A DNA stretch of 55,114 bases from an uncultured Acidobacteriia bacterium. Lineage in GTDB: Bacteria; Acidobacteriota; Terriglobia; Bryobacterales; Bryobacteraceae. Position 1 is the stretch's first letter; each line of letters starts with the position of its first letter. Under the pieces are notes generated by a model. That model searched no databases. It was not told where the DNA came from and saw only the letters and a program-made list of their open reading frames with translations. Positions 1 through 55,114 of this stretch are shown here, in pieces. The stretch spans positions 1 through 55,114 of the forward strand of contig CAIYVZ010000175.1 of NCBI GenBank assembly GCA_903929755.1, read 5' to 3'. The translations under genes and the position numbers were made by a program.

Positions 1-52
1 ACGTCTTCAGGTGTCTCGTAACGACTCTCAGCATGACTCCGAACCCCCAAAC

Positions 53-79
53 GAAGTCACGCCACAGTCACGTGACTTC
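53..79. repeat. Inverted repeat 3' of tRNA-Lys
   Basis: GAAGTCACG (53-61) and CGTGACTTC (71-79) form a perfect 9-bp stem around a 9-nt loop. The inner part also contains a 12-bp perfect palindrome at 66-77 (AGTCACGTGACT). It lies downstream of the minus-strand tRNA-Lys, so it could help end that transcript. No T tract follows the stem on that strand (a T run sits before it, next to the tRNA), so it is not a canonical terminator. A protein-binding palindrome is the other reading. Nothing else is recognisable in 1-119. Confidence 0.45.
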
Positions 80-119
80 TCGGAACCTCTGTAAGTTGTT
101 CAGAATACTGGAGAAAAAA

Positions 120-195
120 TGGTGAGCCGGGCGGGGCTCGAACCCGCGACCACCGCATTAAAAGTGCGATGCTCTACCAACTGAGCTACCGGCTC
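120..195 (-). tRNA. tRNA-Lys (anticodon UUU)
   Basis: On the minus strand the 7-bp acceptor stem GAGCCGG/CCGGCTC closes a full cloverleaf with the D-arm GCTCAGTTGGTAGAGC, anticodon loop CTTTTAA and T-arm GGTTCGAGCC. The anticodon TTT is at 160-162 of the plus strand, which reads lysine codons AAA/AAG. The discriminator is A and the 3' CCA is encoded (120-122). It is transcribed divergently from tRNA-Leu, 114 bp away. Confidence 0.97.
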
Positions 196-256
196 GCAAT
201 TGTGAATTTTTCGACTCCCGACAAACTGCGCGGAAACGGAAAACAACGGCGTAGTC

Positions 257-287
257 TTAAGATTACCATGCACCCAATTGCTATAAT
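257..287 (+). promoter_or_regulatory. Probable promoter of tRNA-Leu
   Basis: A perfect TATAAT box at 282-287 lies 22 bp before the mature tRNA-Leu, so transcription would begin near 294 and leave a short 5' leader for RNase P to remove. The -35 region is weak (TTAAGA at 257-262, spacing 19). The -10 match is seen directly; its promoter role is inferred. Confidence 0.5.
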
Positions 288-309
288 TCCAACGTCTACT
301 TGACCTCGT

Positions 310-396
310 GCGAACGTGGCGGAATTGGCAGACGCTCTGGATTTAGGTTCCAGCGCCTGAAAGGGCATGGGAGTTCGACCCTCCCCGTTCGCACCA
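310..396 (+). tRNA. tRNA-Leu (anticodon UAG)
   Basis: The acceptor stem GCGAACG/CGTTCGC, the anticodon stem CTGGA/TCCAG with loop TTTAGGT (anticodon TAG at 344-346), a long class-II variable arm and the T-arm GAGTTCGACCCTC are all present. The discriminator is A and CCA is encoded at 394-396. The 87-nt length fits a class-II leucine tRNA, which decodes CUA and other CUN codons. Confidence 0.97.
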
Positions 397-436
397 GTCT
401 TCTGCAAGCCCCCCCAACAGCTATAAGCTATTAGGC

Positions 437-1852
437 ATGACCGAATATCCGATGTGGATCGGCGGCTCAGCCGTCCGGACCGCCACCCCCCGCGCCGTCC
501 AGATCCCCTTTGATGGCAGCATAGCCGGAACCATTTTCGAAGCTGGCCGCGAACAGGTAGACGCCGCCATCGCTGCCGCAGCAGCCGCCGGGCCCGTCAT
601 GCGCGCGCTGACTCGCCATGAACGGTCCTCCATCCTCTACAAAGCCCACAGGCTCCTCGGTGAACGGCGGGAACAGATGGCGCAGGCGGTGGCTTCGGAA
701 TCCGGAAAGCCGATTCGCGAAGCCCGCGTTGAAGTAGATCGTGGCCTCTGCACCCTGCTCTTCTCTGCCGAAGAGGCGAACCGGCTGCACGGCGAAGAAG
801 TCCCCATGGACGCGCACCCCGGTGGCAAGGGCAAGACCGGTCTGCTGATTCGCGAGCCGGTCGGCGTGATCGCCGCCATCACACCCTTCAATTTCCCCCT
901 CAATCTGTCTCTTCACAAGATCGGCCCGGCTATCGCGGGCGGCAACACGGTAGTGCACAAGCCGGCATCGACAACCCCGATCAGCGCTTTGCTGCTGGCG
1001 CAAATCTTTGCCGATGCCGGCCTGCCCTCGGGAGCCCTCAACGTGATCACCGGCCCCGGAGGCGTAATTGGCGACATGCTTTCGTTCGATCCCCGGATCG
1101 CGATGATCACCTTCACCGGTAGCCCCGAGGTGGGTCAGCGCATCCGCAAACTTTCCGGCATGAAGAGGGTGACGCTGGAACTGGGCTCTAACGCGGCTGT
1201 CATCCTGGAGCCGGACGCCGATCTGGACAAAGCAATCCCCAAATGCGTTGCCGGATCGTTCGCGCACTCGGGCCAGGTTTGCATTTCCCTCCAGCGAATC
1301 TTCGCCCACGAGTCGATTCGGGACCAGGTCGCCACCCGGATGGCGGAAATTACCGCGAAGCTCCGGATCGGCCACCCTCTGGAAGATTCGACCGAGGTGA
1401 GTTCCCTCATCACGGAAAACGAAGCCAAACGCATTGAAAGCTGGATCACAGAAGCCACTGCCGGAGGCGCGAAGCTGATTGCGGGCGGCGAGCGCTCCGG
1501 TGCCACCGTCTCCCCCGCGATTCTGACCGATGTGGACCCCGCCGCCAGCCTCTGTGCCCGCGAAGCGTTCGGCCCGGTAGTGGCGGTTAACTCCTACAAG
1601 ACGCTGGATGAAGCGATTGCCATGGTGAATGCCTCCGATTATGGCCTGCAGGCCGGCATGTACACCCGCGACATCGAAAAAGCCTTCCGCGCCGCCCGGG
1701 AATGCCACGTCGGGGGTTTTCATATCAACGAGATCCCGGCCTTCCGGGTGGACCAGATGCCGTACGGCGGGGTAAAGCTCTCGGGTACAGGTCGCGAGGG
1801 CCCGCGCTACGCAGTGGAGGAGATGACGGAACTAAAGCTAATTACCTGGTGA
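437..1852 (+). CDS. NAD(P)-dependent aldehyde dehydrogenase
   Basis: This is a 471-residue aldehyde dehydrogenase superfamily enzyme that oxidises an aldehyde to a carboxylate (or an acyl thioester) with NAD(P)+. The catalytic set is present: Asn152 in FNFPLN, the cofactor lysine Lys175 in VVHKPAS, the general base Glu248 in LELGSNAA, and the nucleophile Cys282 in SGQVCIS. The ELGSNAA and VCISLQR forms resemble the lactaldehyde/phosphonoacetaldehyde and GapN-like subgroups more than betaine aldehyde dehydrogenases, but the substrate cannot be assigned. The ATG at 437 gives a family-length protein with a weak upstream AGG. It starts 40 bp after tRNA-Leu and is followed by the sigma operon after 36 bp. 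Confidence 0.92.
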   Translation: MTEYPMWIGGSAVRTATPRAVQIPFDGSIAGTIFEAGREQVDAAIAAAAAAGPVMRALTRHERSSILYKAHRLLGERREQMAQAVASESGKPIREARVEVDRGLCTLLFSAEEANRLHGEEVPMDAHPGGKGKTGLLIREPVGVIAAITPFNFPLNLSLHKIGPAIAGGNTVVHKPASTTPISALLLAQIFADAGLPSGALNVITGPGGVIGDMLSFDPRIAMITFTGSPEVGQRIRKLSGMKRVTLELGSNAAVILEPDADLDKAIPKCVAGSFAHSGQVCISLQRIFAHESIRDQVATRMAEITAKLRIGHPLEDSTEVSSLITENEAKRIESWITEATAGGAKLIAGGERSGATVSPAILTDVDPAASLCAREAFGPVVAVNSYKTLDEAIAMVNASDYGLQAGMYTRDIEKAFRAARECHVGGFHINEIPAFRVDQMPYGGVKLSGTGREGPRYAVEEMTELKLITW

Positions 1853-1888
1853 CATTTTCATCCTCCTCTCGTCTATTGAATACAGCAG

Positions 1889-2530
1889 GTGGACGACGGA
1901 AAGAAAATGCTGGAAGCTGTCGAAGTTCTGAGTGCCAGGATGGCGCAAACCGAGTCGCAGACAGACGAAGCCGGGTTAATCCGTGCAGCCCAAAAGGGCG
2001 ACCAGGATGCTTTCGAGCGTCTGGTGCGTTCGTACGACCACAGCGTCCTGCGCGTCGCCATGAACCTTCTGCGATCTCCGGACGAGGCGCGCGACGTCTA
2101 TCAGGAGGCCTTTCTGAAGGTCTACCGGAATCTGCATACCTTCCGGTTCGATTGCTCCTTCCATACCTGGCTGTACCGCATTGTCACCAATATCTGTCTG
2201 GACCATCTGCGCCGCCGCAAGGTCCGGCGTGAGGAATCTACTGTTGTTGAGACGTCGGAAGGCGTGGTGGACCGGATGTCGCAACTGGAAGAGGGCGCTC
2301 CGCACGCCGATCCGGAGCGCCAGATGTGGAACCGGCAACTGGGCGGCAAGATTGACCAGGCGCTGGAATCGTTAACGCCGCGCGAGAGGGCGGTTTTCGA
2401 ACTGCGGCATTACGAAGGTCTGCGGCTGCGGGCCATCGGCGAAATGATTGGCACAACGGAGGAGGCCGCCAAGAACTGCCTCTTCCGCGCTACTCAAAAA
2501 ATGAGGGCGAGTCTGGAAGCGTTTGTATGA
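1889..2530 (+). CDS. ECF-type RNA polymerase sigma factor
   Basis: This is a small sigma-70 family factor with sigma region 2 (from about residue 26, including the core-binding and -10 motif VYQEAFLKVYRNL and then FHTWLYRIVTNICLDHLRR) and region 4 (LTPRERAVFELRHYEGL with a helix-turn-helix). It would direct RNA polymerase to a stress or envelope regulon when freed from the anti-sigma factor encoded next. The start is uncertain: the GTG at 1889 is given, but the ATGs at 1907 and 1940 are in frame and would lose only non-conserved residues. Its stop overlaps the next start (ATGA at 2527-2530), so the two products are likely made in a fixed ratio. Confidence 0.93.
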   Translation: MDDGKKMLEAVEVLSARMAQTESQTDEAGLIRAAQKGDQDAFERLVRSYDHSVLRVAMNLLRSPDEARDVYQEAFLKVYRNLHTFRFDCSFHTWLYRIVTNICLDHLRRRKVRREESTVVETSEGVVDRMSQLEEGAPHADPERQMWNRQLGGKIDQALESLTPRERAVFELRHYEGLRLRAIGEMIGTTEEAAKNCLFRATQKMRASLEAFV

Positions 2531-3432
2531 ACTGCAATGAAGTAGTCCGAGAGATCCCCCCTTACTGCTACGGCGAAGTCTCCCCGGCAATTGAGGAGAC
2601 GCTGGAAGCGCACCTCGCTGATTGCCCCGCCTGCACCCGTGAACTGGCGAAGCACAGGAAGTTTCTCACCAGAATGGATGAGCGCGCCGAGATGCCGGAC
2701 ACCGGGATGCTGGCCTCATGCCGCACCGACCTCCGGACGGCGATCTCCAGGGTTCCCGCGCCAGTTGCAACCAACTGGCTGGAGTCCTTCCGTAATCTTT
2801 GGCAGCTCAACATCCCGTTTCGCGTTCCAGTTGGCGCGATGGCCCTGGTCGCCCTTGGTTTCTTCGCCGCCCGCGTCACCCCCGAGCGATTTGGCGGCAT
2901 GAAAGCAGGGCTCTCCGAGCCGATGTTCTCGAATGTTCGCTCCGTAGAGCCTGACGCCTCGGGGCAGGTCCGCATCTCCGTAGACGAAGTCCATCGCCGG
3001 ATGGTGAGCGGGGCGCTTGGCGACGCGAACATCCAGCAGCTTCTCCTTGAAGCCGCCCGGGAAGAAAATAACCCCGGTGTCCGCGTGGAATCGATCGGGT
3101 TGCTCAAGAATAATGTTGATTCCGAGGAGGTCCGCAACGCCCTGCTCGATGCGCTGACCCGCGACCAGAATCCGGGCGTTCGCCTGAAGGCGCTGGAAGG
3201 TCTGCGCCCCTATGCGGGCAACAAAGACGTGCGCAAGACCCTTGCCTCGGTCCTGGTGAAAGACGAGAATGCGGGAGTCCGCGTGCAGGCCATCGATCTT
3301 CTCACCACTCACCGTGACGATTCCATCGTCGGCGCGCTCCAGAATGCTCTGCAGTACGAAGACAATACCTACGTTCGGGCGCAGTGCGAACGCCTGCTGG
3401 CCGAAATGAAGGCGTCTGTCGGAACGTACTAA
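2527..3432 (+). CDS. Anti-sigma factor: zinc finger, membrane segment, HEAT repeats
   Basis: The 301-residue protein begins with a zf-HC2/ZAS anti-sigma domain: Cys3, then His29-x3-Cys33-x2-Cys36, the zinc-binding set that typically clamps an ECF sigma factor. A single hydrophobic stretch at about residues 96-116 should cross the inner membrane. The C-terminal part (about 165-295) is a run of HEAT-like repeats, with the recurrent pattern NPGVRVESIGLL, NPGVRLKALEGL and NAGVRVQAIDLL. By topology this part would be periplasmic, so it may be the sensory or partner-binding part. It overlaps the sigma gene by 4 bases and is followed after 9 bases by an exported protein. The HEAT module is unusual for small anti-sigma factors. 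Confidence 0.88.
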   Translation: MNCNEVVREIPPYCYGEVSPAIEETLEAHLADCPACTRELAKHRKFLTRMDERAEMPDTGMLASCRTDLRTAISRVPAPVATNWLESFRNLWQLNIPFRVPVGAMALVALGFFAARVTPERFGGMKAGLSEPMFSNVRSVEPDASGQVRISVDEVHRRMVSGALGDANIQQLLLEAAREENNPGVRVESIGLLKNNVDSEEVRNALLDALTRDQNPGVRLKALEGLRPYAGNKDVRKTLASVLVKDENAGVRVQAIDLLTTHRDDSIVGALQNALQYEDNTYVRAQCERLLAEMKASVGTY

Positions 3433-3441
3433 CCGCAAATC

Positions 3442-4560
3442 GTGTACCAGATCTCCATCGCACTCCTGTGCGCCGCGTCCGTAGTGTGTGCAGCTGACGG
3501 CATACAGGTGGAACGGGAAGGCGGCCTTTGGCGCGTCCGTGTCACCGGCAGTCTGCCCCCCGTCAGCCGCGTCGTCGCCGACAGTGAATTGAAGGTTCGC
3601 GGCCAGGCTTCCGGGGCGTCCCGCTACGTTATCTCCGCCAGGGTGAACGCGACCAACGAGGCGCAGGCCCGCCAGTTTGCGCGCAGCGTCGCCTCCGTCC
3701 GGCTGATGGGCGACACTGTCGTCTTCAAGGGTCCAGGCAACGTAGATCTCGAAATTCCCCGCGCAACTCGCTATCTGAACCTCGCCAGCGAAGAAGGCGG
3801 GATCGACGCCGCCGATATTGACGGTTCGGTGCTCGCCCAAACCGTAGCGGGCCGCATTGCCCTGGACCGTATCGCGGGCGACGTGGAAATCCGCTCGAAC
3901 GGTGGAGCCACCTCCCTCGGTCGCATCGGTGGCATCGTTAAATGCTATTCGGGAGGCGGTTCCATCCGGGCAATTCACATCAACGGTCAGGCGTTCTTCG
4001 AAACCAATGGCGGTGATATCGTCCTCGGTGAGGTGGTGGGAGCCATTCGTGCTTTTACGGGCGGCGGCGGCATCCAGATCGAGCAGGCAGGCGCCGCCGT
4101 CTTTGCCGGAACCTCCGGCGGCCCCATCGCCATTTTGCGCGCCCTTGGCATGGTGGTGGCTCAAAGCACGGCGGGCCCCATTCATATTGGTTCGGCACCC
4201 TCGGTGGAATGCCAAAGCGGCGGCGGCACTATTCGCCTGAACAACGTTGCCGGCGCGATGAGGGCTATCACGGGAAGGGGCAGTGTAATTGCCGACGTAA
4301 TCCGCGGCCGCCGACTGGAAGATTCCTTTCTTTCCACGGGTGCTGGTGACATTTCGGTCCTGCTGCCGTCAGATATGGGTGTAACGGTAGATGCGGAAAT
4401 GAGCGGCACGCAGCTCCCTGGTGCCATTATTTCCGACTACCCGGATCTGCGGGCCGTCATCGGACGAACGTCGGTAACCGCACGCGGCGCAATCAATGGT
4501 GGCGGGTCCACGCTTCGGTTGCGCGCGTCCGGCGGACGGATTCTGATCAGGAAAAAATAA
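3442..4560 (+). CDS. Exported beta-helix-like protein (DUF4097-like)
   Basis: The 372-residue product has a cleavable-looking signal peptide (hydrophobic residues 3-17, ending VVCAADG). The rest is a long series of glycine-rich beta strands with repeated motifs such as SNGGATSLGRIGG, YSGGGSIRAI, ETNGGDIVLGEV and FTGGGGIQIEQ. This is the pattern of DUF4097-type polypeptides predicted to fold as a right-handed beta-helix. The molecular function is not known. The start is GTG at 3442, 9 bases after the anti-sigma stop, and the PDZ gene follows after 7 bases. Co-transcription suggests it acts at the envelope within the sigma regulon. Confidence 0.72.
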   Translation: MYQISIALLCAASVVCAADGIQVEREGGLWRVRVTGSLPPVSRVVADSELKVRGQASGASRYVISARVNATNEAQARQFARSVASVRLMGDTVVFKGPGNVDLEIPRATRYLNLASEEGGIDAADIDGSVLAQTVAGRIALDRIAGDVEIRSNGGATSLGRIGGIVKCYSGGGSIRAIHINGQAFFETNGGDIVLGEVVGAIRAFTGGGGIQIEQAGAAVFAGTSGGPIAILRALGMVVAQSTAGPIHIGSAPSVECQSGGGTIRLNNVAGAMRAITGRGSVIADVIRGRRLEDSFLSTGAGDISVLLPSDMGVTVDAEMSGTQLPGAIISDYPDLRAVIGRTSVTARGAINGGGSTLRLRASGGRILIRKK

Positions 4561-4567
4561 CGGAGAG

Positions 4568-5419
4568 ATGATGATGTTCTGGAAGCAAACAGTTTTGGCA
4601 CTCGCGGCGATGGCCGCTTTCGAGACACTGGGGCTGGCGCAGAGCCCACCCCAACCGCCCGCGCCCCCCGCCGCTCCGCGCGCCATGCGTGGCCGGTCCA
4701 TTGTGACTCAGTCGATGGCGAAGCGCGGTTATCTGGGCGTAGGTGTTGTGGAAATTACCCCGGAACGGGCGAAGGCCCTGAAACTTGCCTCAGATTCGGG
4801 CGTGGAAGTGAAACGTGTTGACGAAAACAGCCCAGCCTCCAAGGCCGGTTTGAAGGAAAACGACGTGATTCTGGAGCTCAATGGCCAGAAGGTGGACGAA
4901 GTGGAGCAGTTCGTGAAGACTATCGGAGAAAGCGCTCCGGGCTCGAAGATTGAGATGGCCGTGTGGCGCAACGCCGCGAAGCAAAATCTGACGGCCACAC
5001 TGGAATCCCGGCGGGTGATGGCAATGATGCTTCCCGCCACACCCTTTGAGGGCGGCATGCTTGCCCCTCGGGCGCTGGAAGATATCTGGCCGCCAGCGAT
5101 GGTGAGTGATGCTCCCAGGGTGGGTTTTGAGGGAGAAATGCTGACTCCGCAACTGGCTGAGTTCTTCGGCGTGAAGGAAGGCGTTCTGGTTCGTACCGTG
5201 AACGCCAAATCGGCGGCTGAGAAAGCTGGCCTGAAGGCCGGCGATGTGGTCACCAGAGTGAACGGGACTCCTGTCTCCAGCCCTCGCGAGGTCTCCTCCA
5301 TGCTGCGCGTCAGCCGCAAGACCGCGTCCATCACGGTGATGCGGAACCATAAGGAGCTGACCCTGAATGTGGAAGTTGCCGATGACCGAATGCCGTCTCC
5401 CGACCGCCTCGTGCTGTAA
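4568..5419 (+). CDS. Exported protein with two PDZ domains
   Basis: The 283-residue product has a signal peptide (about residues 1-24), a proline-rich linker (SPPQPPAPPAAP), PDZ domain 1 at about 54-146 (GYLGVGVVEI, then AGLKENDVILELNGQKV) and PDZ domain 2 at about 185-275 (AGLKAGDVVTRVNGTPV). There is no trypsin-like protease domain, so this is not a full DegP/HtrA protease but a peptide-binding adaptor of the same PDZ type. Three ATGs stand in tandem at 4568, 4571 and 4574 behind GGAGAG, so the exact start is undecided. As last gene of the sigma/anti-sigma operon it may bind envelope protein termini, perhaps as part of stress sensing (inference). Confidence 0.85.
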   Translation: MMMFWKQTVLALAAMAAFETLGLAQSPPQPPAPPAAPRAMRGRSIVTQSMAKRGYLGVGVVEITPERAKALKLASDSGVEVKRVDENSPASKAGLKENDVILELNGQKVDEVEQFVKTIGESAPGSKIEMAVWRNAAKQNLTATLESRRVMAMMLPATPFEGGMLAPRALEDIWPPAMVSDAPRVGFEGEMLTPQLAEFFGVKEGVLVRTVNAKSAAEKAGLKAGDVVTRVNGTPVSSPREVSSMLRVSRKTASITVMRNHKELTLNVEVADDRMPSPDRLVL

Positions 5420-5500
5420 CCAAAACAGCACCGAATATTAACTCCGCCGCAGAATAAATGTGGCGCGTATGTTATTTCTTTGAGCTAGAATTGTGAAGCT

Positions 5501-5971
5501 ATGTCCACACAAATCGAAACCCTCATTGAGGAATGGGAACGCGCTAAGCTGGGCGCGCAGGATTACCTCGATGCCATGCCAGAGGAAGGCTTTGCCTTTC
5601 AGCCTGTTCCAGAAGTTCTGTCCTTCGCCGGCCAGTTTCTGCACCTCAGTTACGCGAACTATCGGTTCGCCGCTGTGGGGGCAAACAGCCCGGCAGCACA
5701 ACTGAACGAAGGCCCCGCAGACAAGAATCCAGAACTGCAATCGAAAGCTGCGACAACAGCCTACACGCTCGCTGCCTACGACTACATGATTGCAGCCATC
5801 AAAGCGATGGACCCCGCCACGCTCGACGAAGAAGTCCTCTTCGTCCGCTGGACACTACCCCGCCGGGTCGTCCTGGCGAAGGGCCTGGAGCATCAGGTCC
5901 ACCACCGTGGCCAGGCCGCCGTCTACTTCCGGCTGCAGGGCATCAAGCCGCCACTGGAAAAACTCTTCTAG
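5501..5971 (+). CDS. DinB-family protein
   Basis: This 156-residue protein is a four-helix DinB/YfiT-like member. The metal-binding histidine pattern is visible: a histidine in the second helix (FLHLSYAN) and the pair in LEHQVHHRGQAAVYFRLQG near the C-terminus. The family includes metal-dependent enzymes and thiol-dependent transferases (bacillithiol or mycothiol S-transferases), but the substrate here is unknown. The ATG at 5501 lacks a strong ribosome-binding site. It converges with the TonB receptor gene across a shared terminator. Two more DinB-like genes occur at 16690 and 42822. Confidence 0.85.
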   Translation: MSTQIETLIEEWERAKLGAQDYLDAMPEEGFAFQPVPEVLSFAGQFLHLSYANYRFAAVGANSPAAQLNEGPADKNPELQSKAATTAYTLAAYDYMIAAIKAMDPATLDEEVLFVRWTLPRRVVLAKGLEHQVHHRGQAAVYFRLQGIKPPLEKLF

Positions 5972-5991
5972 AAAACTAGTCGCGTTCATAC

Positions 5992-6032
5992 AAAAAGGCC
6001 CGCCCGGGCATTTCTGCCGGGCGGGCCTTTTT
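5992..6032. terminator. Bidirectional rho-independent terminator
   Basis: A long perfect GC-rich stem (AAAAAGGCCCGCCCGG and its complement) around a short loop, flanked by A and T runs, lies between the convergent DinB and TonB-receptor genes. The T run on each strand lets it end both transcripts. Confidence 0.92.
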
Positions 6033-6050
6033 ACATTTGTATCGTTTCGC

Positions 6051-9000
6051 TTAAAAGTACAGGCGGAGCGAGAGTTGCATATTGCGGACGTCACCCGTCT
6101 TGCTGGTGATCTTTCCGAAGTTGCTGCTGGTCGGGTCGGTGGTGATGCCGCCCCAGTTGGGGTGGTTGAAAGCGTTGAACGCTTCCGCACGGAACTGGAA
6201 GCCAACCTTTTCGTTAACCGGGAACTTCTTGAACAGACCCAGGTTCACGTTGTTGAAGCCGGGGTTGTAGATCATGTCGCGGATCCCGGCCTGGTGATTG
6301 AAGGTGCCCGCAGCAGGCTGCGTGAACAGCTTGTTGCCGCTGGCGTCGGTCGGCTGAATCCAGTAATTCTGGTCACTGGAGTTCAACACGATCTGCCTGG
6401 TGTAGTTAAGAGGCGCGCCGCTGTAGACCCAGTACTGGCCGATACCGCCAGCCAGGCTGCCGTCGAGGCCAACGCCGGCATAGTCGGTGCCGCGTCCAAC
6501 GGAGGTCGGGGTGCCGGTTTGCCTCTGGACAATGCCGGATACCTGCCAGCCGCCCAGTGCTTTGCCCAACATGTCGTTGCGGCCGTGGAAGATGGGCAAC
6601 TCGTACATGAAGTTGGCGATAAACACGTGGCGAGCATCAAACTCCGAGGGACCCCAGAGGTTGCCCGCATAGTAGGTGTCAGGAATGATGTCGCGCTGGT
6701 TGGAGCCGTTGTCCATGCTCTTGGAGAGCGTGTACGCCGCGCCGAAGAGGAGACCCTTCGACAGGCGGCGGTTCCAGGAAACCTGCAACGAGTTGTAGCG
6801 AGAGCTGGCAACGTTGTCGGTTTCGCGGATCGAGTTGTAGCCCTTGTAGGGGCGGAGGGCGTCAATGTTGACGCCGGGGTTGGCGAGGATGGTGGCAATC
6901 GTCGGCTGGTTGATGTTGGACTCGCGCTGCTGGTGCAGACCGCGGCGACCGACATAAGCGACCGAGACGATTGAGTTTAGCGGCATTTCGCGCTCAACCG
7001 TGAAGTTCCAGTTCCACGCTTCCGGATTCTTGAAATCGCGGCTCTGGGTGGTCACGGTCAGGGGCAGGGCGTTGGCGCTTGTGCCACCTGGATTGTCGGC
7101 GTTGCCGAACGAAACGTTGGCAGTCGGCTGGAAGGGCGGGTTACCGCCCAGGAAGACCGAGTCGCTAACGCCCAGACGGGTGTAGTAGCGGCCGCCGCCT
7201 GCGCGGATGACCGTCTTCGGGTTCAGGTTGTACGCAAGACCCAGACGAGGCTGGATCTGGTTCCACTGAATCTTCGAGAAGTAGTTCGGGTACTTACCGC
7301 CGCGGAACAGGTAGTCGAGCGACGAGTTGCCGGCTTCGGGGAAGCGACCCTTCGCGGAGTCGGGCCAGCCGTTGCCAGGGATAACCATGCCGTTGTAGCG
7401 GTCACCGGAGCCGGGCAGGATGGTGCCGGTCTTCGGATCAACCTTCACAGCCTGGGCCGGGTCATACAGAACCGGGTCGAACGCGATCATGTTGCCCCAA
7501 AGAGCGTGGTACGGAACGATCACGGTGTAGCGGAAACCCCAGTTCACGGTCAGCTTGGAGTTGACTTTCCAGTTGTCCTGAACAAAGGGTTCGTAGGAAG
7601 CGCCGCGGAAAATCGTGTAAGCGCGCTGACCGAGTTCGGAGTAGCTGTCGAACAGACCGAGGGCGGTGTTGGCGATCGCGTTACCGGTACCGGGCTGGCC
7701 CGAGCGGGTATCGGTGAAGGCAAACTGGCCGTTCTGGTTATTGGTGCAGGTGGGGCAGGCGCTGACGTTGATTTCGTCGTTGTCGTTTTCACCCGAGCGC
7801 TCGAAGTAGAAACCGAACTTGAAGGTGTGGTTGCTCTTCACCCAGGTCAGGCTGTCCGTGAACGTGTAGATCGGGCCCGTGGAGTGTGACGGATACGGGT
7901 TGCCGGTCAGACCGTTCAGACCCGTGATATTCGCCGTCGGAATACGGGTGGGGATCAGCTTGCCGGTCGGGAAAATGTACGGATAGTTGATGCCGGCCTT
8001 GGTACGGTCGAAGAAGTTGGCGCCGTCCACAGGAATGTAAACGTCGTCCAGCGAAACCGTCGCGATGGCTTCGTTCACCATCGTCGGGCTAATCGTCCAG
8101 ACGTGATCCAGAGAGTTGGTCTGGTTCGGACGATTGAAGAACTTCGGCGTCTCCGTGGGGGTACCGTCGAGTGGCTGGTATTCCCAGAAGGCGAAATTGT
8201 TGCGGCGGAACTGCAGGCGCTGTTTGTCGTTGATATTGTAGTCAGCCGACAGGGTATCTTTGCGCTGGTTCTGCGGGTGCTGCGCGGTGATGTAGTAGTT
8301 GGCAGTGCCGCCGACGGAGCCGACGGGCTGATTCGCCACAGGGTAGGCCTTCAGGATGCCGGAGCCATTCTGGCTAACCTGGCTGGTCGGGATGATGTTG
8401 CCCGGGTAGACATTGCCGCTGGTCGGGTCCTTGACATTGACCACTTTGCCGAGAATGTTGAGTGGAGTGTTGGTCAGCAGTTCGCTGAAGTTCCCCGTAC
8501 GCATCAGGGCAGTAGGAACAGTCCAGGTAGCGCTGTCGGTGAAACGGTAGCGAACCCACTCCTGGCCAAAGTACCAGAAGAACTTGCTCTTGTCGGAGTT
8601 GATCTTGCCAGGCCAGTAGGCCGGGCCACCGATGTTGTAGCCGAACTGGTTGTAACGGACGGGCGCGGCGAAGTTCTGACCGCTGGTGTGGTTGCGAGCC
8701 CACGTATTGGCATTGAAGATGTCGTTGCGGACATATTCATAGGCAGCGCCGTGGAAATCCTTACCGCCGGGCTTGGTGATGATGCGGATCTGCGCGCCGG
8801 AGGTGCGGCCGAATTCGGCGGAGTAGGCTGCCGTCAGGATCTGCACTTCCGAGGTGGAGTCCACGTCCGCGGCGCCGAGGCTGGTGCCGTTCGAGCGGGT
8901 ACGGGTTGCGGGAGCACCGTCATAAGTAATCAGGTTTTCCGGATTACGCGAACCGTTGAAGTTCGACGGACCCTGGGTGAAGTTGAAGCTCAGACCCGAC

Positions 9001-9503
9001 AGGTTGCCGCCACGGGCGCCAGGAACGAGCGACGCGAGACCGACCGGGTTGCGGCCGTTCAGCTCGAGCGAGTCGATCTGTTCGCGTGTAATCTGTTTCT
9101 GCACCGTAGCGCTCTCGGTCTGGAGGGCGGTGGCCGACGCCGTCACTTCGACGGTTTCGGAAGCCGCACCGACGGTCAGCGCGGCATCGATTCCCAGCTT
9201 GTTGGCGGCGTCGAGTTTATTTCCGACGCTTTCGAACTTCTTGAAGCCAGCCGCTTCGACCGTAACGGTGTATAGGCCGGCCGGAATGCTGGTGACAACG
9301 TAAAAGCCGTTTTCGTTAGTCTTGGTTGTACGCTGCTGGCCGGTCTCACTTTTGACCGTCACGGTAGCGTTGGGAACGAGTGAGGACGATGGATCTTTCA
9401 CCACGCCCTGGATACTGCCGAGATCTGACTGTGCAAAAGCCAGCGTCCCGGCAAGGAAGAATGCTGCCATACCGAGCAGCGCGTTTCTACTGCGACTTAG
9501 CAT
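6051..9503 (-). CDS. Oar-like TonB-dependent outer-membrane receptor
   Basis: The 1150-residue protein has a signal peptide (about 1-24, ending LAFAQS), a carboxypeptidase-regulatory-like beta-sandwich (about 27-110, IQGVVKDPSSSLVPNATVTV), a plug domain (about 130-240) and a long beta-barrel. It ends in the outer-membrane signature LSLRLYF with a terminal phenylalanine. This is the Oar/CarboxypepD_reg type that is strongly expanded in Acidobacteria and taken to import large polymers or glycans using TonB energy. The substrate cannot be told from sequence and no SusD or hydrolase gene is adjacent. The ATG at 9503 follows AAGGGGTAAG. It is monocistronic. Confidence 0.93.
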   Translation of the reverse strand: MLSRSRNALLGMAAFFLAGTLAFAQSDLGSIQGVVKDPSSSLVPNATVTVKSETGQQRTTKTNENGFYVVTSIPAGLYTVTVEAAGFKKFESVGNKLDAANKLGIDAALTVGAASETVEVTASATALQTESATVQKQITREQIDSLELNGRNPVGLASLVPGARGGNLSGLSFNFTQGPSNFNGSRNPENLITYDGAPATRTRSNGTSLGAADVDSTSEVQILTAAYSAEFGRTSGAQIRIITKPGGKDFHGAAYEYVRNDIFNANTWARNHTSGQNFAAPVRYNQFGYNIGGPAYWPGKINSDKSKFFWYFGQEWVRYRFTDSATWTVPTALMRTGNFSELLTNTPLNILGKVVNVKDPTSGNVYPGNIIPTSQVSQNGSGILKAYPVANQPVGSVGGTANYYITAQHPQNQRKDTLSADYNINDKQRLQFRRNNFAFWEYQPLDGTPTETPKFFNRPNQTNSLDHVWTISPTMVNEAIATVSLDDVYIPVDGANFFDRTKAGINYPYIFPTGKLIPTRIPTANITGLNGLTGNPYPSHSTGPIYTFTDSLTWVKSNHTFKFGFYFERSGENDNDEINVSACPTCTNNQNGQFAFTDTRSGQPGTGNAIANTALGLFDSYSELGQRAYTIFRGASYEPFVQDNWKVNSKLTVNWGFRYTVIVPYHALWGNMIAFDPVLYDPAQAVKVDPKTGTILPGSGDRYNGMVIPGNGWPDSAKGRFPEAGNSSLDYLFRGGKYPNYFSKIQWNQIQPRLGLAYNLNPKTVIRAGGGRYYTRLGVSDSVFLGGNPPFQPTANVSFGNADNPGGTSANALPLTVTTQSRDFKNPEAWNWNFTVEREMPLNSIVSVAYVGRRGLHQQRESNINQPTIATILANPGVNIDALRPYKGYNSIRETDNVASSRYNSLQVSWNRRLSKGLLFGAAYTLSKSMDNGSNQRDIIPDTYYAGNLWGPSEFDARHVFIANFMYELPIFHGRNDMLGKALGGWQVSGIVQRQTGTPTSVGRGTDYAGVGLDGSLAGGIGQYWVYSGAPLNYTRQIVLNSSDQNYWIQPTDASGNKLFTQPAAGTFNHQAGIRDMIYNPGFNNVNLGLFKKFPVNEKVGFQFRAEAFNAFNHPNWGGITTDPTSSNFGKITSKTGDVRNMQLSLRLYF

Positions 9504-9805
9504 AACTTACTTACCCCTTATTTTCGAAGCAATTCAAAACCGGCCCGTGCGCTCCGGTGGTACCGGGTGGCTTGCGGGCAGAAATAGAAAAACCCAAACC
9601 AATTGTAGCTCAATAGAATGCCCTGTAACACGACAGTCAAAATACGGATTATTGGAGAATAACAAGCGTTAAACTTCCGGTTTTTGGAAGCACCAGAAAG
9701 CCGGCCGCTGGCAAGGCGGAGTGCCCGTTTCCGGAGACTCCGAACTCAGTTATCTGCCCCGCCTTCCACTCAGCTTTGTGTTCCAAATCCGTGTTACAAA
9801 AGGGT
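9504..9805. other. Intergenic region between TonB receptor and M13 peptidase
   Basis: These 302 bases separate two divergent genes and should carry both promoters. I see one candidate for the receptor (listed separately) and no clear hairpin or repeat. No convincing small gene is present. A pair of in-frame alternative starts for the peptidase (TTG 9776, GTG 9791) lies at the right end. Confidence 0.6.
9612..9640 (-). promoter_or_regulatory. Candidate promoter of the TonB receptor gene
   Basis: Read on the minus strand, TTGACT (9640-9635) is followed after 17 bp by TCTATT (9617-9612). The -35 is a five-of-six consensus match and the -10 is weak. Transcription would begin near 9605, leaving a leader of about 100 nt. 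This is a sequence match only. Confidence 0.35.
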
Positions 9806-11842
9806 ATGCGTTTTTACGCTCTTTGCGGTCTCGGCGGCCTGTTTATAGTGGTTGGGTTTTCTCAGCAGCCCCTGACGACCTTGCCTTACACTCCCAGTTT
9901 GGATCTTGTCTCCGTTAACCGCTCGGTGGAGCCGTGCCAGAACTTCTACCAATTCGCCTGTGGAAACTGGATTCGCAACAACCCCATTCCCGCCGACCAG
10001 CCCCGATGGGATGTCTACGGCAAGCTGACTTTCGAAAACCAGCTCTACCTCTGGGGCCTGCTGGCAGAGGCCGGCCAGAAAACTTCCGGGCGCACCGCCA
10101 ATGAGCAGAAAATCGGCGATATGTTCGCGTCCTGCATGGATGAAGGCGGTATAGCGACCGCAGGAACTGCCCCCGTTCAAGCGTTGCTCAACAGCATCGC
10201 GGCCCTAAAAGCGGTCGCTGAACTCCCCGCCCTGTTGGCCCGCCTGCACCTCGGCCTGACCGGCACAAGCATGCTCTTCGATTTCGGCTCGAATCAGGAC
10301 TACTCGAACTCATCCCGCGTGATCGCTTTCGCCAATGCCGGTGGTCTCGGCCTGCCCGACCGGGACCAGTACACGAAGGACGACGCAAAATCCTTAGAAC
10401 TCCGCCAGAAGTACGTGGCGCATATCCGGCAAATGCTGCGTTTAGTCGGTGACACAGATGCCGCCGCGCAATCCGGCGCCGAGGCGGTCCTGCGGCTTGA
10501 AACAGCCCTTGCCCGGGCATCTCTCACGCGCGTGGAACAGCGTGACCCCTACAAGTTGCTGCACCGCATGTCGCGCGCGGAGTTGCAAAAACTCACGCCC
10601 TCCTTTAAATGGGATACCTATTTCCGAGCTCTGGGTCAGGAACCCGGCAAGGTGATCAACATCACCCAACCCGTCTTCTACGCGGAGCTCGAAAAGCAAC
10701 TGAAAGCCACCTCGCTGGATGATCTCAAGACCTACCTGCGCTGGCACACCATTCACGCCAAAGCGCCGTCCCTGTCCGCTCCGTTCGTGGAAGCGGACTT
10801 TGAGTTCTTCAGCAAGACCCTCCGCGGCACCCCTGCCATGCGGCCACGCTGGAAACGGTGCGTCCAGATTGTGGATGGAACCCTGGGTGAGGCTCTTGGG
10901 GAAGTTTTTGTCGCCAAAACCTTTACGCCGGAGACCAAAGCCCGGACCGTAGCCATGACGAAGGGCATTGAGGACGCCATGAAGGAGGAGATTGACGCCC
11001 TGGCCTGGATGAGTGCCGCCACAAAGAAGCAGGCTCTGCTCAAGCTGAAAGGCATTGCCAACAAGATTGGATATCCCGACAAATGGCGCGATTACTCGAA
11101 GCTGGATATCCGCAAGGGTGACTTCTACGGCAATATGGAACGGGCCGCGGAATTCGAATCCCGGCGGCAACTGGCTAAGATCGGCAAACCCGTGGAGCGC
11201 AATGAGTGGGGCATGTCGCCCCCGACGGTCAATGCGTACTATGACCCGCAGATGAATGACATCAATTTCCCCGCCGGAGTCCTGCAGCCGCCTCTGTTCG
11301 ATCCGAAGATGGACGATGCGCCCAACTACGGCAACACCGGTGCCACCATTGGCCACGAACTGACCCACGGCTTCGACGACGAAGGCCGCCAGTTTGACGC
11401 CAAAGGCAACCTCAAAGACTGGTGGACGAAGCAGGATGGGGGCGAGTTCGAAAAACGAACCCAGTGCATCCTGGACCAGTACGGGCAATACATCATCGTG
11501 GACGACATTAAGATCAACTCCAAGCTGACGCTCGGAGAAGATGTTGCCGACCTGGGAGGACAAGTGCTCGCCTGGATCGCCTGGAAGGCCGCTAACAAAG
11601 GTAAGACGCTCCAGCCTGTGGATGGCTTCACGCCCGACCAGCGCTTCTTTATCGGGATGGCCCAGTGGGCCTGCGGCAGTGACCGCCCCGAGAACCTGCG
11701 GCTGAGCGCTCTGACGAACCCGCATTCGCCCAACGAATTCCGCATCAACGGAGTGGTCGCGAATATGCCCCAGTTCCAGGCAGCGTTCTCCTGCAAACTG
11801 GGTCAGCCCATGGTGCGAGAGAAAGCCTGCAAGGTTTGGTAG
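9806..11842 (+). CDS. M13-family zinc metallopeptidase (neprilysin/PepO-like)
   Basis: This exported peptidase of 678 residues carries the zinc site HELTH (His517, Glu518, His521) and the third ligand and assisting aspartate in GEDVADLGG (Glu578, Asp582). The substrate-binding motif NAYYD and the N-terminal M13 signature CQNFYQFACGNW are also present. M13 enzymes cut oligopeptides. A signal peptide starts at the ATG at 9806 (MRFYALCGLGGLFIVVGFSQ); upstream TTG 9776 and GTG 9791 are possible but would add polar residues in front of it. The protein ends CKVW, usual for the family. It converges on the Uma2 gene with only 6 bases between the stops; a small hairpin (GTAGCG GG CGCTAC, 11839-11852) spans both. 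Confidence 0.93.
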   Translation: MRFYALCGLGGLFIVVGFSQQPLTTLPYTPSLDLVSVNRSVEPCQNFYQFACGNWIRNNPIPADQPRWDVYGKLTFENQLYLWGLLAEAGQKTSGRTANEQKIGDMFASCMDEGGIATAGTAPVQALLNSIAALKAVAELPALLARLHLGLTGTSMLFDFGSNQDYSNSSRVIAFANAGGLGLPDRDQYTKDDAKSLELRQKYVAHIRQMLRLVGDTDAAAQSGAEAVLRLETALARASLTRVEQRDPYKLLHRMSRAELQKLTPSFKWDTYFRALGQEPGKVINITQPVFYAELEKQLKATSLDDLKTYLRWHTIHAKAPSLSAPFVEADFEFFSKTLRGTPAMRPRWKRCVQIVDGTLGEALGEVFVAKTFTPETKARTVAMTKGIEDAMKEEIDALAWMSAATKKQALLKLKGIANKIGYPDKWRDYSKLDIRKGDFYGNMERAAEFESRRQLAKIGKPVERNEWGMSPPTVNAYYDPQMNDINFPAGVLQPPLFDPKMDDAPNYGNTGATIGHELTHGFDDEGRQFDAKGNLKDWWTKQDGGEFEKRTQCILDQYGQYIIVDDIKINSKLTLGEDVADLGGQVLAWIAWKAANKGKTLQPVDGFTPDQRFFIGMAQWACGSDRPENLRLSALTNPHSPNEFRINGVVANMPQFQAAFSCKLGQPMVREKACKVW

Positions 11843-11848
11843 CGGGCG

Positions 11849-12391
11849 CTACGCCCCTTCCCAAATTGCGGCAAGGTCCAGCCTGAAACCCTCAACCGGG
11901 CCTTCCCCGTCAATATGGTCGCCCGTTACGATACGGACCTCGCCATTCTTGCGGAAAACATACACCCGCATCCCATCGCCATCGATCAGCCAGCCCAGTT
12001 CCGCGCCGTTGGCGATCCAGTTCCGCATTTTCTGTTGCGCTACGGGTAAACGGTCGGTCGGGGACATCACTTCGATCACGAACTCGGGACAGAGGCGGAG
12101 AAACCCCTGGCGTTCCTCCTTTGTTAACGCCGCAATCCTCGGCTTGGAAATCCAGCCCGCATCGGGAGACAAGGCCGACCCATCCGGCAGAAAAAAGACC
12201 GTACTCGATCCAAACGATCGACCTCCACCTGTCACCCGTGCCCACGTCCCCAGTTGCACGACAACCTCGGCGTCTCGCTGGGCTGTAACCATATCCTGCG
12301 GCTGAATGAAAGTCATGTCTCCAGCCACGCTCAACTCGACCCGCAGGTCGTGATTGAGCTCGCAAAATGCCAAGAAAGAGTTACTTTCCAT
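11849..12391 (-). CDS. Uma2-family (DUF820) PD-(D/E)XK-like protein
   Basis: The 180-residue product matches the Uma2/DUF820 restriction-endonuclease-like fold, with the conserved series LSPDAGWISKPRI, FLRLCPEFVIEVMSPTD and GAELGWLIDGDGMRVYVFR. In this family the Asp of PDA and Glu of the VIEV strand make the presumed nuclease active site. The biological role is unknown although the family is abundant in Acidobacteria and Cyanobacteria. The ATG at 12391 is chosen because it limits overlap with the upstream M20 gene to 11 bases; an in-frame ATG at 12430 would add 13 residues. It is probably co-transcribed with the peptidase. Confidence 0.82.
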   Translation of the reverse strand: MESNSFLAFCELNHDLRVELSVAGDMTFIQPQDMVTAQRDAEVVVQLGTWARVTGGGRSFGSSTVFFLPDGSALSPDAGWISKPRIAALTKEERQGFLRLCPEFVIEVMSPTDRLPVAQQKMRNWIANGAELGWLIDGDGMRVYVFRKNGEVRIVTGDHIDGEGPVEGFRLDLAAIWEGA

Positions 12392-13751
12392 ACTCTTCAA
12401 AGAAATGCGCCAAAGTCCGGATTCCATCAAAGTAATTCCGGATACAGTACTTTTCGTTCGGCGAATGCAGCCCGTCGTCCGGCAGCCCGAAGCCCATCAG
12501 AATCGTGGGAATCCCCAGGTACTTCGCAAAGTCCCCCACAATCGGAATCGACCCGCCCGACCGGGTAAACACCGTCTCCTTGCCGAAGATATCGCTGAAC
12601 GCCTTCGCCGCCACCTGAATCGCATGGTGATCCGGGTTCACCATCAGCCCCGGCCCCGAACTCAGAACCCGAACCTCCGTCTGAATACCCTTCGGCGTAT
12701 TCTCGCGGACAAACGCGCGAACCGCCTCCACAATCTTCACCGGATCCTGCCGCGGCACCAGCCGGATGCTCACTTTCGCCACCGCCTTCGCCGGAATCAC
12801 CGTCTTGGCGCCATTCCCCACGAAACCGCCGGCAATCCCATGCACTTCGAGCGTCGGCCGAGCCCAGGTCCGCTCAAACACCGAGTACCCCGGCTCGCCC
12901 GTCAACGAGGTGGAACCAACCTCATGGGCCAGGTATTCGGTCTCGTCAAACGGCAGATGCTCCCAGCTGGCCTTCTCTTCGGGTGACGGCGGATCTACGT
13001 CATCGTAAATCCCAGGAATCAGCAGGTGGCCATCCGCATCTTTCGCCTTCGACAGCAACTCCACCAACCCAAACACCGCATTGGGTGCCGCCCCGCCATA
13101 CAATCCCGAGTGGAGGTCCCGCGCCGGACCCCTCGACTCAATCTCCATGTAAACCAGCCCGCGCAACCCAATGTTCAGGGTGGGCAGACCCGCAACGTAC
13201 ATCTCTGTATCCGAAACCAGCGCAACATCGGCTTTCAGCTTTTCGGGGTTCTTCTCTACGTATTCCGCAACCGAAATCCCGCCGACCTCTTCCTCGCCTT
13301 CCAGCAGCACCTTCACGTTCACCGGCAGCTTGCCATAGACATCCCGCAGCGCCTCAAGAGCCTTGATCTGCGAATACATCTGGCCCTTGTCATCCGCTGA
13401 CCCGCGCGCGTACAGGTTCCCGTTCCGCTCCGTCGGTTCAAACGGCGGCGTCTCCCAAAGCTCCAGAGGGTCCGGCGGCTGTACATCGAAATGCCCGTAG
13501 CAAAGGACCGTCGGTTTACCCGGCGCATGCAGCCAGTCGGCATAGACCAGAGGGTGCCGCTCCGTCTCAATCAACTCCACATTCTCGAGGCCCGCCGCCT
13601 GTAGTTTGGCCACGCAATACTCCGCCGCGCGGCGCGTATCGGCATTATGCTCCGGGCTGGTGGAGATGCTGGGAATTCGCAGCAACTCCTTCAGTTCTTC
13701 CATGAACCGGGTCTCGTTCTGTTTCACGTAGAGATCGATGGCTTCCGACAT
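12381..13751 (-). CDS. M20-family metallo-dipeptidase
   Basis: This 456-residue cytosolic peptidase is of the CNDP/PepV-like M20 group, which hydrolyses dipeptides with two metal ions. The metal and catalytic residues are visible: His87 and Asp89 in YGHFDVQPP, the bridging aspartate in GSADDKGQ (about 120), the catalytic glutamate in EGEEEVGG (151-158), the aspartate in SDTEMY, and the C-terminal histidine in DGLHSPNEKY. The lid/dimerisation domain lies in the middle (RDLHSGLYGG). The ATG at 13751 starts right at the conserved N-terminus. The end overlaps the Uma2 start. There is no signal peptide. Confidence 0.92.
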   Translation of the reverse strand: MSEAIDLYVKQNETRFMEELKELLRIPSISTSPEHNADTRRAAEYCVAKLQAAGLENVELIETERHPLVYADWLHAPGKPTVLCYGHFDVQPPDPLELWETPPFEPTERNGNLYARGSADDKGQMYSQIKALEALRDVYGKLPVNVKVLLEGEEEVGGISVAEYVEKNPEKLKADVALVSDTEMYVAGLPTLNIGLRGLVYMEIESRGPARDLHSGLYGGAAPNAVFGLVELLSKAKDADGHLLIPGIYDDVDPPSPEEKASWEHLPFDETEYLAHEVGSTSLTGEPGYSVFERTWARPTLEVHGIAGGFVGNGAKTVIPAKAVAKVSIRLVPRQDPVKIVEAVRAFVRENTPKGIQTEVRVLSSGPGLMVNPDHHAIQVAAKAFSDIFGKETVFTRSGGSIPIVGDFAKYLGIPTILMGFGLPDDGLHSPNEKYCIRNYFDGIRTLAHFFEEYGK

Positions 13752-13844
13752 TTCAGCTTCAGCTTAGCGCAGGAAAAGCGGACCCTCCGCGGGGTATACA
13801 ATGCCCCCAGGACAATCGTGCGTAAAACGCAATCAGGAATGCAT

Positions 13845-16028
13845 ATGAAGAAAACGATTCTCGCTCTCGCCACCGCCGCCGCAGCGCTCGCCCAGCAACC
13901 CTATACCGCCTGGCGCGACCACCTCGGAGGCATCGACTCGCCCCAATACTCGGCCCTGAAGCAGATCAATAAGTCGAACGTCACCAAACTCCACCAGGCC
14001 TGGTTCTACCCTGCCGGAGACAACGGTTTCCGGTACGGCTTCAACCCCACTGTGATTGATGGCCGCATGTACGTTGTCGGGCTCCACAACGCCGTTACCG
14101 CGCTCGACGCCACCACCGGAAAGCTCATCTGGGCGCACGACCTGGGCGACGCCAAGGCCACCGTCACCCACCGCGGTGTGGCTTACTGGGACTCGAAGGA
14201 CCACAGTGACCAACGCATCCTCTTCTCCGCCGGTGACATGCTGCAGGCCCTGGACGCTCGCACCGGCAAGCCCATCCAGAGCTTCGGCGATAACGGCAAA
14301 GTGAATTTGCGGCTCGGTCTCGGCCGAGACCCCGACACGATGCGCCGTGTGCAGTCCGGCGACCCCGGTCGCGTGTTCGAGAATCTTCTGATCCTCGGCT
14401 CCGCCCCCGGCGAAGAGTACGAATCGCCCCCCGGCGATCTTCGCGCCTACGACACCCGCACCGGCAAGCTGATGTGGACCTTCCACACCGTCCCCTACCC
14501 TGGCGAAATGGGCTACGACACCTGGCCTAAAGACGCTTATAAATGGATCGGCGGCGTGAACGCGTGGGGAGAAATCTCCATCGACGAGAAGCGCGGCATC
14601 GCCTACTTCCCGCTCGGCTCGCCAACCTACGACTTCTACGGTGCGGACCGCAAGGGCTCAAACCTTTTCTCCGACTGCATCCTTGCTCTGGACGCCCGCA
14701 CCGGAAAGTACCTCTGGCATTTCCAGACCACCCACCACGATCTTTGGGACTACGATCTGGTCACCGCCCCCAAGCTCCTTACCATCAAACACGATGGCAA
14801 GAATGTGGACGTCCTCGTCCAGCCCACCAAGCAGGGCTTCCTGTTTGTTCTCGACCGCGTGACAGGCAAGCCCATCTGGCCCATTGAAGAGCGCAAAGTT
14901 CCGAAGTCCGACATGCCCGGCGAAGAGTCCTGGCCGACCCAGCCCTTTCCCACCATGCCGCCGGCTTATTCACGGCAGAAATTCACTCCCGACGACGTGA
15001 ATCCCTACATCGCCGACCCCAAAGAGCGCGAGCGTTTCCGCCAGCAGGTGGCAAACTCCCGCAATCTCGGTCTCTTCACTCCACCTGCCATGGTCGATAC
15101 CATGCAGATCCCGGGAAATAACGGCGGAGCGAATTGGGGCAGCGTCGCGTCCGATCCCACCACTGGCTGGGTCTATGTCGCGTCTAAGGAATGGCCCTCC
15201 ATGCTGAAGATGGAATCTGCGGCCGGACGTGGCGGTGGTGGTGGCGGAGGCGGTACCCCGGCGCAGGCCGGCATGGGCGTCTACCAGGCCAACTGCCAGA
15301 TCTGCCACCAGGCGAACCTGGGCGGGCAGCTCCCGGAAGTTCCGTCTCTCCAGGGCATCGTCGCGAAGATCGGCGCGGATCGCCTCCGTACTGCTGTCAA
15401 AGATGGCCAGGGCAGCATGCCCGGCTTTAACCTGGCTGCGCTCGATATGGACCACCTCATCACCTATCTGACGGCCCCCACCGGCGTTGTCGCCGTCGCC
15501 GGTGGGGGTCGCGGAGCCGGTCGTGGCCCCGCCCCGCCGAAACTCACTCCGGGCAATCCCGAGCGTTTCTGGACCGGCTACGGTTACATGAACGCCAGCG
15601 AAGGCTTTCCGGCCATCAAGCCGCCCTTCTTCGTGATGACCGCCTATGATCTGAATAAAGGCACCATCGAGTGGCAGATTCCGGTCGGCGAAATTCCCTC
15701 CCTCGTCGCCAAAGGGATCCGCAACACCGGCAGCATTCCGACTCGCGGCGGCCCCATCGTCACCGCCGGAGGCCTCGTCATTATCCCGTCGCAGTCCGAC
15801 AAGAAGCTTTGGATCTACGACAAGGACACGGGAAAAGTCCTCAACGAACTCCCGATGCCCGCAGCCCCCGAAGGTGTTCCCTCAACCTTCGAAGTGAACG
15901 GCAAGCAGTACATCGCCGTTCCCGGCCGCGATACCAGTGAGCCGCGCCCCATACCCGGCCAGCCAGCCCCGCCCATCGACCCCAACAAGAAAGTCGTACA
16001 GGGCTACTACGTCTTCACTTTGGAATAG
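13845..16028 (+). CDS. PQQ-dependent dehydrogenase with embedded cytochrome c domain
   Basis: The 727-residue protein has a signal peptide (MKKTILALATAAAALAQ) and an eight-bladed quinoprotein beta-propeller like membrane or periplasmic PQQ alcohol/glucose dehydrogenases. Blade motifs such as DARTGKLMWTF and DARTGKYLWHF recur. A class-I cytochrome c domain is inserted before the last blades: Cys484-Q-I-Cys487-His488 binds heme c, with a later methionine (QGSMPGF) as likely axial ligand. Glycine-rich linkers flank it (about 464-470 and 552-558). It would oxidise a sugar or alcohol in the periplasm and pass electrons through its own heme. The ATG at 13845 has AGGA 6 bases upstream; the ATG at 13839 is too close to it. 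Confidence 0.92.
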   Translation: MKKTILALATAAAALAQQPYTAWRDHLGGIDSPQYSALKQINKSNVTKLHQAWFYPAGDNGFRYGFNPTVIDGRMYVVGLHNAVTALDATTGKLIWAHDLGDAKATVTHRGVAYWDSKDHSDQRILFSAGDMLQALDARTGKPIQSFGDNGKVNLRLGLGRDPDTMRRVQSGDPGRVFENLLILGSAPGEEYESPPGDLRAYDTRTGKLMWTFHTVPYPGEMGYDTWPKDAYKWIGGVNAWGEISIDEKRGIAYFPLGSPTYDFYGADRKGSNLFSDCILALDARTGKYLWHFQTTHHDLWDYDLVTAPKLLTIKHDGKNVDVLVQPTKQGFLFVLDRVTGKPIWPIEERKVPKSDMPGEESWPTQPFPTMPPAYSRQKFTPDDVNPYIADPKERERFRQQVANSRNLGLFTPPAMVDTMQIPGNNGGANWGSVASDPTTGWVYVASKEWPSMLKMESAAGRGGGGGGGGTPAQAGMGVYQANCQICHQANLGGQLPEVPSLQGIVAKIGADRLRTAVKDGQGSMPGFNLAALDMDHLITYLTAPTGVVAVAGGGRGAGRGPAPPKLTPGNPERFWTGYGYMNASEGFPAIKPPFFVMTAYDLNKGTIEWQIPVGEIPSLVAKGIRNTGSIPTRGGPIVTAGGLVIIPSQSDKKLWIYDKDTGKVLNELPMPAAPEGVPSTFEVNGKQYIAVPGRDTSEPRPIPGQPAPPIDPNKKVVQGYYVFTLE

Positions 16029-16044
16029 CCATCACGCTGGAAAC

Positions 16045-16083
16045 AAAAAAGAGGCCTCCCCGCGAAGGGAGGCCTCTTTTTCT
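16045..16083. terminator. Bidirectional rho-independent terminator
   Basis: AAAAAAGAGGCCTCCC and its complement form a long perfect stem around CGCGAA, with A and T runs on the two sides. It lies between the convergent dehydrogenase and peroxiredoxin genes and can serve both. Confidence 0.92.
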
Positions 16084-16110
16084 TGTTGCGCGCTGGACTG
16101 CGCTTTTATC

Positions 16111-16662
16111 CTACTTTTTATCCTCTGCAGTCTTGCGATGGGCCAGTCGGCTACAGGCTTCATCAACCGCTGTCGGGTCAACTGCCGTGTTGCCAACCTC
16201 AACAAACGCAATCTTTCCATTGATGTCTACAACATAGGAGACACGATTCGCCATGCCATCCGGGCGCAGCGCGCCGTAGGCTTTCGCGGTGGAACGATCT
16301 TTGAAATCACTGAGGAGGGGGAATGAAAGCTTCAGCTGTTCAGCGAAGACTTTCTGGGAGGGGGTGTTATCGGTACTAACGCCAAAAACCTTTGTTTCAT
16401 TACCTTCGAATTTTGCGATACCAGCCTGGTACGCTGTGAATTCCTTCGTTCAACCACCGGTGAACGCGGCCGGGAAGAACGCAATAACCACAGGGTTCTT
16501 GCCCTTAAAATCGGCCAGGGTCACCTTTCCGCCCGTGGTTCCTGTCAGCGTAAAATTCGGTGCGACGTCGCCAACCTTGAGAGGTTGCGCATCGCCCGGC
16601 TGCTGGGCCACGAGCCCCGCGGCTGCCATAACGGTCAGCGCGGCTGCTTTAATCAGCTTCAT
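16111..16662 (-). CDS. Exported peroxiredoxin, probable selenoprotein (Sec71 by TGA)
   Basis: Read through an in-frame TGA (codon 71, 16452-16450), this is a complete 183-residue peroxiredoxin of the BCP/AhpE type with a signal peptide (MKLIKAAALTVMAAAGLVAQ). The thioredoxin fold follows: VGDVAPNFTL, NPVVIAFFPAAFTGG, then TGA, then TKEFTAYQAGIAKFEG, FPLLSDFKDRSTAKAYG and VSYVVDINGKIAFVE, up to TAG at 16113-16111. The TGA stands exactly where the family has its peroxidatic cysteine, so selenocysteine is the natural reading. A SECIS-like hairpin follows directly. The enzyme would reduce peroxides in the periplasm. The alternative is a TGC/TGT to TGA null mutation, but the intact downstream frame and the hairpin argue against it. 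No sel genes are in the window. An ATG-only call would end at 16450 after 70 residues. It lies 27 bases downstream of a DinB gene on the same strand. Confidence 0.85.
16408..16443 (-). promoter_or_regulatory. Bacterial SECIS-like hairpin
   Basis: In the mRNA the upper stem GCG-UACCA pairs with UGGUA-U-CGC (8 bp with one bulged U) around a GGC apical loop at 16426-16424. A 5-bp outer stem, GAAUU/AAUUC, extends it across a small internal loop. The apical loop starts 24 nt after the UGA. Known bacterial SECIS elements lie just behind the UGA, with the loop roughly 16-37 nt away and a G at its start, so distance, bulged U and GG loop all fit recruitment of SelB with Sec-tRNA. Pairing is seen directly; function is inferred. 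Confidence 0.7.
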
Positions 16663-16689
16663 GAGAAGCTCCTTTCGGGATTTAGCGTA

Positions 16690-17265
16690 TCACGATTCGG
16701 CTTCTACTCTGCTGCGGATCAGCCCCGCCTGCCAGATATGACGCCGCTCGTGGGCGCTCATGCTCCGCAGAGCGGTGCCGAACCGCATCACCGCCGGCTT
16801 GAAGAACGGGTTGCGGAACTTCAGGGCGTTCAGGTCCAGGGTGGCGCCCGCGTTGAGGATGCTTCGGAGGTCGTGGTGCGTTTCCGTCCATTGGCGCAAC
16901 ACGTCGGCACTCTCCAAACGCGGGGCCGGTACGATAGCGTTCGGCGCCGGGGCTTTCATCCGGACGGGTGGCTCCAGAATATAGAGGAACCACCGGCCGA
17001 TCAATCCCGTTTGAAGTGGTTCCCGCCTCGGAAATTTTAACGGATCCGCAGTCTCCATCATCGGCTTCATCACCTGGATATAGCCGAGGTTGGTAAGAGA
17101 AAGGTGCTCGATGCATTGCAGAATGCTCCAGCTCTTTCCCTCGCCAGGCTGGCGATTGAGTTGAGCCGCGGAGAGGTTGGAGACCAGTTTGCGGCCGTGG
17201 TTTTCGTTCTGCTCAAAGTCATTGATGATCTCTTGCAGATCGGGTGGAAGGAGGACATTTGCCAT
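16690..17265 (-). CDS. DinB-family protein
   Basis: The 191-residue protein is DinB/YfiT-like: a first helix with AAQLNRQPGEGKSWSILQCIEHL carrying the conserved WS and the metal-site histidine, a middle region, and a final helix with MSAHERRHIWQAG carrying the other histidines. Such proteins bind a divalent metal and may act as thiol transferases; the substrate is unknown. The ATG at 17265 is preferred over a TTG at 17286 that lies in frame 7 codons upstream. It is transcribed toward the peroxiredoxin gene with a 27-base gap, which suggests a two-gene unit with a possible thiol/selenol or stress role (inference). Confidence 0.82.
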   Translation of the reverse strand: MANVLLPPDLQEIINDFEQNENHGRKLVSNLSAAQLNRQPGEGKSWSILQCIEHLSLTNLGYIQVMKPMMETADPLKFPRREPLQTGLIGRWFLYILEPPVRMKAPAPNAIVPAPRLESADVLRQWTETHHDLRSILNAGATLDLNALKFRNPFFKPAVMRFGTALRSMSAHERRHIWQAGLIRSRVEAES

Positions 17266-17333
17266 AAAGTTCACGCGGTGCTTCAATAGTCATACCAGTT
17301 TTCCCGCAACCTCGCGCGGGACGAGGAGAAAGT

Positions 17334-18128
17334 ATGAAACCAGGCATCAGGCAGATTCTTGCGGCAGTCATCGTGGGTTCATTCGTAAGTACATGCGCGG
17401 TTGCGGCTGAACCACAGCTCGCGCGTTTTGAGGTTGCCTCCATCCGCCCAGGCAATAATCCCCACGCCACCTCCATTCGCCGCCAGCCAACCGGGGGGAG
17501 GTTTACTACCCAGAACACCACGCTGAGGGCTTTACTTGCTTACGCTTATGGCGTGCAGGCTCACCAGGTTACAGGCGGTCCGGTGTGGATCGGGACGGAT
17601 CTTTGGGATATCACTGCCAGACCCGAGGGAGAGGTTCCGGAGGGTCTGGAAGGAGACGCCCGTCTCCGCCAGATGATGCAGCATCTGCTGGCCGAACGCT
17701 TCGCGGTTGCCGTCCACAATGAAACGAAAGACCTGCCGGTCTACGGCCTGGTGGTGGCGAAAGCCGGGTCGAAGATGAAGCAGGTGGAGGCCCCCGAGCC
17801 AGCGGCTTTCCGGATGGGAATGAGCCAGTTCACCCTGGTGGGCGATATTTCCCAGCTAATCAGCCAGCTGATTCGGGTGACTGGCCGCAGCGTCGCCGAC
17901 GAAACCGGCCTGAAGGGGAACTACGAGATGAAGCTGAGCTGGACACCCGACCCGGCGCAGCAGGCGCAGATCGCCGCCGCCCACGGAACGGCCCCGGATT
18001 TCGCCGCCGCCGAGGGGCCGTCGTTGTTCACCGCCCTGCAGGAACAACTGGGCTTACGGCTGGATGCCCGTAAAGGTCCGGTGGTCGTTTACACGGTGGA
18101 TAAGGCTTCAAAGCCATCGGAAAACTGA
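17334..18128 (+). CDS. TIGR03435-family exported protein
   Basis: The 264-residue protein has a signal peptide (about residues 1-25, ending VAAEPQ) and the hallmark sequence FEVASIRPGNNPHATS near the mature N-terminus. Further signatures are YGVQAHQVTGGPVWIGTDLWDI, split here as YGVQAHQVTGGP and WDITARPEG, the block LLAERFAVAVHNETKDLPVY, and the C-terminal EQLGLRLDARKGPVVVYTVD. TIGR03435 proteins are numerous in Solibacter relatives and often accompany TonB or BlaR-like genes; their biochemical function is unknown. The ATG at 17334 follows a strong GAGGAGA site. It is divergent from the DinB gene and ends 51 bases before hisS. Confidence 0.9.
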   Translation: MKPGIRQILAAVIVGSFVSTCAVAAEPQLARFEVASIRPGNNPHATSIRRQPTGGRFTTQNTTLRALLAYAYGVQAHQVTGGPVWIGTDLWDITARPEGEVPEGLEGDARLRQMMQHLLAERFAVAVHNETKDLPVYGLVVAKAGSKMKQVEAPEPAAFRMGMSQFTLVGDISQLISQLIRVTGRSVADETGLKGNYEMKLSWTPDPAQQAQIAAAHGTAPDFAAAEGPSLFTALQEQLGLRLDARKGPVVVYTVDKASKPSEN

Positions 18129-18179
18129 GATCCGGGTGGGTCGGGGATAATAGAAGTTTCCCCACATGAGAGCAGTGAA

Positions 18180-19412
18180 ATGATTCGAGCCGTTAAAGGT
18201 ACGCGCGACCTCCTTCCGCCAGACACCGCCGTCTGGAACCGAGTTGAAAAGATAGCCCGGGAGGTCTTTCGCTCGTATAACTACCAGGAAATTCGCACTC
18301 CGATACTTGAGGAGACCCAGCTGTTTGCGCGGGGTGTCGGCAATGAGACCGACATTGTCTCGAAGGAGATGTACACCTTCGACGACCACGGCACCATGCT
18401 GACGCTCCGTCCGGAGAACACCGCTTCCGTGATGCGGGCCTGGATCGAACACCGTCTGGACCAAAAGCCGGGCGTGCAGAAGCTCTATTACATTGGGCCA
18501 ATGTTCCGCCGCGAACGCCCCCAAAAGGGCCGTTACCGCCAGTTCTTCCAGATTGGCGCCGAGGCGATCGGTTCGGAATCCCCCTTTATCGACGCCGAAG
18601 TGATCGAGATGGTGATGGAGATGCTGACCCGGTGTGGGTTGTCCGGGGCGAATCTGGTCATCAACTCCGTCGGGTGCCCGAATTGCCGACCTGCGTTTGT
18701 CGAAAAGCTGCGGCTCGCTTTGCAACCCGTGGCGAAATCTTTGTGTGACGATTGCCAGCGCCGGTCGGAGACGAATCCGCTGCGGGTGCTCGATTGCAAA
18801 ATCCCGGCAGACCAGGACATCATCAACGCGCTGCCGTCTATTCTGGATAACCTGTGCGGGGTTTGCGGCCCCCACTTCGCCACCGTAAAAGGCTATCTGG
18901 AAGAGCGCGAGATCGCTTTTGAGGTCCGGCCACGTCTGGTGCGGGGTCTCGATTACTACATGCGCACCACTTTTGAAGTAACCCACGGAAGCCTGGGAGC
19001 CCAGAATTCCGTGCTGGGTGGTGGCCGGTATGACGGCCTGGCGCAGTCATTGGGTTCGAATTTGCCGACGCCCGGCATCGGGTTCTCCATCGGCGAAGAC
19101 CGTCTGGTCATGTCTGTGGATCAGACGGCCGACGCGCCGCTCGATCTTTATATCGCGCCGTTGGGCGATGCGGCCCTTCACCATGCCGGGGTCCTGGCCC
19201 GCGAATTGCGCCGCGCCGGGGTTTCCGTGGAAGTGATGGCGGGCGGCAAACTGAAGCGCGCCATGGAACTCGCCAATAAGCAAGGTGCCCGTTATACGCT
19301 GATTCTGGGCGATGACGAGATCGCGGCAGGCGTTTACGCGCTGAAGGACATGACTTCCGGCGAGCAGCATCCCGTTACGCGAGAAGCCTTGTTTGAACGC
19401 TTCGCTGTTTGA
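18180..19412 (+). CDS. hisS: Histidyl-tRNA synthetase
   Basis: The 410-residue class-II synthetase charges tRNA-His with histidine. Motif 1 lies near EEIRTPILEETQLF-like sequence (EIRTPILEETQLFARGVG). Motif 2 is FRRERPQKGRYRQF, and the HisRS-specific signature is RGLDYYMRTTFEV. The motif-3 region is LGSNLPTPGIGFSIGEDR, and an anticodon-binding alpha/beta domain closes the protein (from about 315). The length is usual. The ATG at 18180 sits behind GTGAA. The gene is followed by aspS, 140 bases further on, after a patch of repeats derived from its own 3' end. Confidence 0.97.
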   Translation: MIRAVKGTRDLLPPDTAVWNRVEKIAREVFRSYNYQEIRTPILEETQLFARGVGNETDIVSKEMYTFDDHGTMLTLRPENTASVMRAWIEHRLDQKPGVQKLYYIGPMFRRERPQKGRYRQFFQIGAEAIGSESPFIDAEVIEMVMEMLTRCGLSGANLVINSVGCPNCRPAFVEKLRLALQPVAKSLCDDCQRRSETNPLRVLDCKIPADQDIINALPSILDNLCGVCGPHFATVKGYLEEREIAFEVRPRLVRGLDYYMRTTFEVTHGSLGAQNSVLGGGRYDGLAQSLGSNLPTPGIGFSIGEDRLVMSVDQTADAPLDLYIAPLGDAALHHAGVLARELRRAGVSVEVMAGGKLKRAMELANKQGARYTLILGDDEIAAGVYALKDMTSGEQHPVTREALFERFAV

Positions 19413-19465
19413 AGTTTGAACGCTTCGCTGTTTGAACGCTTTCGCGTGGGTTCGAACGCTTCGTC
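19392..19465 (+). repeat. Repeats of the hisS 3' end
   Basis: The last codons of hisS, TTTGAACGCTTCGCTG (19392-19407), are repeated exactly just after the stop (19415-19430). A third, slightly altered copy (TTTGAACGCTTTCGCGTG) starts at 19431 and a fourth, TTCGAACGCTTCGTC, at 19451. Unit spacing is 23, 16 and 20 bases. Only the first copy is coding in hisS (LFERFAV). Confidence 0.8.
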
Positions 19466-19552
19466 AAGGTTTGAGCGGAATCCAAACGGTACAATAAGGA
19501 TTCGGCGCGACGTTCGTCACGCCGGTCAGCATTTCAGTCAAGCGAGGCGAAG

Positions 19553-21367
19553 TTGCACAAGTATCGATCACACACATGCGGCGAGTTGCGGAGTGCTCAC
19601 GCGGGTACCGAAGTCCGGCTTTCCGGCTGGTTGCGGAATCGCCGCGACCACGGCGGTGTTTACTTTATTGATCTTGCCGATCATTACGGGATCACCCAGC
19701 TGGTTGTTGATCCGGATTCCGCCATTTATGGCCTGATCTCGAGCCTGCCGAAAGAGACGGTCATCCGCGTGGATGGCACGGTTATTGCCCGCGACGCCTC
19801 AGCCATCAACCCCAACATGGTGACCGGCGAAATTGAAGTTCGCGTCACCGACGGCGAGATGCTGGGTGCCACCGAACCTCTTCCGTTCAGCGTGTTCCCG
19901 GAACTGCCGGTTCCTGAGGAAACGCGCCTCACCTATCGCTTCCTCGACCTTCGCAAGTCGAAGATGCATGCCAACATCCTGTTGCGTTCCAGGGTGATTT
20001 CCGCCATCCGGCACCGGATGGTGGACCTGGGCTTCATGGAGTTCCAGACCCCCACGCTGACCGCATCCAGCCCGGAAGGCGCTCGCGACTTCCTGGTACC
20101 CGCTCGCCGTCACCCCGGTAAGTTCTACGCGTTGCCCCAGGCTCCGCAGATGTTCAAACAGATCATCATGGTGTCGGGTTTTGACCGGTACTTCCAGGTC
20201 GCGCCCTGCTATCGCGATGAAGATGCCCGGGCCGACCGCAGCCCCGGTGAGTTCTACCAGCTCGATATCGAGATGAGCTTCGTGACGCAGGATGACGTTT
20301 TCGCCGCGCTCGAAACTCTGATGGTGGGTCTGTTTACCGAATTCCGCTCCGACCGCATCATCACGCAGGCTCCGTTCCCCCGGATTACCTACGCTGACGC
20401 GATGTTGAAGTATGGTTCGGACAAGCCCGACCTTCGCAATCCGCTGCTGATCGTGGATTTGGGGAGCATTTTTGCCGACACGTCGTTCCGCGCTTTCGCC
20501 GGGAAAACCGTCCGCGCGATTCGGCTGCCGCAAACCGCCGGGAACTCCCGTTCGTTCTGGGATCGTTTGGAAGAACAGGCCAAGACGCTCGGTGCCGCCG
20601 GGCTGGCGTGGCTCTCTGTGGAAGCAGATGGTTCGCTCAAGGGCCCGATTGCCAAGTTCCTGACGCCGGAAAGCCAGAAAGCGATGGTGGAGGCGACGGC
20701 TTCCGAAGTCGGCGACGCCATCATCATCCTCGCTGACACCAACGTTCCGAAGATGTGCCGCATTCTGGGGACTCTGCGCGATTCGCTCGGCAAACAGCTA
20801 AGCCTGATCGAAGAGAACGTCTACCGCTTCTGCTGGATCGTTGATTTCCCGATGTACGAATTCAACGAAGAGTCGGGCAAGGTTGAGTTCAGCCACAACC
20901 CGTTCTCCATGCCGCAAGGTGGTCTGGACGCGCTGAACAATCAGGATCCGCTCACCATCAAGGCTTTCCAGTACGACATTGTTTGCAACGGCTATGAGCT
21001 TAGCTCCGGCGCCATCCGGAACCACCAGCCTTCCATCATGTACCGCGCATTCGAGATTGCGGGTTACGGCAAGGAAGAAGTGGAGACCCGGTTCAAGGCT
21101 CTCATTAACGCGCTGAAGTACGGCGCGCCGCCCCACGGTGGTATCGCTCCCGGCATTGACCGCATTGTGATGCTGATTGCCGATGAGCCGAACATCCGCG
21201 AAGTGATCATGTTCCCGATGAACCAGAATGCGGAAGATCTGATGATGAACGCGCCGAATACGGTGCGTCCGCAGCAGCTCAAGGAGCTTCACATTGCGGT
21301 GGTGCAGCCGCCGCAGAAGGTGGAAGCTCCGAAGGCTGACGCGCCAAAACCGACCGAAACCGCGTAA
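19553..21367 (+). CDS. aspS: Aspartyl-tRNA synthetase
   Basis: The 604-residue class-II synthetase charges tRNA-Asp (and possibly tRNA-Asn). It has the N-terminal OB-fold anticodon domain ([21 protein letters not shown]), motif 2 around [25 protein letters not shown] (seen as [11 protein letters not shown]), the bacterial GAD insert in the middle, and motif 3 [13 protein letters not shown] near the C-terminus. The start is TTG at 19553 with GAGGCGA a few bases upstream; no ATG serves, since the conserved [12 protein letters not shown] sequence begins here. The C-terminal tail is rich in Lys, Ala and Pro. It ends before a shared terminator with the convergent aspartokinase gene. Confidence 0.97.
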
Positions 21368-21384
21368 GGCTTCGGTAGAAATGA

Positions 21385-21416
21385 AAAAGGGGCTGAGGGA
21401 AACCTCAGCCCCTTTT
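21385..21416. terminator. Bidirectional rho-independent terminator
   Basis: AAAAGGGGCTGAGG and CCTCAGCCCCTTTT form a perfect 14-bp stem around GAAA, between the convergent aspS and aspartokinase genes. Confidence 0.93.
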
Positions 21417-21435
21417 GCTGTTTACAAGGGCGTGT

Positions 21436-22851
21436 TTACAGGTGGCACTCGGTGTGAACGGCGCGAACGGCTTTTTCAAGACCGTCGCGTCGCACAACCA
21501 CCGAGATCGTCAGTTCGCTCGACCCCTGCGCGATTGCCATTACGTTCACTTCGGCGCGCGAAATCGCCGTGAAGATGCGCCCCGCGAAACCCGAGAAGCC
21601 GCGCATGCCCTCGCCAACTACGGCGAGCAGGCCAACTTCGCGGTCCACTTCAATCGCTTTCACGTAGCCGTGCGTCAGTTCCAGAGCGAGCGCGATGTCG
21701 ATCGCTTCCAGAACACGGTCCAGTTCTTCATTGCGCACCAGGAAACAGAAGCTCTGGCGGTAACTGGAACTGGAGAGCGCCAGGATTTCCACATTCACGC
21801 GATCCAGAGCGTCCAGAACACGAGCCATCAGGTGGACACCGCTTACTGCCGCGCTGGCCGGTTCCACTGACACCAAAGCCACATTCGCCATGGAAGTAAC
21901 GGCGCGAGCTCCAGGATTTCCGGCGGCAAGGGCGGGAACGATGCGCGTACCCGGCTTGTCGGGAGAGAAGCTGTTCTTGCTCCAGACGGGAATACCGCGC
22001 TCCACCAGCGGCGCCAGCGTACGGGGGTGCAGAACCTTCGCGCCGGCATAAGCCAGTTCGGCGGCTTCGCTATAGGTGATTTCGTCCAGGATTTTGGCGT
22101 CCGGAACCAGGCGGGGATCGGCAGTCATGATGCCGTCCACGTCAGTCCAGATCCAAAGTTCGGAGGCTTCGAGCGCCGCTGCCAGGATGGAGGCCGAGAA
22201 GTCGGACCCGCCGCGACCGAGAGTCGTGGGCCGACCGTCAACGGTGGCGCCGTTGAAGCCCGTCACGATGGGAGTGCCTCCACGTTGCAGTAACGGGCAG
22301 AGCCGGGCTTTGGCCTTAACGCCTGTAGCCTCCATTAGAGGTGAAGCGTTGTTGAAGACGGCGTCGGTAACAATAGCTTCCGCCGCGTTCACACCCTCGG
22401 CGTCCAGCCCGCGTGATTTCAAATGCTCGCTGACAAGGAGCGCGGAGAGCCGTTCTCCGATAGCGATCGCTTCATCGACGGCGCGAGGCGGGCGATGGCC
22501 CAGCATCCGGATACCACCTGCGATTCGCTGGAAGTCGACGACCAGAGCGGTGACGCCGCTCTGAACGCGGTCCAGTTCCTCTGCCGCCACCAGTTCCGTG
22601 GCGGCTTCCAGGTGGCGCGACAGTAAGGTTGCCAAACCGCGTTCCATGCCCGCATCGTCTCCGGCTTCGGCGTGACGCGTGATTTCCAGCAGCAGATCCG
22701 TGATCTTCGACATGGCGGACACGACTGCCACAACCGGACGTTTCGGAGTGCTGGTTCCCCCGGCCGCCACAATCAAATCGCAGGCAGCCTTTATCCGGGC
22801 AGCCGAACCAACGCTGGTGCCGCCAAATTTCATTACAAGCAGGTTTTCCAA
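21436..22851 (-). CDS. lysC: Aspartokinase
   Basis: The 471-residue monofunctional aspartate kinase makes aspartyl phosphate, the first step to lysine, threonine and methionine. The N-terminal MKFGGTSVGSAARI is the kinase phosphate-binding motif, GRGGSDFSASILAAAL binds aspartate/ATP, and two ACT domains at the C-terminus (from about 315) should bind amino-acid effectors. There is no fused homoserine dehydrogenase domain. The start ATG at 22851 directly abuts the cmk stop at 22852, so translation is probably coupled. It ends the long thiL-to-lysC array. Confidence 0.94.
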   Translation of the reverse strand: MENLLVMKFGGTSVGSAARIKAACDLIVAAGGTSTPKRPVVAVVSAMSKITDLLLEITRHAEAGDDAGMERGLATLLSRHLEAATELVAAEELDRVQSGVTALVVDFQRIAGGIRMLGHRPPRAVDEAIAIGERLSALLVSEHLKSRGLDAEGVNAAEAIVTDAVFNNASPLMEATGVKAKARLCPLLQRGGTPIVTGFNGATVDGRPTTLGRGGSDFSASILAAALEASELWIWTDVDGIMTADPRLVPDAKILDEITYSEAAELAYAGAKVLHPRTLAPLVERGIPVWSKNSFSPDKPGTRIVPALAAGNPGARAVTSMANVALVSVEPASAAVSGVHLMARVLDALDRVNVEILALSSSSYRQSFCFLVRNEELDRVLEAIDIALALELTHGYVKAIEVDREVGLLAVVGEGMRGFSGFAGRIFTAISRAEVNVMAIAQGSSELTISVVVRRDGLEKAVRAVHTECHL

Positions 22852-23523
22852 CTACGCTTCCTCTCTCTTCTGAACAGATGGAATCTTTTCGCGCACAATG
22901 GCAAGAATCCGCTCTTCCACTGCGTCGAGCGAAAGGCCCGTTGTATCCACAGGAACCGCGTCCGGAGCCTGCAGCAAAGGCGACTCCGTCCGTCCCCGGT
23001 CACGCGCGTCGCGCTCGGCGATTTGTTGGGCCAGTTGCTCTCGATCTACTTCCGGTTGCTCGGCTGCCCGGCGTTCCACGCGGGCGTGCGGGTCTGCATC
23101 CAAAAAGATCTTCACCGGGGCATCCGGGAAAACTACCGTGCCGATATCCCGGCCTTCCATCACCACGTTCATCGCCTGCGCCATGGTGCGTTGTTTCAGC
23201 ACCAGCGCCGCGCGAACTCCCGCGAGCGCGGCTACTTTTGAGGCTCCCGCTGAGACTTCCGGGGTTCGAATCTCACCCGAAATATCGGCACCATTCAGGA
23301 AAATGCGGCCGTCGGTATCGAGGCCAAGCTCTGCCTCCACCGCAATTTGTTCCAGACGTTCAGCAGACTCAAGATCAACGCCGGATCGCAGGGCTGCCAG
23401 AGCTACGGCACGATACATGGCTCCGGTATCTATATAGGTGTAACCCAGGCGCTTCGAAATACGGCGCGCCAGGGTACTTTTGCCAGCTCCGGCTGGCCCA
23501 TCAATGGCGATGACTACCTGCAT
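22852..23523 (-). CDS. cmk: Cytidylate kinase
   Basis: The 223-residue enzyme phosphorylates CMP and dCMP using ATP. It has the P-loop IDGPAGAGKST, the Cmk signature YTYIDTGAMYRAVAL, and the CMP-binding/lid sequence VVMEGRDIGTVVFPDAPVKIFLDA. The length is standard. The start ATG at 23523 overlaps the stop of ugd by one base (TAATG), and aspartokinase follows without a gap. This is a housekeeping gene inside a compact operon. Confidence 0.96.
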   Translation of the reverse strand: MQVVIAIDGPAGAGKSTLARRISKRLGYTYIDTGAMYRAVALAALRSGVDLESAERLEQIAVEAELGLDTDGRIFLNGADISGEIRTPEVSAGASKVAALAGVRAALVLKQRTMAQAMNVVMEGRDIGTVVFPDAPVKIFLDADPHARVERRAAEQPEVDREQLAQQIAERDARDRGRTESPLLQAPDAVPVDTTGLSLDAVEERILAIVREKIPSVQKREEA

Positions 23524-24923
23524 TAGTTGGCGGCCAGAACTGTGCTTCGGTGCGTGGCCCGTCCCATTCCGGTGTAGTCGAAACCGGCTGCGGCAGCCTG
23601 CACTGCATCGAACATGTTGCGCCCGTCAATCAGAACCGCGTGATCCATCCGACCGGCCAGTTCGCGCAAATCGAGGGTCCCGAATTCCGGCCATTCCGTG
23701 ACCAGGACCAGGGCGTCGGCATGCTCGGCCATGGAGATCGCGTCATTGCAATAGAGGATTCGCAGATCCGGATTCTGCTCGCGGCAAGCATCCATGGCAA
23801 CGGGATCGTAGGCTCGGACGCGGGCCCCCATCTGAATGAGGCGTTCGGCAATCTGAATGCTGGGGGCATCGCGAAGGTCGTCCGTGTTGGGCTTAAAAGA
23901 CAGGCCCAGCAAGCCGATAGTGCGGCCCTTTAGAATGAACAGCTTTTCCTGCAGCTTCTGGATTACCAGAAGACGCTGTCGCTTGTTCACGCTCAGCGAG
24001 GCTTCCAGCAGACTGGCCTGATACCCGTATTCGCCCGCCGTATGCAGCAGCGAACCGATATCCTTGCCGAAGCAGCTCCCGCCCCAACCGATACCGGCAT
24101 TCAGGAACTTCGTTCCAATGCGGCTGTCGAGGCCAATGCCCTGCATCACTTCCAAAATGTCGGCTCCAACGCGTTCGCAGATGTTCGAAATCTCGTTGGC
24201 GAAGCCGATCTTGGTGGCGAGGAAAGCGTTCGCCGAATACTTGATCATTTCCGCGCTGGTGAGCGTGGTTTCTACTAATGGCACGCGTGAGGTTCCCAGC
24301 GGCCGTGGCTGGAACGAAGGATCGGGGAATAGCTGCTCCGCCAGTTCCGCATAAAGCGCGCGCATAGTGGCGAGCGTCTCAGGCTCTTCGGTTCCAACGA
24401 CGATCCGGTCGGGATAGAGCGAATCATGGATTGCGGACCCCTCGCGCAGGAATTCCGGGTTGCTGGCCATGCCGAAGCGAACGCCGGACGCACCGGAGGC
24501 AGAGATGCCTTCGCGTACCAGAGTCCCCACCAAATTGCCGCAGCCAACCGGCACCGTGGACTTGTTCACAACAACCCGAAAACGTGTGGAATCCATTGCG
24601 GCGCCGATGCTGCGGGCGGCGGCTTCCACATAGGCGAGATTCGATTCTCCCGAGGGCAGCGGCGGAGTCCCGACAGCGACAAACACTACGTCGCTTTGCC
24701 GGACAGGCTCGGCCAGGTCCGTCTCAAACTCCAGCAGACCGCGCTCCGTGCAGACTTTGAGAAGGTCTTCCAGACCCGGCTCGTAGATGGGCGATTGCCC
24801 GGCCCGCAGCTTCTCGATTTTGGAGGCGTCCGTATCGACGCACCACACATGATGGCCCAGATAGGCCAGACAGGCACCCGTGACAGTGCCCACATAACCG
24901 GTTCCAATTACGGTAACGTTCAT
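23523..24923 (-). CDS. ugd: UDP-glucose 6-dehydrogenase
   Basis: The 466-residue enzyme oxidises UDP-glucose to UDP-glucuronate, a precursor of capsule and other surface glycans. It shows the NAD-binding motif VIGTGYVGTVTG at the N-terminus, the central helix with ASNPEFLREGSAIHD, and the active-site cysteine Cys284 in GWGGSCFGKDI. The C-terminal UDP-binding domain follows (LSFKPNTDDLRDAPS). GDP-mannose dehydrogenases share this fold, but the FKPNTDDLRD and GGSCFGKD forms favour UDP-glucose. It overlaps cmk by one base and starts 32 bases after the ankyrin gene. Confidence 0.93.
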   Translation of the reverse strand: MNVTVIGTGYVGTVTGACLAYLGHHVWCVDTDASKIEKLRAGQSPIYEPGLEDLLKVCTERGLLEFETDLAEPVRQSDVVFVAVGTPPLPSGESNLAYVEAAARSIGAAMDSTRFRVVVNKSTVPVGCGNLVGTLVREGISASGASGVRFGMASNPEFLREGSAIHDSLYPDRIVVGTEEPETLATMRALYAELAEQLFPDPSFQPRPLGTSRVPLVETTLTSAEMIKYSANAFLATKIGFANEISNICERVGADILEVMQGIGLDSRIGTKFLNAGIGWGGSCFGKDIGSLLHTAGEYGYQASLLEASLSVNKRQRLLVIQKLQEKLFILKGRTIGLLGLSFKPNTDDLRDAPSIQIAERLIQMGARVRAYDPVAMDACREQNPDLRILYCNDAISMAEHADALVLVTEWPEFGTLDLRELAGRMDHAVLIDGRNMFDAVQAAAAGFDYTGMGRATHRSTVLAAN

Positions 24924-24955
24924 ATCGCTTTTTACAGTTTAGCCGTCCGGACGCG

Positions 24956-26887
24956 TTACTGCTTCAGGCCTGGAGCCAGTGCCGCAACTGCGTAGCCAGT
25001 AGCACTGTTTGAGATCCACTGGTCGTGGCCGTAAGGGAAGCCGCTTTCAAAATAGGGCTGCAGTTTCACGGCGCGGCTGCGGACGTACCAGGAACCGTCC
25101 GGAAATTGCGTATTCAGCAGAAAGGCTTTGGCGCGCTGCCAGGCGGAGTCGGCAGGAGTCAGGTTGCCGGATTTGACGAGGGCGATCATGGTGGCCGAGG
25201 TGCCGTAGGCATCGGATTCGAGCCACGGGGACTGAGCCCAGCCGCCATCTTTACCCTGCGCCCCGAGGAGGCGCTTTGCAGCCTCTTCAATCACCGTCCT
25301 GGGGGAATCCGTAAGCCAGAGAGCGAGCAGGCGATCGGCCTGTTCCACTGTGGTGACAGGCCGGGCTTTGGTGAGCCAGACGCGGGCGCGGGCGAGCCGT
25401 TCATTAAATTCAGCTTGCCGGGCAGGCCAGCTATAGCTCTTCAGGGCCTGTACGCTGAGCATGGTGCGGGTAATCGCACTCTCAGACAGCGGTGCGCGGG
25501 AGGAAAGCTGCGGCCAGGAACCGTTCGGGGCCTGCGCCTCCGCAATGTAATGGACCATCACGTCGGTGGTTGCTGAAGCCGGTTCGCCCATCTCGGCGGC
25601 ACCCCACAAAGGATAAGCGATGTTGACGTAGCCGCCGCCGGCTATGTTCATTAGCGGCAAGCGGTTGAGGGAGGGTGCGCCCATTGCAAGAAGACCATCC
25701 GAGAGAACCTTGCGCAGGCGAGGTTCAGGCTCAGCGCCGGCCCGTTTCAGGGCCCCAAAGGCGAAACTGGCGAAAGGCTGGTGGTGGCAACCGACACACC
25801 CGCCGCCTTCTTTCAGGAAGGTTTGGCTGGAGCCGGCAACCAGCGCAGAGGCCTTGTTGATGGCGGTATTGAGATCCGGTTTGGAGCCGTCGGGCCTGCG
25901 AGGGGCTGTGGGCAGGCCGTTGGAGGGCGCACCCGCGGTTTGCAGAATGGCGAGGATGGCCGGATTGCGGAATTTACGAGCCCAGTCAAGGGCGGTCTCG
26001 TTTCGATAATCGGCGGCTTTCAAGTCGGACCCGGCTTTCACCAGGTAGCGAATGACTTCGGGGTTTGCGCCGTCCATGGCAATTGCGATCATCAGAGCCG
26101 TCATGCCACGGTCATCGCGGGCGTTGATTTTGGCTCCTGCATGCAGCAGAGCTTTCACACTCTCCAGCTCTGCGCAGGACGAGGCATCCATCAGCGGTGT
26201 CACATTGGTGCTCTCAATGGGCCCATTACGCACCAGACCCTCGTTCCAGGCTGCGCGATTCACATCAGCGCCTGCGGTAATCAGAATTCTGGTCTTTTCA
26301 CCGCCGTCGCAGCCGATAGAGGCGGAGAGCGCGGTCAGGCCGTTGCCATCGGCGCGGTGGGGGGTGAGGCCCTTGGATAGCAGAAAACGGATGGTGGCGG
26401 CATCCTGCAGTGCGGCGGCCCGGATTAGATAGTCGTCGCCCGGAGCGCGAATGTAATTCGGGTCTGCCCCTTTTTCAACCAGATAGCGAACGGTGGCGTC
26501 GTTGTTTTGGACTCCCGCCGCTACCCAGAGCGGCGTACTGCCGTCAGTAGCTCGCGCGTTGACATCGCCACCCTTTTCACTCAGGAGTTTCGTCATTTCC
26601 AGGTTCCACGCCGCGTACATGAGGGGCGTTGCCTGTGAAGTATTGCGGGCGTTGGGGTCTGCCCCGGCATCGGCAAGGATGCGGACCGAGGCGGGGTTCC
26701 CAAACACAGCAGCGTAGTGGAGAGGGGTCCAGTCGAGACGGTCTTTGATGCCGTTCACGCCGGAAGTGCTGAGTTTGCGGAGCGTTTCCAGGTCGTTGGC
26801 GCGGATGGCGCGCTGGAATGCCTCAAATGTTGGGGTTTCGGCGGCGGCGGCAAGGCAGCAGCACAGGGCTAACAGGACTTTTGTCAC
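24956..26887 (-). CDS. Exported ankyrin-repeat / CxxCH / cyclase-like toroid protein
   Basis: The 643-residue product has a signal peptide (TKVLLALCCCLAAAAETP after the start). About nine ankyrin repeats follow (about 25-310; TPLHYAAVFGNPASVRILADA is typical, given here as TPLHYAAVFGN). A heme-c type motif Cys364-V-G-Cys367-His368 (GGGCVGCHHQPF) comes next. The C-terminal half resembles an alpha/alpha toroid of terpene cyclase type with QW-like motifs (GKDGGWAQSPW, QFPDGSWYV). I do not know a function for this combination. The start is GTG at 26887 with a very strong GAGGAGG 7 bases upstream; an open frame continues upstream of it but lacks a signal. It stands between DUF4380 and ugd on the same strand. 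Confidence 0.8.
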   Translation of the reverse strand: MTKVLLALCCCLAAAAETPTFEAFQRAIRANDLETLRKLSTSGVNGIKDRLDWTPLHYAAVFGNPASVRILADAGADPNARNTSQATPLMYAAWNLEMTKLLSEKGGDVNARATDGSTPLWVAAGVQNNDATVRYLVEKGADPNYIRAPGDDYLIRAAALQDAATIRFLLSKGLTPHRADGNGLTALSASIGCDGGEKTRILITAGADVNRAAWNEGLVRNGPIESTNVTPLMDASSCAELESVKALLHAGAKINARDDRGMTALMIAIAMDGANPEVIRYLVKAGSDLKAADYRNETALDWARKFRNPAILAILQTAGAPSNGLPTAPRRPDGSKPDLNTAINKASALVAGSSQTFLKEGGGCVGCHHQPFASFAFGALKRAGAEPEPRLRKVLSDGLLAMGAPSLNRLPLMNIAGGGYVNIAYPLWGAAEMGEPASATTDVMVHYIAEAQAPNGSWPQLSSRAPLSESAITRTMLSVQALKSYSWPARQAEFNERLARARVWLTKARPVTTVEQADRLLALWLTDSPRTVIEEAAKRLLGAQGKDGGWAQSPWLESDAYGTSATMIALVKSGNLTPADSAWQRAKAFLLNTQFPDGSWYVRSRAVKLQPYFESGFPYGHDQWISNSATGYAVAALAPGLKQ

Positions 26888-26945
26888 AATGGCCTCCTCG
26901 GACTTTACTGACAGTGTAGCGAGGATCGGCGGGGAATGCCGCCAG

Positions 26946-27887
26946 TTATTTTTGCTGGAGCCAGGGCTGGAGGATGGGGAGCAGAACGGTGTCGATGCCG
27001 GCATCTGTAAAGGCTTCGGGAGGCGGCGTCTTGTGCAGCGTCCAGTGTTCGGTCTGTTCCAGCCAGGCTCCGGGGGCGGCATTTTCCAGGGGGCTCAGCG
27101 TCTCCAGTTCCAGCATCTCGGCGCAAGTGAACGTCTCGTAGGAGCAGCCCATGTCGGGGTAGATCCGGGTAGGGTCGGCGTCGTAACGCTTGATAAAAAG
27201 GTCGCCCTTGAGGAAGTAGGCTGCCCAGGTCTTGGCGTTGAAGTGCCCGAGCTTGGTGTGGTCGCTGTTGTCCGGATCCTGGTGCAGGATGAGGTATTTT
27301 TCCTGAAAGCCCCAGCGAGGGTCGCGGAGGTCGCTAAAAGCCCACATTACCAGAGGATTGGTGGGTGCCAGGACATCGGCGTGGCTGCCGCGCGGCGGAA
27401 AACCGGTGACTGCAACGCCACCAGGGGCCATGATGGAGAGGACCCAAATGGCGCACTGAAAAGGAGTTTCGCGGCAATTCTGCATCCGGTGGACCACTTC
27501 AACGCCGGACCCGGATTCATCCATACGGATCGACATCTGCTTGCGAAGGCCGGATTCGGGTTCAACGGGGGCAGTGAGCGTAAGAACGTCACCCGAAAGT
27601 TCCACGTCAACCGGGACATTATCGGCCGCGTAGCTCATCGCCCGGTCTTCCGGTGCCAGCCAGATGCGGTGGCCCCCACGGAATTGCCACGTAGGCTCCC
27701 CGGATTTACCCAGGCCGTCTTCATAAACCTTAAATACGTTACCGCCGCCGATAAAGCCGTAGCGCATAATGCGCGGACCAATGTCGGAGGTGACAAACAA
27801 CTCCACTTCCCCGTTCGATATCCGGTAGCAGTTTGGCCAGCCACCCCAAGCGGCTCTTTCGATCTGAACAGGCATGTCAGAGGACAT
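26946..27887 (-). CDS. DUF4380 / galactose-mutarotase-like fold protein
   Basis: The 313-residue protein starts with NCYRISNGEVELFVTSDIGPRIMRYGF, typical (given in part: ELFVTSDIGPRIMRYGF) of DUF4380 proteins, which are predicted beta-sandwich relatives of aldose 1-epimerases and glycoside-hydrolase accessory domains. There is no signal peptide. The catalytic histidine and glutamate of true mutarotases cannot be assigned with confidence, so an activity on sugars is only suggested by the fold. The start ATG at 27887 shares one base with the thiL stop (TAATG), so it is translationally coupled to thiL. Confidence 0.75.
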   Translation of the reverse strand: MSSDMPVQIERAAWGGWPNCYRISNGEVELFVTSDIGPRIMRYGFIGGGNVFKVYEDGLGKSGEPTWQFRGGHRIWLAPEDRAMSYAADNVPVDVELSGDVLTLTAPVEPESGLRKQMSIRMDESGSGVEVVHRMQNCRETPFQCAIWVLSIMAPGGVAVTGFPPRGSHADVLAPTNPLVMWAFSDLRDPRWGFQEKYLILHQDPDNSDHTKLGHFNAKTWAAYFLKGDLFIKRYDADPTRIYPDMGCSYETFTCAEMLELETLSPLENAAPGAWLEQTEHWTLHKTPPPEAFTDAGIDTVLLPILQPWLQQK

Positions 27888-28816
27888 TATTTCAGAGGGG
27901 TCAGGGCGGCAGCGGCAAAGTGGTCATAGCCCAGGGAGGGCAGCGGCTTGCTCCGGTGGGTGATGGTGGCGGCTGAACCTGGGATAACAAGGCCGAGTCT
28001 TGAAACAGGAATCCCGGCAATCACCGGGGGAACTTTGGTGCGTGGCGGAACGGTGAAGAGCAGTTCGTACTCTTCGCCGCCGTGCAGCGCGTGGTTCAGG
28101 GTGGCTCCAGGGAAGAGTGGAGGGTCGACGATTTCGGCGGAGACACCCGAGGCGAGGCAGAGGCGTTTCAGGTCGAGCGAGATGCCGTCGCTCAGGTCCA
28201 TACAGGAGGAAGCCTTCAGTGTTTCGCGAAGATAGCGCGCGACGGCAAGGCGGGGTTCGGGGTGGGTGTGGCGTCGCCAGGCTTTCCCCCTGCCGGTTTC
28301 AAGGCCGAGAGCGGAGCCCCCCAGTTGGCCCGTTATATAGAGGATGTGACCGGGACGCGCGCCATCCCGGCGCAGCGCCTTGCCGCGGGGAACGGCTCCG
28401 CAGACGATCACGTCGCACGCCAGCTTCGGGCCGTGCGAAAGGTCGCCTCCGGCCAGCACCGCTCCCGCTCTCGACCCTGTCGCGGTAAGCGAAGTGAAGA
28501 AAGAACGAACCCATTTGTCATCGGCCCATTCGGGGATACAGAGGGATACAAGGGCGAAGCGCGGCTCACCGCCCATGGCGGCTATATCGCTGAGACTGCG
28601 ACACATAGCCACACGCCCCACGTCTGCGGCGGAGTGTGTGGCGCGGCGGAAATGAATGTCTTCGAGGAAGAAGTCGGTAGTGAAGAGCAGGTCTTCCGAC
28701 GAGCCTTGCGGTCGATAGATGGCGCAGTCGTCACCAATGCCAAGGACCACTTTGGACCCGGGCGGAAGGGTGGCCTGGCGTTTCAACCAATCGGTAATCT
28801 GCCGTTCGCTTCGCAA
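27887..28816 (-). CDS. thiL: Thiamine-monophosphate kinase
   Basis: The 309-residue enzyme phosphorylates thiamine monophosphate to thiamine pyrophosphate. It belongs to the PurM-like ATP-binding superfamily. Visible motifs are GIGDDCAIYRP (metal-binding aspartates), TTDFFLEDIHF, SLSDIAAMGGEP, AGGDLSHGP, MDLSDGISLDLKRL and HGGEEYELLFT. The start appears to be TTG at 28816, since no ATG fits the conserved N-terminus (RSERQITDWLKR). No TPP riboswitch is seen. It is the first gene of the minus-strand array and divergent from the Rrf2 gene, so the operator at 28842 may affect it too. Confidence 0.93.
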   Translation of the reverse strand: MRSERQITDWLKRQATLPPGSKVVLGIGDDCAIYRPQGSSEDLLFTTDFFLEDIHFRRATHSAADVGRVAMCRSLSDIAAMGGEPRFALVSLCIPEWADDKWVRSFFTSLTATGSRAGAVLAGGDLSHGPKLACDVIVCGAVPRGKALRRDGARPGHILYITGQLGGSALGLETGRGKAWRRHTHPEPRLAVARYLRETLKASSCMDLSDGISLDLKRLCLASGVSAEIVDPPLFPGATLNHALHGGEEYELLFTVPPRTKVPPVIAGIPVSRLGLVIPGSAATITHRSKPLPSLGYDHFAAAALTPLK

Positions 28817-28841
28817 GCCGAAAGTCTAGCAATAAATAATA

Positions 28842-28859
28842 CTGGATAAAACTATCCAG
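28842..28859. promoter_or_regulatory. Palindromic operator candidate for the Rrf2 regulator
   Basis: CTGGATA (28842-28848) and TATCCAG (28853-28859) form a perfect 7-bp inverted repeat with the spacer AAAC. It sits in a short AT-rich island, 20 bases before the Rrf2 start and 25 bases before thiL on the other strand. Rrf2 proteins bind such dyads as dimers and often repress their own gene, so autoregulation is likely. The dyad is seen; the binding is inferred. Confidence 0.65.
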
Positions 28860-28879
28860 ATATCATATGATCACCCCAG

Positions 28880-29305
28880 ATGCTCTCTCAGACGGCTGAA
28901 TACGCACTTCGGGCGATGGTGACGCTGGCCACCGCGAAAGGCGGGGCACGGACGGCGCAGGAGATCGCGGCCGAATCGCAGGTGCCGCTGGATTATCTGT
29001 CGAAGATTTTGCATTCGCTGGCTAAGGCCGGGCTGGTGACGGCGCAGCGCGGACGCGGCGGCGGGTTTCAGCCCGTCAATCGCATCTCGGAGCTGACGGT
29101 TTTGGAAGTGGTTTCTGCCGTGGACCCGGTGAAGCGGATTAAGACGTGTCCGTTGGGGATCAAGAGCCACGGGGAGACGTTGTGTCCTTTGCATCGCAAG
29201 TTGGATGACGCGATGAAGACGGTGGAAGACGCGTTTGCATCCACCACGATTCAGTCTTTGGTGGGGAAATCGTTTTGTGAAAGTGAGACTTGCCATGCGG
29301 CATAG
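28880..29305 (+). CDS. Rrf2-family transcriptional regulator
   Basis: The 141-residue protein has the Rrf2 winged helix-turn-helix (MLSQTAEYALRAMVTLA, then TAQEIAAESQVPLDYLSKIL and GLVTAQRGRGGGFQ). Four cysteines lie after the wing: Cys90 and Cys102 in TCPLGIKSHGETLCPLH, and Cys133 and Cys138 at the C-terminus. NsrR and IscR relatives hold an Fe-S cluster here and sense nitric oxide, iron-sulfur state or redox; which signal this one senses is not evident. The ATG at 28880 is preceded by the palindromic operator. The stop overlaps the start of a c-type cytochrome gene by 11 bases, so that gene is its likely regulated partner. Confidence 0.9.
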   Translation: MLSQTAEYALRAMVTLATAKGGARTAQEIAAESQVPLDYLSKILHSLAKAGLVTAQRGRGGGFQPVNRISELTVLEVVSAVDPVKRIKTCPLGIKSHGETLCPLHRKLDDAMKTVEDAFASTTIQSLVGKSFCESETCHAA

Positions 29306-30617
29306 AAAGCTGGCGACGTTAGCCAGTCTGGTCCCGATTGCCGGCGCGGTTGCGCTGGGTGGTCTGAGCAGTTCCTATATGGTCCCGGTGGACAACGACG
29401 CGATTCAGTACTCGAAGGGTGCGTTGGACGACCCGATCTTCCGGCTGCAGAAGAAGATCGATGCCGGCACTGTGAAACTGCAGTATGAAGACGAGTTCGG
29501 GTATCTGCGGAGCGTGCTGAATGCGCTGAAGGTCCCCCAAAGTTCGCAGGTTCTGGTTTTTTCGAAGACCAGTTTTCAAGCCCCCCGCATTGGGCCGCGG
29601 ATGCCGCGCGCGCTCTATTTCACCGAAGACGTGACAGTCGGATTCGTGCGGACCGGTGAAGTTCTGGAGTTCGCGGTGCAGGACCCGCGGCAAGGTACCA
29701 TTTTTTACACGCTGGACCAGGAGAGGGCGTCGAAACCGCACTTCGACCGCCGGGATATCTGCCTGCAATGCCACCAGTCCGGTGCCACTTTTGGCGTTCC
29801 GGGCATGATGGTTCGTTCTGTAACGCCGGACCGTACAGGCTTCCCGGTGATGAGTGCCGGAACCTACATAACCGATCACCGAAGCGCTCTGAAGGAACGC
29901 TGGGGCGGTTGGTATGTGACGGGAACCACCGGCGAGCAGGAACACATGGGCAACGCGATTGTCCGCAATCCCATGGACGATGAGAAACTCCCGATCTCAG
30001 AAGGTACGCGGAACGTGACGGATCTGGCCCGGTACTTTGACTCCGGGGCCTATCTTTCGAAGCACAGCGACATTGTGGCGCTGATGGCGCTGGAGCACCA
30101 GACGCAAATCCTGAATCTGATGACCCGCGTGGGCTGGGAAGCGAGGATCGCAATGTATGAGAACGACGCGATCAACCGTTCGCTGGGTGAAGGTCCGGGC
30201 ATGCGGGAATCGACGGAGCGCCGGATCAATGTAGCGGTGGAAGAGTTGCTGGAGTACCTGCTGTATTCCGGCGAGGCGAAGCTGACCGGGCAGGTAAAAG
30301 GAACGTCGGGGTATGCCGAGGAGTTCCAGAAGCAGGGACCACGCGACAGCAAAGGCCGGTCTCTTCGGGAACTGGACTTAAAGACGCGAATGTTCCGGTA
30401 TCCATTGAGCTACATGATCTATTCAGAACCCTTTGACGCGATGCCGCCGGTGGTGCAGAAGAGGCTGCGGCTGCGGCTGGGTGAGGTTCTGAGCGGCAAA
30501 GATACGACTCCGAAGTTTGCTCACCTGACGAGTGCCGACAAGACCGCAATCCTGGGAATCCTGCGAGATACGAAGCGTAGTGTGCTGGCAGATACCGAAT
30601 TAGCGGGAAAGAATTAA
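29295..30617 (+). CDS. Exported or anchored c-type cytochrome of unknown family
   Basis: The 440-residue product starts MRHRKLATLASLVPIAGAVALGG, an N-terminal signal or anchor. One heme-c motif is clear: Cys156-L-Q-Cys159-His160 (RRDICLQCHQSG). Further conserved-looking segments are PRALYFTEDVTVGFVRTGE before the heme (given in part: ALYFTEDVTVGFVRTG), TDHRSALKERWGGWYVTGT after it, and the helical part SDIVALMALEHQTQILNLMTR. I do not recognise the family beyond a single-heme cytochrome. The ATG at 29295 overlaps the Rrf2 stop, which suggests coupled translation and control by redox or nitric oxide. The 3' end overlaps the convergent hydantoinase gene by 18 bases. Confidence 0.78.
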   Translation: MRHRKLATLASLVPIAGAVALGGLSSSYMVPVDNDAIQYSKGALDDPIFRLQKKIDAGTVKLQYEDEFGYLRSVLNALKVPQSSQVLVFSKTSFQAPRIGPRMPRALYFTEDVTVGFVRTGEVLEFAVQDPRQGTIFYTLDQERASKPHFDRRDICLQCHQSGATFGVPGMMVRSVTPDRTGFPVMSAGTYITDHRSALKERWGGWYVTGTTGEQEHMGNAIVRNPMDDEKLPISEGTRNVTDLARYFDSGAYLSKHSDIVALMALEHQTQILNLMTRVGWEARIAMYENDAINRSLGEGPGMRESTERRINVAVEELLEYLLYSGEAKLTGQVKGTSGYAEEFQKQGPRDSKGRSLRELDLKTRMFRYPLSYMIYSEPFDAMPPVVQKRLRLRLGEVLSGKDTTPKFAHLTSADKTAILGILRDTKRSVLADTELAGKN

Positions 30618-32477
30618 GCTTCCGATTTTATCGAAACGGATGCCCCAGCCGGCGGGAACCAGGGTGGTGGAGCCGTAATCCACAATCAGTGCCGGGCCTT
30701 TCCGGCCAGGGCCGCCAAAGGCTGAACGAGGGCCTGTGGGGACCTTGCGCCAGGCACCCGCGACATGCACGCGGCGCACGGTTGGCGGGGTTACCCTCTC
30801 GCGCTTCACGGCCAGAGACGGCCGTTCCACCGGCAGCGTCGCGCGAAGCCGGATAGTAACTACTTCGGTTGGCCGGGCTGGATCGGAATAGCCGTAAACC
30901 CTCTGGTGCTCGGCGTGAAAATCTCCGCCGACGGGTACGTTGAGTTCGTAACTTTGCCCGGCGTAGCGCATGTCCGCGCTGCGCTCCTGGGCTGCACCCC
31001 GCATATCCCTGCGCGCCCTGCGCTCCAAAGCTTTGAAAGCCGTTTCGAATTGGGTGGTGCCCAGAACTCCCGCGGAATAGTCGCGGACGCGATCGGCCAG
31101 CAGCATACCCAGAGCCGATAAAGCGCCCGCGAGTTTCGGGACAATGACCGTTCGGACGCCAAGCTCTTCGGCGATCTCGCAGGCGTGGAGTCCACCTCCA
31201 CCGCCAAATGCAAGGAGCGGGAATTCCCGCGGATCTTCCCCGCGTTCCACGCTGACGGCTCGAATCGCGCGCTCCATGTTCGAGTTGGCGACGCGAATAA
31301 TTGCGGCAGCTGTGGCGACAACGTCCAAACCTAACTGCTCGCCGATTCGGGCAACAGCGGTCTCCGCGCGGGTGGCATCGAGATGCATTTCGCCACCCAC
31401 CAGTTGTTCCGGCGCGATTCGCCCCAGTACCACGTGCGCGTCAGTGACCGTAGCGAATTCACCCATCCCATAACAGGCCGGGCCCGGCACCGCTCCGGCG
31501 GACTGCGGTCCAACCTGCAGACTTCCACCGGGATCGACCCACGCGATGGAACCTCCACCCGCACCCACCGTATGAATATCGAGCATCGGCACGCGCACCG
31601 GGAAGGTATCCACGCGAGCTTCGGTGGTTAGGCGAGGCCGCGTCCCGGCCAGAGCGACATCTGTTGAGGTCCCCCCCATATCAAAGGTAAGAGCCTGTTT
31701 GAAGCCCGCTTTCGCAGCAATCTCCACCGCGCCCACAATGCCACCGGCCGGACCGGACAGGATGGTGCGCACCGCGTGGTTGCGAGCCTCGTCGGCGCGG
31801 AGCAAACCTCCGTTCGACTGCATCACGGCCACCGGCCAGGGGCAATCCCGCTCCAGTTCACCCAGGTAGCGGTCCATCAGAGGACCGACGTAGGCGTTGA
31901 TGATCGTGGTGCTGGCGCGTTCGAACTCGCGGAACTCGGGCGACACCTCGCAGGAAGCACACAGGTAGCCCAGACCCTGCAATTCCTCCAGCAACTGCCG
32001 CTCATGGGCGTCATTCCGGTACGAATGCAGCAGGCAAATGGCAATGGACTCAGCCCCGGAAGCGGCAATTCGTTCCCGAAGATCGCCCGGTTGCAGAGCG
32101 CGCTCCACGGAACCATCGAAAAGAATTCGCTCATCCGCCCCAAAGCAAAGTTCGCGCGCTACCAGAGGTCTGGGGATTGGTGGCGTCAGGTTGTAAAGCT
32201 CGGGTCGGTTTTGGCGTCCGATAGCGACCAAATCCTCGAAGCCACGGGTGGTGACGAAAGCCGTCTTCGCGCCCTTACGTTCCAGCAAAGCGTTCGTAGC
32301 AACAGTGGAACCGTGAACCACTTCGGCCTTCGCGGCTTTCACGCTCGCGATACCGGCCAGAATAACTGCCGCCGGATTGGCAGGATTCGACCGCAACTTG
32401 AAAGAGCTCAGAGTTCCGCTTTCGCTCAGGACAACAAAATCGGTAAACGTCCCGCCGGAATCAATGCCAATTCGCAT
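30600..32477 (-). CDS. Hydantoinase/oxoprolinase subunit A (HyuA-like)
   Basis: The 625-residue protein matches the HyuA/N-methylhydantoinase A family. It has the ASKHA phosphate-binding motif GIDSGGTFTDFVVL at the N-terminus, the segment VVHGSTVATNALLERKGAKT, and the central ATPase motif TFDMGGTSTDVAL with GAGGGSIAWVD. Such proteins use ATP to open hydantoin, 5-oxoproline or (in complexes) acetone-type substrates, normally with a HyuB subunit. No hyuB gene is next to it, and it is slightly short at the C-terminus, so the partner or substrate is open. The ATG at 32477 begins the conserved domain; an in-frame ATG lies 7 codons upstream. Confidence 0.88.
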   Translation of the reverse strand: MRIGIDSGGTFTDFVVLSESGTLSSFKLRSNPANPAAVILAGIASVKAAKAEVVHGSTVATNALLERKGAKTAFVTTRGFEDLVAIGRQNRPELYNLTPPIPRPLVARELCFGADERILFDGSVERALQPGDLRERIAASGAESIAICLLHSYRNDAHERQLLEELQGLGYLCASCEVSPEFREFERASTTIINAYVGPLMDRYLGELERDCPWPVAVMQSNGGLLRADEARNHAVRTILSGPAGGIVGAVEIAAKAGFKQALTFDMGGTSTDVALAGTRPRLTTEARVDTFPVRVPMLDIHTVGAGGGSIAWVDPGGSLQVGPQSAGAVPGPACYGMGEFATVTDAHVVLGRIAPEQLVGGEMHLDATRAETAVARIGEQLGLDVVATAAAIIRVANSNMERAIRAVSVERGEDPREFPLLAFGGGGGLHACEIAEELGVRTVIVPKLAGALSALGMLLADRVRDYSAGVLGTTQFETAFKALERRARRDMRGAAQERSADMRYAGQSYELNVPVGGDFHAEHQRVYGYSDPARPTEVVTIRLRATLPVERPSLAVKRERVTPPTVRRVHVAGAWRKVPTGPRSAFGGPGRKGPALIVDYGSTTLVPAGWGIRFDKIGSLILSR

Positions 32478-32596
32478 GGCCCTATAATGCCATTTCACCC
32501 AACCCGAACGGCATTCAGCGTGCTCCGTTACAATTGTTTCTTGCGTGACAGGTAACGACCCTTGTCTGCTCGAGCCAGCGCATCGAGGAGATTACT

Positions 32597-34120
32597 GTGT
32601 CCAGCCCCAGCCAGGCCATTATCGCCATCAATATCCCGCCGGAATTCGGAGGAAGACCATTGTTCGAAGGCTACGATCCCGGAACGTTTTACGACGAGTC
32701 GATCGCCCCTGACGGGAAGCCGCGGCCGGAGGCTGCGGCGATGCACGAGATCCTGGCGGGCATGCCGCTCGACGTTTTTGAAGAGCGGCGACAACTGGCC
32801 GATCTTTCGTACCTGGTACAGGGCATCACTTTCACCGTCTACAGCGATGGCCGTGGCACGGAACGGCTTTTTCCTTTTGATCTGGTGCCCCGCATCATCC
32901 CCCGGCACGAATGGGATGTGATTGAAAAGGGTTTGGCGCAGCGCGTAATGGCGCTGAACTTCTACCTGCAGGACATCTACGGTAAGCAGCGGATTCTGAG
33001 AGACAAGATCATTCCCCGGCAACTGGTGCAGAGTTGCAAGCACTTCCGGCGGGAAATGATGGGCCTGAATGTACCTCGGGATATCTACGTTCACATTGCC
33101 GGTATTGATCTGGTGCGCGATTCGCGGACCGGAGAGTACCTGGTACTGGAAGATAACGCGCGATCACCAAGTGGCATCTCCTATGTGCTGGAAAACCGCC
33201 TGGTGATGCGGCGGACGTTTGCCCGCGCTTTTGAAGTTTCCGAAGTGATGCCGGTTGACCATTATCCGAATGAGCTCGGCAGAATTCTGCGGAGCCTGTC
33301 GCCCCGCAGCGGCGACCGGCCCGTGGTTGTCCTGCTCACTCCGGGGCTCTACAACAGCGCGTATTTCGAACATTGCTTCCTGGCTCAGGAAATGGGGATC
33401 GAGCTGGTGGAAGGCCGCGATCTTGTTGTTGTGGATGATGTTGTCTACATGAAGACGATTCACGGCCTGACGCGTGTGGACGTCATCTACCGCCGTGTGG
33501 ATGATGACTTCCTCGATCCCCTGGCGTTCCGTGCCGATTCGCTGGTTGGTGTGCCTGGTCTGATGAACGCATATCGGGCCGGCAATATCGCGCTGGCGAA
33601 CGCGGTGGGAACCGGCGTTGCGGACGATAAAGCAATCTACGCGTTTGTGCCCGATTTCATCCGCTATTACCTGGGTGAAGAGCCAATTTTGAAGAACGTG
33701 GACACGTACCTGTGCTCGCGGCCGGATCATCTCTCATATGTGCTGGATCACCTGGGTGAACTTGTGGTGAAGGCCGTGGGAGAATCCGGCGGCTACGGGA
33801 TGCTGATGGGGCCCTCGTCGGATAAGAAGACGATTGAAGATTTCCGCGTCAGGCTAAAGGCCGATCCCCGGAACTACATCGCGCAACCCGTAATTCCCCT
33901 TTCGCGTTGTCCCTCGTTTGACCCGGCGACCGGCACTATGTCGGCGCGCCACATCGATCTGCGGCCCTATTGCCTGTACGACGGCGAGAAGGTCACAATA
34001 GTGCCCGGCGGTTTGACCCGCGTGGCGCTTCAGAAAGGCTCTCTTGTGGTGAATTCATCGCAGGGCGGCGGGTCAAAAGATACCTGGGTTCTTCGCGGAG
34101 ATGGGGGTCAGGAAGCATGA
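32597..34120 (+). CDS. Circularly permuted ATP-grasp protein (DUF404/DUF407)
   Basis: The 507-residue protein has the signature of circularly permuted ATP-grasp ligases: [20 protein letters not shown], here in part as YDPGTFYDE, then [30 protein letters not shown], and late [15 protein letters not shown] with [12 protein letters not shown]. This family is predicted to form amide bonds on peptides or glutathione-like thiols. The start is GTG at 32597 with a strong GAGGAG. It overlaps the alpha-E gene by 4 bases (ATGA) and is followed by a transglutaminase gene, the conserved three-gene set for a predicted peptide-modifying system. Confidence 0.9.
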
Positions 34121-35061
34121 TGCTCTCCCGAATTGCTGATTCGCTCTTCTGGATTGGCCGGTACATGGAGCGCGCCGACAACACGGCCCGCATCCTGGAC
34201 GTGAACTATCACATGTTGCTGGAGCAACCGCCCGACACGTACAAGCTCCGGTGGGATCCTCTGATCGCCATTACGGGTGAGCGGACGCGCTTCTATCAGC
34301 GGTTTGAAGAGGCCAACGCGCAGACGGCGTTCGACTACCTTGGCTACTCCGCTGACAATCCGAATTCGATTGCGCAGTGCATTATTCTGGCTCGTGAGAA
34401 TGCCCGAACCATTCGCGACCGAATCTCTCGCGAACTTTGGGAAGACATCAACGGCCTGTATCACAAGATCAATAAGCTGCGTGATGAAGGCGAGGGCTTG
34501 TCGCGCTTTTGCGACGCTGTAAAACGCGGCGGGCACCGGTTTCACGGTGTGTGCGATGCGACGCTGGCGCGCGATGAGGGCTGGCATTTCCTGCAGGCCG
34601 GTTGCGCTCTGGAGCGGGCCGAGATGACGGCGCGCATTCTGGATGTCCACTATCACCAGTTGGTAGAAGGGCCGCAGATTCTGAACGAAGCGCGCAGCCA
34701 TGCCTGGGTGGCAGTGCTGAAATCGGTTGCGGCATACGAATTCTATAAGCGGCAACACAGCCACATTGAGCCGACGCAGGTGGCTCAGTTGCTGTTGCTG
34801 GATCCGCGGCATCCTCGCTCGGTGCGTTTTAACCTGGGCGTGCTGCAAAATTCGTTGTATGCCATCAGCGGTTCCGTGCCAGGGTCGTACGCCAACGAAG
34901 GCGAACGCCTGACTGGCCGTGCGCATGAAAGCCTCACGTACGACAGTATTGATGAGATCTTCTCCGGTGGGCTGCACGATTACCTCGAAGAGATGCAGGC
35001 CACCTGCCGGACAATCGGCGCGCATATCTCGCAGACGTATCTGTATTATGCGGTTTCGTAA
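34117..35061 (+). CDS. Alpha-E domain protein (DUF403)
   Basis: The 314-residue all-helical protein begins [25 protein letters not shown], given in part as [18 protein letters not shown], the family signature. Later it has [21 protein letters not shown] and the repeat-like second half with [21 protein letters not shown]. Alpha-E proteins always accompany circularly permuted ATP-grasp genes and are thought to be helper or substrate-binding partners; no activity has been assigned to my knowledge. The ATG at 34117 makes a 4-base overlap with the ATP-grasp stop and has AGGA upstream. A transglutaminase gene starts 29 bases after the stop. Confidence 0.9.
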
Positions 35062-35090
35062 ATGACGTTGCTCCATAAAATGAGAAAATC

Positions 35091-36062
35091 ATGAACCGCT
35101 ACAAGCTCGTCCACGTTACCCAGTTCTCGTATGACGGCATTGTTACCGAAAGCTACAACGAACTGAGGCTCCGTCCCCGGCATGATGAAAGCCAGAGCTG
35201 TCTCTCGTTTCGAGTGACCACAAATCCCGCAGCGAAGGCTGTGGGGCACCAGGACTACTTTGGCAACTGGGTGCACCAGTTCCATATCCTGCCGGAACAC
35301 AGAAAGCTTCGAGTAGAGACGGAAGCCGTGGTCCTGATGCATCCGGTGGCCGAAAAACCGGTTTCGGCAATGACGCTCACGGAACTGGATGTGATGCGGG
35401 ACGATTTGGCGGACGAGCATTTCGACTGGCTGGTGGCGTCAGCTTATTGCCCGTTTGTGCCGGCGATTCTGGATTTGGCCGCAGACGCCGAGCGGGCCTG
35501 TGACGGCACGGTTCACGGCTTCGTCCAGACAGCGTCGTCGTTGATCCACGCGCGGTTTCGATACCAGCAGGGCGCCACGCACGTCCATTCGTCGGTAGAG
35601 GATTGCCTCGAGACCCAGGCGGGCGTTTGCCAGGATTTTTCGCACTTGCTGCTGGCGATCGTGCGGAGCAGGGGGATTCCCGCGCGGTATGTTTCCGGGT
35701 ACCTCGTCCCGCGACAGGGTAACGACGAGCGTGCAGCCATGGAGCGTGTAATCGGAGGCCTGGCGTCGCATGCCTGGGTGCAGGTATTCATTCCGGAGAC
35801 GGGCTGGATCGGGCTGGACCCAACCTCCGGCGAATACGTGGACGCGCAGCATATCCGTATCGCGTACGGTCGCGATTATGGTGACGTGCCGCCAGTGCGC
35901 GGGGTTTACAAGGGCCACGCCGGGCAGAGTCTGGCGGTAGATGTCCACGTACGTCCTGCAGTGGATGATGAAGGTGCTGAGCTGTTACTGGAGACTTCGG
36001 CCACCCCTCCGCTGGATCCGGAAGAAGAACAGCACGCTCAGCAACAGCAACAACAGCAGTAA
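35091..36062 (+). CDS. Transglutaminase-like cysteine protease/transferase
   Basis: The 323-residue protein has the bacterial transglutaminase N-terminal beta domain (1-80, FSYDGIVTESYNELRLRPR) and the papain-like core with catalytic triad Cys180 (ETQAGVCQDFSH), His227 (ASHAWVQVF) and Asp243 (GLDPTSGEYVD). It may cut or join amide bonds and belongs with the ATP-grasp and alpha-E genes just upstream. It is cytosolic: no signal peptide is seen. Odd feature: the C-terminus is acidic and then ends in a glutamine run (EEEQHAQQQQQQQ), encoded by CAG/CAA codons, which could be a slippage product or even a self-substrate. Confidence 0.88.
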   Translation: MNRYKLVHVTQFSYDGIVTESYNELRLRPRHDESQSCLSFRVTTNPAAKAVGHQDYFGNWVHQFHILPEHRKLRVETEAVVLMHPVAEKPVSAMTLTELDVMRDDLADEHFDWLVASAYCPFVPAILDLAADAERACDGTVHGFVQTASSLIHARFRYQQGATHVHSSVEDCLETQAGVCQDFSHLLLAIVRSRGIPARYVSGYLVPRQGNDERAAMERVIGGLASHAWVQVFIPETGWIGLDPTSGEYVDAQHIRIAYGRDYGDVPPVRGVYKGHAGQSLAVDVHVRPAVDDEGAELLLETSATPPLDPEEEQHAQQQQQQQ

Positions 36063-36075
36063 AAAAACGCGAAGC

Positions 36076-36357
36076 TTGTTCCGCCTGGAGACGGCCAATC
36101 TGGACTGGTCCGCCTGTCCCGCCGTCGAAAGTGTGGAGGACAGAAGAAGCGGCGCGTGGGTGTTTCGCAACACGCGGATGCCGGTTGCTACTGTTTTTGA
36201 AAACCTCGAAGTCGGTTCCAGTATTGACGAAATCATTGAGCAGTACGACGTAACGCGCGAACAGATCCAGGCCGTACTTGAATTTGCCGCCCGCAGCCTC
36301 GACGCGCCTCCCGCTCCCGGCGGTGCCGTCGGCACCTCAAATGCGCATTCTGTTTGA
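36076..36357 (+). CDS. DUF433 antitoxin-like protein
   Basis: The product contains a complete DUF433 domain (LDWSACPAVESVEDRRSG, then AWVFRNTRMPVATVFENLE and YDVTREQIQAVLEFAARSL), a winged-helix-like fold commonly paired with DUF5615 PIN-like toxins. There is no good ATG: the start could be TTG at 36076 (93 residues) or CTG at 36100, which has GGAG 9 bases upstream and matches the usual MDW beginning. It lies 13 bases behind the transglutaminase gene and overlaps the toxin remnant by 17 bases. It may still be expressed and orphaned. Confidence 0.65.
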   Translation: MFRLETANLDWSACPAVESVEDRRSGAWVFRNTRMPVATVFENLEVGSSIDEIIEQYDVTREQIQAVLEFAARSLDAPPAPGGAVGTSNAHSV

Positions 36358-36574
36358 CCAGGGCGTTCCCCGCGGCCTCGCATGGACACTTCGGGAACAC
36401 GAAGTTACTGAGGCGAGGAAGTTCGGCTGGGAGAAGGTAACCACGGACAAGAACTTGCGCTACCAACATCAAATCGAATCCCGCGCCTTCCGCCTGCCCC
36501 GGAAGGCTCAATTTGCAAGGCGGTATCAGCACCCCTTTCCGCCCACTGCGGCGCTCGGAACAGGCGAGCCTTAA
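36341..36574 (+). pseudogene. Remnant of a DUF5615 PIN-like toxin
   Basis: The frame opens with the family N-terminus MRILFDQGVPRGLAWTLREH, followed by EVTEARKFGWEK, and then jumps directly to VTTDKNLRYQHQIESRAF. In intact DUF5615 proteins about 20 residues (with a conserved aspartate) lie between the GW-x-x and the TTD-x-NLRYQ motif; here they are missing. The end after about residue 48 has no likeness to the family. So an in-frame internal deletion and a degraded tail have probably inactivated the toxin. From 36575 to 36778 I see nothing coding. Confidence 0.65.
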
Positions 36575-36778
36575 GACTGCCGGACAGGGGCGGACTCACC
36601 GCTCCGACGTATAAAGAGCAAAAAGAGACATCATGACGTCGGACCTTGTCCAACGCTGGATTCGTTGGAGTCCAGTGGCCATTCACGACGTGACGGCAGC
36701 AATCCCATTGATCAGCCAGCACCCGGTCTGATGCACCGTCGAATGCCACGGGATCAAGATCTGCTAACCGAACGGAAC

Positions 36779-38482
36779 TTACTTCTTGCGCAGGAAGTCG
36801 AAATCACAACCTTCGTCGGCCTGGTTTACGTGCTGCAGGAACAGCCAGCCATAGCCTCGGTCGTAGTGCGGTTTCGCGTCGGGCAATTCGGCTAAGCGTC
36901 GTGCGATTTCTTCTTCGGGGACGTGGAGCGTTAAGCGGCGGCCTGCCGTATCCAGTTCCACTTCGTCACCGGTTTGCACGGCCGCCAACGGACCTTTTGC
37001 TGCGGATTCCGGGGCCACGTGGAGGACCACCGTCCCGAAACTGGTGCCGCTCATGCGCGCATCGCTGATCCGGACTATGTCATTGATACCTTGGTCGAGC
37101 AGAACCCGCGGCATCGGGATTTGGCCCCATTCCGGGAAGCCTGGGGCACCTTTCGGGCCACAGTTCTTCATCACCAGGACGGTATCTTTCGTCACCGGCA
37201 GGTCTGGTGAGTCGATGATCTCGTGCATTTCGTGGTAGTTTTCGAACACAAACGCTTTTCCACGGTGCTGCAGCAGATGGGGTGACGCGGCAGTGTGCTT
37301 GATGACCGCTCCACGGGGTGCGAGGTTGCCCCCAAGGACGACGGTCCCGCCTTCGGCGGAGAGCGGGTTTGCCACCTCTCGAATCACGTCATTATTCCAG
37401 CATTGTGCCCCGGACACGTTCTCGGCCACCGTCTTGCCGTTCACCGTGATGGAATCCTGGTGCAGCAGGGGCAGAATCCGGTTCATGACGGCGGGAATGC
37501 CGCCCGCTTCAAACAGATCCTCCATCAGGTATTCGCCGGAAGGTTTGATGTTGGCGATACAGGGGGTCCGGCTGGAGATACGGTCGAAATCTTCCAGCTT
37601 CAGCTCGATACCGAGGCGTCCCGCAATGGCCAGAAGGTGGACGACAGCGTTGGTGGAGCCGCCAATCGCCATGTTGACCGTGATCGCGTTCTCAATCGCC
37701 TGCCGGGTCATGATTTTCGAGGGTTTCAGGTCTTCGAGCGCCATTTCGACTGCGCGCTGACCGCTCATTTCGGCCAGCGTCAGGCGGCGGGAGTCGGGCG
37801 CGGGGATGGCCGCGCAGCCTGGCAGGGTCATGCCCATGGCCTCAGCCACGGCCGCCATGGAACTGGCGGTGCCCATTACGGTGCAGTGTCCGGCGGACCG
37901 CGCCAACCCGCCTTCAATTTCGCAGAGTTCTTCGTCGGTCATGCGGCCTGCGCGGTAAAGATCGAACAGTTTTCGCCCGTCGGTACCGGCCCCGAGTTTC
38001 CGATTCCTCCACTGGCCGCTCAGCATTGGCCCGCCGGTGACGACGATTGCTGGAATATCGGCGCTGGCCGCGCCCATAATCTGCGCCGGAGTGGTCTTAT
38101 CGCAACCGCAAAGCAGCACCACCGCGTCAATCGGATTGGCCCGGATCGACTCTTCCACGTCCATCGACATCAGGTTGCGGAAAAGCATGGACGTCGGCTT
38201 CATGAACATCTCGCCCAGAGAGATGGTGGGGAATTCCAGAGGAAAACCCCCGGCACGCCAGACGCCACGCTTCACTGCCTCGGCCACCTGCTTCAGGTGC
38301 GCGTTGCAGTTGTTGAGTTCGCTCCAGGAGTTGCAAATGCCGATGACGGGCTTGTTATCGAAAACATCGGCCGTGAAGCCCTCGGAACGAAGCCAGGCGC
38401 GCCTCGAAAAATTGTAATATTCCTTGCCGTTCCACCACGTCTGACTTCGAAGGCCGGTCTTGCTGCTCAAATCGCTTGACAT
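36779..38482 (-). CDS. IlvD/Edd-family dehydratase, probable sugar-acid dehydratase
   Basis: The 567-residue enzyme removes water from a 2,3-dihydroxy acid using an Fe-S cluster and magnesium. Cys59, Cys127 and Cys200 stand in cluster-ligand positions, and Lys129 (GCDKTTPA) matches the carbamylated metal-binding lysine. The catalytic serine lies in ARMSGTSFG (Ser478). From memory this Cys59/127/200 numbering equals that of Rhizobium L-arabinonate dehydratase, and the ending HVNQADEGCDFDFL is also of that sugar-acid subgroup, so an aldonate such as arabinonate or xylonate is a likelier substrate than dihydroxyisovalerate. The ATG at 38482 is chosen over an in-frame TTG one codon upstream. No other pathway gene adjoins. 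Confidence 0.88.
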   Translation of the reverse strand: MSSDLSSKTGLRSQTWWNGKEYYNFSRRAWLRSEGFTADVFDNKPVIGICNSWSELNNCNAHLKQVAEAVKRGVWRAGGFPLEFPTISLGEMFMKPTSMLFRNLMSMDVEESIRANPIDAVVLLCGCDKTTPAQIMGAASADIPAIVVTGGPMLSGQWRNRKLGAGTDGRKLFDLYRAGRMTDEELCEIEGGLARSAGHCTVMGTASSMAAVAEAMGMTLPGCAAIPAPDSRRLTLAEMSGQRAVEMALEDLKPSKIMTRQAIENAITVNMAIGGSTNAVVHLLAIAGRLGIELKLEDFDRISSRTPCIANIKPSGEYLMEDLFEAGGIPAVMNRILPLLHQDSITVNGKTVAENVSGAQCWNNDVIREVANPLSAEGGTVVLGGNLAPRGAVIKHTAASPHLLQHRGKAFVFENYHEMHEIIDSPDLPVTKDTVLVMKNCGPKGAPGFPEWGQIPMPRVLLDQGINDIVRISDARMSGTSFGTVVLHVAPESAAKGPLAAVQTGDEVELDTAGRRLTLHVPEEEIARRLAELPDAKPHYDRGYGWLFLQHVNQADEGCDFDFLRKK

Positions 38483-38561
38483 CAATAGCTAACATACACC
38501 TTCACAATTGTTTCGCCGATTGGTCAAGTGATTGTAACGCAGACAGTTTACAACTATAGAC

Positions 38562-39431
38562 ATGAGGGTTGACCTCCATGTACACACAGTCCACTCGGGC
38601 CTCTGCACCGTACCCGGGCTCTCACGGGTTTGCCGTGAGTCGTACAACGAACCTCGTGCGCTTTACCAGACGCTGAAGGCGCGTGGTATGGACCTTGTCA
38701 CGGTCACCGACCACGACTCTATCGATGCCGCCGAGGAGCTGCGGCATTACCCCGATTTCTTCCTGAGCGAAGAAGTCACCTGCACCCTGCCAAGCGGCAC
38801 CGAAATGCACGCGGGTGTCTACGGCATTCAGGAAGCGGACCACACCGAACTGCAGCGCCGCCGTCACGATGTGGAGAGTCTGCTGGCCTACTGCACCGAA
38901 CGCAGCCTCTTTGTGAGCGTCAACCACATCTACTCCAGCCTGACCGGGCGGCGTACGCAGGAAGACTTTGACCTGTTCGCGAGCAGCTTTCATGGCGTGG
39001 AGACACAGAATGGGCAGATACTAAGAGTAGCGAACAAACTTGCGGCTCAATTTGCCGCGCGATATGACAAACCAGCAATTGGCGGAAGCGACGCCCACAC
39101 CCTTCACGGTGCGGGTAAGACGTGGACTGAAGTTCGCGGCGCCGCCAACGCTCAGGATTTTCTCGCCGGAGTTCGCAGGGGCCACGGTCTCGCCGAGGGC
39201 GAATCGGGCGACTATATGAAACTTACAACCGCAGTCTTCGGTATCGGTGGCTCGTTCCTGCGCAACAATGCGCGGATGGCCGCCCTGGGGGCTCTGTTTC
39301 CCCTGGCTGCGGCCGTGACGCTGGGTAACTACTTCTGTGAACTGGCTTTTGCCTGGTACTGGGGTGCGAAACACCGTGCTTTGGAACCTGCGGGGCTTAC
39401 TCAGCCTGCGGGTGCCGAGGTGACGTTGTGA
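38562..39431 (+). CDS. PHP-domain phosphoesterase with membrane tail
   Basis: The 289-residue protein starts MRVDLHVHTVHSGLC; His6 and His8 are PHP metal ligands. Further ligands appear in VTVTDHDSIDAAEEL, in the SVNHIYSS motif and in GGSDAHTLHGAGKTW. PHP enzymes split phosphoesters (for example histidinol phosphate or phosphorylated nucleotides) with three metals. Unlike most PHP proteins it ends in a hydrophobic helix (about 242-262, ALGALFPLAAAVTLGNYF) that could anchor it to the membrane. It overlaps the next PAP2 phosphatase gene by 4 bases (GTGA), which suggests a joint role in phospholipid or polyprenyl-phosphate turnover (inference). Confidence 0.87.
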   Translation: MRVDLHVHTVHSGLCTVPGLSRVCRESYNEPRALYQTLKARGMDLVTVTDHDSIDAAEELRHYPDFFLSEEVTCTLPSGTEMHAGVYGIQEADHTELQRRRHDVESLLAYCTERSLFVSVNHIYSSLTGRRTQEDFDLFASSFHGVETQNGQILRVANKLAAQFAARYDKPAIGGSDAHTLHGAGKTWTEVRGAANAQDFLAGVRRGHGLAEGESGDYMKLTTAVFGIGGSFLRNNARMAALGALFPLAAAVTLGNYFCELAFAWYWGAKHRALEPAGLTQPAGAEVTL

Positions 39432-39967
39432 GTATGATGCTGGAACGCGCCCTGTACAACCTGAGCCGCCCGGACCATGGTCTGATGCGCCGGGTAAATC
39501 GTTGGAGCGCACCGCGCTGGTTCCGCTGGTGGATGCTGATGGCTACTCGCGCGGGTGACGGCTGGCTCTGGGGCGCGATTGGAATCGCCGTCCTGCTCTC
39601 GCCCGCTACCGCGCGCTTCCAGGCAGTGGAAGCAGCTATTACAGCTATCGCCGTTGGGGTGGCTGTTTTTCAGGGGACAAAGCGGATTTTTCGCCGGACG
39701 CGGCCACGCGACATATTTCCCCATTGCTGGGCACAGATTCACACCCGCGACGTGTTTTCCTTCCCGTCCGGCCATTCGACAACAGCCTTTGCCGTGGCGT
39801 TGAGTTTGGGTTCGTTTTTTCCTGAGATTCTCCCGCTCCTGCTGGTGATCGCGGCGAATATTGCCGTCTCACGAGTCATTGTCGGGATGCATTTTTTGAG
39901 CGACGTCCTGGTAGGTTCCGGTCTTGGAGCCTGCATTGGGTACGCTGCTTTCCGTTTCGTCGCTTAA
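39428..39967 (+). CDS. PAP2-family membrane phosphatase
   Basis: The 179-residue integral membrane protein carries the three PAP2 motifs: KRIFRRTRPRD (K-x6-RP), FPSGHSTTAFAVAL (PSGH) and SRVIVGMHFLSDVLVG (SR-x5-H-x3-D). These form the acid-phosphatase active site for lipid phosphates such as phosphatidate or undecaprenyl pyrophosphate. Several hydrophobic helices flank them. The GTG at 39428 overlaps the PHP stop; ATGs at 39434 and 39437 are alternatives behind the same GAGGTGA. Its partner gene encodes another phosphatase. Confidence 0.9.
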   Translation: MSMMLERALYNLSRPDHGLMRRVNRWSAPRWFRWWMLMATRAGDGWLWGAIGIAVLLSPATARFQAVEAAITAIAVGVAVFQGTKRIFRRTRPRDIFPHCWAQIHTRDVFSFPSGHSTTAFAVALSLGSFFPEILPLLLVIAANIAVSRVIVGMHFLSDVLVGSGLGACIGYAAFRFVA

Positions 39968-40056
39968 ACAGCGCCAGGCGCATGTCCTGGGCGGTTTGAG
40001 CGCGCTCTGAGCAAGGACCGGCGGGTCACAGTCTGCTTCGCTTATTGAGGTGACTG

Positions 40057-40085
40057 GGCCCTTCCGGGCCAGGCTGGGCTTTTTC
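40057..40085 (+). terminator. Weak terminator candidate after the PAP2 gene
   Basis: GGCCC-TTCC-GGGCC (40057-40070) is a compact hairpin, followed after nine bases by a T run (40080-40084). The gap to the T run makes it imperfect. The rest of 39968-40114 shows nothing recognisable. Confidence 0.3.
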
Positions 40086-40114
40086 CTCCCCTCCTGATTC
40101 GATAGACTTCTGGC

Positions 40115-41089
40115 ATGAGAACCAGACTTCTCCTCACCCTTTTTCTGCCTCCTCTGCTGTTCGCCGCAGACGCCCGGTTCGCCGTTGTGCAAAAACTGTC
40201 GGGTACCGTGGGCTTTTACGACGAAAGCGGCAAACACCTGGGCGACGCGAAAGTTGGCCTGCATCCCCATGAAGCGGCACTTTCCCCGGACGGCAAAACA
40301 CTCTACGCGTCGGATAACGGCGTCGTCTGGATGACGGAAACCGGCGATGGTGAGAATACTGTTTCCATCGTCGATGTCGCCAGCCATACGCGTACAGGCG
40401 TTATCGACCTCGGTTCTTTCCACCGGCCCCACGGCATCACAGTGGTCCCCCAAACGGGCAAGCTGCTGGTGACCACCGAGCATCCCAACGCCCTCCTCCT
40501 GGTGGACCCGAAAGCGAAGAAGGTTCTCCGATCCTGGGACGTTCAGGGTGCCGCGCCCCACATGGTGGTGCTGTCCGGGAACGGCGAATGGGCCTTTACC
40601 AGTGACAGCAATAGCGGTGAGCTTTCGGTAATCAACCTGAATACGAACGCTGTCCGGGTAATTTCGGCCGGAAAGCGCCCGCAGGGTCAGGCTTTCTCTC
40701 CTGATGGGAAAACGCTCTACGTCACGATCGCGGATGAGGCCTCCATCGCCATCTTCGACCTTGCCACCATGGCGTTTAGCGGGCGCGTCGCCACCGGTAA
40801 GACGCCGGTCAGGGTTGCGGTCACGCCGGATGGAAAGACGCTCGTCTACGCGCTGCAGGAGGCCAATGCGGTGGGTTTTGCGGATCTGGCCACGCGGCGC
40901 CAGGTGGCGGAAGTGCCCTGTGGAGGCCCCACCATGTCGATGTCTTTATCGCGGGACGGCAAATTCGCGTACACGGGAATTCAGGAACAGGACAAGATTG
41001 TGGAGATCTCGGTTGCTGCGCACAAAGTGACCCGTACCTTTACCGCGCCGAAGGGTTCAGGGCCTGATCCGGTAATCATTTTACGCTGA
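40115..41089 (+). CDS. Exported YncE-like seven-bladed beta-propeller protein
   Basis: The 324-residue protein has a signal peptide (MRTRLLLTLFLPPLLFAADA) and repeated blades with the motif SPDGKTLYASD, SPDGKTLYVTI and TPDGKTLVYAL. This is the YVTN/YncE (lactonase-like) family, whose members are periplasmic or secreted propellers that bind ligands, DNA or serve as quinohemoprotein-like scaffolds; a function here cannot be assigned. No heme motif is present. The ATG at 40115 starts the signal peptide directly. It stands alone, with 158 bases before hfq. Confidence 0.88.
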   Translation: MRTRLLLTLFLPPLLFAADARFAVVQKLSGTVGFYDESGKHLGDAKVGLHPHEAALSPDGKTLYASDNGVVWMTETGDGENTVSIVDVASHTRTGVIDLGSFHRPHGITVVPQTGKLLVTTEHPNALLLVDPKAKKVLRSWDVQGAAPHMVVLSGNGEWAFTSDSNSGELSVINLNTNAVRVISAGKRPQGQAFSPDGKTLYVTIADEASIAIFDLATMAFSGRVATGKTPVRVAVTPDGKTLVYALQEANAVGFADLATRRQVAEVPCGGPTMSMSLSRDGKFAYTGIQEQDKIVEISVAAHKVTRTFTAPKGSGPDPVIILR

Positions 41090-41247
41090 TCATCTTCTGT
41101 TTTTGGTAGAACACCTGTGCATATCCCCAGCGGTGTGATATCAATTAAAGCAAAGGTTGGAAGAACCCCTGCTGGCCCCTGAGCACCGTCTCAGTTCCTA
41201 CAAAACCGGGCCTGTGTAGCGCTTCCAGTCGCCAGAAAGGAACTCCC

Positions 41248-41565
41248 GTGGAGTCCGGAAACCGGAAGTTAATCCGCCCCTATTTGAGCGAGATGAAAGA
41301 AAAGACGGAGGCCCCGCGTAAAAGTGCGGGAGCACCGCAGAAGCGTCCTGTCCCACCCGACCAGACCAACGCTGAGAATTTCTATTATGTAAAGCAAATG
41401 CAGGGAAAAACCCCGATGGTGATTACGCTGAAAGACGGCGAACTCGTTAAGGGAGTTATCGAGTGGTATGACCGCTCTTGCCTGAAGGTGAACCGCGATG
41501 GGGCACCGAACGTGTTGTTGTACAAGAGCAACATCAAGTACATGTTCAAGGATGGAGAGGCCTGA
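41248..41565 (+). CDS. hfq: RNA chaperone Hfq with N-terminal extension
   Basis: The Sm-like core is at about residues 42-105: NAENFYYVKQMQGKTPMVITL forms helix 1 and strand 1 (in part YYVKQMQGKTPMVITLKDG), then GVIEWYDRSCLKVNR and the second Sm motif NVLLYKSNIKYM, where enterobacterial Hfq has YKHAIS. Hfq hexamers bind sRNAs and A-rich mRNA tails. A basic, disordered extension of about 40 residues (KEKTEAPRKSAGAPQKRP) precedes the core, whereas most Hfq proteins carry extra residues at the C-terminus. The start is GTG at 41248 with AAGGA upstream; internal ATG at 41293 could give a shorter form. The stop lies inside a long hairpin. Confidence 0.9.
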   Translation: MESGNRKLIRPYLSEMKEKTEAPRKSAGAPQKRPVPPDQTNAENFYYVKQMQGKTPMVITLKDGELVKGVIEWYDRSCLKVNRDGAPNVLLYKSNIKYMFKDGEA

Positions 41566-41581
41566 TCGGGCCTCTCCATCC
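41550..41581. terminator. Long perfect hairpin over the hfq stop codon
   Basis: GGATGGAGAGGCC (41550-41562) and GGCCTCTCCATCC (41569-41581) pair perfectly over 13 bp with a 6-base loop. The TGA stop of hfq is in the loop. Only a weak T tract follows on the plus strand (TGATTTCT). It probably ends both hfq and the convergent thioesterase transcript or protects the 3' end. Confidence 0.75.
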
Positions 41582-41587
41582 TGATTT

Positions 41588-42073
41588 CTAACCGCGTCGG
41601 CGGTTTTGCAACCGGTAGTCCCGCCTTGCTCCAGCTTCCTGAAACGCTCGCTGTTCTTCCTCGGTCTCCGGGATCACGGGCGGGACGGCTACGCCGTGCC
41701 CTTCTTTATCCACCGCAACAAACGTGAGAAACGCGGACGAAACATGTTGCTGCCTGCCTGAAAGCGGGTCCTCCATCATGACGCGGACGCCCACTTCCAT
41801 AGACGTCCGAAACGCCCGGTTCACCGCGGCATGGAGCCGCACCAGTTGCCCGATTTTCACCGGATTGATGAACTCCATGTGGTCGACCGAGGCCGTTACC
41901 ACTGGATTCCGGCAGTGACGCATCGCCGTGATCGCTCCGGCCAGGTCCACCAGGTGCATGATCTTGCCGCCCAGCACGTTGCCGTGCATGTTCGCGTCGT
42001 TCGGGAGCGCAAGTTCGGAATACTCGGAAACGGATTCCCGCACGTAGTGCCCTTCCAGAGATGTCGTTTCCAT
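41588..42073 (-). CDS. Acyl-CoA thioesterase (hotdog fold)
   Basis: The 161-residue protein is of the YciA/BACH-like hotdog thioesterase group, which hydrolyses acyl-CoA to free acid and CoA. The key block is NDANMHGNVLGGKIMHLVDL, where the aspartate at the helix start and the GG are typical, followed by VVTASVDHMEFINPVKIGQLV and SMEVGVRVMMEDPLSG. The ATG at 42073 shares one base with the stop of the upstream hypothetical gene (TAATG). Sequence upstream in the same frame belongs to that gene, so the longer form is not credible. Confidence 0.92.
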   Translation of the reverse strand: METTSLEGHYVRESVSEYSELALPNDANMHGNVLGGKIMHLVDLAGAITAMRHCRNPVVTASVDHMEFINPVKIGQLVRLHAAVNRAFRTSMEVGVRVMMEDPLSGRQQHVSSAFLTFVAVDKEGHGVAVPPVIPETEEEQRAFQEAGARRDYRLQNRRRG

Positions 42074-42456
42074 TACCAATTCATTCCTTTTCGACGCAGA
42101 TAGACCGCGATACAGGCCCGTGCCTGCGCTTCCAGCGGAGTTGACCCCACCGGAGCTTCCCGCAGGGTCAGGACACCCACGGAGACCGGGTGGTGGTCTT
42201 TTTCGTACGACCACGCCACTTCAATGACGCTGGCGCGATGGGATTTGATTCGGAAGCGTGCCGCATCCACCGGGGAAACCATCGCGTGGGGGCAAAAGGC
42301 GCGGGCATAGCCCTGGTTACAGCCGGTTCGGAGCAGAACCTCGCCCGGGTCGGCATCAGGAACAGCCGCGCACTTTCCGGCAAACACGGCGCCCAGAGGC
42401 GAAGCGGGGGCCCCTCCGGCCAGCGGCGTAACGGGCAGGAAATAGGGGCATGCCAT
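42073..42456 (-). CDS. Hypothetical protein with four spaced cysteines
   Basis: I do not recognise this 127-residue protein. It starts MACPYFLPVTPLAGG and has cysteines at 3, 29, 46 and 55 (GKCAAV, RTGCNQGYARAFCPHA), which might bind a metal or a small iron-sulfur cluster. The second half has charged beta-like segments (SVIEVAWSYEKDHH). There is no signal peptide. The ATG at 42456 is used; an in-frame ATG 12 codons upstream would run into the divergent TPR start. It is translationally coupled to the thioesterase gene by TAATG. Confidence 0.65.
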   Translation of the reverse strand: MACPYFLPVTPLAGGAPASPLGAVFAGKCAAVPDADPGEVLLRTGCNQGYARAFCPHAMVSPVDAARFRIKSHRASVIEVAWSYEKDHHPVSVGVLTLREAPVGSTPLEAQARACIAVYLRRKGMNW

Positions 42457-42484
42457 GGTGCTGGACGCTATAGTAGCAATTGCT

Positions 42485-42799
42485 ATGGCCACCTCACGTC
42501 TTGAAGTCTTGCACTCAATGGTTGATCTGAAACCGGCGGATGCCTTTACCCGCTACGCTTTGGCCATGGAATATGTAAATACGGGCGGGCTTGCCGCAGC
42601 CGTTGAACAGTTCCAGCTGCTGCTGAGCCACAATCCGAACTACGCCGCCGGTTATTTCCACGGTGGCCAGACCCTGGAAAAGCTGGGCCAGATTGACGAA
42701 GCCCGGGCAATCTACCGGCAGGGCATTGATGTCACCACGGCAACCGGGGATGAGCATACGCGCTCCGAACTGATGGGCGCTCTGCAGTTATTGGGGTAA
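42485..42799 (+). CDS. Small TPR-repeat protein
   Basis: The 104-residue protein contains two to three tetratricopeptide repeats (DAFTRYALAMEYVNTGGLAAAV, here in part as RYALAMEYVNTGG, then AAGYFHGGQTLEKLGQIDEARAIYRQGI). Such proteins act as protein-protein adaptors; the partner is unknown. The ATG at 42485 is only 28 bases from the start of the divergent four-cysteine gene, so the promoters of the two genes must overlap the coding ends. Confidence 0.8.
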   Translation: MATSRLEVLHSMVDLKPADAFTRYALAMEYVNTGGLAAAVEQFQLLLSHNPNYAAGYFHGGQTLEKLGQIDEARAIYRQGIDVTTATGDEHTRSELMGALQLLG

Positions 42800-42821
42800 T
42801 TTGCCATGACATACTTTGGTC

Positions 42822-43370
42822 ATGACATACTACGGAGCTGTTGAGCTCGCGGCGTCGTTCCGCACGGTCCGCAATAATACGATCACGCTTGCCGGGGAGA
42901 TCCCGGAAGATAAATATGGTTTCCGCCCGGCGGAGGGCTGCCGGTCCGTGGCAGAAACGCTGGTGCACATTGCGGTTATGACCCGCGTCGCGGAACAAAT
43001 CCATGTGGTGGAGAAGTGTACTTCGCTGGCGAACTTCGATTTCTTCGGGGCGATGGGCAAACTGCACGGGGAATTAACCGTGCCACGGACCAAGGCGCAG
43101 ATTCTGGAACTGCTGCGCTCCGAGGGTGATAAATTCGCCGCTATTCTGGAAGGTGCGTCGGAAGAGTTCCTGGCTGAACAGGTGGAATATCCGGCAGGGA
43201 TGACGCCACCGACCAAGTCCCGGTTCGAAATGCTGATCGCGCCGAAAGAACACGAGATGCACCACCGGGGGCAGTTGATGCTTATCCAGCGCCTTCTGGG
43301 CACTACGCCGCACCTGACGCGCCAGATGGAAGAGCGGATCGCCACAATGCGGGCAGCAGCCGGCCAGTAA
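42822..43370 (+). CDS. DinB-family protein
   Basis: This 182-residue protein is DinB-like: GFRPAEGCRSVAETLVHIAVMT carries the first histidine (in part RSVAETLVHIAVM), and PKEHEMHHRGQLMLIQRLLG carries the second metal-binding cluster. The ATG at 42822 is preferred over TTG at 42816. The upstream 11 bases CATGACATACT are directly repeated (42805-42815 and 42821-42831), so the start lies in the second copy. There is no clear ribosome-binding site. It converges with the tsaC gene, with no gap at the 3' ends. Confidence 0.87.
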   Translation: MTYYGAVELAASFRTVRNNTITLAGEIPEDKYGFRPAEGCRSVAETLVHIAVMTRVAEQIHVVEKCTSLANFDFFGAMGKLHGELTVPRTKAQILELLRSEGDKFAAILEGASEEFLAEQVEYPAGMTPPTKSRFEMLIAPKEHEMHHRGQLMLIQRLLGTTPHLTRQMEERIATMRAAAGQ

Positions 43371-44240
43371 CTAACTCGCGGCGCGCGTAAGGCGGTCGCG
43401 GACTCCGGCCCATTCCGGCATGTCGGGGGGGAGTTCAATGGCGATCCAGTCGAGCCCTTCGCGATCCAGATCGTGGAGCCTGCGGTACAGGCATTCCGCC
43501 CAGGCCGCGGGCTCGGCGGGCATGTTGGTGGCATCAAGACGCGCGCCGGTTCCAGTCTGGGGCGAGTCGCCAAGAATTACTTTCGTGCGGGGGCTGTAAT
43601 GCTTCGGGTGTTGCCCGGGGGATTCGGCCCCCGTTCCCGTTTCCACCGGGCCAATGACAGCTTCGATGTCAGTTTGCGAGATCAGGCCTGGACGAAGGAT
43701 CTTCGGCGTTTCACCCGCCAGTGAAATTACGGTACTTTCGATGCCAACAGTGCACGGGCCTCCGTCGAGGATCATGTCCACACGGTCGCCCAGGCCCTCG
43801 CGCACGTGTTCCGCAGTGGTGGGCGACAGCTGAGTGAAGCGGTTGGCGCTGGGGGCCGCCAGCGGGATTCCTGCGGCCAGGAGCAATTCCAGAGCTACCG
43901 GATGAGCGGGTATCCGCAAACCGACGCTTGGCAGACCTGCGGTAACCAGATCCGGCACCTGTGCTGTTTTCGGCACAATGATCGTCAAAGGTCCAGGCCA
44001 GAAGCGTTCCGCCAAAGCCTGCGCCTGCGGGGGCCACACCGCTGCCAGCTCCCGCGCCATCTCAATGGACGAGACGTGCACGATCAGGGGACTCGTCAGA
44101 GGCCGGCCTTTGGCTTCGAAAATTCGGGCTACTGCTGCCGGATCGAGCGCATTCGCCCCCAAACCGTATACAGTCTCGGTGGGGAACACGACTAACCGGC
44201 CGTTCCTCAGGAGTTCCGCAGCCTGGTCTACGTGGCTCAT
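43371..44240 (-). CDS. tsaC: L-threonylcarbamoyladenylate synthase (Sua5/YwlC type)
   Basis: The 289-residue enzyme makes threonylcarbamoyl-AMP from threonine, bicarbonate and ATP for t6A37 of ANN-decoding tRNAs. The YrdC domain is clear: LRNGRLVVFPTETVYGLGAN (in part VVFPTETVYGLGANALD), KGRPLTSPLIVHV, RFWPGPLTIIV, VGLRIPAHP and PLAAPSANRFTQLSPTTAEHV. A C-terminal Sua5 domain (from about 200) makes it the longer two-domain form. The start ATG at 44240 overlaps the prfB stop (ATGA), so it is coupled to a release factor gene. Confidence 0.94.
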   Translation of the reverse strand: MSHVDQAAELLRNGRLVVFPTETVYGLGANALDPAAVARIFEAKGRPLTSPLIVHVSSIEMARELAAVWPPQAQALAERFWPGPLTIIVPKTAQVPDLVTAGLPSVGLRIPAHPVALELLLAAGIPLAAPSANRFTQLSPTTAEHVREGLGDRVDMILDGGPCTVGIESTVISLAGETPKILRPGLISQTDIEAVIGPVETGTGAESPGQHPKHYSPRTKVILGDSPQTGTGARLDATNMPAEPAAWAECLYRRLHDLDREGLDWIAIELPPDMPEWAGVRDRLTRAAS

Positions 44241-45371
44241 TCAGGCAGATCGACGTCAGTATCGCTGGCCAGTTTGCCGGTCTTGCGGAATACCAGATAG
44301 GCGTGGATCAGGCCGTCCAGGTCACCATCGAGGACGCGATCCACATCGCCGACGACATAGCGGGAACGAAGATCCTTGATCATCCGGTAGGGTGCCAGAA
44401 CGTAGCTGCGGATTTGGCTGCCGAAGTTCACATCGAGCTTGGTGGCTTCGGATTTGCGCGATTCCTCGCGCTTCTTCTCCAACTCAATCTCGTACATCTT
44501 GGCCCGCAACTGCTTCATGGCAGATGCGCGGTTCTTGATCTGCGAACGTTCGTTCTGGCACTGCACCACGGTGTTGGTGGGGATATGCGTCATGCGAACG
44601 GCCGAATCCGTCATGTTGACGTGCTGGCCCCCGGCGCCCCCGGCGCGGAAGGTATCAATGCGGACGTCTTCCAGCCGGATATCGATCTTGATTTCGTCGT
44701 CAATCTGCGGATAAACGAACACGGAGGCGAACGACGTGTGGCGGCGGGCGGCGGAATCGAAGGGCGAAATACGCACCAGACGATGGACACCGATCTCGGA
44801 ATTCAGCAGGCCGTAAGCGTTCAGGCCATTCACTTCGAACGTGACGGACTTGATGCCCGCTCCGTCACCATCGAGCTTATCGGTGATAACGGTTTCGAAA
44901 CCCTGACGCTCTGCCCAGCGCAAGTACATGCGCATCAGCATTTCGGCCCAGTCCTGCGATTCTGTGCCGCCGGCCCCGGGGTGAATGGTGATGATGGCGT
45001 CCAGCTTGTCGTTGTCGCCCGAAAGCAGCATCCCGGTTTCAAGAGCCGCAATGTGCTCTTCGTACGGCTTCAGCTCTTTTTCAATCTCGCTGAGGGTGTC
45101 TTCGCCTTCTCGGGCGAGCTCGAAGAGAGTATCCAGATCTTCCGTTTGGGCGCGGACCTTTTCATCGTTCTCGATACCTTCTTCGAGACGTTTGCGCTCC
45201 TGCATGGTCTTCTGGCTCTTTTCAGGTTGCGACCAGAAGTCGGGGGCGGAGATCAACTCGCCAATGCGATCTAATTCCCTGCGTTTGTGAGGGACGTCAA
45301 AGATAACTCCGAACGGCAGATGCCTGTTCGCGGAGCGGTGAATATTGGCGTTCCAGTTCTTCGAGAGTCAT
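44237..45371 (-). CDS. prfB: Peptide chain release factor 2 (programmed +1 frameshift)
   Basis: RF2 ends translation at UGA and UAA. The gene starts at ATG 45371, reads 24 codons (MTLEELERQYSPLREQ and on to SYL), meets an in-frame TGA at 45299-45297, and continues in the +1 frame as DVPHKRRELDRIGELISAPDFW up to 44237 (in part RRELDRIGELISAPDFW). The full product is 377 residues. The GGQ loop is in RAGGAGGQHVNMTDSAVR and the stop-recognition region lies before it. Because the shift occurs at UGA, RF2 controls its own level. The 3' end overlaps tsaC by 4 bases. Confidence 0.95.
45296..45311 (-). promoter_or_regulatory. prfB programmed +1 frameshift site
   Basis: The mRNA reads CGG AGT TAT CTT TGA C. 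The slippery CTT (45302-45300), the TGA with following C (45299-45296) and the preceding TAT are identical to the classical prfB site. GGAG (45310-45307) is the internal Shine-Dalgarno-like stimulator, four bases before CTT. Confidence 0.93.
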
Positions 45372-45389
45372 GCGATGTACACCTTGAGT

Positions 45390-46388
45390 TTACAGGATCA
45401 GCATGCAATCGCCGTAGGAAAAGAACCGATAGCGGGCTTCCACGGCGTGGCGATAGGCGGCCATGGTCAGGTCTTTGCCTGCGAGGGTGGCCACCAGAAG
45501 AACCAGGCTGGTGTGGGGCAGGTGGAAGTTGGTCAGCATGGCTCCGACCTTGTGGAGGGGCTGGCCGGGATACAGATAGAGATTCGTATTCCCGGAAAGC
45601 GCACCCAGGCGGGCCGCCGATTCCACGGTACGGACCGACGTGGTGCCGACGGCTACAACGCGTTTGGCGGCCTCAATGGTGGCCCATTCCGGGAGTTCGA
45701 TTGCGTACCGCTCGAAGTGGAGCTGGTGGTTCTCAAAGTCTTCCCGGTCAATGGGTTGAAAGGTACCGAGGCCGACGTGGAGCGTGACCCGGGCCGTCTG
45801 TACGCCCTTCGCCGCGGCGCGTTCCAGGATTTCGGGGGTGAAATGTAAACCCGCTGTAGGCGCCGCAACCGAGCCTCGTTCGCGAGCGAAAACGGTCTGG
45901 TAGCGCTCCCGATCTGCCGTTGAATCGGCGCGCCGAATATACGGCGGCAGAGGCATGTGGCCGAGACGATCCAGTTCAGAATAGACGTCCACATCGCCCA
46001 GGAAACGCACCGTGCGTTCCCCTCTTTCGCCGTGTCCAGTCACCTCAAGCGAAAGCCGGTCATCGAACCGGACAACCACACCCGGCAGCATCTTACGCCC
46101 GGGGCGAACCAGCGCCCGCCACTCGCGAGCATCCGCCGTAAGTGGTTCCAGCAGCATCACTTCGCGCTTCGGAGCTTCGGTAAACAGGCGGGAAGGAATC
46201 ACCCGGGACTGGTTCAGGACCAGGCAATCACCCGGCTCCAGATACTCCGGCAGGTCACGAAAATTACGATCTTCCCACGTTCCTGTCGCCCGGTGGACCA
46301 CCAGCATGCGGGCTCCATCGCGCTCCACCGGGGGTTCCTGTGCAATCAGCTCCGGGGGAAGATCGTAATCAAAATCCGAGAGCCTCAT
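45390..46388 (-). CDS. queA: tRNA preQ1(34) S-adenosylmethionine ribosyltransferase-isomerase
   Basis: The 332-residue QueA transfers and isomerises ribose from AdoMet onto preQ1 in tRNA, giving epoxyqueuosine in GUN anticodons. Visible blocks are DFDYDLPPELIAQEP, LEPGDCLVLNQSRVIPSRLF, SVAAPTAGLHFTPEIL, VTLHVGLGTFQPI and TNFHLPHTSLVLLVATLAG. The length is slightly short but complete. The ATG at 46388 overlaps the ABC-F stop (ATGA). The same array carries queF for the preceding pathway step. Confidence 0.96.
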   Translation of the reverse strand: MRLSDFDYDLPPELIAQEPPVERDGARMLVVHRATGTWEDRNFRDLPEYLEPGDCLVLNQSRVIPSRLFTEAPKREVMLLEPLTADAREWRALVRPGRKMLPGVVVRFDDRLSLEVTGHGERGERTVRFLGDVDVYSELDRLGHMPLPPYIRRADSTADRERYQTVFARERGSVAAPTAGLHFTPEILERAAAKGVQTARVTLHVGLGTFQPIDREDFENHQLHFERYAIELPEWATIEAAKRVVAVGTTSVRTVESAARLGALSGNTNLYLYPGQPLHKVGAMLTNFHLPHTSLVLLVATLAGKDLTMAAYRHAVEARYRFFSYGDCMLIL

Positions 46389-48175
46389 CCGGCCTGTTTA
46401 GCCTCCAGTTGGGCCCAGCGCTCATAGAGCTTGTCAACAGCTGCCTGCGCAGTGTCCAGCTCTTCCACGGCCTTCATCAGACGGGTGGGATCCACCGCAA
46501 CCTCCGGCAGTTCCAGTTGTTCGCGCTTCGTGTGCAGCACGTCTTCCGCAGTCGCCACGGCAACTTCAATCCCTTCCCATTCGCGGGCTTCATTGTACGA
46601 AAGCTTCTTCCGAGCCGCAGCGGGGCTGACCTTTGTGCCGGGAGTAGCCTTGGGGGCCTTCGTAACCGTCTTTTTGGCCGCGTTCGCCTGCTCCCACTGG
46701 GAAAGTTCGGCAAAGAACTCTGTCTCACCCTCGGCAGAAATCGAGAGCAGTGTGGTGGACAGGCGGTCCAGCAGATACCGGTCGTGCGTCACCAGAACCA
46801 TGGCGCCGGGGAAGTCTTCCAGATTCGCTTCCAGGACTTCCAGCGTGGGAATGTCGAGATCGTTGGTCGGTTCGTCCAGCAGCAGGATGTCCGCCGGTTG
46901 CAGCATCAGGCGCGCAATATGGACACGCGCCCGCTCGCCCCCGGACAGGTTGCCCACCGGCAAATCGAGTTGCTCCACGCGAAAAAGGAAGCGAGCGGCC
47001 CAGCCGGCCACGTGCTGCGGACGTCCGCGGAACATAACGGTGTCGCCGCCGGGCGAGAGTGCCCGACGCAGAGGAGTTGCAGGGTCAATACTTTCCCGGT
47101 TCTGCTCAAAGTAAACAACGCTCAGGCCTTCGGCGCGACGGACCTCGCCGGCATCCACCGGCATTTCGCCGCTAATGCAGCGGATGAGCGTGGTCTTGCC
47201 GGAACCGTTGGAGCCCAGAACCCCGAGCCTTGCCCCGGGTCCAAGCGTAAAGGTGAGATCAGAGAACAGCTTGCGGCCACCCAGGCTTTTATCGATGTGC
47301 TCACAGGTGACAAGCCGTTTGGTGAGGCGCCCCGAAGACGTGAAGTCGATAGTCGCGGTGCCGCCCTTATTGCGCTCACTCACATCGGCGAGTTTTGCCT
47401 GTGATTCCATGGCGTCGTCGATACGAGCTTTAGACTTGCGGGTTCTCGCCTTGGCTCCGCGGCGCAGCCATTCGATTTCCTTATCCACCAGGTTCGCCAG
47501 AGCGTCCTGCTCGCGGCGCTGGGCCTTCAGAAACTCGGCGCGTTTTTCGAGGAACCGGCTGTAGGATCCGGCGGCGGTAAACAGCCCCAGCGGATACGAG
47601 CGGTTAATCTCTGCCACGCGCGTGGAAACTTCTTCCAGGAAGTAACGGTCGTGAGTGACGAAGACGGACGCAATCCCGGCCGATTTCAGTAGCTTTTCCA
47701 GCCAGAGGATGCCTTCCACGTCCAAATGGTTCGTGGGCTCGTCGAGCAGCAGGATATCCGGTTCAGCCGCCAGCGCCGCAGCAACGGCCAGGCGCTTCTT
47801 CCAGCCGCCGGACAGGGTTCCGGACTGCGCGGAAGGGTCATTGAAGCCAACGCGGGAAAGAATCCGCGAAACAGCCAGCTCCTTATCCTCGGATTCTTTC
47901 GCCGACGCCAGGACAACCTCGCGGACGGTCAGGTTCCCGTCAAACGTGGGGTCCTGGGAAACCATTGCCAGCCGCACGCCTTTGCGCACGGCTACAGTGC
48001 CATTGTCGGGAGGCATCTCGCCTCCCAGAATCTTCAAAAATGTTGATTTTCCGGCGCCGTTGGGCCCGATGATGCCCATGCGGTCTTCATCGTGCAGGGA
48101 GAGCGAAATCCCCGTGAATACGGTACGGGAGCCGAACGACTTTTCAAGCGAGTCGCAGGTGAGTAAGACGGACAT
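46385..48175 (-). CDS. ABC-F family ATPase (Uup-like)
   Basis: The 596-residue protein has two ABC nucleotide-binding domains in one chain and no membrane domain. Domain 1 has GIIGPNGAGKSTFLKILGGE, signature SGGWKKR and Walker B ILLLDEPTNHLD. Domain 2 has GVLGSNGSGKTTLIR, signature LSGGERARV and LLLDEPTNDLD. The inter-domain linker (about 225-300) is charged, and the C-terminus is a coiled coil as in Uup. ABC-F proteins bind the ribosomal E site or act on translation stress. The ATG at 48175 lies inside the end of the upstream methyltransferase gene (32-base overlap). Confidence 0.92.
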   Translation of the reverse strand: MSVLLTCDSLEKSFGSRTVFTGISLSLHDEDRMGIIGPNGAGKSTFLKILGGEMPPDNGTVAVRKGVRLAMVSQDPTFDGNLTVREVVLASAKESEDKELAVSRILSRVGFNDPSAQSGTLSGGWKKRLAVAAALAAEPDILLLDEPTNHLDVEGILWLEKLLKSAGIASVFVTHDRYFLEEVSTRVAEINRSYPLGLFTAAGSYSRFLEKRAEFLKAQRREQDALANLVDKEIEWLRRGAKARTRKSKARIDDAMESQAKLADVSERNKGGTATIDFTSSGRLTKRLVTCEHIDKSLGGRKLFSDLTFTLGPGARLGVLGSNGSGKTTLIRCISGEMPVDAGEVRRAEGLSVVYFEQNRESIDPATPLRRALSPGGDTVMFRGRPQHVAGWAARFLFRVEQLDLPVGNLSGGERARVHIARLMLQPADILLLDEPTNDLDIPTLEVLEANLEDFPGAMVLVTHDRYLLDRLSTTLLSISAEGETEFFAELSQWEQANAAKKTVTKAPKATPGTKVSPAAARKKLSYNEAREWEGIEVAVATAEDVLHTKREQLELPEVAVDPTRLMKAVEELDTAQAAVDKLYERWAQLEAKQAG

Positions 48176-49490
48176 GTCGTGGAGGAGTCTCTTTTCCGGC
48201 GTGAACAACACTGACGGCCGCCGGGCCGGTTTCAAGGCCCGCGGGAAGCAGGGCGTTAATCTGGCGCGGAGCGCCGTTGGATGCGGGGGCCAGCCAGATG
48301 GCGGGCAGGGTGGTGCCGTTCAGGCGGAGGCTGACGTCGGCGCTGGTTGCGGTATCGCGCAGGCCTGTAGCCCACACGGATATGGCGCTGCCGGGCCCGA
48401 CAATCGCCATATCATCTTCAAAAGTCTTGCCGTCGGTAATGCGGGTGATGGCGAGTGCGGCATCGCGTTTGGCCACCCAGGAGAGGTTCTCACCCATGTC
48501 GAGCCCGATCTTCAGAGGACGGCAGCGCGTGCTGGAGGCCACGGCGAGCGTCGCTTCGTGCCAGCCGGCGGTAAGCCCGGGCGGGATTTTACAGGTCGCC
48601 TGCCAAGCGCTCTCGCCGGTGCGCGCGACATGGATGGGGCGGGAGGCGAAATCGCCGATGACGGGGCGGACGTTATCGCAGTTCAAATCGGCGGCGTCGC
48701 TGCGGAAATAGAAAGTAATGTAGTCATCTTCCAGCGCACTGAAAGTGTGGCTATGGGTATTGGCGTTCTCTACACAGACCACGTCGGGAGCCGCTGTGGT
48801 GGCCGTTTCCTTGCCCCAGTCGCGGAAAGCGGTCACGTGAGCGCGCTCCGCGAGGGCGCCTTCGTATTTCGTTCTGGCGAAACCGGCCGTTCGGGTAAAG
48901 GCCAGCAGGCAGGGCACGTTGGGGCCGACCCAGTTGTCCAGTTGTCCGCGAAGTTCCGTGGTTTCGTAGAACTCCATCACCGGCGGGGCGTCAAGATCCG
49001 TGGAAGTCACGAACGATTCGATGCAGGCCATGTCGCGACACATGCCGCAGACATTTTCGAGCGCCATCACCGGATGCTTCACATGGTAGAGGACGCCGAA
49101 AAACAGTACGATATCGAACATGCCGAGGTCACGATAGGTGAGACGACAAATATCCCCAATGTAGTAATCGATCTGCGAGCCGAGCAGCTTTTTCGCTTCC
49201 AGCAGCCGGGTATTCCGGGTGGAATCGAGAGCCATCACCTCAGCGCCGCGCCGCTCCATCTCAAAGCTAAACCAGCCGTCCCAGGCACCAATGTCGAGGA
49301 CTCGTTTGCCGGTCAGGTCTGCCGGAATGGGGAACTGCGCCACCCGCTTCTTCAGCTGAGCGATGGACTGGTGGCCTTCAATCACCTGGCCATCCGGCAA
49401 CTCGAGGGAGTGGTACCAGCCGAGCTTGTTCAGGCGCTCGATCTGGCGTCGGTTTTCCTCAATGAAGTGAGGGTTGCGGGCCTCGCTCAT
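48144..49490 (-). CDS. CmoB-like methyltransferase with C-terminal Ig-like domain
   Basis: The N-terminal 240 residues form a class-I AdoMet methyltransferase of the DUF1698/CmoB type: GWYHSLELPDGQVIEG, motif I RVLDIGAWDGWFSFEMERRG (residues 63-82), and VLFFGVLYHVKHPVMALENV. CmoB makes cmo5U34 in tRNA, and relatives use other substrates. A second module (about 250-340) and a C-terminal domain (about 345-448, with AIVGPGSAISVWATGL and QINALLPAGLETGPAAVSVV) resemble the TIGR03437 Ig-like domain of Solibacter relatives. It starts ATGA-overlapped with ttcA. The tRNA context supports an RNA target; a glycan target is also possible. Confidence 0.8.
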   Translation of the reverse strand: MSEARNPHFIEENRRQIERLNKLGWYHSLELPDGQVIEGHQSIAQLKKRVAQFPIPADLTGKRVLDIGAWDGWFSFEMERRGAEVMALDSTRNTRLLEAKKLLGSQIDYYIGDICRLTYRDLGMFDIVLFFGVLYHVKHPVMALENVCGMCRDMACIESFVTSTDLDAPPVMEFYETTELRGQLDNWVGPNVPCLLAFTRTAGFARTKYEGALAERAHVTAFRDWGKETATTAAPDVVCVENANTHSHTFSALEDDYITFYFRSDAADLNCDNVRPVIGDFASRPIHVARTGESAWQATCKIPPGLTAGWHEATLAVASSTRCRPLKIGLDMGENLSWVAKRDAALAITRITDGKTFEDDMAIVGPGSAISVWATGLRDTATSADVSLRLNGTTLPAIWLAPASNGAPRQINALLPAGLETGPAAVSVVHAGKETPPRHVRLTHLRLA

Positions 49491-50290
49491 GCTTCCTGCA
49501 GGATCGGCAAAAGCGCGGAGCCGGTTACCACCGTCTCCGGTTCTTCGGGTTCGCTGTCCAGATCAATGTAGCGGGTATCGAGCAGGCGTCCATGCTGCAC
49601 GTTCCCCATTGCGGTCAGAATGTTTTCGCGAATGTAGGGGTGTTCCTGTTCCCATTCGGCGATCGTCTCGCGGATACCGCGGCGGACCGTACCGGTGCGC
49701 AGCGAACAGCCGCACGGAACCACCGGAACGCCCTTTGATTCCACATAGCCCCGGGTAATCTCTTCCGTTACGTACACCAGCGGTCGGATCAGGCGGAAAT
49801 CCTTCTTGCGGGACCAGGTGATTGCGGGCAGGGCACTGAGGCGCCCGGTGTACATCATGTTGCGCAGCAGGGATTCGCAGAAGTCGTCGGCTGTGTGGCC
49901 GAACGCGATGACGTTGGCGCCCAGTTCTGCGCCGATCTGGTACACCGCGCGACGGCGAAAACGGCTGCACATGTCGCAGCCGTGGTCGGGCTGTTCTTCA
50001 AGGAGGCGCAGAGACGGGTTATCGGTGTGGCAGGTCCACGGAACCCCCAAAGACCGAATGTATTCGCCGACAGGTTCAACGGCCGAGAGGAACTTCCCCT
50101 GCTCAACGGTAAACGCACAGAGCGAGAAATTAATAGGGGCGCGCTTCTGCAACAGAAGCAGCACTTCCAGCAGAGAGACGGAGTCCTTACCGCCGGAAAC
50201 GGCCACCGCTACCCGGTCGCCTTCGCGAATCATCCGGAAACGGTGGATCGCTTCTCCGGTCTTGCGGAGTAGAATCCGTTCAAAATCCAC
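49487..50290 (-). CDS. ttcA: tRNA 2-thiocytidine synthetase TtcA-like
   Basis: The 267-residue enzyme belongs to the PP-loop TtcA/TtuA group, which thiolates C32 (or U54) of tRNA. The ATP pyrophosphate loop is VSGGKDS (residues 31-37). Cys105 and Cys108 (HGCDMCSRFRRR) with Cys193/Cys195 (VPCGCSLRTG) are the cluster-binding cysteines expected in this group. FGHTADDFCESLLRNMMYTGR is also diagnostic (in part FGHTADDFCESLLRNMMY). The start ATG at 50290 follows the 255-base noncoding stretch behind tRNA-Gln. Confidence 0.92.
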   Translation of the reverse strand: MDFERILLRKTGEAIHRFRMIREGDRVAVAVSGGKDSVSLLEVLLLLQKRAPINFSLCAFTVEQGKFLSAVEPVGEYIRSLGVPWTCHTDNPSLRLLEEQPDHGCDMCSRFRRRAVYQIGAELGANVIAFGHTADDFCESLLRNMMYTGRLSALPAITWSRKKDFRLIRPLVYVTEEITRGYVESKGVPVVPCGCSLRTGTVRRGIRETIAEWEQEHPYIRENILTAMGNVQHGRLLDTRYIDLDSEPEEPETVVTGSALLPILQEA

Positions 50291-50545
50291 GTGTCACATC
50301 CAAATAACCAGGGTACCACCCGAAAGGGCGGGGGTTCAGCTTTCGTGGCCGCCGGGGGTACCGTTCGGTACTGGCAGGGGCCTCTTGATCGCTCCTGCGG
50401 GACGGCAGTACTTGCGGGGCGGACGCTGTCTCGCGACGCCGGTCCAGGATTTGATGGATGCCAGGGACCGTTGTCCAGGCGGTGCAGGTTTCTGTATTTG
50501 GTGAGCAGGCGTGGAGCAAAGCTGAGGGGGGTTAATACAGGAAGT
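50291..50545. other. Noncoding stretch between tRNA-Gln and ttcA
   Basis: No credible gene lies here. A perfect palindrome, GTACCG-TT-CGGTAC (50358-50371), and a CCCGAAAGGG hairpin near 50321 are present. I checked by eye for the signal-recognition-particle tip, RNase P and tmRNA signatures and found none. The region may be a leader or a processed spacer of a tRNA-Gln/ttcA transcript. Confidence 0.5.
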
Positions 50546-50619
50546 TGGCTGGGACGCAGGGATTCGAACCCCGATACGCAGATCCAGAGTCTGCAGTCTT
50601 ACCGTTAGACGACGTCCCA
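50546..50619 (-). tRNA. tRNA-Gln (anticodon CUG)
   Basis: On the minus strand, TGGGACG/CGTCCCA makes the acceptor stem. The D-arm is GTCTAACGGTAAGAC, the anticodon stem GCAGA/TCTGC has the loop CTCTGGA (anticodon CTG), and the T-arm contains GGGGTTCGAATCCC. The discriminator is G and the CCA is encoded (50546-50548). The unpaired-type U1-A72 end is typical of glutamine tRNAs. It sits inside the minus-strand tRNA-modification gene array. Confidence 0.96.
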
Positions 50620-50674
50620 ACTTAGAGGGCGGTGCGTCGCTTTTTGCTGCCGCGACTTGCCACCTGAAACTATT

Positions 50675-52273
50675 CTACAACCTTCTTGCTACGATTGCGA
50701 AATCCAGGCTGCCGAAGAAGCGATTCCTGAATTTTTCCGGTAGCTCCGCGAGCTCCGGAATGGTCTCAATCGGGGGGGAAAGGCGGTGCAGCTGAACCAC
50801 GGTCATACCGGCTTCTTCCATGTAAAACGCCAATAATTCATGGGGTACGGGCCGCGTGTGGGTGGGGTCCAGATAGAAGTGCGTGGCGAAGATGGCCAGG
50901 CATTCCGGGTTCGGCGTCTCGATGGCCAGAACTCCGCCTCTTCTCAAACGCGAGGCACAGAGGCGCACCAAATCCGGCAAAACCGCGGGCTGCATGTGCT
51001 CCACAACCTGGGAGCAGAAGATGCCATCGAATTCTTCTTCGGGCTGCGACGGCAGAAAGTCAAAAAGGTCGGCTACCTCGGCTGTGAGGTTTTTTGACCG
51101 GCACTGCTCCACGGAGTCTTCTCCCAGATCGATACCGCGGGCGGGAACATTCAGTTCCGCCATCAGGCCCAGGAACTCACCGCGACCGCAGCCGATGTCG
51201 AGAACGTTGGTGCAGCCCTCGAAATACTGCCGGTAGATTTGCTGATTGCCGCGAACATACTCTTCAGAACCACGGAAACGTTCGGCGAAGCGGCTGTAGT
51301 CGAGTTGAGGAATACCGGACGGGGCAGCGGCCATGGGGGGGGCGGCAACCACAGGTGCTGGGGGGGCGGCTACCGCAGTGCGCTGACGGATCAGGCGAAG
51401 CTCGGTGTGAATGATCCGGTCGTAATCGGCCCGGGTCCTGGTAAAGTCCTCGGCAAGCTGCTTGTGGATGTTCAGGGTGGTGCGGTCCAGCGCTCCCAGA
51501 TAATCGGCATGCTGGCCCTTCACCATGTCGCGGAAGTTGGCTTCCACCTGGTTTACACGATGCTGAAAAGCACCCTGCAGGTCGGCGGCGGCGCGCAGGA
51601 ACTGTATTTCGTTGGTTGAGAGCTTTTCCTCCCAGCTACGGCGCCAGTCGATCCAGTGGGTGCGAACGTCTTTCAGTTCCCCCGCTTCCGCTTTCAGTTC
51701 CCCCGCTTCCGCTTTGAGGCAGTCAACCTGCTGCTCCAGCAGAGAACGCAACTGCGCTGAGCGGTCTTCCAGTTGTTTGGTTAGTTCGGTGGCCCGAAGA
51801 TCGATCTGCAGGCTGAGTTCATCCACGCGCGCGAATTCACGGCGCAAATTGACGAACTGTTCGTTGGTCTGGCCCGCAAGCGACACCAGGGTACGGTTGT
51901 GCTCGTTGAGGGCTTCCAGAATCGCCTCGGTAGCCGCGAGGGATTCGCGGTTGTAGGCAATCTGCCCCCGCACGAACCACTGGAACGCCCGGGCGACGGA
52001 CTTCTTTGCCGTCTGGATAACGGCATTGGCCAAGCCGCCGGAACGGGGGTTCACGGAACCAATAGAAGCGACACGCGCCTGCGCCGCGTCGCGGGCATGA
52101 ACCACAGGCATCAGATCGGCAATGGCGATCTGGATGGGCGGTGCATCATCTCCAACCACAGGCTGAGGATGACGGGCGCGAACACGGTCGCGCACGCTGT
52201 TCACGATAGCTGCGAGTTCTGACAGCTTTTCGGCGTCAGCGGGCACGGCTCTTCTTTTTCCTGGTTTGCTCAC
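50675..52273 (-). CDS. Coiled-coil protein with C-terminal methyltransferase domain
   Basis: The 532-residue protein has a charged N-terminus, a long helical coiled-coil middle (about 110-300) and an alanine/proline linker. A class-I AdoMet methyltransferase domain follows (about 340-532): motif I VLDIGCGRGEFLGL, later FDGIFCSQVVEHMQ and GGVLAIETPNPE. The end DPTHTRPVPHELLAFYMEEAG is typical (in part DPTHTRPVPHELLAFYMEE) of glycan-chain-terminating or O-antigen methyltransferases of the WbdD-like type, so a cell-surface sugar target is likely. The start GTG at 52273 has AGGAGCAGG upstream and overlaps queF by 38 bases. A 21-base tandem duplication lies in the coiled coil. Confidence 0.82.
   Translation of the reverse strand: MSKPGKRRAVPADAEKLSELAAIVNSVRDRVRARHPQPVVGDDAPPIQIAIADLMPVVHARDAAQARVASIGSVNPRSGGLANAVIQTAKKSVARAFQWFVRGQIAYNRESLAATEAILEALNEHNRTLVSLAGQTNEQFVNLRREFARVDELSLQIDLRATELTKQLEDRSAQLRSLLEQQVDCLKAEAGELKAEAGELKDVRTHWIDWRRSWEEKLSTNEIQFLRAAADLQGAFQHRVNQVEANFRDMVKGQHADYLGALDRTTLNIHKQLAEDFTRTRADYDRIIHTELRLIRQRTAVAAPPAPVVAAPPMAAAPSGIPQLDYSRFAERFRGSEEYVRGNQQIYRQYFEGCTNVLDIGCGRGEFLGLMAELNVPARGIDLGEDSVEQCRSKNLTAEVADLFDFLPSQPEEEFDGIFCSQVVEHMQPAVLPDLVRLCASRLRRGGVLAIETPNPECLAIFATHFYLDPTHTRPVPHELLAFYMEEAGMTVVQLHRLSPPIETIPELAELPEKFRNRFFGSLDFAIVARRL
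51671..51712 (+). repeat. 21-bp tandem duplication in the coiled-coil region
   Basis: Two identical adjacent copies, 51671-51691 and 51692-51712, start TTTCAGTTCCCCC. On the coding strand each gives AEAGELK-type residues, so the protein reads LKAEAGELKAEAGELKD, one heptad inserted in register with the coiled coil. The perfect identity suggests a recent event. Confidence 0.9.
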
Positions 52274-52697
52274 CCTGCTCCTGGCTTTGCTGCCACGAAG
52301 CAGTGACGCGGGTAGTGAGGCCGCCGCGCGGGGCAAAATCCCCCATTACCGTGATGCTGAGGGGGTCGCAGGCCTTCACAATGTCCCGGACGAAACAGTT
52401 GACGATGTTTTCCTGGAAGATCCCCAGGTTGCGATACGCCAGCGTGTACATCTTGAACGATTTCAGTTCCAGGCAGAGCTTGTCGGGGATGTAGGTAACA
52501 ACGATGGTGCCGGAATCCGGCAGCCCGGTCTTTGGGCAAACAGACGTGAATTCCGGGATGCCGATTTCGATCTCATAGGCCCCGAACTGGTTCGGCCAGG
52601 TCTCAATTGCCGGAAACTCGGTGTCGATGCCACTGGCGGCGTGTTCGTCGGTATAGGCTTTGGCGTCGATATGCGCTTTTGCTTTGCCCTGTTTCAT
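52236..52697 (-). CDS. queF: NADPH-dependent 7-cyano-7-deazaguanine reductase (QueF)
   Basis: The 153-residue unimodular tunnel-fold enzyme reduces preQ0 to preQ1 for queuosine. The thioimide-forming cysteine is Cys54 with Asp61 in FTSVCPKTGLPDSG, and the QueF motif is ELKSFKMYTLAYRNLGIFQE. Substrate contacts follow in VNCFVRDIV. The basic tail (TRKKKSRAR) overlaps the next gene. The start ATG at 52697 overlaps the upstream stop (ATGA). With queA in the same array it covers two steps of Q synthesis; queC, D and E are not in the window. Confidence 0.96.
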   Translation of the reverse strand: MKQGKAKAHIDAKAYTDEHAASGIDTEFPAIETWPNQFGAYEIEIGIPEFTSVCPKTGLPDSGTIVVTYIPDKLCLELKSFKMYTLAYRNLGIFQENIVNCFVRDIVKACDPLSITVMGDFAPRGGLTTRVTASWQQSQEQGEQTRKKKSRAR

Positions 52698-53935
52698 TTG
52701 GTTTCCGTGAGTTCCTTTGACAGCAGGTCGAGGAAGAGGCCAACATCGGTGACCACGCCAACGGCCTGTCCCGTACCGCGGTCACTGACCTTGGTGGCAA
52801 CCGCCGGGTTGATATCGACGCAGACAATACGAACCCAACTGGGCAGCATGTTGCCGGTTGCGATGGAGTGAAGCATGGAACCGAGACACAGCACCAGACC
52901 GGCCGGTTTCAGGAGTTCGGCGTAAGCATCCTGCGCCTCATTCATGTCGGTGATGGTGTCAGGCAGGGGCCCATCGTCCCGCAGGCTGCCAGCGAGGACG
53001 AACGGGACGTTATGGGTGACGCACTCGAACATAACGCCGGACTTCAGGCGTCCGCTTTCCACCGCACCGCGAATTCCACCCGCGTGATAGACCGCGTTGA
53101 TGGCGCGCATGTGATTGCGGTGCCCGTGTTCGGCCTGGCGTCCGTCTTCCATCCTGACGCCGAGGGAAGTGCCCAGCAGCGCCGATTCGATATCGTGAAC
53201 GCCCAGGGCATTACCGCTCAACAGACCATCCACCCAGTGATTGCGAATGAGGCGGGTGAGCCCCACGACGCCGCCGGTATGGACAACAACAGGTCCGGCG
53301 ACCACGATGATTTTCTTGCCCTGTTCGCGGGCCTGGCGAGCGAGATTGGCGGTTTGCCGGACGGCCGTCTCTACCTGGCGTTCCGACGAAATCTCATTTG
53401 ACATGAAAGAGAACGAATTACGATCGCGCTCCTTCGATTCCGGGATGACACGGATGCCGTGCATACCGGTAACGACCCAATCGCCCGCCTTGATGTCGCG
53501 GAGACGGCGGCAGGCGGCCTCGGGTTTGCCGCTCTCGGTTTCGGAGCCACGTTTTACAACGACGAGGGCGTCCATGCGCTGGTTCGCCACGTCAATCCAC
53601 TGGGTACCGATGCGGACCTGAGTATGGTGATTGCTGGTGGAGTAGAAATCTTCCGGCGCGCAGCGATCGCGCTCTACAAGGACCAGGGTGGCTTCCACGC
53701 TCTCGGCCGGGGAACAGCCAATCGGCAGCAATTGCGCGATGAGGTGCTCCATCTCCTCGCGGGACGAGGTCTCAACCTTCAGGCGGAGATAAGACGGTTC
53801 ACTGTTGGTGCGGCCAATGCGGAACTGCTCCACTTCGAAGCGACCATTCGACTCCACCACTTTGTCGAAAATCCGCTCCATCACGTGGGAGTCGATCAGA
53901 TGGCCTTCGGCTTCAACTACTTCCTGGAAAGGCAT
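52694..53935 (-). CDS. TIGR00300-family protein (LOR/SDH-like, ornithine cyclodeaminase type)
   Basis: The 413-residue protein belongs to TIGR00300, related to the LOR/SDH C-terminal region and to the archaeal-type ornithine cyclodeaminase (AgrE/ArgZ C-terminal part). It starts VVEAEGHLIDSHVMERIFDKV, in part EAEGHLIDSHVMERIFD, then has CAPEDFYSTSNHHTQVRIG, and a Rossmann-like C-terminal half with VVAGPVVVHTGG and LLSGNALGVHDIE. An NAD-linked conversion of ornithine to proline is the best characterised activity in the family, but it is not proven here. The ATG at 53935 lacks a clear Shine-Dalgarno sequence. It heads the tRNA-modification array. Confidence 0.82.
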   Translation of the reverse strand: MPFQEVVEAEGHLIDSHVMERIFDKVVESNGRFEVEQFRIGRTNSEPSYLRLKVETSSREEMEHLIAQLLPIGCSPAESVEATLVLVERDRCAPEDFYSTSNHHTQVRIGTQWIDVANQRMDALVVVKRGSETESGKPEAACRRLRDIKAGDWVVTGMHGIRVIPESKERDRNSFSFMSNEISSERQVETAVRQTANLARQAREQGKKIIVVAGPVVVHTGGVVGLTRLIRNHWVDGLLSGNALGVHDIESALLGTSLGVRMEDGRQAEHGHRNHMRAINAVYHAGGIRGAVESGRLKSGVMFECVTHNVPFVLAGSLRDDGPLPDTITDMNEAQDAYAELLKPAGLVLCLGSMLHSIATGNMLPSWVRIVCVDINPAVATKVSDRGTGQAVGVVTDVGLFLDLLSKELTETK

Positions 53936-54093
53936 GAACTACCAGTCTATCTGGCGCGCAACCCTGAGTGAGAAGAGGCCATTATCATGATCTTCGGAGA
54001 AGGCAAGGGGCCCAAACACCGCACCGGCAGGCGTGAAAGCTTCATCGGATGGCAAAAACATCAGGAAAAGTGGGAATTTTGGAACATTTTCGC

Positions 54094-54122
54094 TTTACAA
54101 TGTTTTCCATCTTCCGTATGAT
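54094..54122 (+). promoter_or_regulatory. Probable promoter of the HU-like gene
   Basis: TTTACA (54094-54099) and TATGAT (54117-54122) are separated by the optimal 17 bp. Transcription would begin near 54129 and give a 92-nt leader before the ATG at 54221. The 53936-54220 intergenic region is otherwise without recognisable genes; an unsupported 44-codon frame starts at 53987. Confidence 0.6.
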
Positions 54123-54220
54123 GAAAACGGCTCGTGAATGACGCCGGGTGCTCCTGGACCCAATAAAAGCAGGGGTTCGGGGTGTTTTCACAGCCACAAT
54201 AGTAACAGGAGATTTAAAAC

Positions 54221-54544
54221 ATGGCCACTACAAGAATGACGCAGACCGCGCTGGTGCGTGCGCTCGCCGAGAAAGCTGAAATTACCAACAAGCAGGCCCG
54301 TGCGGTTCTGGACAATCTGTCCGCCGTTGCGGTCAGCGAGGTAAAGAAGAACGGGGTTTTCGTTCTGCCTGGTATTGGCAGACTGGTTCGCGTGGAACGC
54401 AAGGCTCGTATGGGCCGCAATCCCGCCACCGGCGTAGCGATCAAGATCCCGGCCAAGAAGGTGGTGAAGTTCCGCGTCGCGAAGGCGGCGAAGGACTCCA
54501 TCGTTCCGCCGAAAGCAAAGAAGGAAAAGGTCGTAAAGGCCTAG
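54221..54544 (+). CDS. HU/IHF-like DNA-binding protein
   Basis: The 107-residue protein has the HU-fold: MTQTALVRALAEKAEITNKQARAVLDNL, here in part as ALVRALAEKAEITNKQA, the strand GVFVLPGIGRLVRVERKARM, and the DNA-contact arm GRNPATGVAIKIPAKKVVKFR with the central RNPATG motif. The lysine-rich tail (PPKAKKEKVVKA) extends past the core, and Ala- or Lys-rich tails are known in some actinobacterial and acidobacterial HU. It bends and compacts DNA. The ATG at 54221 has AGGAG at 54206-54210. Confidence 0.95.
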   Translation: MATTRMTQTALVRALAEKAEITNKQARAVLDNLSAVAVSEVKKNGVFVLPGIGRLVRVERKARMGRNPATGVAIKIPAKKVVKFRVAKAAKDSIVPPKAKKEKVVKA

Positions 54545-54591
54545 TTCCGCAACGATGAAGTTCGGCAACCGCCGTCCTTCCGTTTCAAAAA

Positions 54592-54627
54592 AAACCCCGC
54601 CGAAGCCGACAGGCCCAAGCGGGGTTT
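54592..54627. terminator. Terminator between HU and TatA genes
   Basis: AAACCCCGC (54592-54600) and GCGGGGTTT (54619-54627) pair perfectly around an 18-base loop, with A-rich sequence before and T-rich sequence after. It can serve both convergent genes. Confidence 0.88.
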
Positions 54628-54705
54628 CTTCTTTCAGATTTCGGTCAGGCCCTTTTCGCTACCCTTCTTGCCGGCAGCGATTGAAGCGGTTGATGCATGC
54701 TTCAG

Positions 54706-54921
54706 TTACGCCGGTTTCTTGGGCTCAGCGGTGGCGGCGGGCGTTTCTTCCTGTTCCTTCATGGCGTGCTTGAAGTTCTTGATTCCTTCGCCGATACCCT
54801 TGGCTACTTCAGGAATCTTCTTGCCGCCAAAAAGCAGCACGGCGACTCCGAGGACTACCATCAGTTCGGTTCCGGAAAGGCCACCTATACCGGCAGATTG
54901 TACGGTTTGAGCAAAATTCAA
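54706..54921 (-). CDS. tatA: Sec-independent translocase TatA/TatE
   Basis: The 71-residue protein has the TatA layout: a short polar N-terminus, one transmembrane helix (GTELMVVLGVAVLLFGGKKIP), seen in part as ELMVVLGVAVLLFGGKK, and an amphipathic helix VAKGIGEGIKNFKHAM. The FGGKKIPE hinge is diagnostic. TatA forms the pore that exports folded proteins with twin-arginine signals. The start is probably TTG at 54921 with AGAGG eight bases upstream; an in-frame alternative at 54972 would add 17 odd residues. No tatB or tatC is adjacent. Confidence 0.9.
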   Translation of the reverse strand: MNFAQTVQSAGIGGLSGTELMVVLGVAVLLFGGKKIPEVAKGIGEGIKNFKHAMKEQEETPAATAEPKKPA

Positions 54922-54983
54922 AAGGGCACCTCTCAGAAACCATTGTATAGGATGCGGGACGGCGAACGTCAACCCACTCTTGT

Positions 54984-55033
54984 CTCATGCAAGATGAGCC
55001 TGAAGGGGGGTACGGATTCTCACGCAAGGTGAG
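54984..55033 (+). repeat. Tandem covarying stem-loops before the right-end gene
   Basis: CTCAT-GCAAG-ATGAG (54984-54998) and CTCAC-GCAAG-GTGAG (55019-55033) are two hairpins with identical five-base loops. Both are followed by CCTGA and then a purine-rich run. The unit period is 35 bases. The change T-A to C-G at the closing pair keeps the stem. They lie within the 91 bases before a start-like ATG at 55075, so a regulatory leader is possible. Confidence 0.55.
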
Positions 55034-55074
55034 CCTGAGGAGAAGGGGTTGGATGCTGGGGATTGATCATCAGC

Positions 55075-55114
55075 ATGAACGACACGGAAGTAAGCAGCCT
55101 GAGTCAGATCGAGG
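55075..55114 (+). CDS. Possible gene start cut by the window end
   Basis: ATG at 55075 opens a frame of 13 codons (MNDTEVSSLSQIE) that is still open at the window end. The upstream sequence GAAGGGG is a poor ribosome-binding site and is too far away. The only support is the open frame and the intergenic context behind tatA; the product cannot be named. Confidence 0.3.
   Translation, partial: MNDTEVSSLSQIE

Follow-up and report, generated by a model that had tools for sequence, protein, structure and literature searches.

A conserved in-frame UGA and a putative SECIS hairpin in an acidobacterial peroxiredoxin gene predicted to encode an exported selenoprotein

Is the in-frame TGA in a peroxiredoxin gene of an uncultured acidobacterium a true stop, or is it read as selenocysteine (Sec, U) at the catalytic position? 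The question is raised by a frame at 16111-16662 of the window, by which we mean the whole 55,114-nucleotide stretch of DNA that was analysed. The initial annotation had placed a TGA-interrupted frame here and left its strand unstated; the coordinates are correct, and the gene lies on the minus strand. A plus-strand reading of the same coordinates was rejected, as its translation holds no peroxiredoxin. The gene and its signals are as follows.

16111..16662, minus: predicted Sec-peroxiredoxin gene, 183 codons plus TAG (translation, domain and sequence matches)
16669..16675, minus: Shine-Dalgarno-like AAAGGAG, 6 bases ahead of the ATG (sequence)
16662-16660, minus: start codon ATG
16450..16452, minus: in-frame UGA, codon 71, at the peroxidatic position, predicted to be read as selenocysteine (translation and ortholog comparison)
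16113-16111, minus: stop codon TAG

With the TGA translated as U, the product has 183 residues (MKLIKAAALTVMAAAGLVAQQPGD...AFFPAAFTGG-U-TKEFTAYQAGIAKFEG...DEACSRLAHRKTAEDKK). As had been proposed, the frame runs on past the TGA to the TAG and gives a full-length peroxiredoxin on read-through, with the AhpC-TSA domain PF00578 at residues 30-153 (115 bits, cut-off 26). The TGA was also correctly placed at the position of the catalytic cysteine, since the catalytic Cys of Mycobacterium tuberculosis AhpE aligns with residue 71 (U71). Ordinary annotation would probably split such a gene. A comparison with PHROGs returned one family, which is unnamed, and 252 plasmid records contained a match, every one below 60% identity.

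A search of the family to which the window belongs gave a match at E 1e-3 in each of its 237 genomes, and codon 71 was compared among the best of these matches. The ortholog sample comprises 148 of the best 149 matches listed (down to ~149 bits); G225:C481 was excluded, being cut at a contig end, and L162, which has no usable start, was left out of start-dependent counts (n = 147). We found TGA at this codon in 120 of the 148 listed orthologs, TGC in 27, TGT in one, and no other codon, which is the Cys/Sec exchange that the initial annotation had suggested looking for. Past the TGA (103 codons), seven same-genus orthologs had dN/dS values of 0.03-0.10 in the 19 pairs (of 21) for which the ratio could be computed, and the region before it was about equally low (0-0.12 in 18 of 21 pairs), although these ratios are only rough because dS is large (0.5-2.9). 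By this measure, the segment downstream of the TGA is under purifying selection. The recurrence of the TGA and the selection beyond it argue that the gene is not decaying. A pseudogene or sequencing error, with the TGA as a true stop in a decaying gene, has the in-frame TGA itself in its favour and nothing else, and we consider it vanishingly improbable: relatives share the TGA or replace it with TGC or TGT alone, their downstream frame is open and conserved rather than decayed, dN/dS past the TGA is low, and the hairpin described below is tied to the TGA state.

The advised search for selA, selB, selC and selD was made in the genome that the window comes from (6.86 Mb in size, 97.9% complete), and all four were found. 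Neither outcome that the initial annotation had set against its reading, a lack of selB and selC or downstream decay in relatives with the TGA, was observed. The tRNA-Sec scored 69.7 bits, above the Rfam cut-off, and ARAGORN reported a SeC tRNA with anticodon tca; selB (342.6 bits), selA (500.2 bits) and selD (360.2 bits) were each above cut-off. An in-frame TGA (AAG-TGA-ASKL) also interrupts this genome's selD (L019). Across the family, selB was matched at E 1e-60 in 188 of 237 genomes, 186 of them above cut-off, and the tRNA-Sec search covered 22 of the 49 genomes without such a match, namely those with an ortholog in the sample. Among the listed orthologs, 118 genomes carry a TGA copy; selB was found in 103 of them and tRNA-Sec in a further 13, and the two with neither are 79 and 80% complete. 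The Cys-only genomes (n = 22, listed orthologs) comprise 15 with selB, one more with tRNA-Sec and six with neither. Machinery and a TGA copy are associated over the 140 genomes with a listed ortholog (Fisher p 0.0002, with genomes that are not independent). The machinery alone is no predictor of Sec, because those 15 Cys-only genomes retain selB. Sec and Cys copies were observed together in six genomes among the listed orthologs. In two of these six, at G059:C135:16159-17356 (L068, L089) and G122:C299:59974-61089 (L168, L113), Sec and Cys peroxiredoxin copies adjoin on the same strand.

The comparison of Sec and Cys orthologs also revealed a candidate SECIS element just after the UGA, absent from the description in the initial annotation.

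16415..16434, minus: putative SECIS hairpin, columns 19-38 counted from the U of UGA (comparison, folding)
16419-16431, minus: apical core UACCA-GGC-UGGUA of this hairpin

The spacing from the UGA to the apical loop GGC is 23 nt. A three-base loop, mostly GGC or GUC, is closed by pairing of columns 22-26 with columns 30-34. Pairs 23-33, 24-32 and 25-31 are formed in all 120 listed Sec orthologs, pair 26-30 in 96% and pair 22-34 in 88% of them, and the three outer pairs (19-21 with 36-38) in just 63-85%. The commonest stem is UACCA/UGGUA; the double-change variants (UUCCA/UGGAA or AUCCA/UGGAA, UAUCA/UGAUA, and UACCG/CGGUA) each sit in two to four related rows and amount to about four events, so that few independent changes underlie the covariation. 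Over the 120 listed Sec rows (105 distinct), the eight-pair structure had 86.9% of its cells paired, with double changes in six pairs, and a covariation of 0.135 versus 0.050 in shuffles (0 of 500 as high); further pair types in these rows were not above shuffles (163 of 500). The 28 listed Cys rows were 47.8% paired (32 of 500 shuffles as high), with covariation within shuffles (59 of 500). At least four pairs of the five-pair core were present in every listed Sec row (100 with all five) versus two Cys rows out of 28, where L059 forms four pairs and L101 five. This Sec-versus-Cys contrast is the stronger evidence, because related rows can beat shuffles without any structure. On these counts, the putative SECIS hairpin is retained in Sec orthologs and lost in most Cys orthologs. 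L101 (G082, 487-531, plus strand), a TGC ortholog in a genome with selB, keeps the core whole and looks like a recent Sec-to-Cys change.

The case for the hairpin rests on comparison because its single-sequence fold in the window is unremarkable (-9.1 kcal/mol, z -1.54; 17 of 200 shuffles fold as well). Mean folding energy at the UGA was -11.2 kcal/mol in 120 Sec genes versus -9.4 kcal/mol in 27 Cys genes (p 0.005), and three other offsets of the profile gave p 0.08-0.91. We prefer the pair counts because this energy difference is modest and is matched at some other positions. These results also bear on whether the UGA might be decoded as another residue (Cys via a selC-like tRNA-Cys, or Trp) or passed by plain read-through. 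Cys-charged selC-like tRNAs are described in the available part of PMC7609411, and with Cys as the sole replacement seen, an inserted Cys would function too. Even so, such decoding is very improbable in a genome that has a tRNA-Sec above cut-off together with SelA, SelB and SelD, and for a gene whose SECIS covaries and is mostly missing where the codon is TGC or TGT. Because close relatives share both the UGA codon and the RNA hairpin after it, the gene appears to encode a real, conserved selenoprotein, and we hold the reading as a genuine selenoprotein and AhpE/BCP-like peroxiredoxin with high confidence.

The structure model, for which alignment A4 was the input, is a confident peroxiredoxin fold (pLDDT 91.2). 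Sulfolobus Bcp4 and Bcp1 were the top two Foldseek matches, and M. tuberculosis AhpE (Rv2238c) was among the best (TM by query 0.76-0.78) and gave the best PDB sequence matches (E 2e-22). Across 29 aligned orthologs, P64 and T68 of the PxxxTxxU motif were nearly invariant, and E74 and R140 were invariant. The protein has a single cysteine that could resolve an oxidised Sec71.

16153..16155, minus: codon for Cys170, a C-terminal-helix residue and candidate resolving cysteine (ortholog conservation, model helix 164-182)

C170 is the sole other cysteine of the window's protein and is kept in 148 of 148 listed orthologs; with 71 set aside, 14 positions, C170 among them, are identical in all 147 that were aligned. 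Not counting residue 71, 142 of 147 listed orthologs have one cysteine in their mature part and the other five have two. BCP/PrxQ enzymes, which the protein resembles in fold (Bcp4 and Bcp1), carry their resolving Cys a few residues past the peroxidatic Cys; here that near Cys is missing, with none found within ten residues past position 71 in any of the 148 listed orthologs. PRK09437, used as a test for BCP/PrxQ, scored 72.6 bits, below its cut-off of 140. A resolving Cys in the last helix is found in Prx5-type enzymes. In AhpC-type enzymes, the resolver is a C-terminal Cys of the other subunit, according to the available text of PMC5124861.

Cys positions were also tabulated in a wider set drawn from titled genome contigs, namely the best 80 loci of the scan (more matches exist). 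TGA stands at codon 71 in 44 of these 80, of which 37 have C170 and none of those 37 a near Cys; among the seven TGA loci without C170, three have a Cys at U+4. L216, L239 and L242, TGA peroxiredoxins from Planctomycetota and an acidobacterium, carry a Cys at U+4 and lack C170. In this small set, the candidate resolvers at U+4 and at position 170 look mutually exclusive. Alignment A4 is no argument for C170 conservation, because wider loci lacking C170 were left out of it, 41 of the 80 being kept.

From conservation and fold, we think it somewhat probable that oxidised Sec71 is resolved by C170. PDB titles and the available part of PMC8945050 describe AhpE as a 1-Cys peroxiredoxin. As AhpE chains are the nearest solved sequence relatives and are also among the best folds, the window's protein might instead be a 1-Sec enzyme of that kind, for which a low-molecular thiol or a thiol protein would be the direct reductant, with C170 serving in folding, dimer contact or metal binding. 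This pair of proposals, taken jointly, seems unlikely to us given that C170 is present in every listed ortholog, as one of so few fully identical positions, and that the wider TGA loci mostly pair C170 with the lack of a near Cys, three of the seven others having the U+4 Cys.

Where the protein would act depends on its N-terminus.

16606..16662, minus: predicted N-terminal export signal, about residues 1-19 (MKLIKAAALTVMAAAGLVA/QQ), with a putative cleavage site (composition rule)

The export rule was crude, calling for a 12-residue core of mean hydropathy >1.6 with Lys/Arg ahead of it, and it was passed by 131 of 147 listed orthologs, the window's gene among them. Of the signal peptide claimed in the initial annotation, what stands is the passing of this rule. 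Among the 16 failures, L025 is cut by a contig end and the other 15, by eye, have a start segment that ends in AQ or GQ. The MERRSF... start of six orthologs (L120, L121, L129, L132, L135 and L141) is twin-arginine-like, and lineages may therefore differ in their use of the Sec or Tat export route. Going by its sequence, the protein is probably exported to the periplasm.

The surroundings of the gene were compared among relatives. Over 71 loci (flanks <=3 kb, 14 largest clusters), no redox partner was seen by eye among the recurrent neighbours; besides the peroxiredoxin, these clusters span 5-14 loci each, and several are overlapping or antisense frames. In the window, no link to the peroxiredoxin was seen for the following neighbours.

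17334-18128, plus: Soli_TIGR03435/DUF3738
16690-17286, minus: DinB_2
11849-12430, minus: Uma2

At 16050-16077, between a convergent PQQ-dehydrogenase-like gene (plus) and the peroxiredoxin gene (minus), agaggcctcc/ggaggcctct make up an inverted repeat that has T-runs on either strand. By eye, it looks like a shared terminator.

Sec-peroxiredoxins with a TxxU motif are an established bacterial selenoprotein family, as described in the available parts of PMC1794560, PMC5029168, PMC9312934 and PMC13188914, with counts of 12 Prx in the first and 91 in 78 organisms in the second. The window's protein shares with them (PF00578/COG1225, TxxU; e.g. Eubacterium acidaminophilum) the PF00578 domain, the PxxxTxxU motif, a peroxidatic UGA and a bacterial SECIS, here a predicted one. 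It differs in adding a signal-like N-terminus and a conserved Cys in the C-terminal helix, the candidate resolver, and its form is spread through Acidobacteriota. The NCBIfam PrxU equivalog NF040737 scored 46.5 bits (with C for U), below its cut-off of 270. AhpE differs as a 1-Cys enzyme with Cys in place of the predicted Sec at 71. Because AhpE is 1-Cys and BCP/PrxQ resolves elsewhere, the protein is best viewed as a variant of the known TxxU family.

Single members may already be catalogued, because the available parts of PMC1794560 and PMC12013277 count acidobacterial and Anaeromyxobacter selenoproteins: the former credits Acidobacteria with 4 selenoproteins of 3 families, and the latter credits the acidobacterium Occallatibacter riparius with 3 known selenoprotein genes. 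Table 3 of PMC1794560, which covers 18 selenoprotein-rich organisms, places Sec-peroxiredoxins mostly in anaerobes and lists three in Anaeromyxobacter dehalogenans. The C170 form itself may thus be catalogued unremarked, because one of our wider loci (L241) is from Anaeromyxobacter. Open PMC text, to which the literature search was confined, yielded no paper on a Sec-peroxiredoxin that is exported or acidobacterial.

Within the best 80 wider loci, the 37 with TGA and C170 comprise 36 from Acidobacteriota (Terriglobia 13, Blastocatellia 4, class not given 19) and one from Anaeromyxobacter. Ten titled wider loci are identical to family orthologs over the stretch that begins 40 residues ahead of position 71 and runs to the C-terminus. 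At the usual place, a hairpin with a three-base loop was predicted in 25 of the 37 and one with a four-base loop in one; none was predicted in 11, ten of which (L192, L194, L195, L203-L205, L207, L208, L210 and L237) form one strongly supported tree group of acidobacterial Sec forms. Several hairpin-less Sec forms share wider-spaced TTCCAGC...GCTGGAA-like arms. This group perhaps has a different SECIS.

A quick tree was built from 178 proteins, 150 with Sec and 28 with Cys, without a mixture model, with long-branch warnings and a midpoint root. The Sec/Cys label changes 15 times on it, at least seven of these changes being forced by strongly supported branches, compared with 26.5 in shuffles. 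The far side of the midpoint root holds 25 rows, all Sec, all from the wider scan and with no family loci, which suggests that Sec is ancestral and Cys derived. With a midpoint root, and with wider rows that had been selected on C170, the direction from Sec to Cys is probable rather than shown. Sec was probably ancestral in the clade and repeatedly replaced by Cys. This differs from Table 1 of PMC1794560, which for Prx gives five Cys-to-Sec and zero Sec-to-Cys changes.

In the mechanism we propose, SelB with Sec-tRNA would decode UGA71 as Sec, aided by the downstream hairpin, and the product, with its predicted signal peptide, would reach the periplasm. There, as conservation and fold suggest, the Sec71 selenolate would attack H2O2 or organic peroxides, the selenenic acid would be resolved by Cys170 to a selenenylsulfide, and a periplasmic thiol reductase would then reduce it. 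The combined picture, of an ancestral exported acidobacterial Sec-peroxiredoxin with a Sec71-Cys170 cycle, providing selenium-dependent extracytoplasmic peroxide defence and undergoing many Sec-to-Cys swaps followed by SECIS loss, is tentative and as a whole leans slightly towards doubtful. If it is true, the clade is a natural experiment on why Sec stays or goes. In any case, one acidobacterial family offers a large, clean set (at least 120 Sec and 28 Cys orthologs), in which the decay of the hairpin can be traced where Sec has been replaced; this set would allow direct tests of the cost and benefit of Sec and of what a SECIS requires within a coding sequence.
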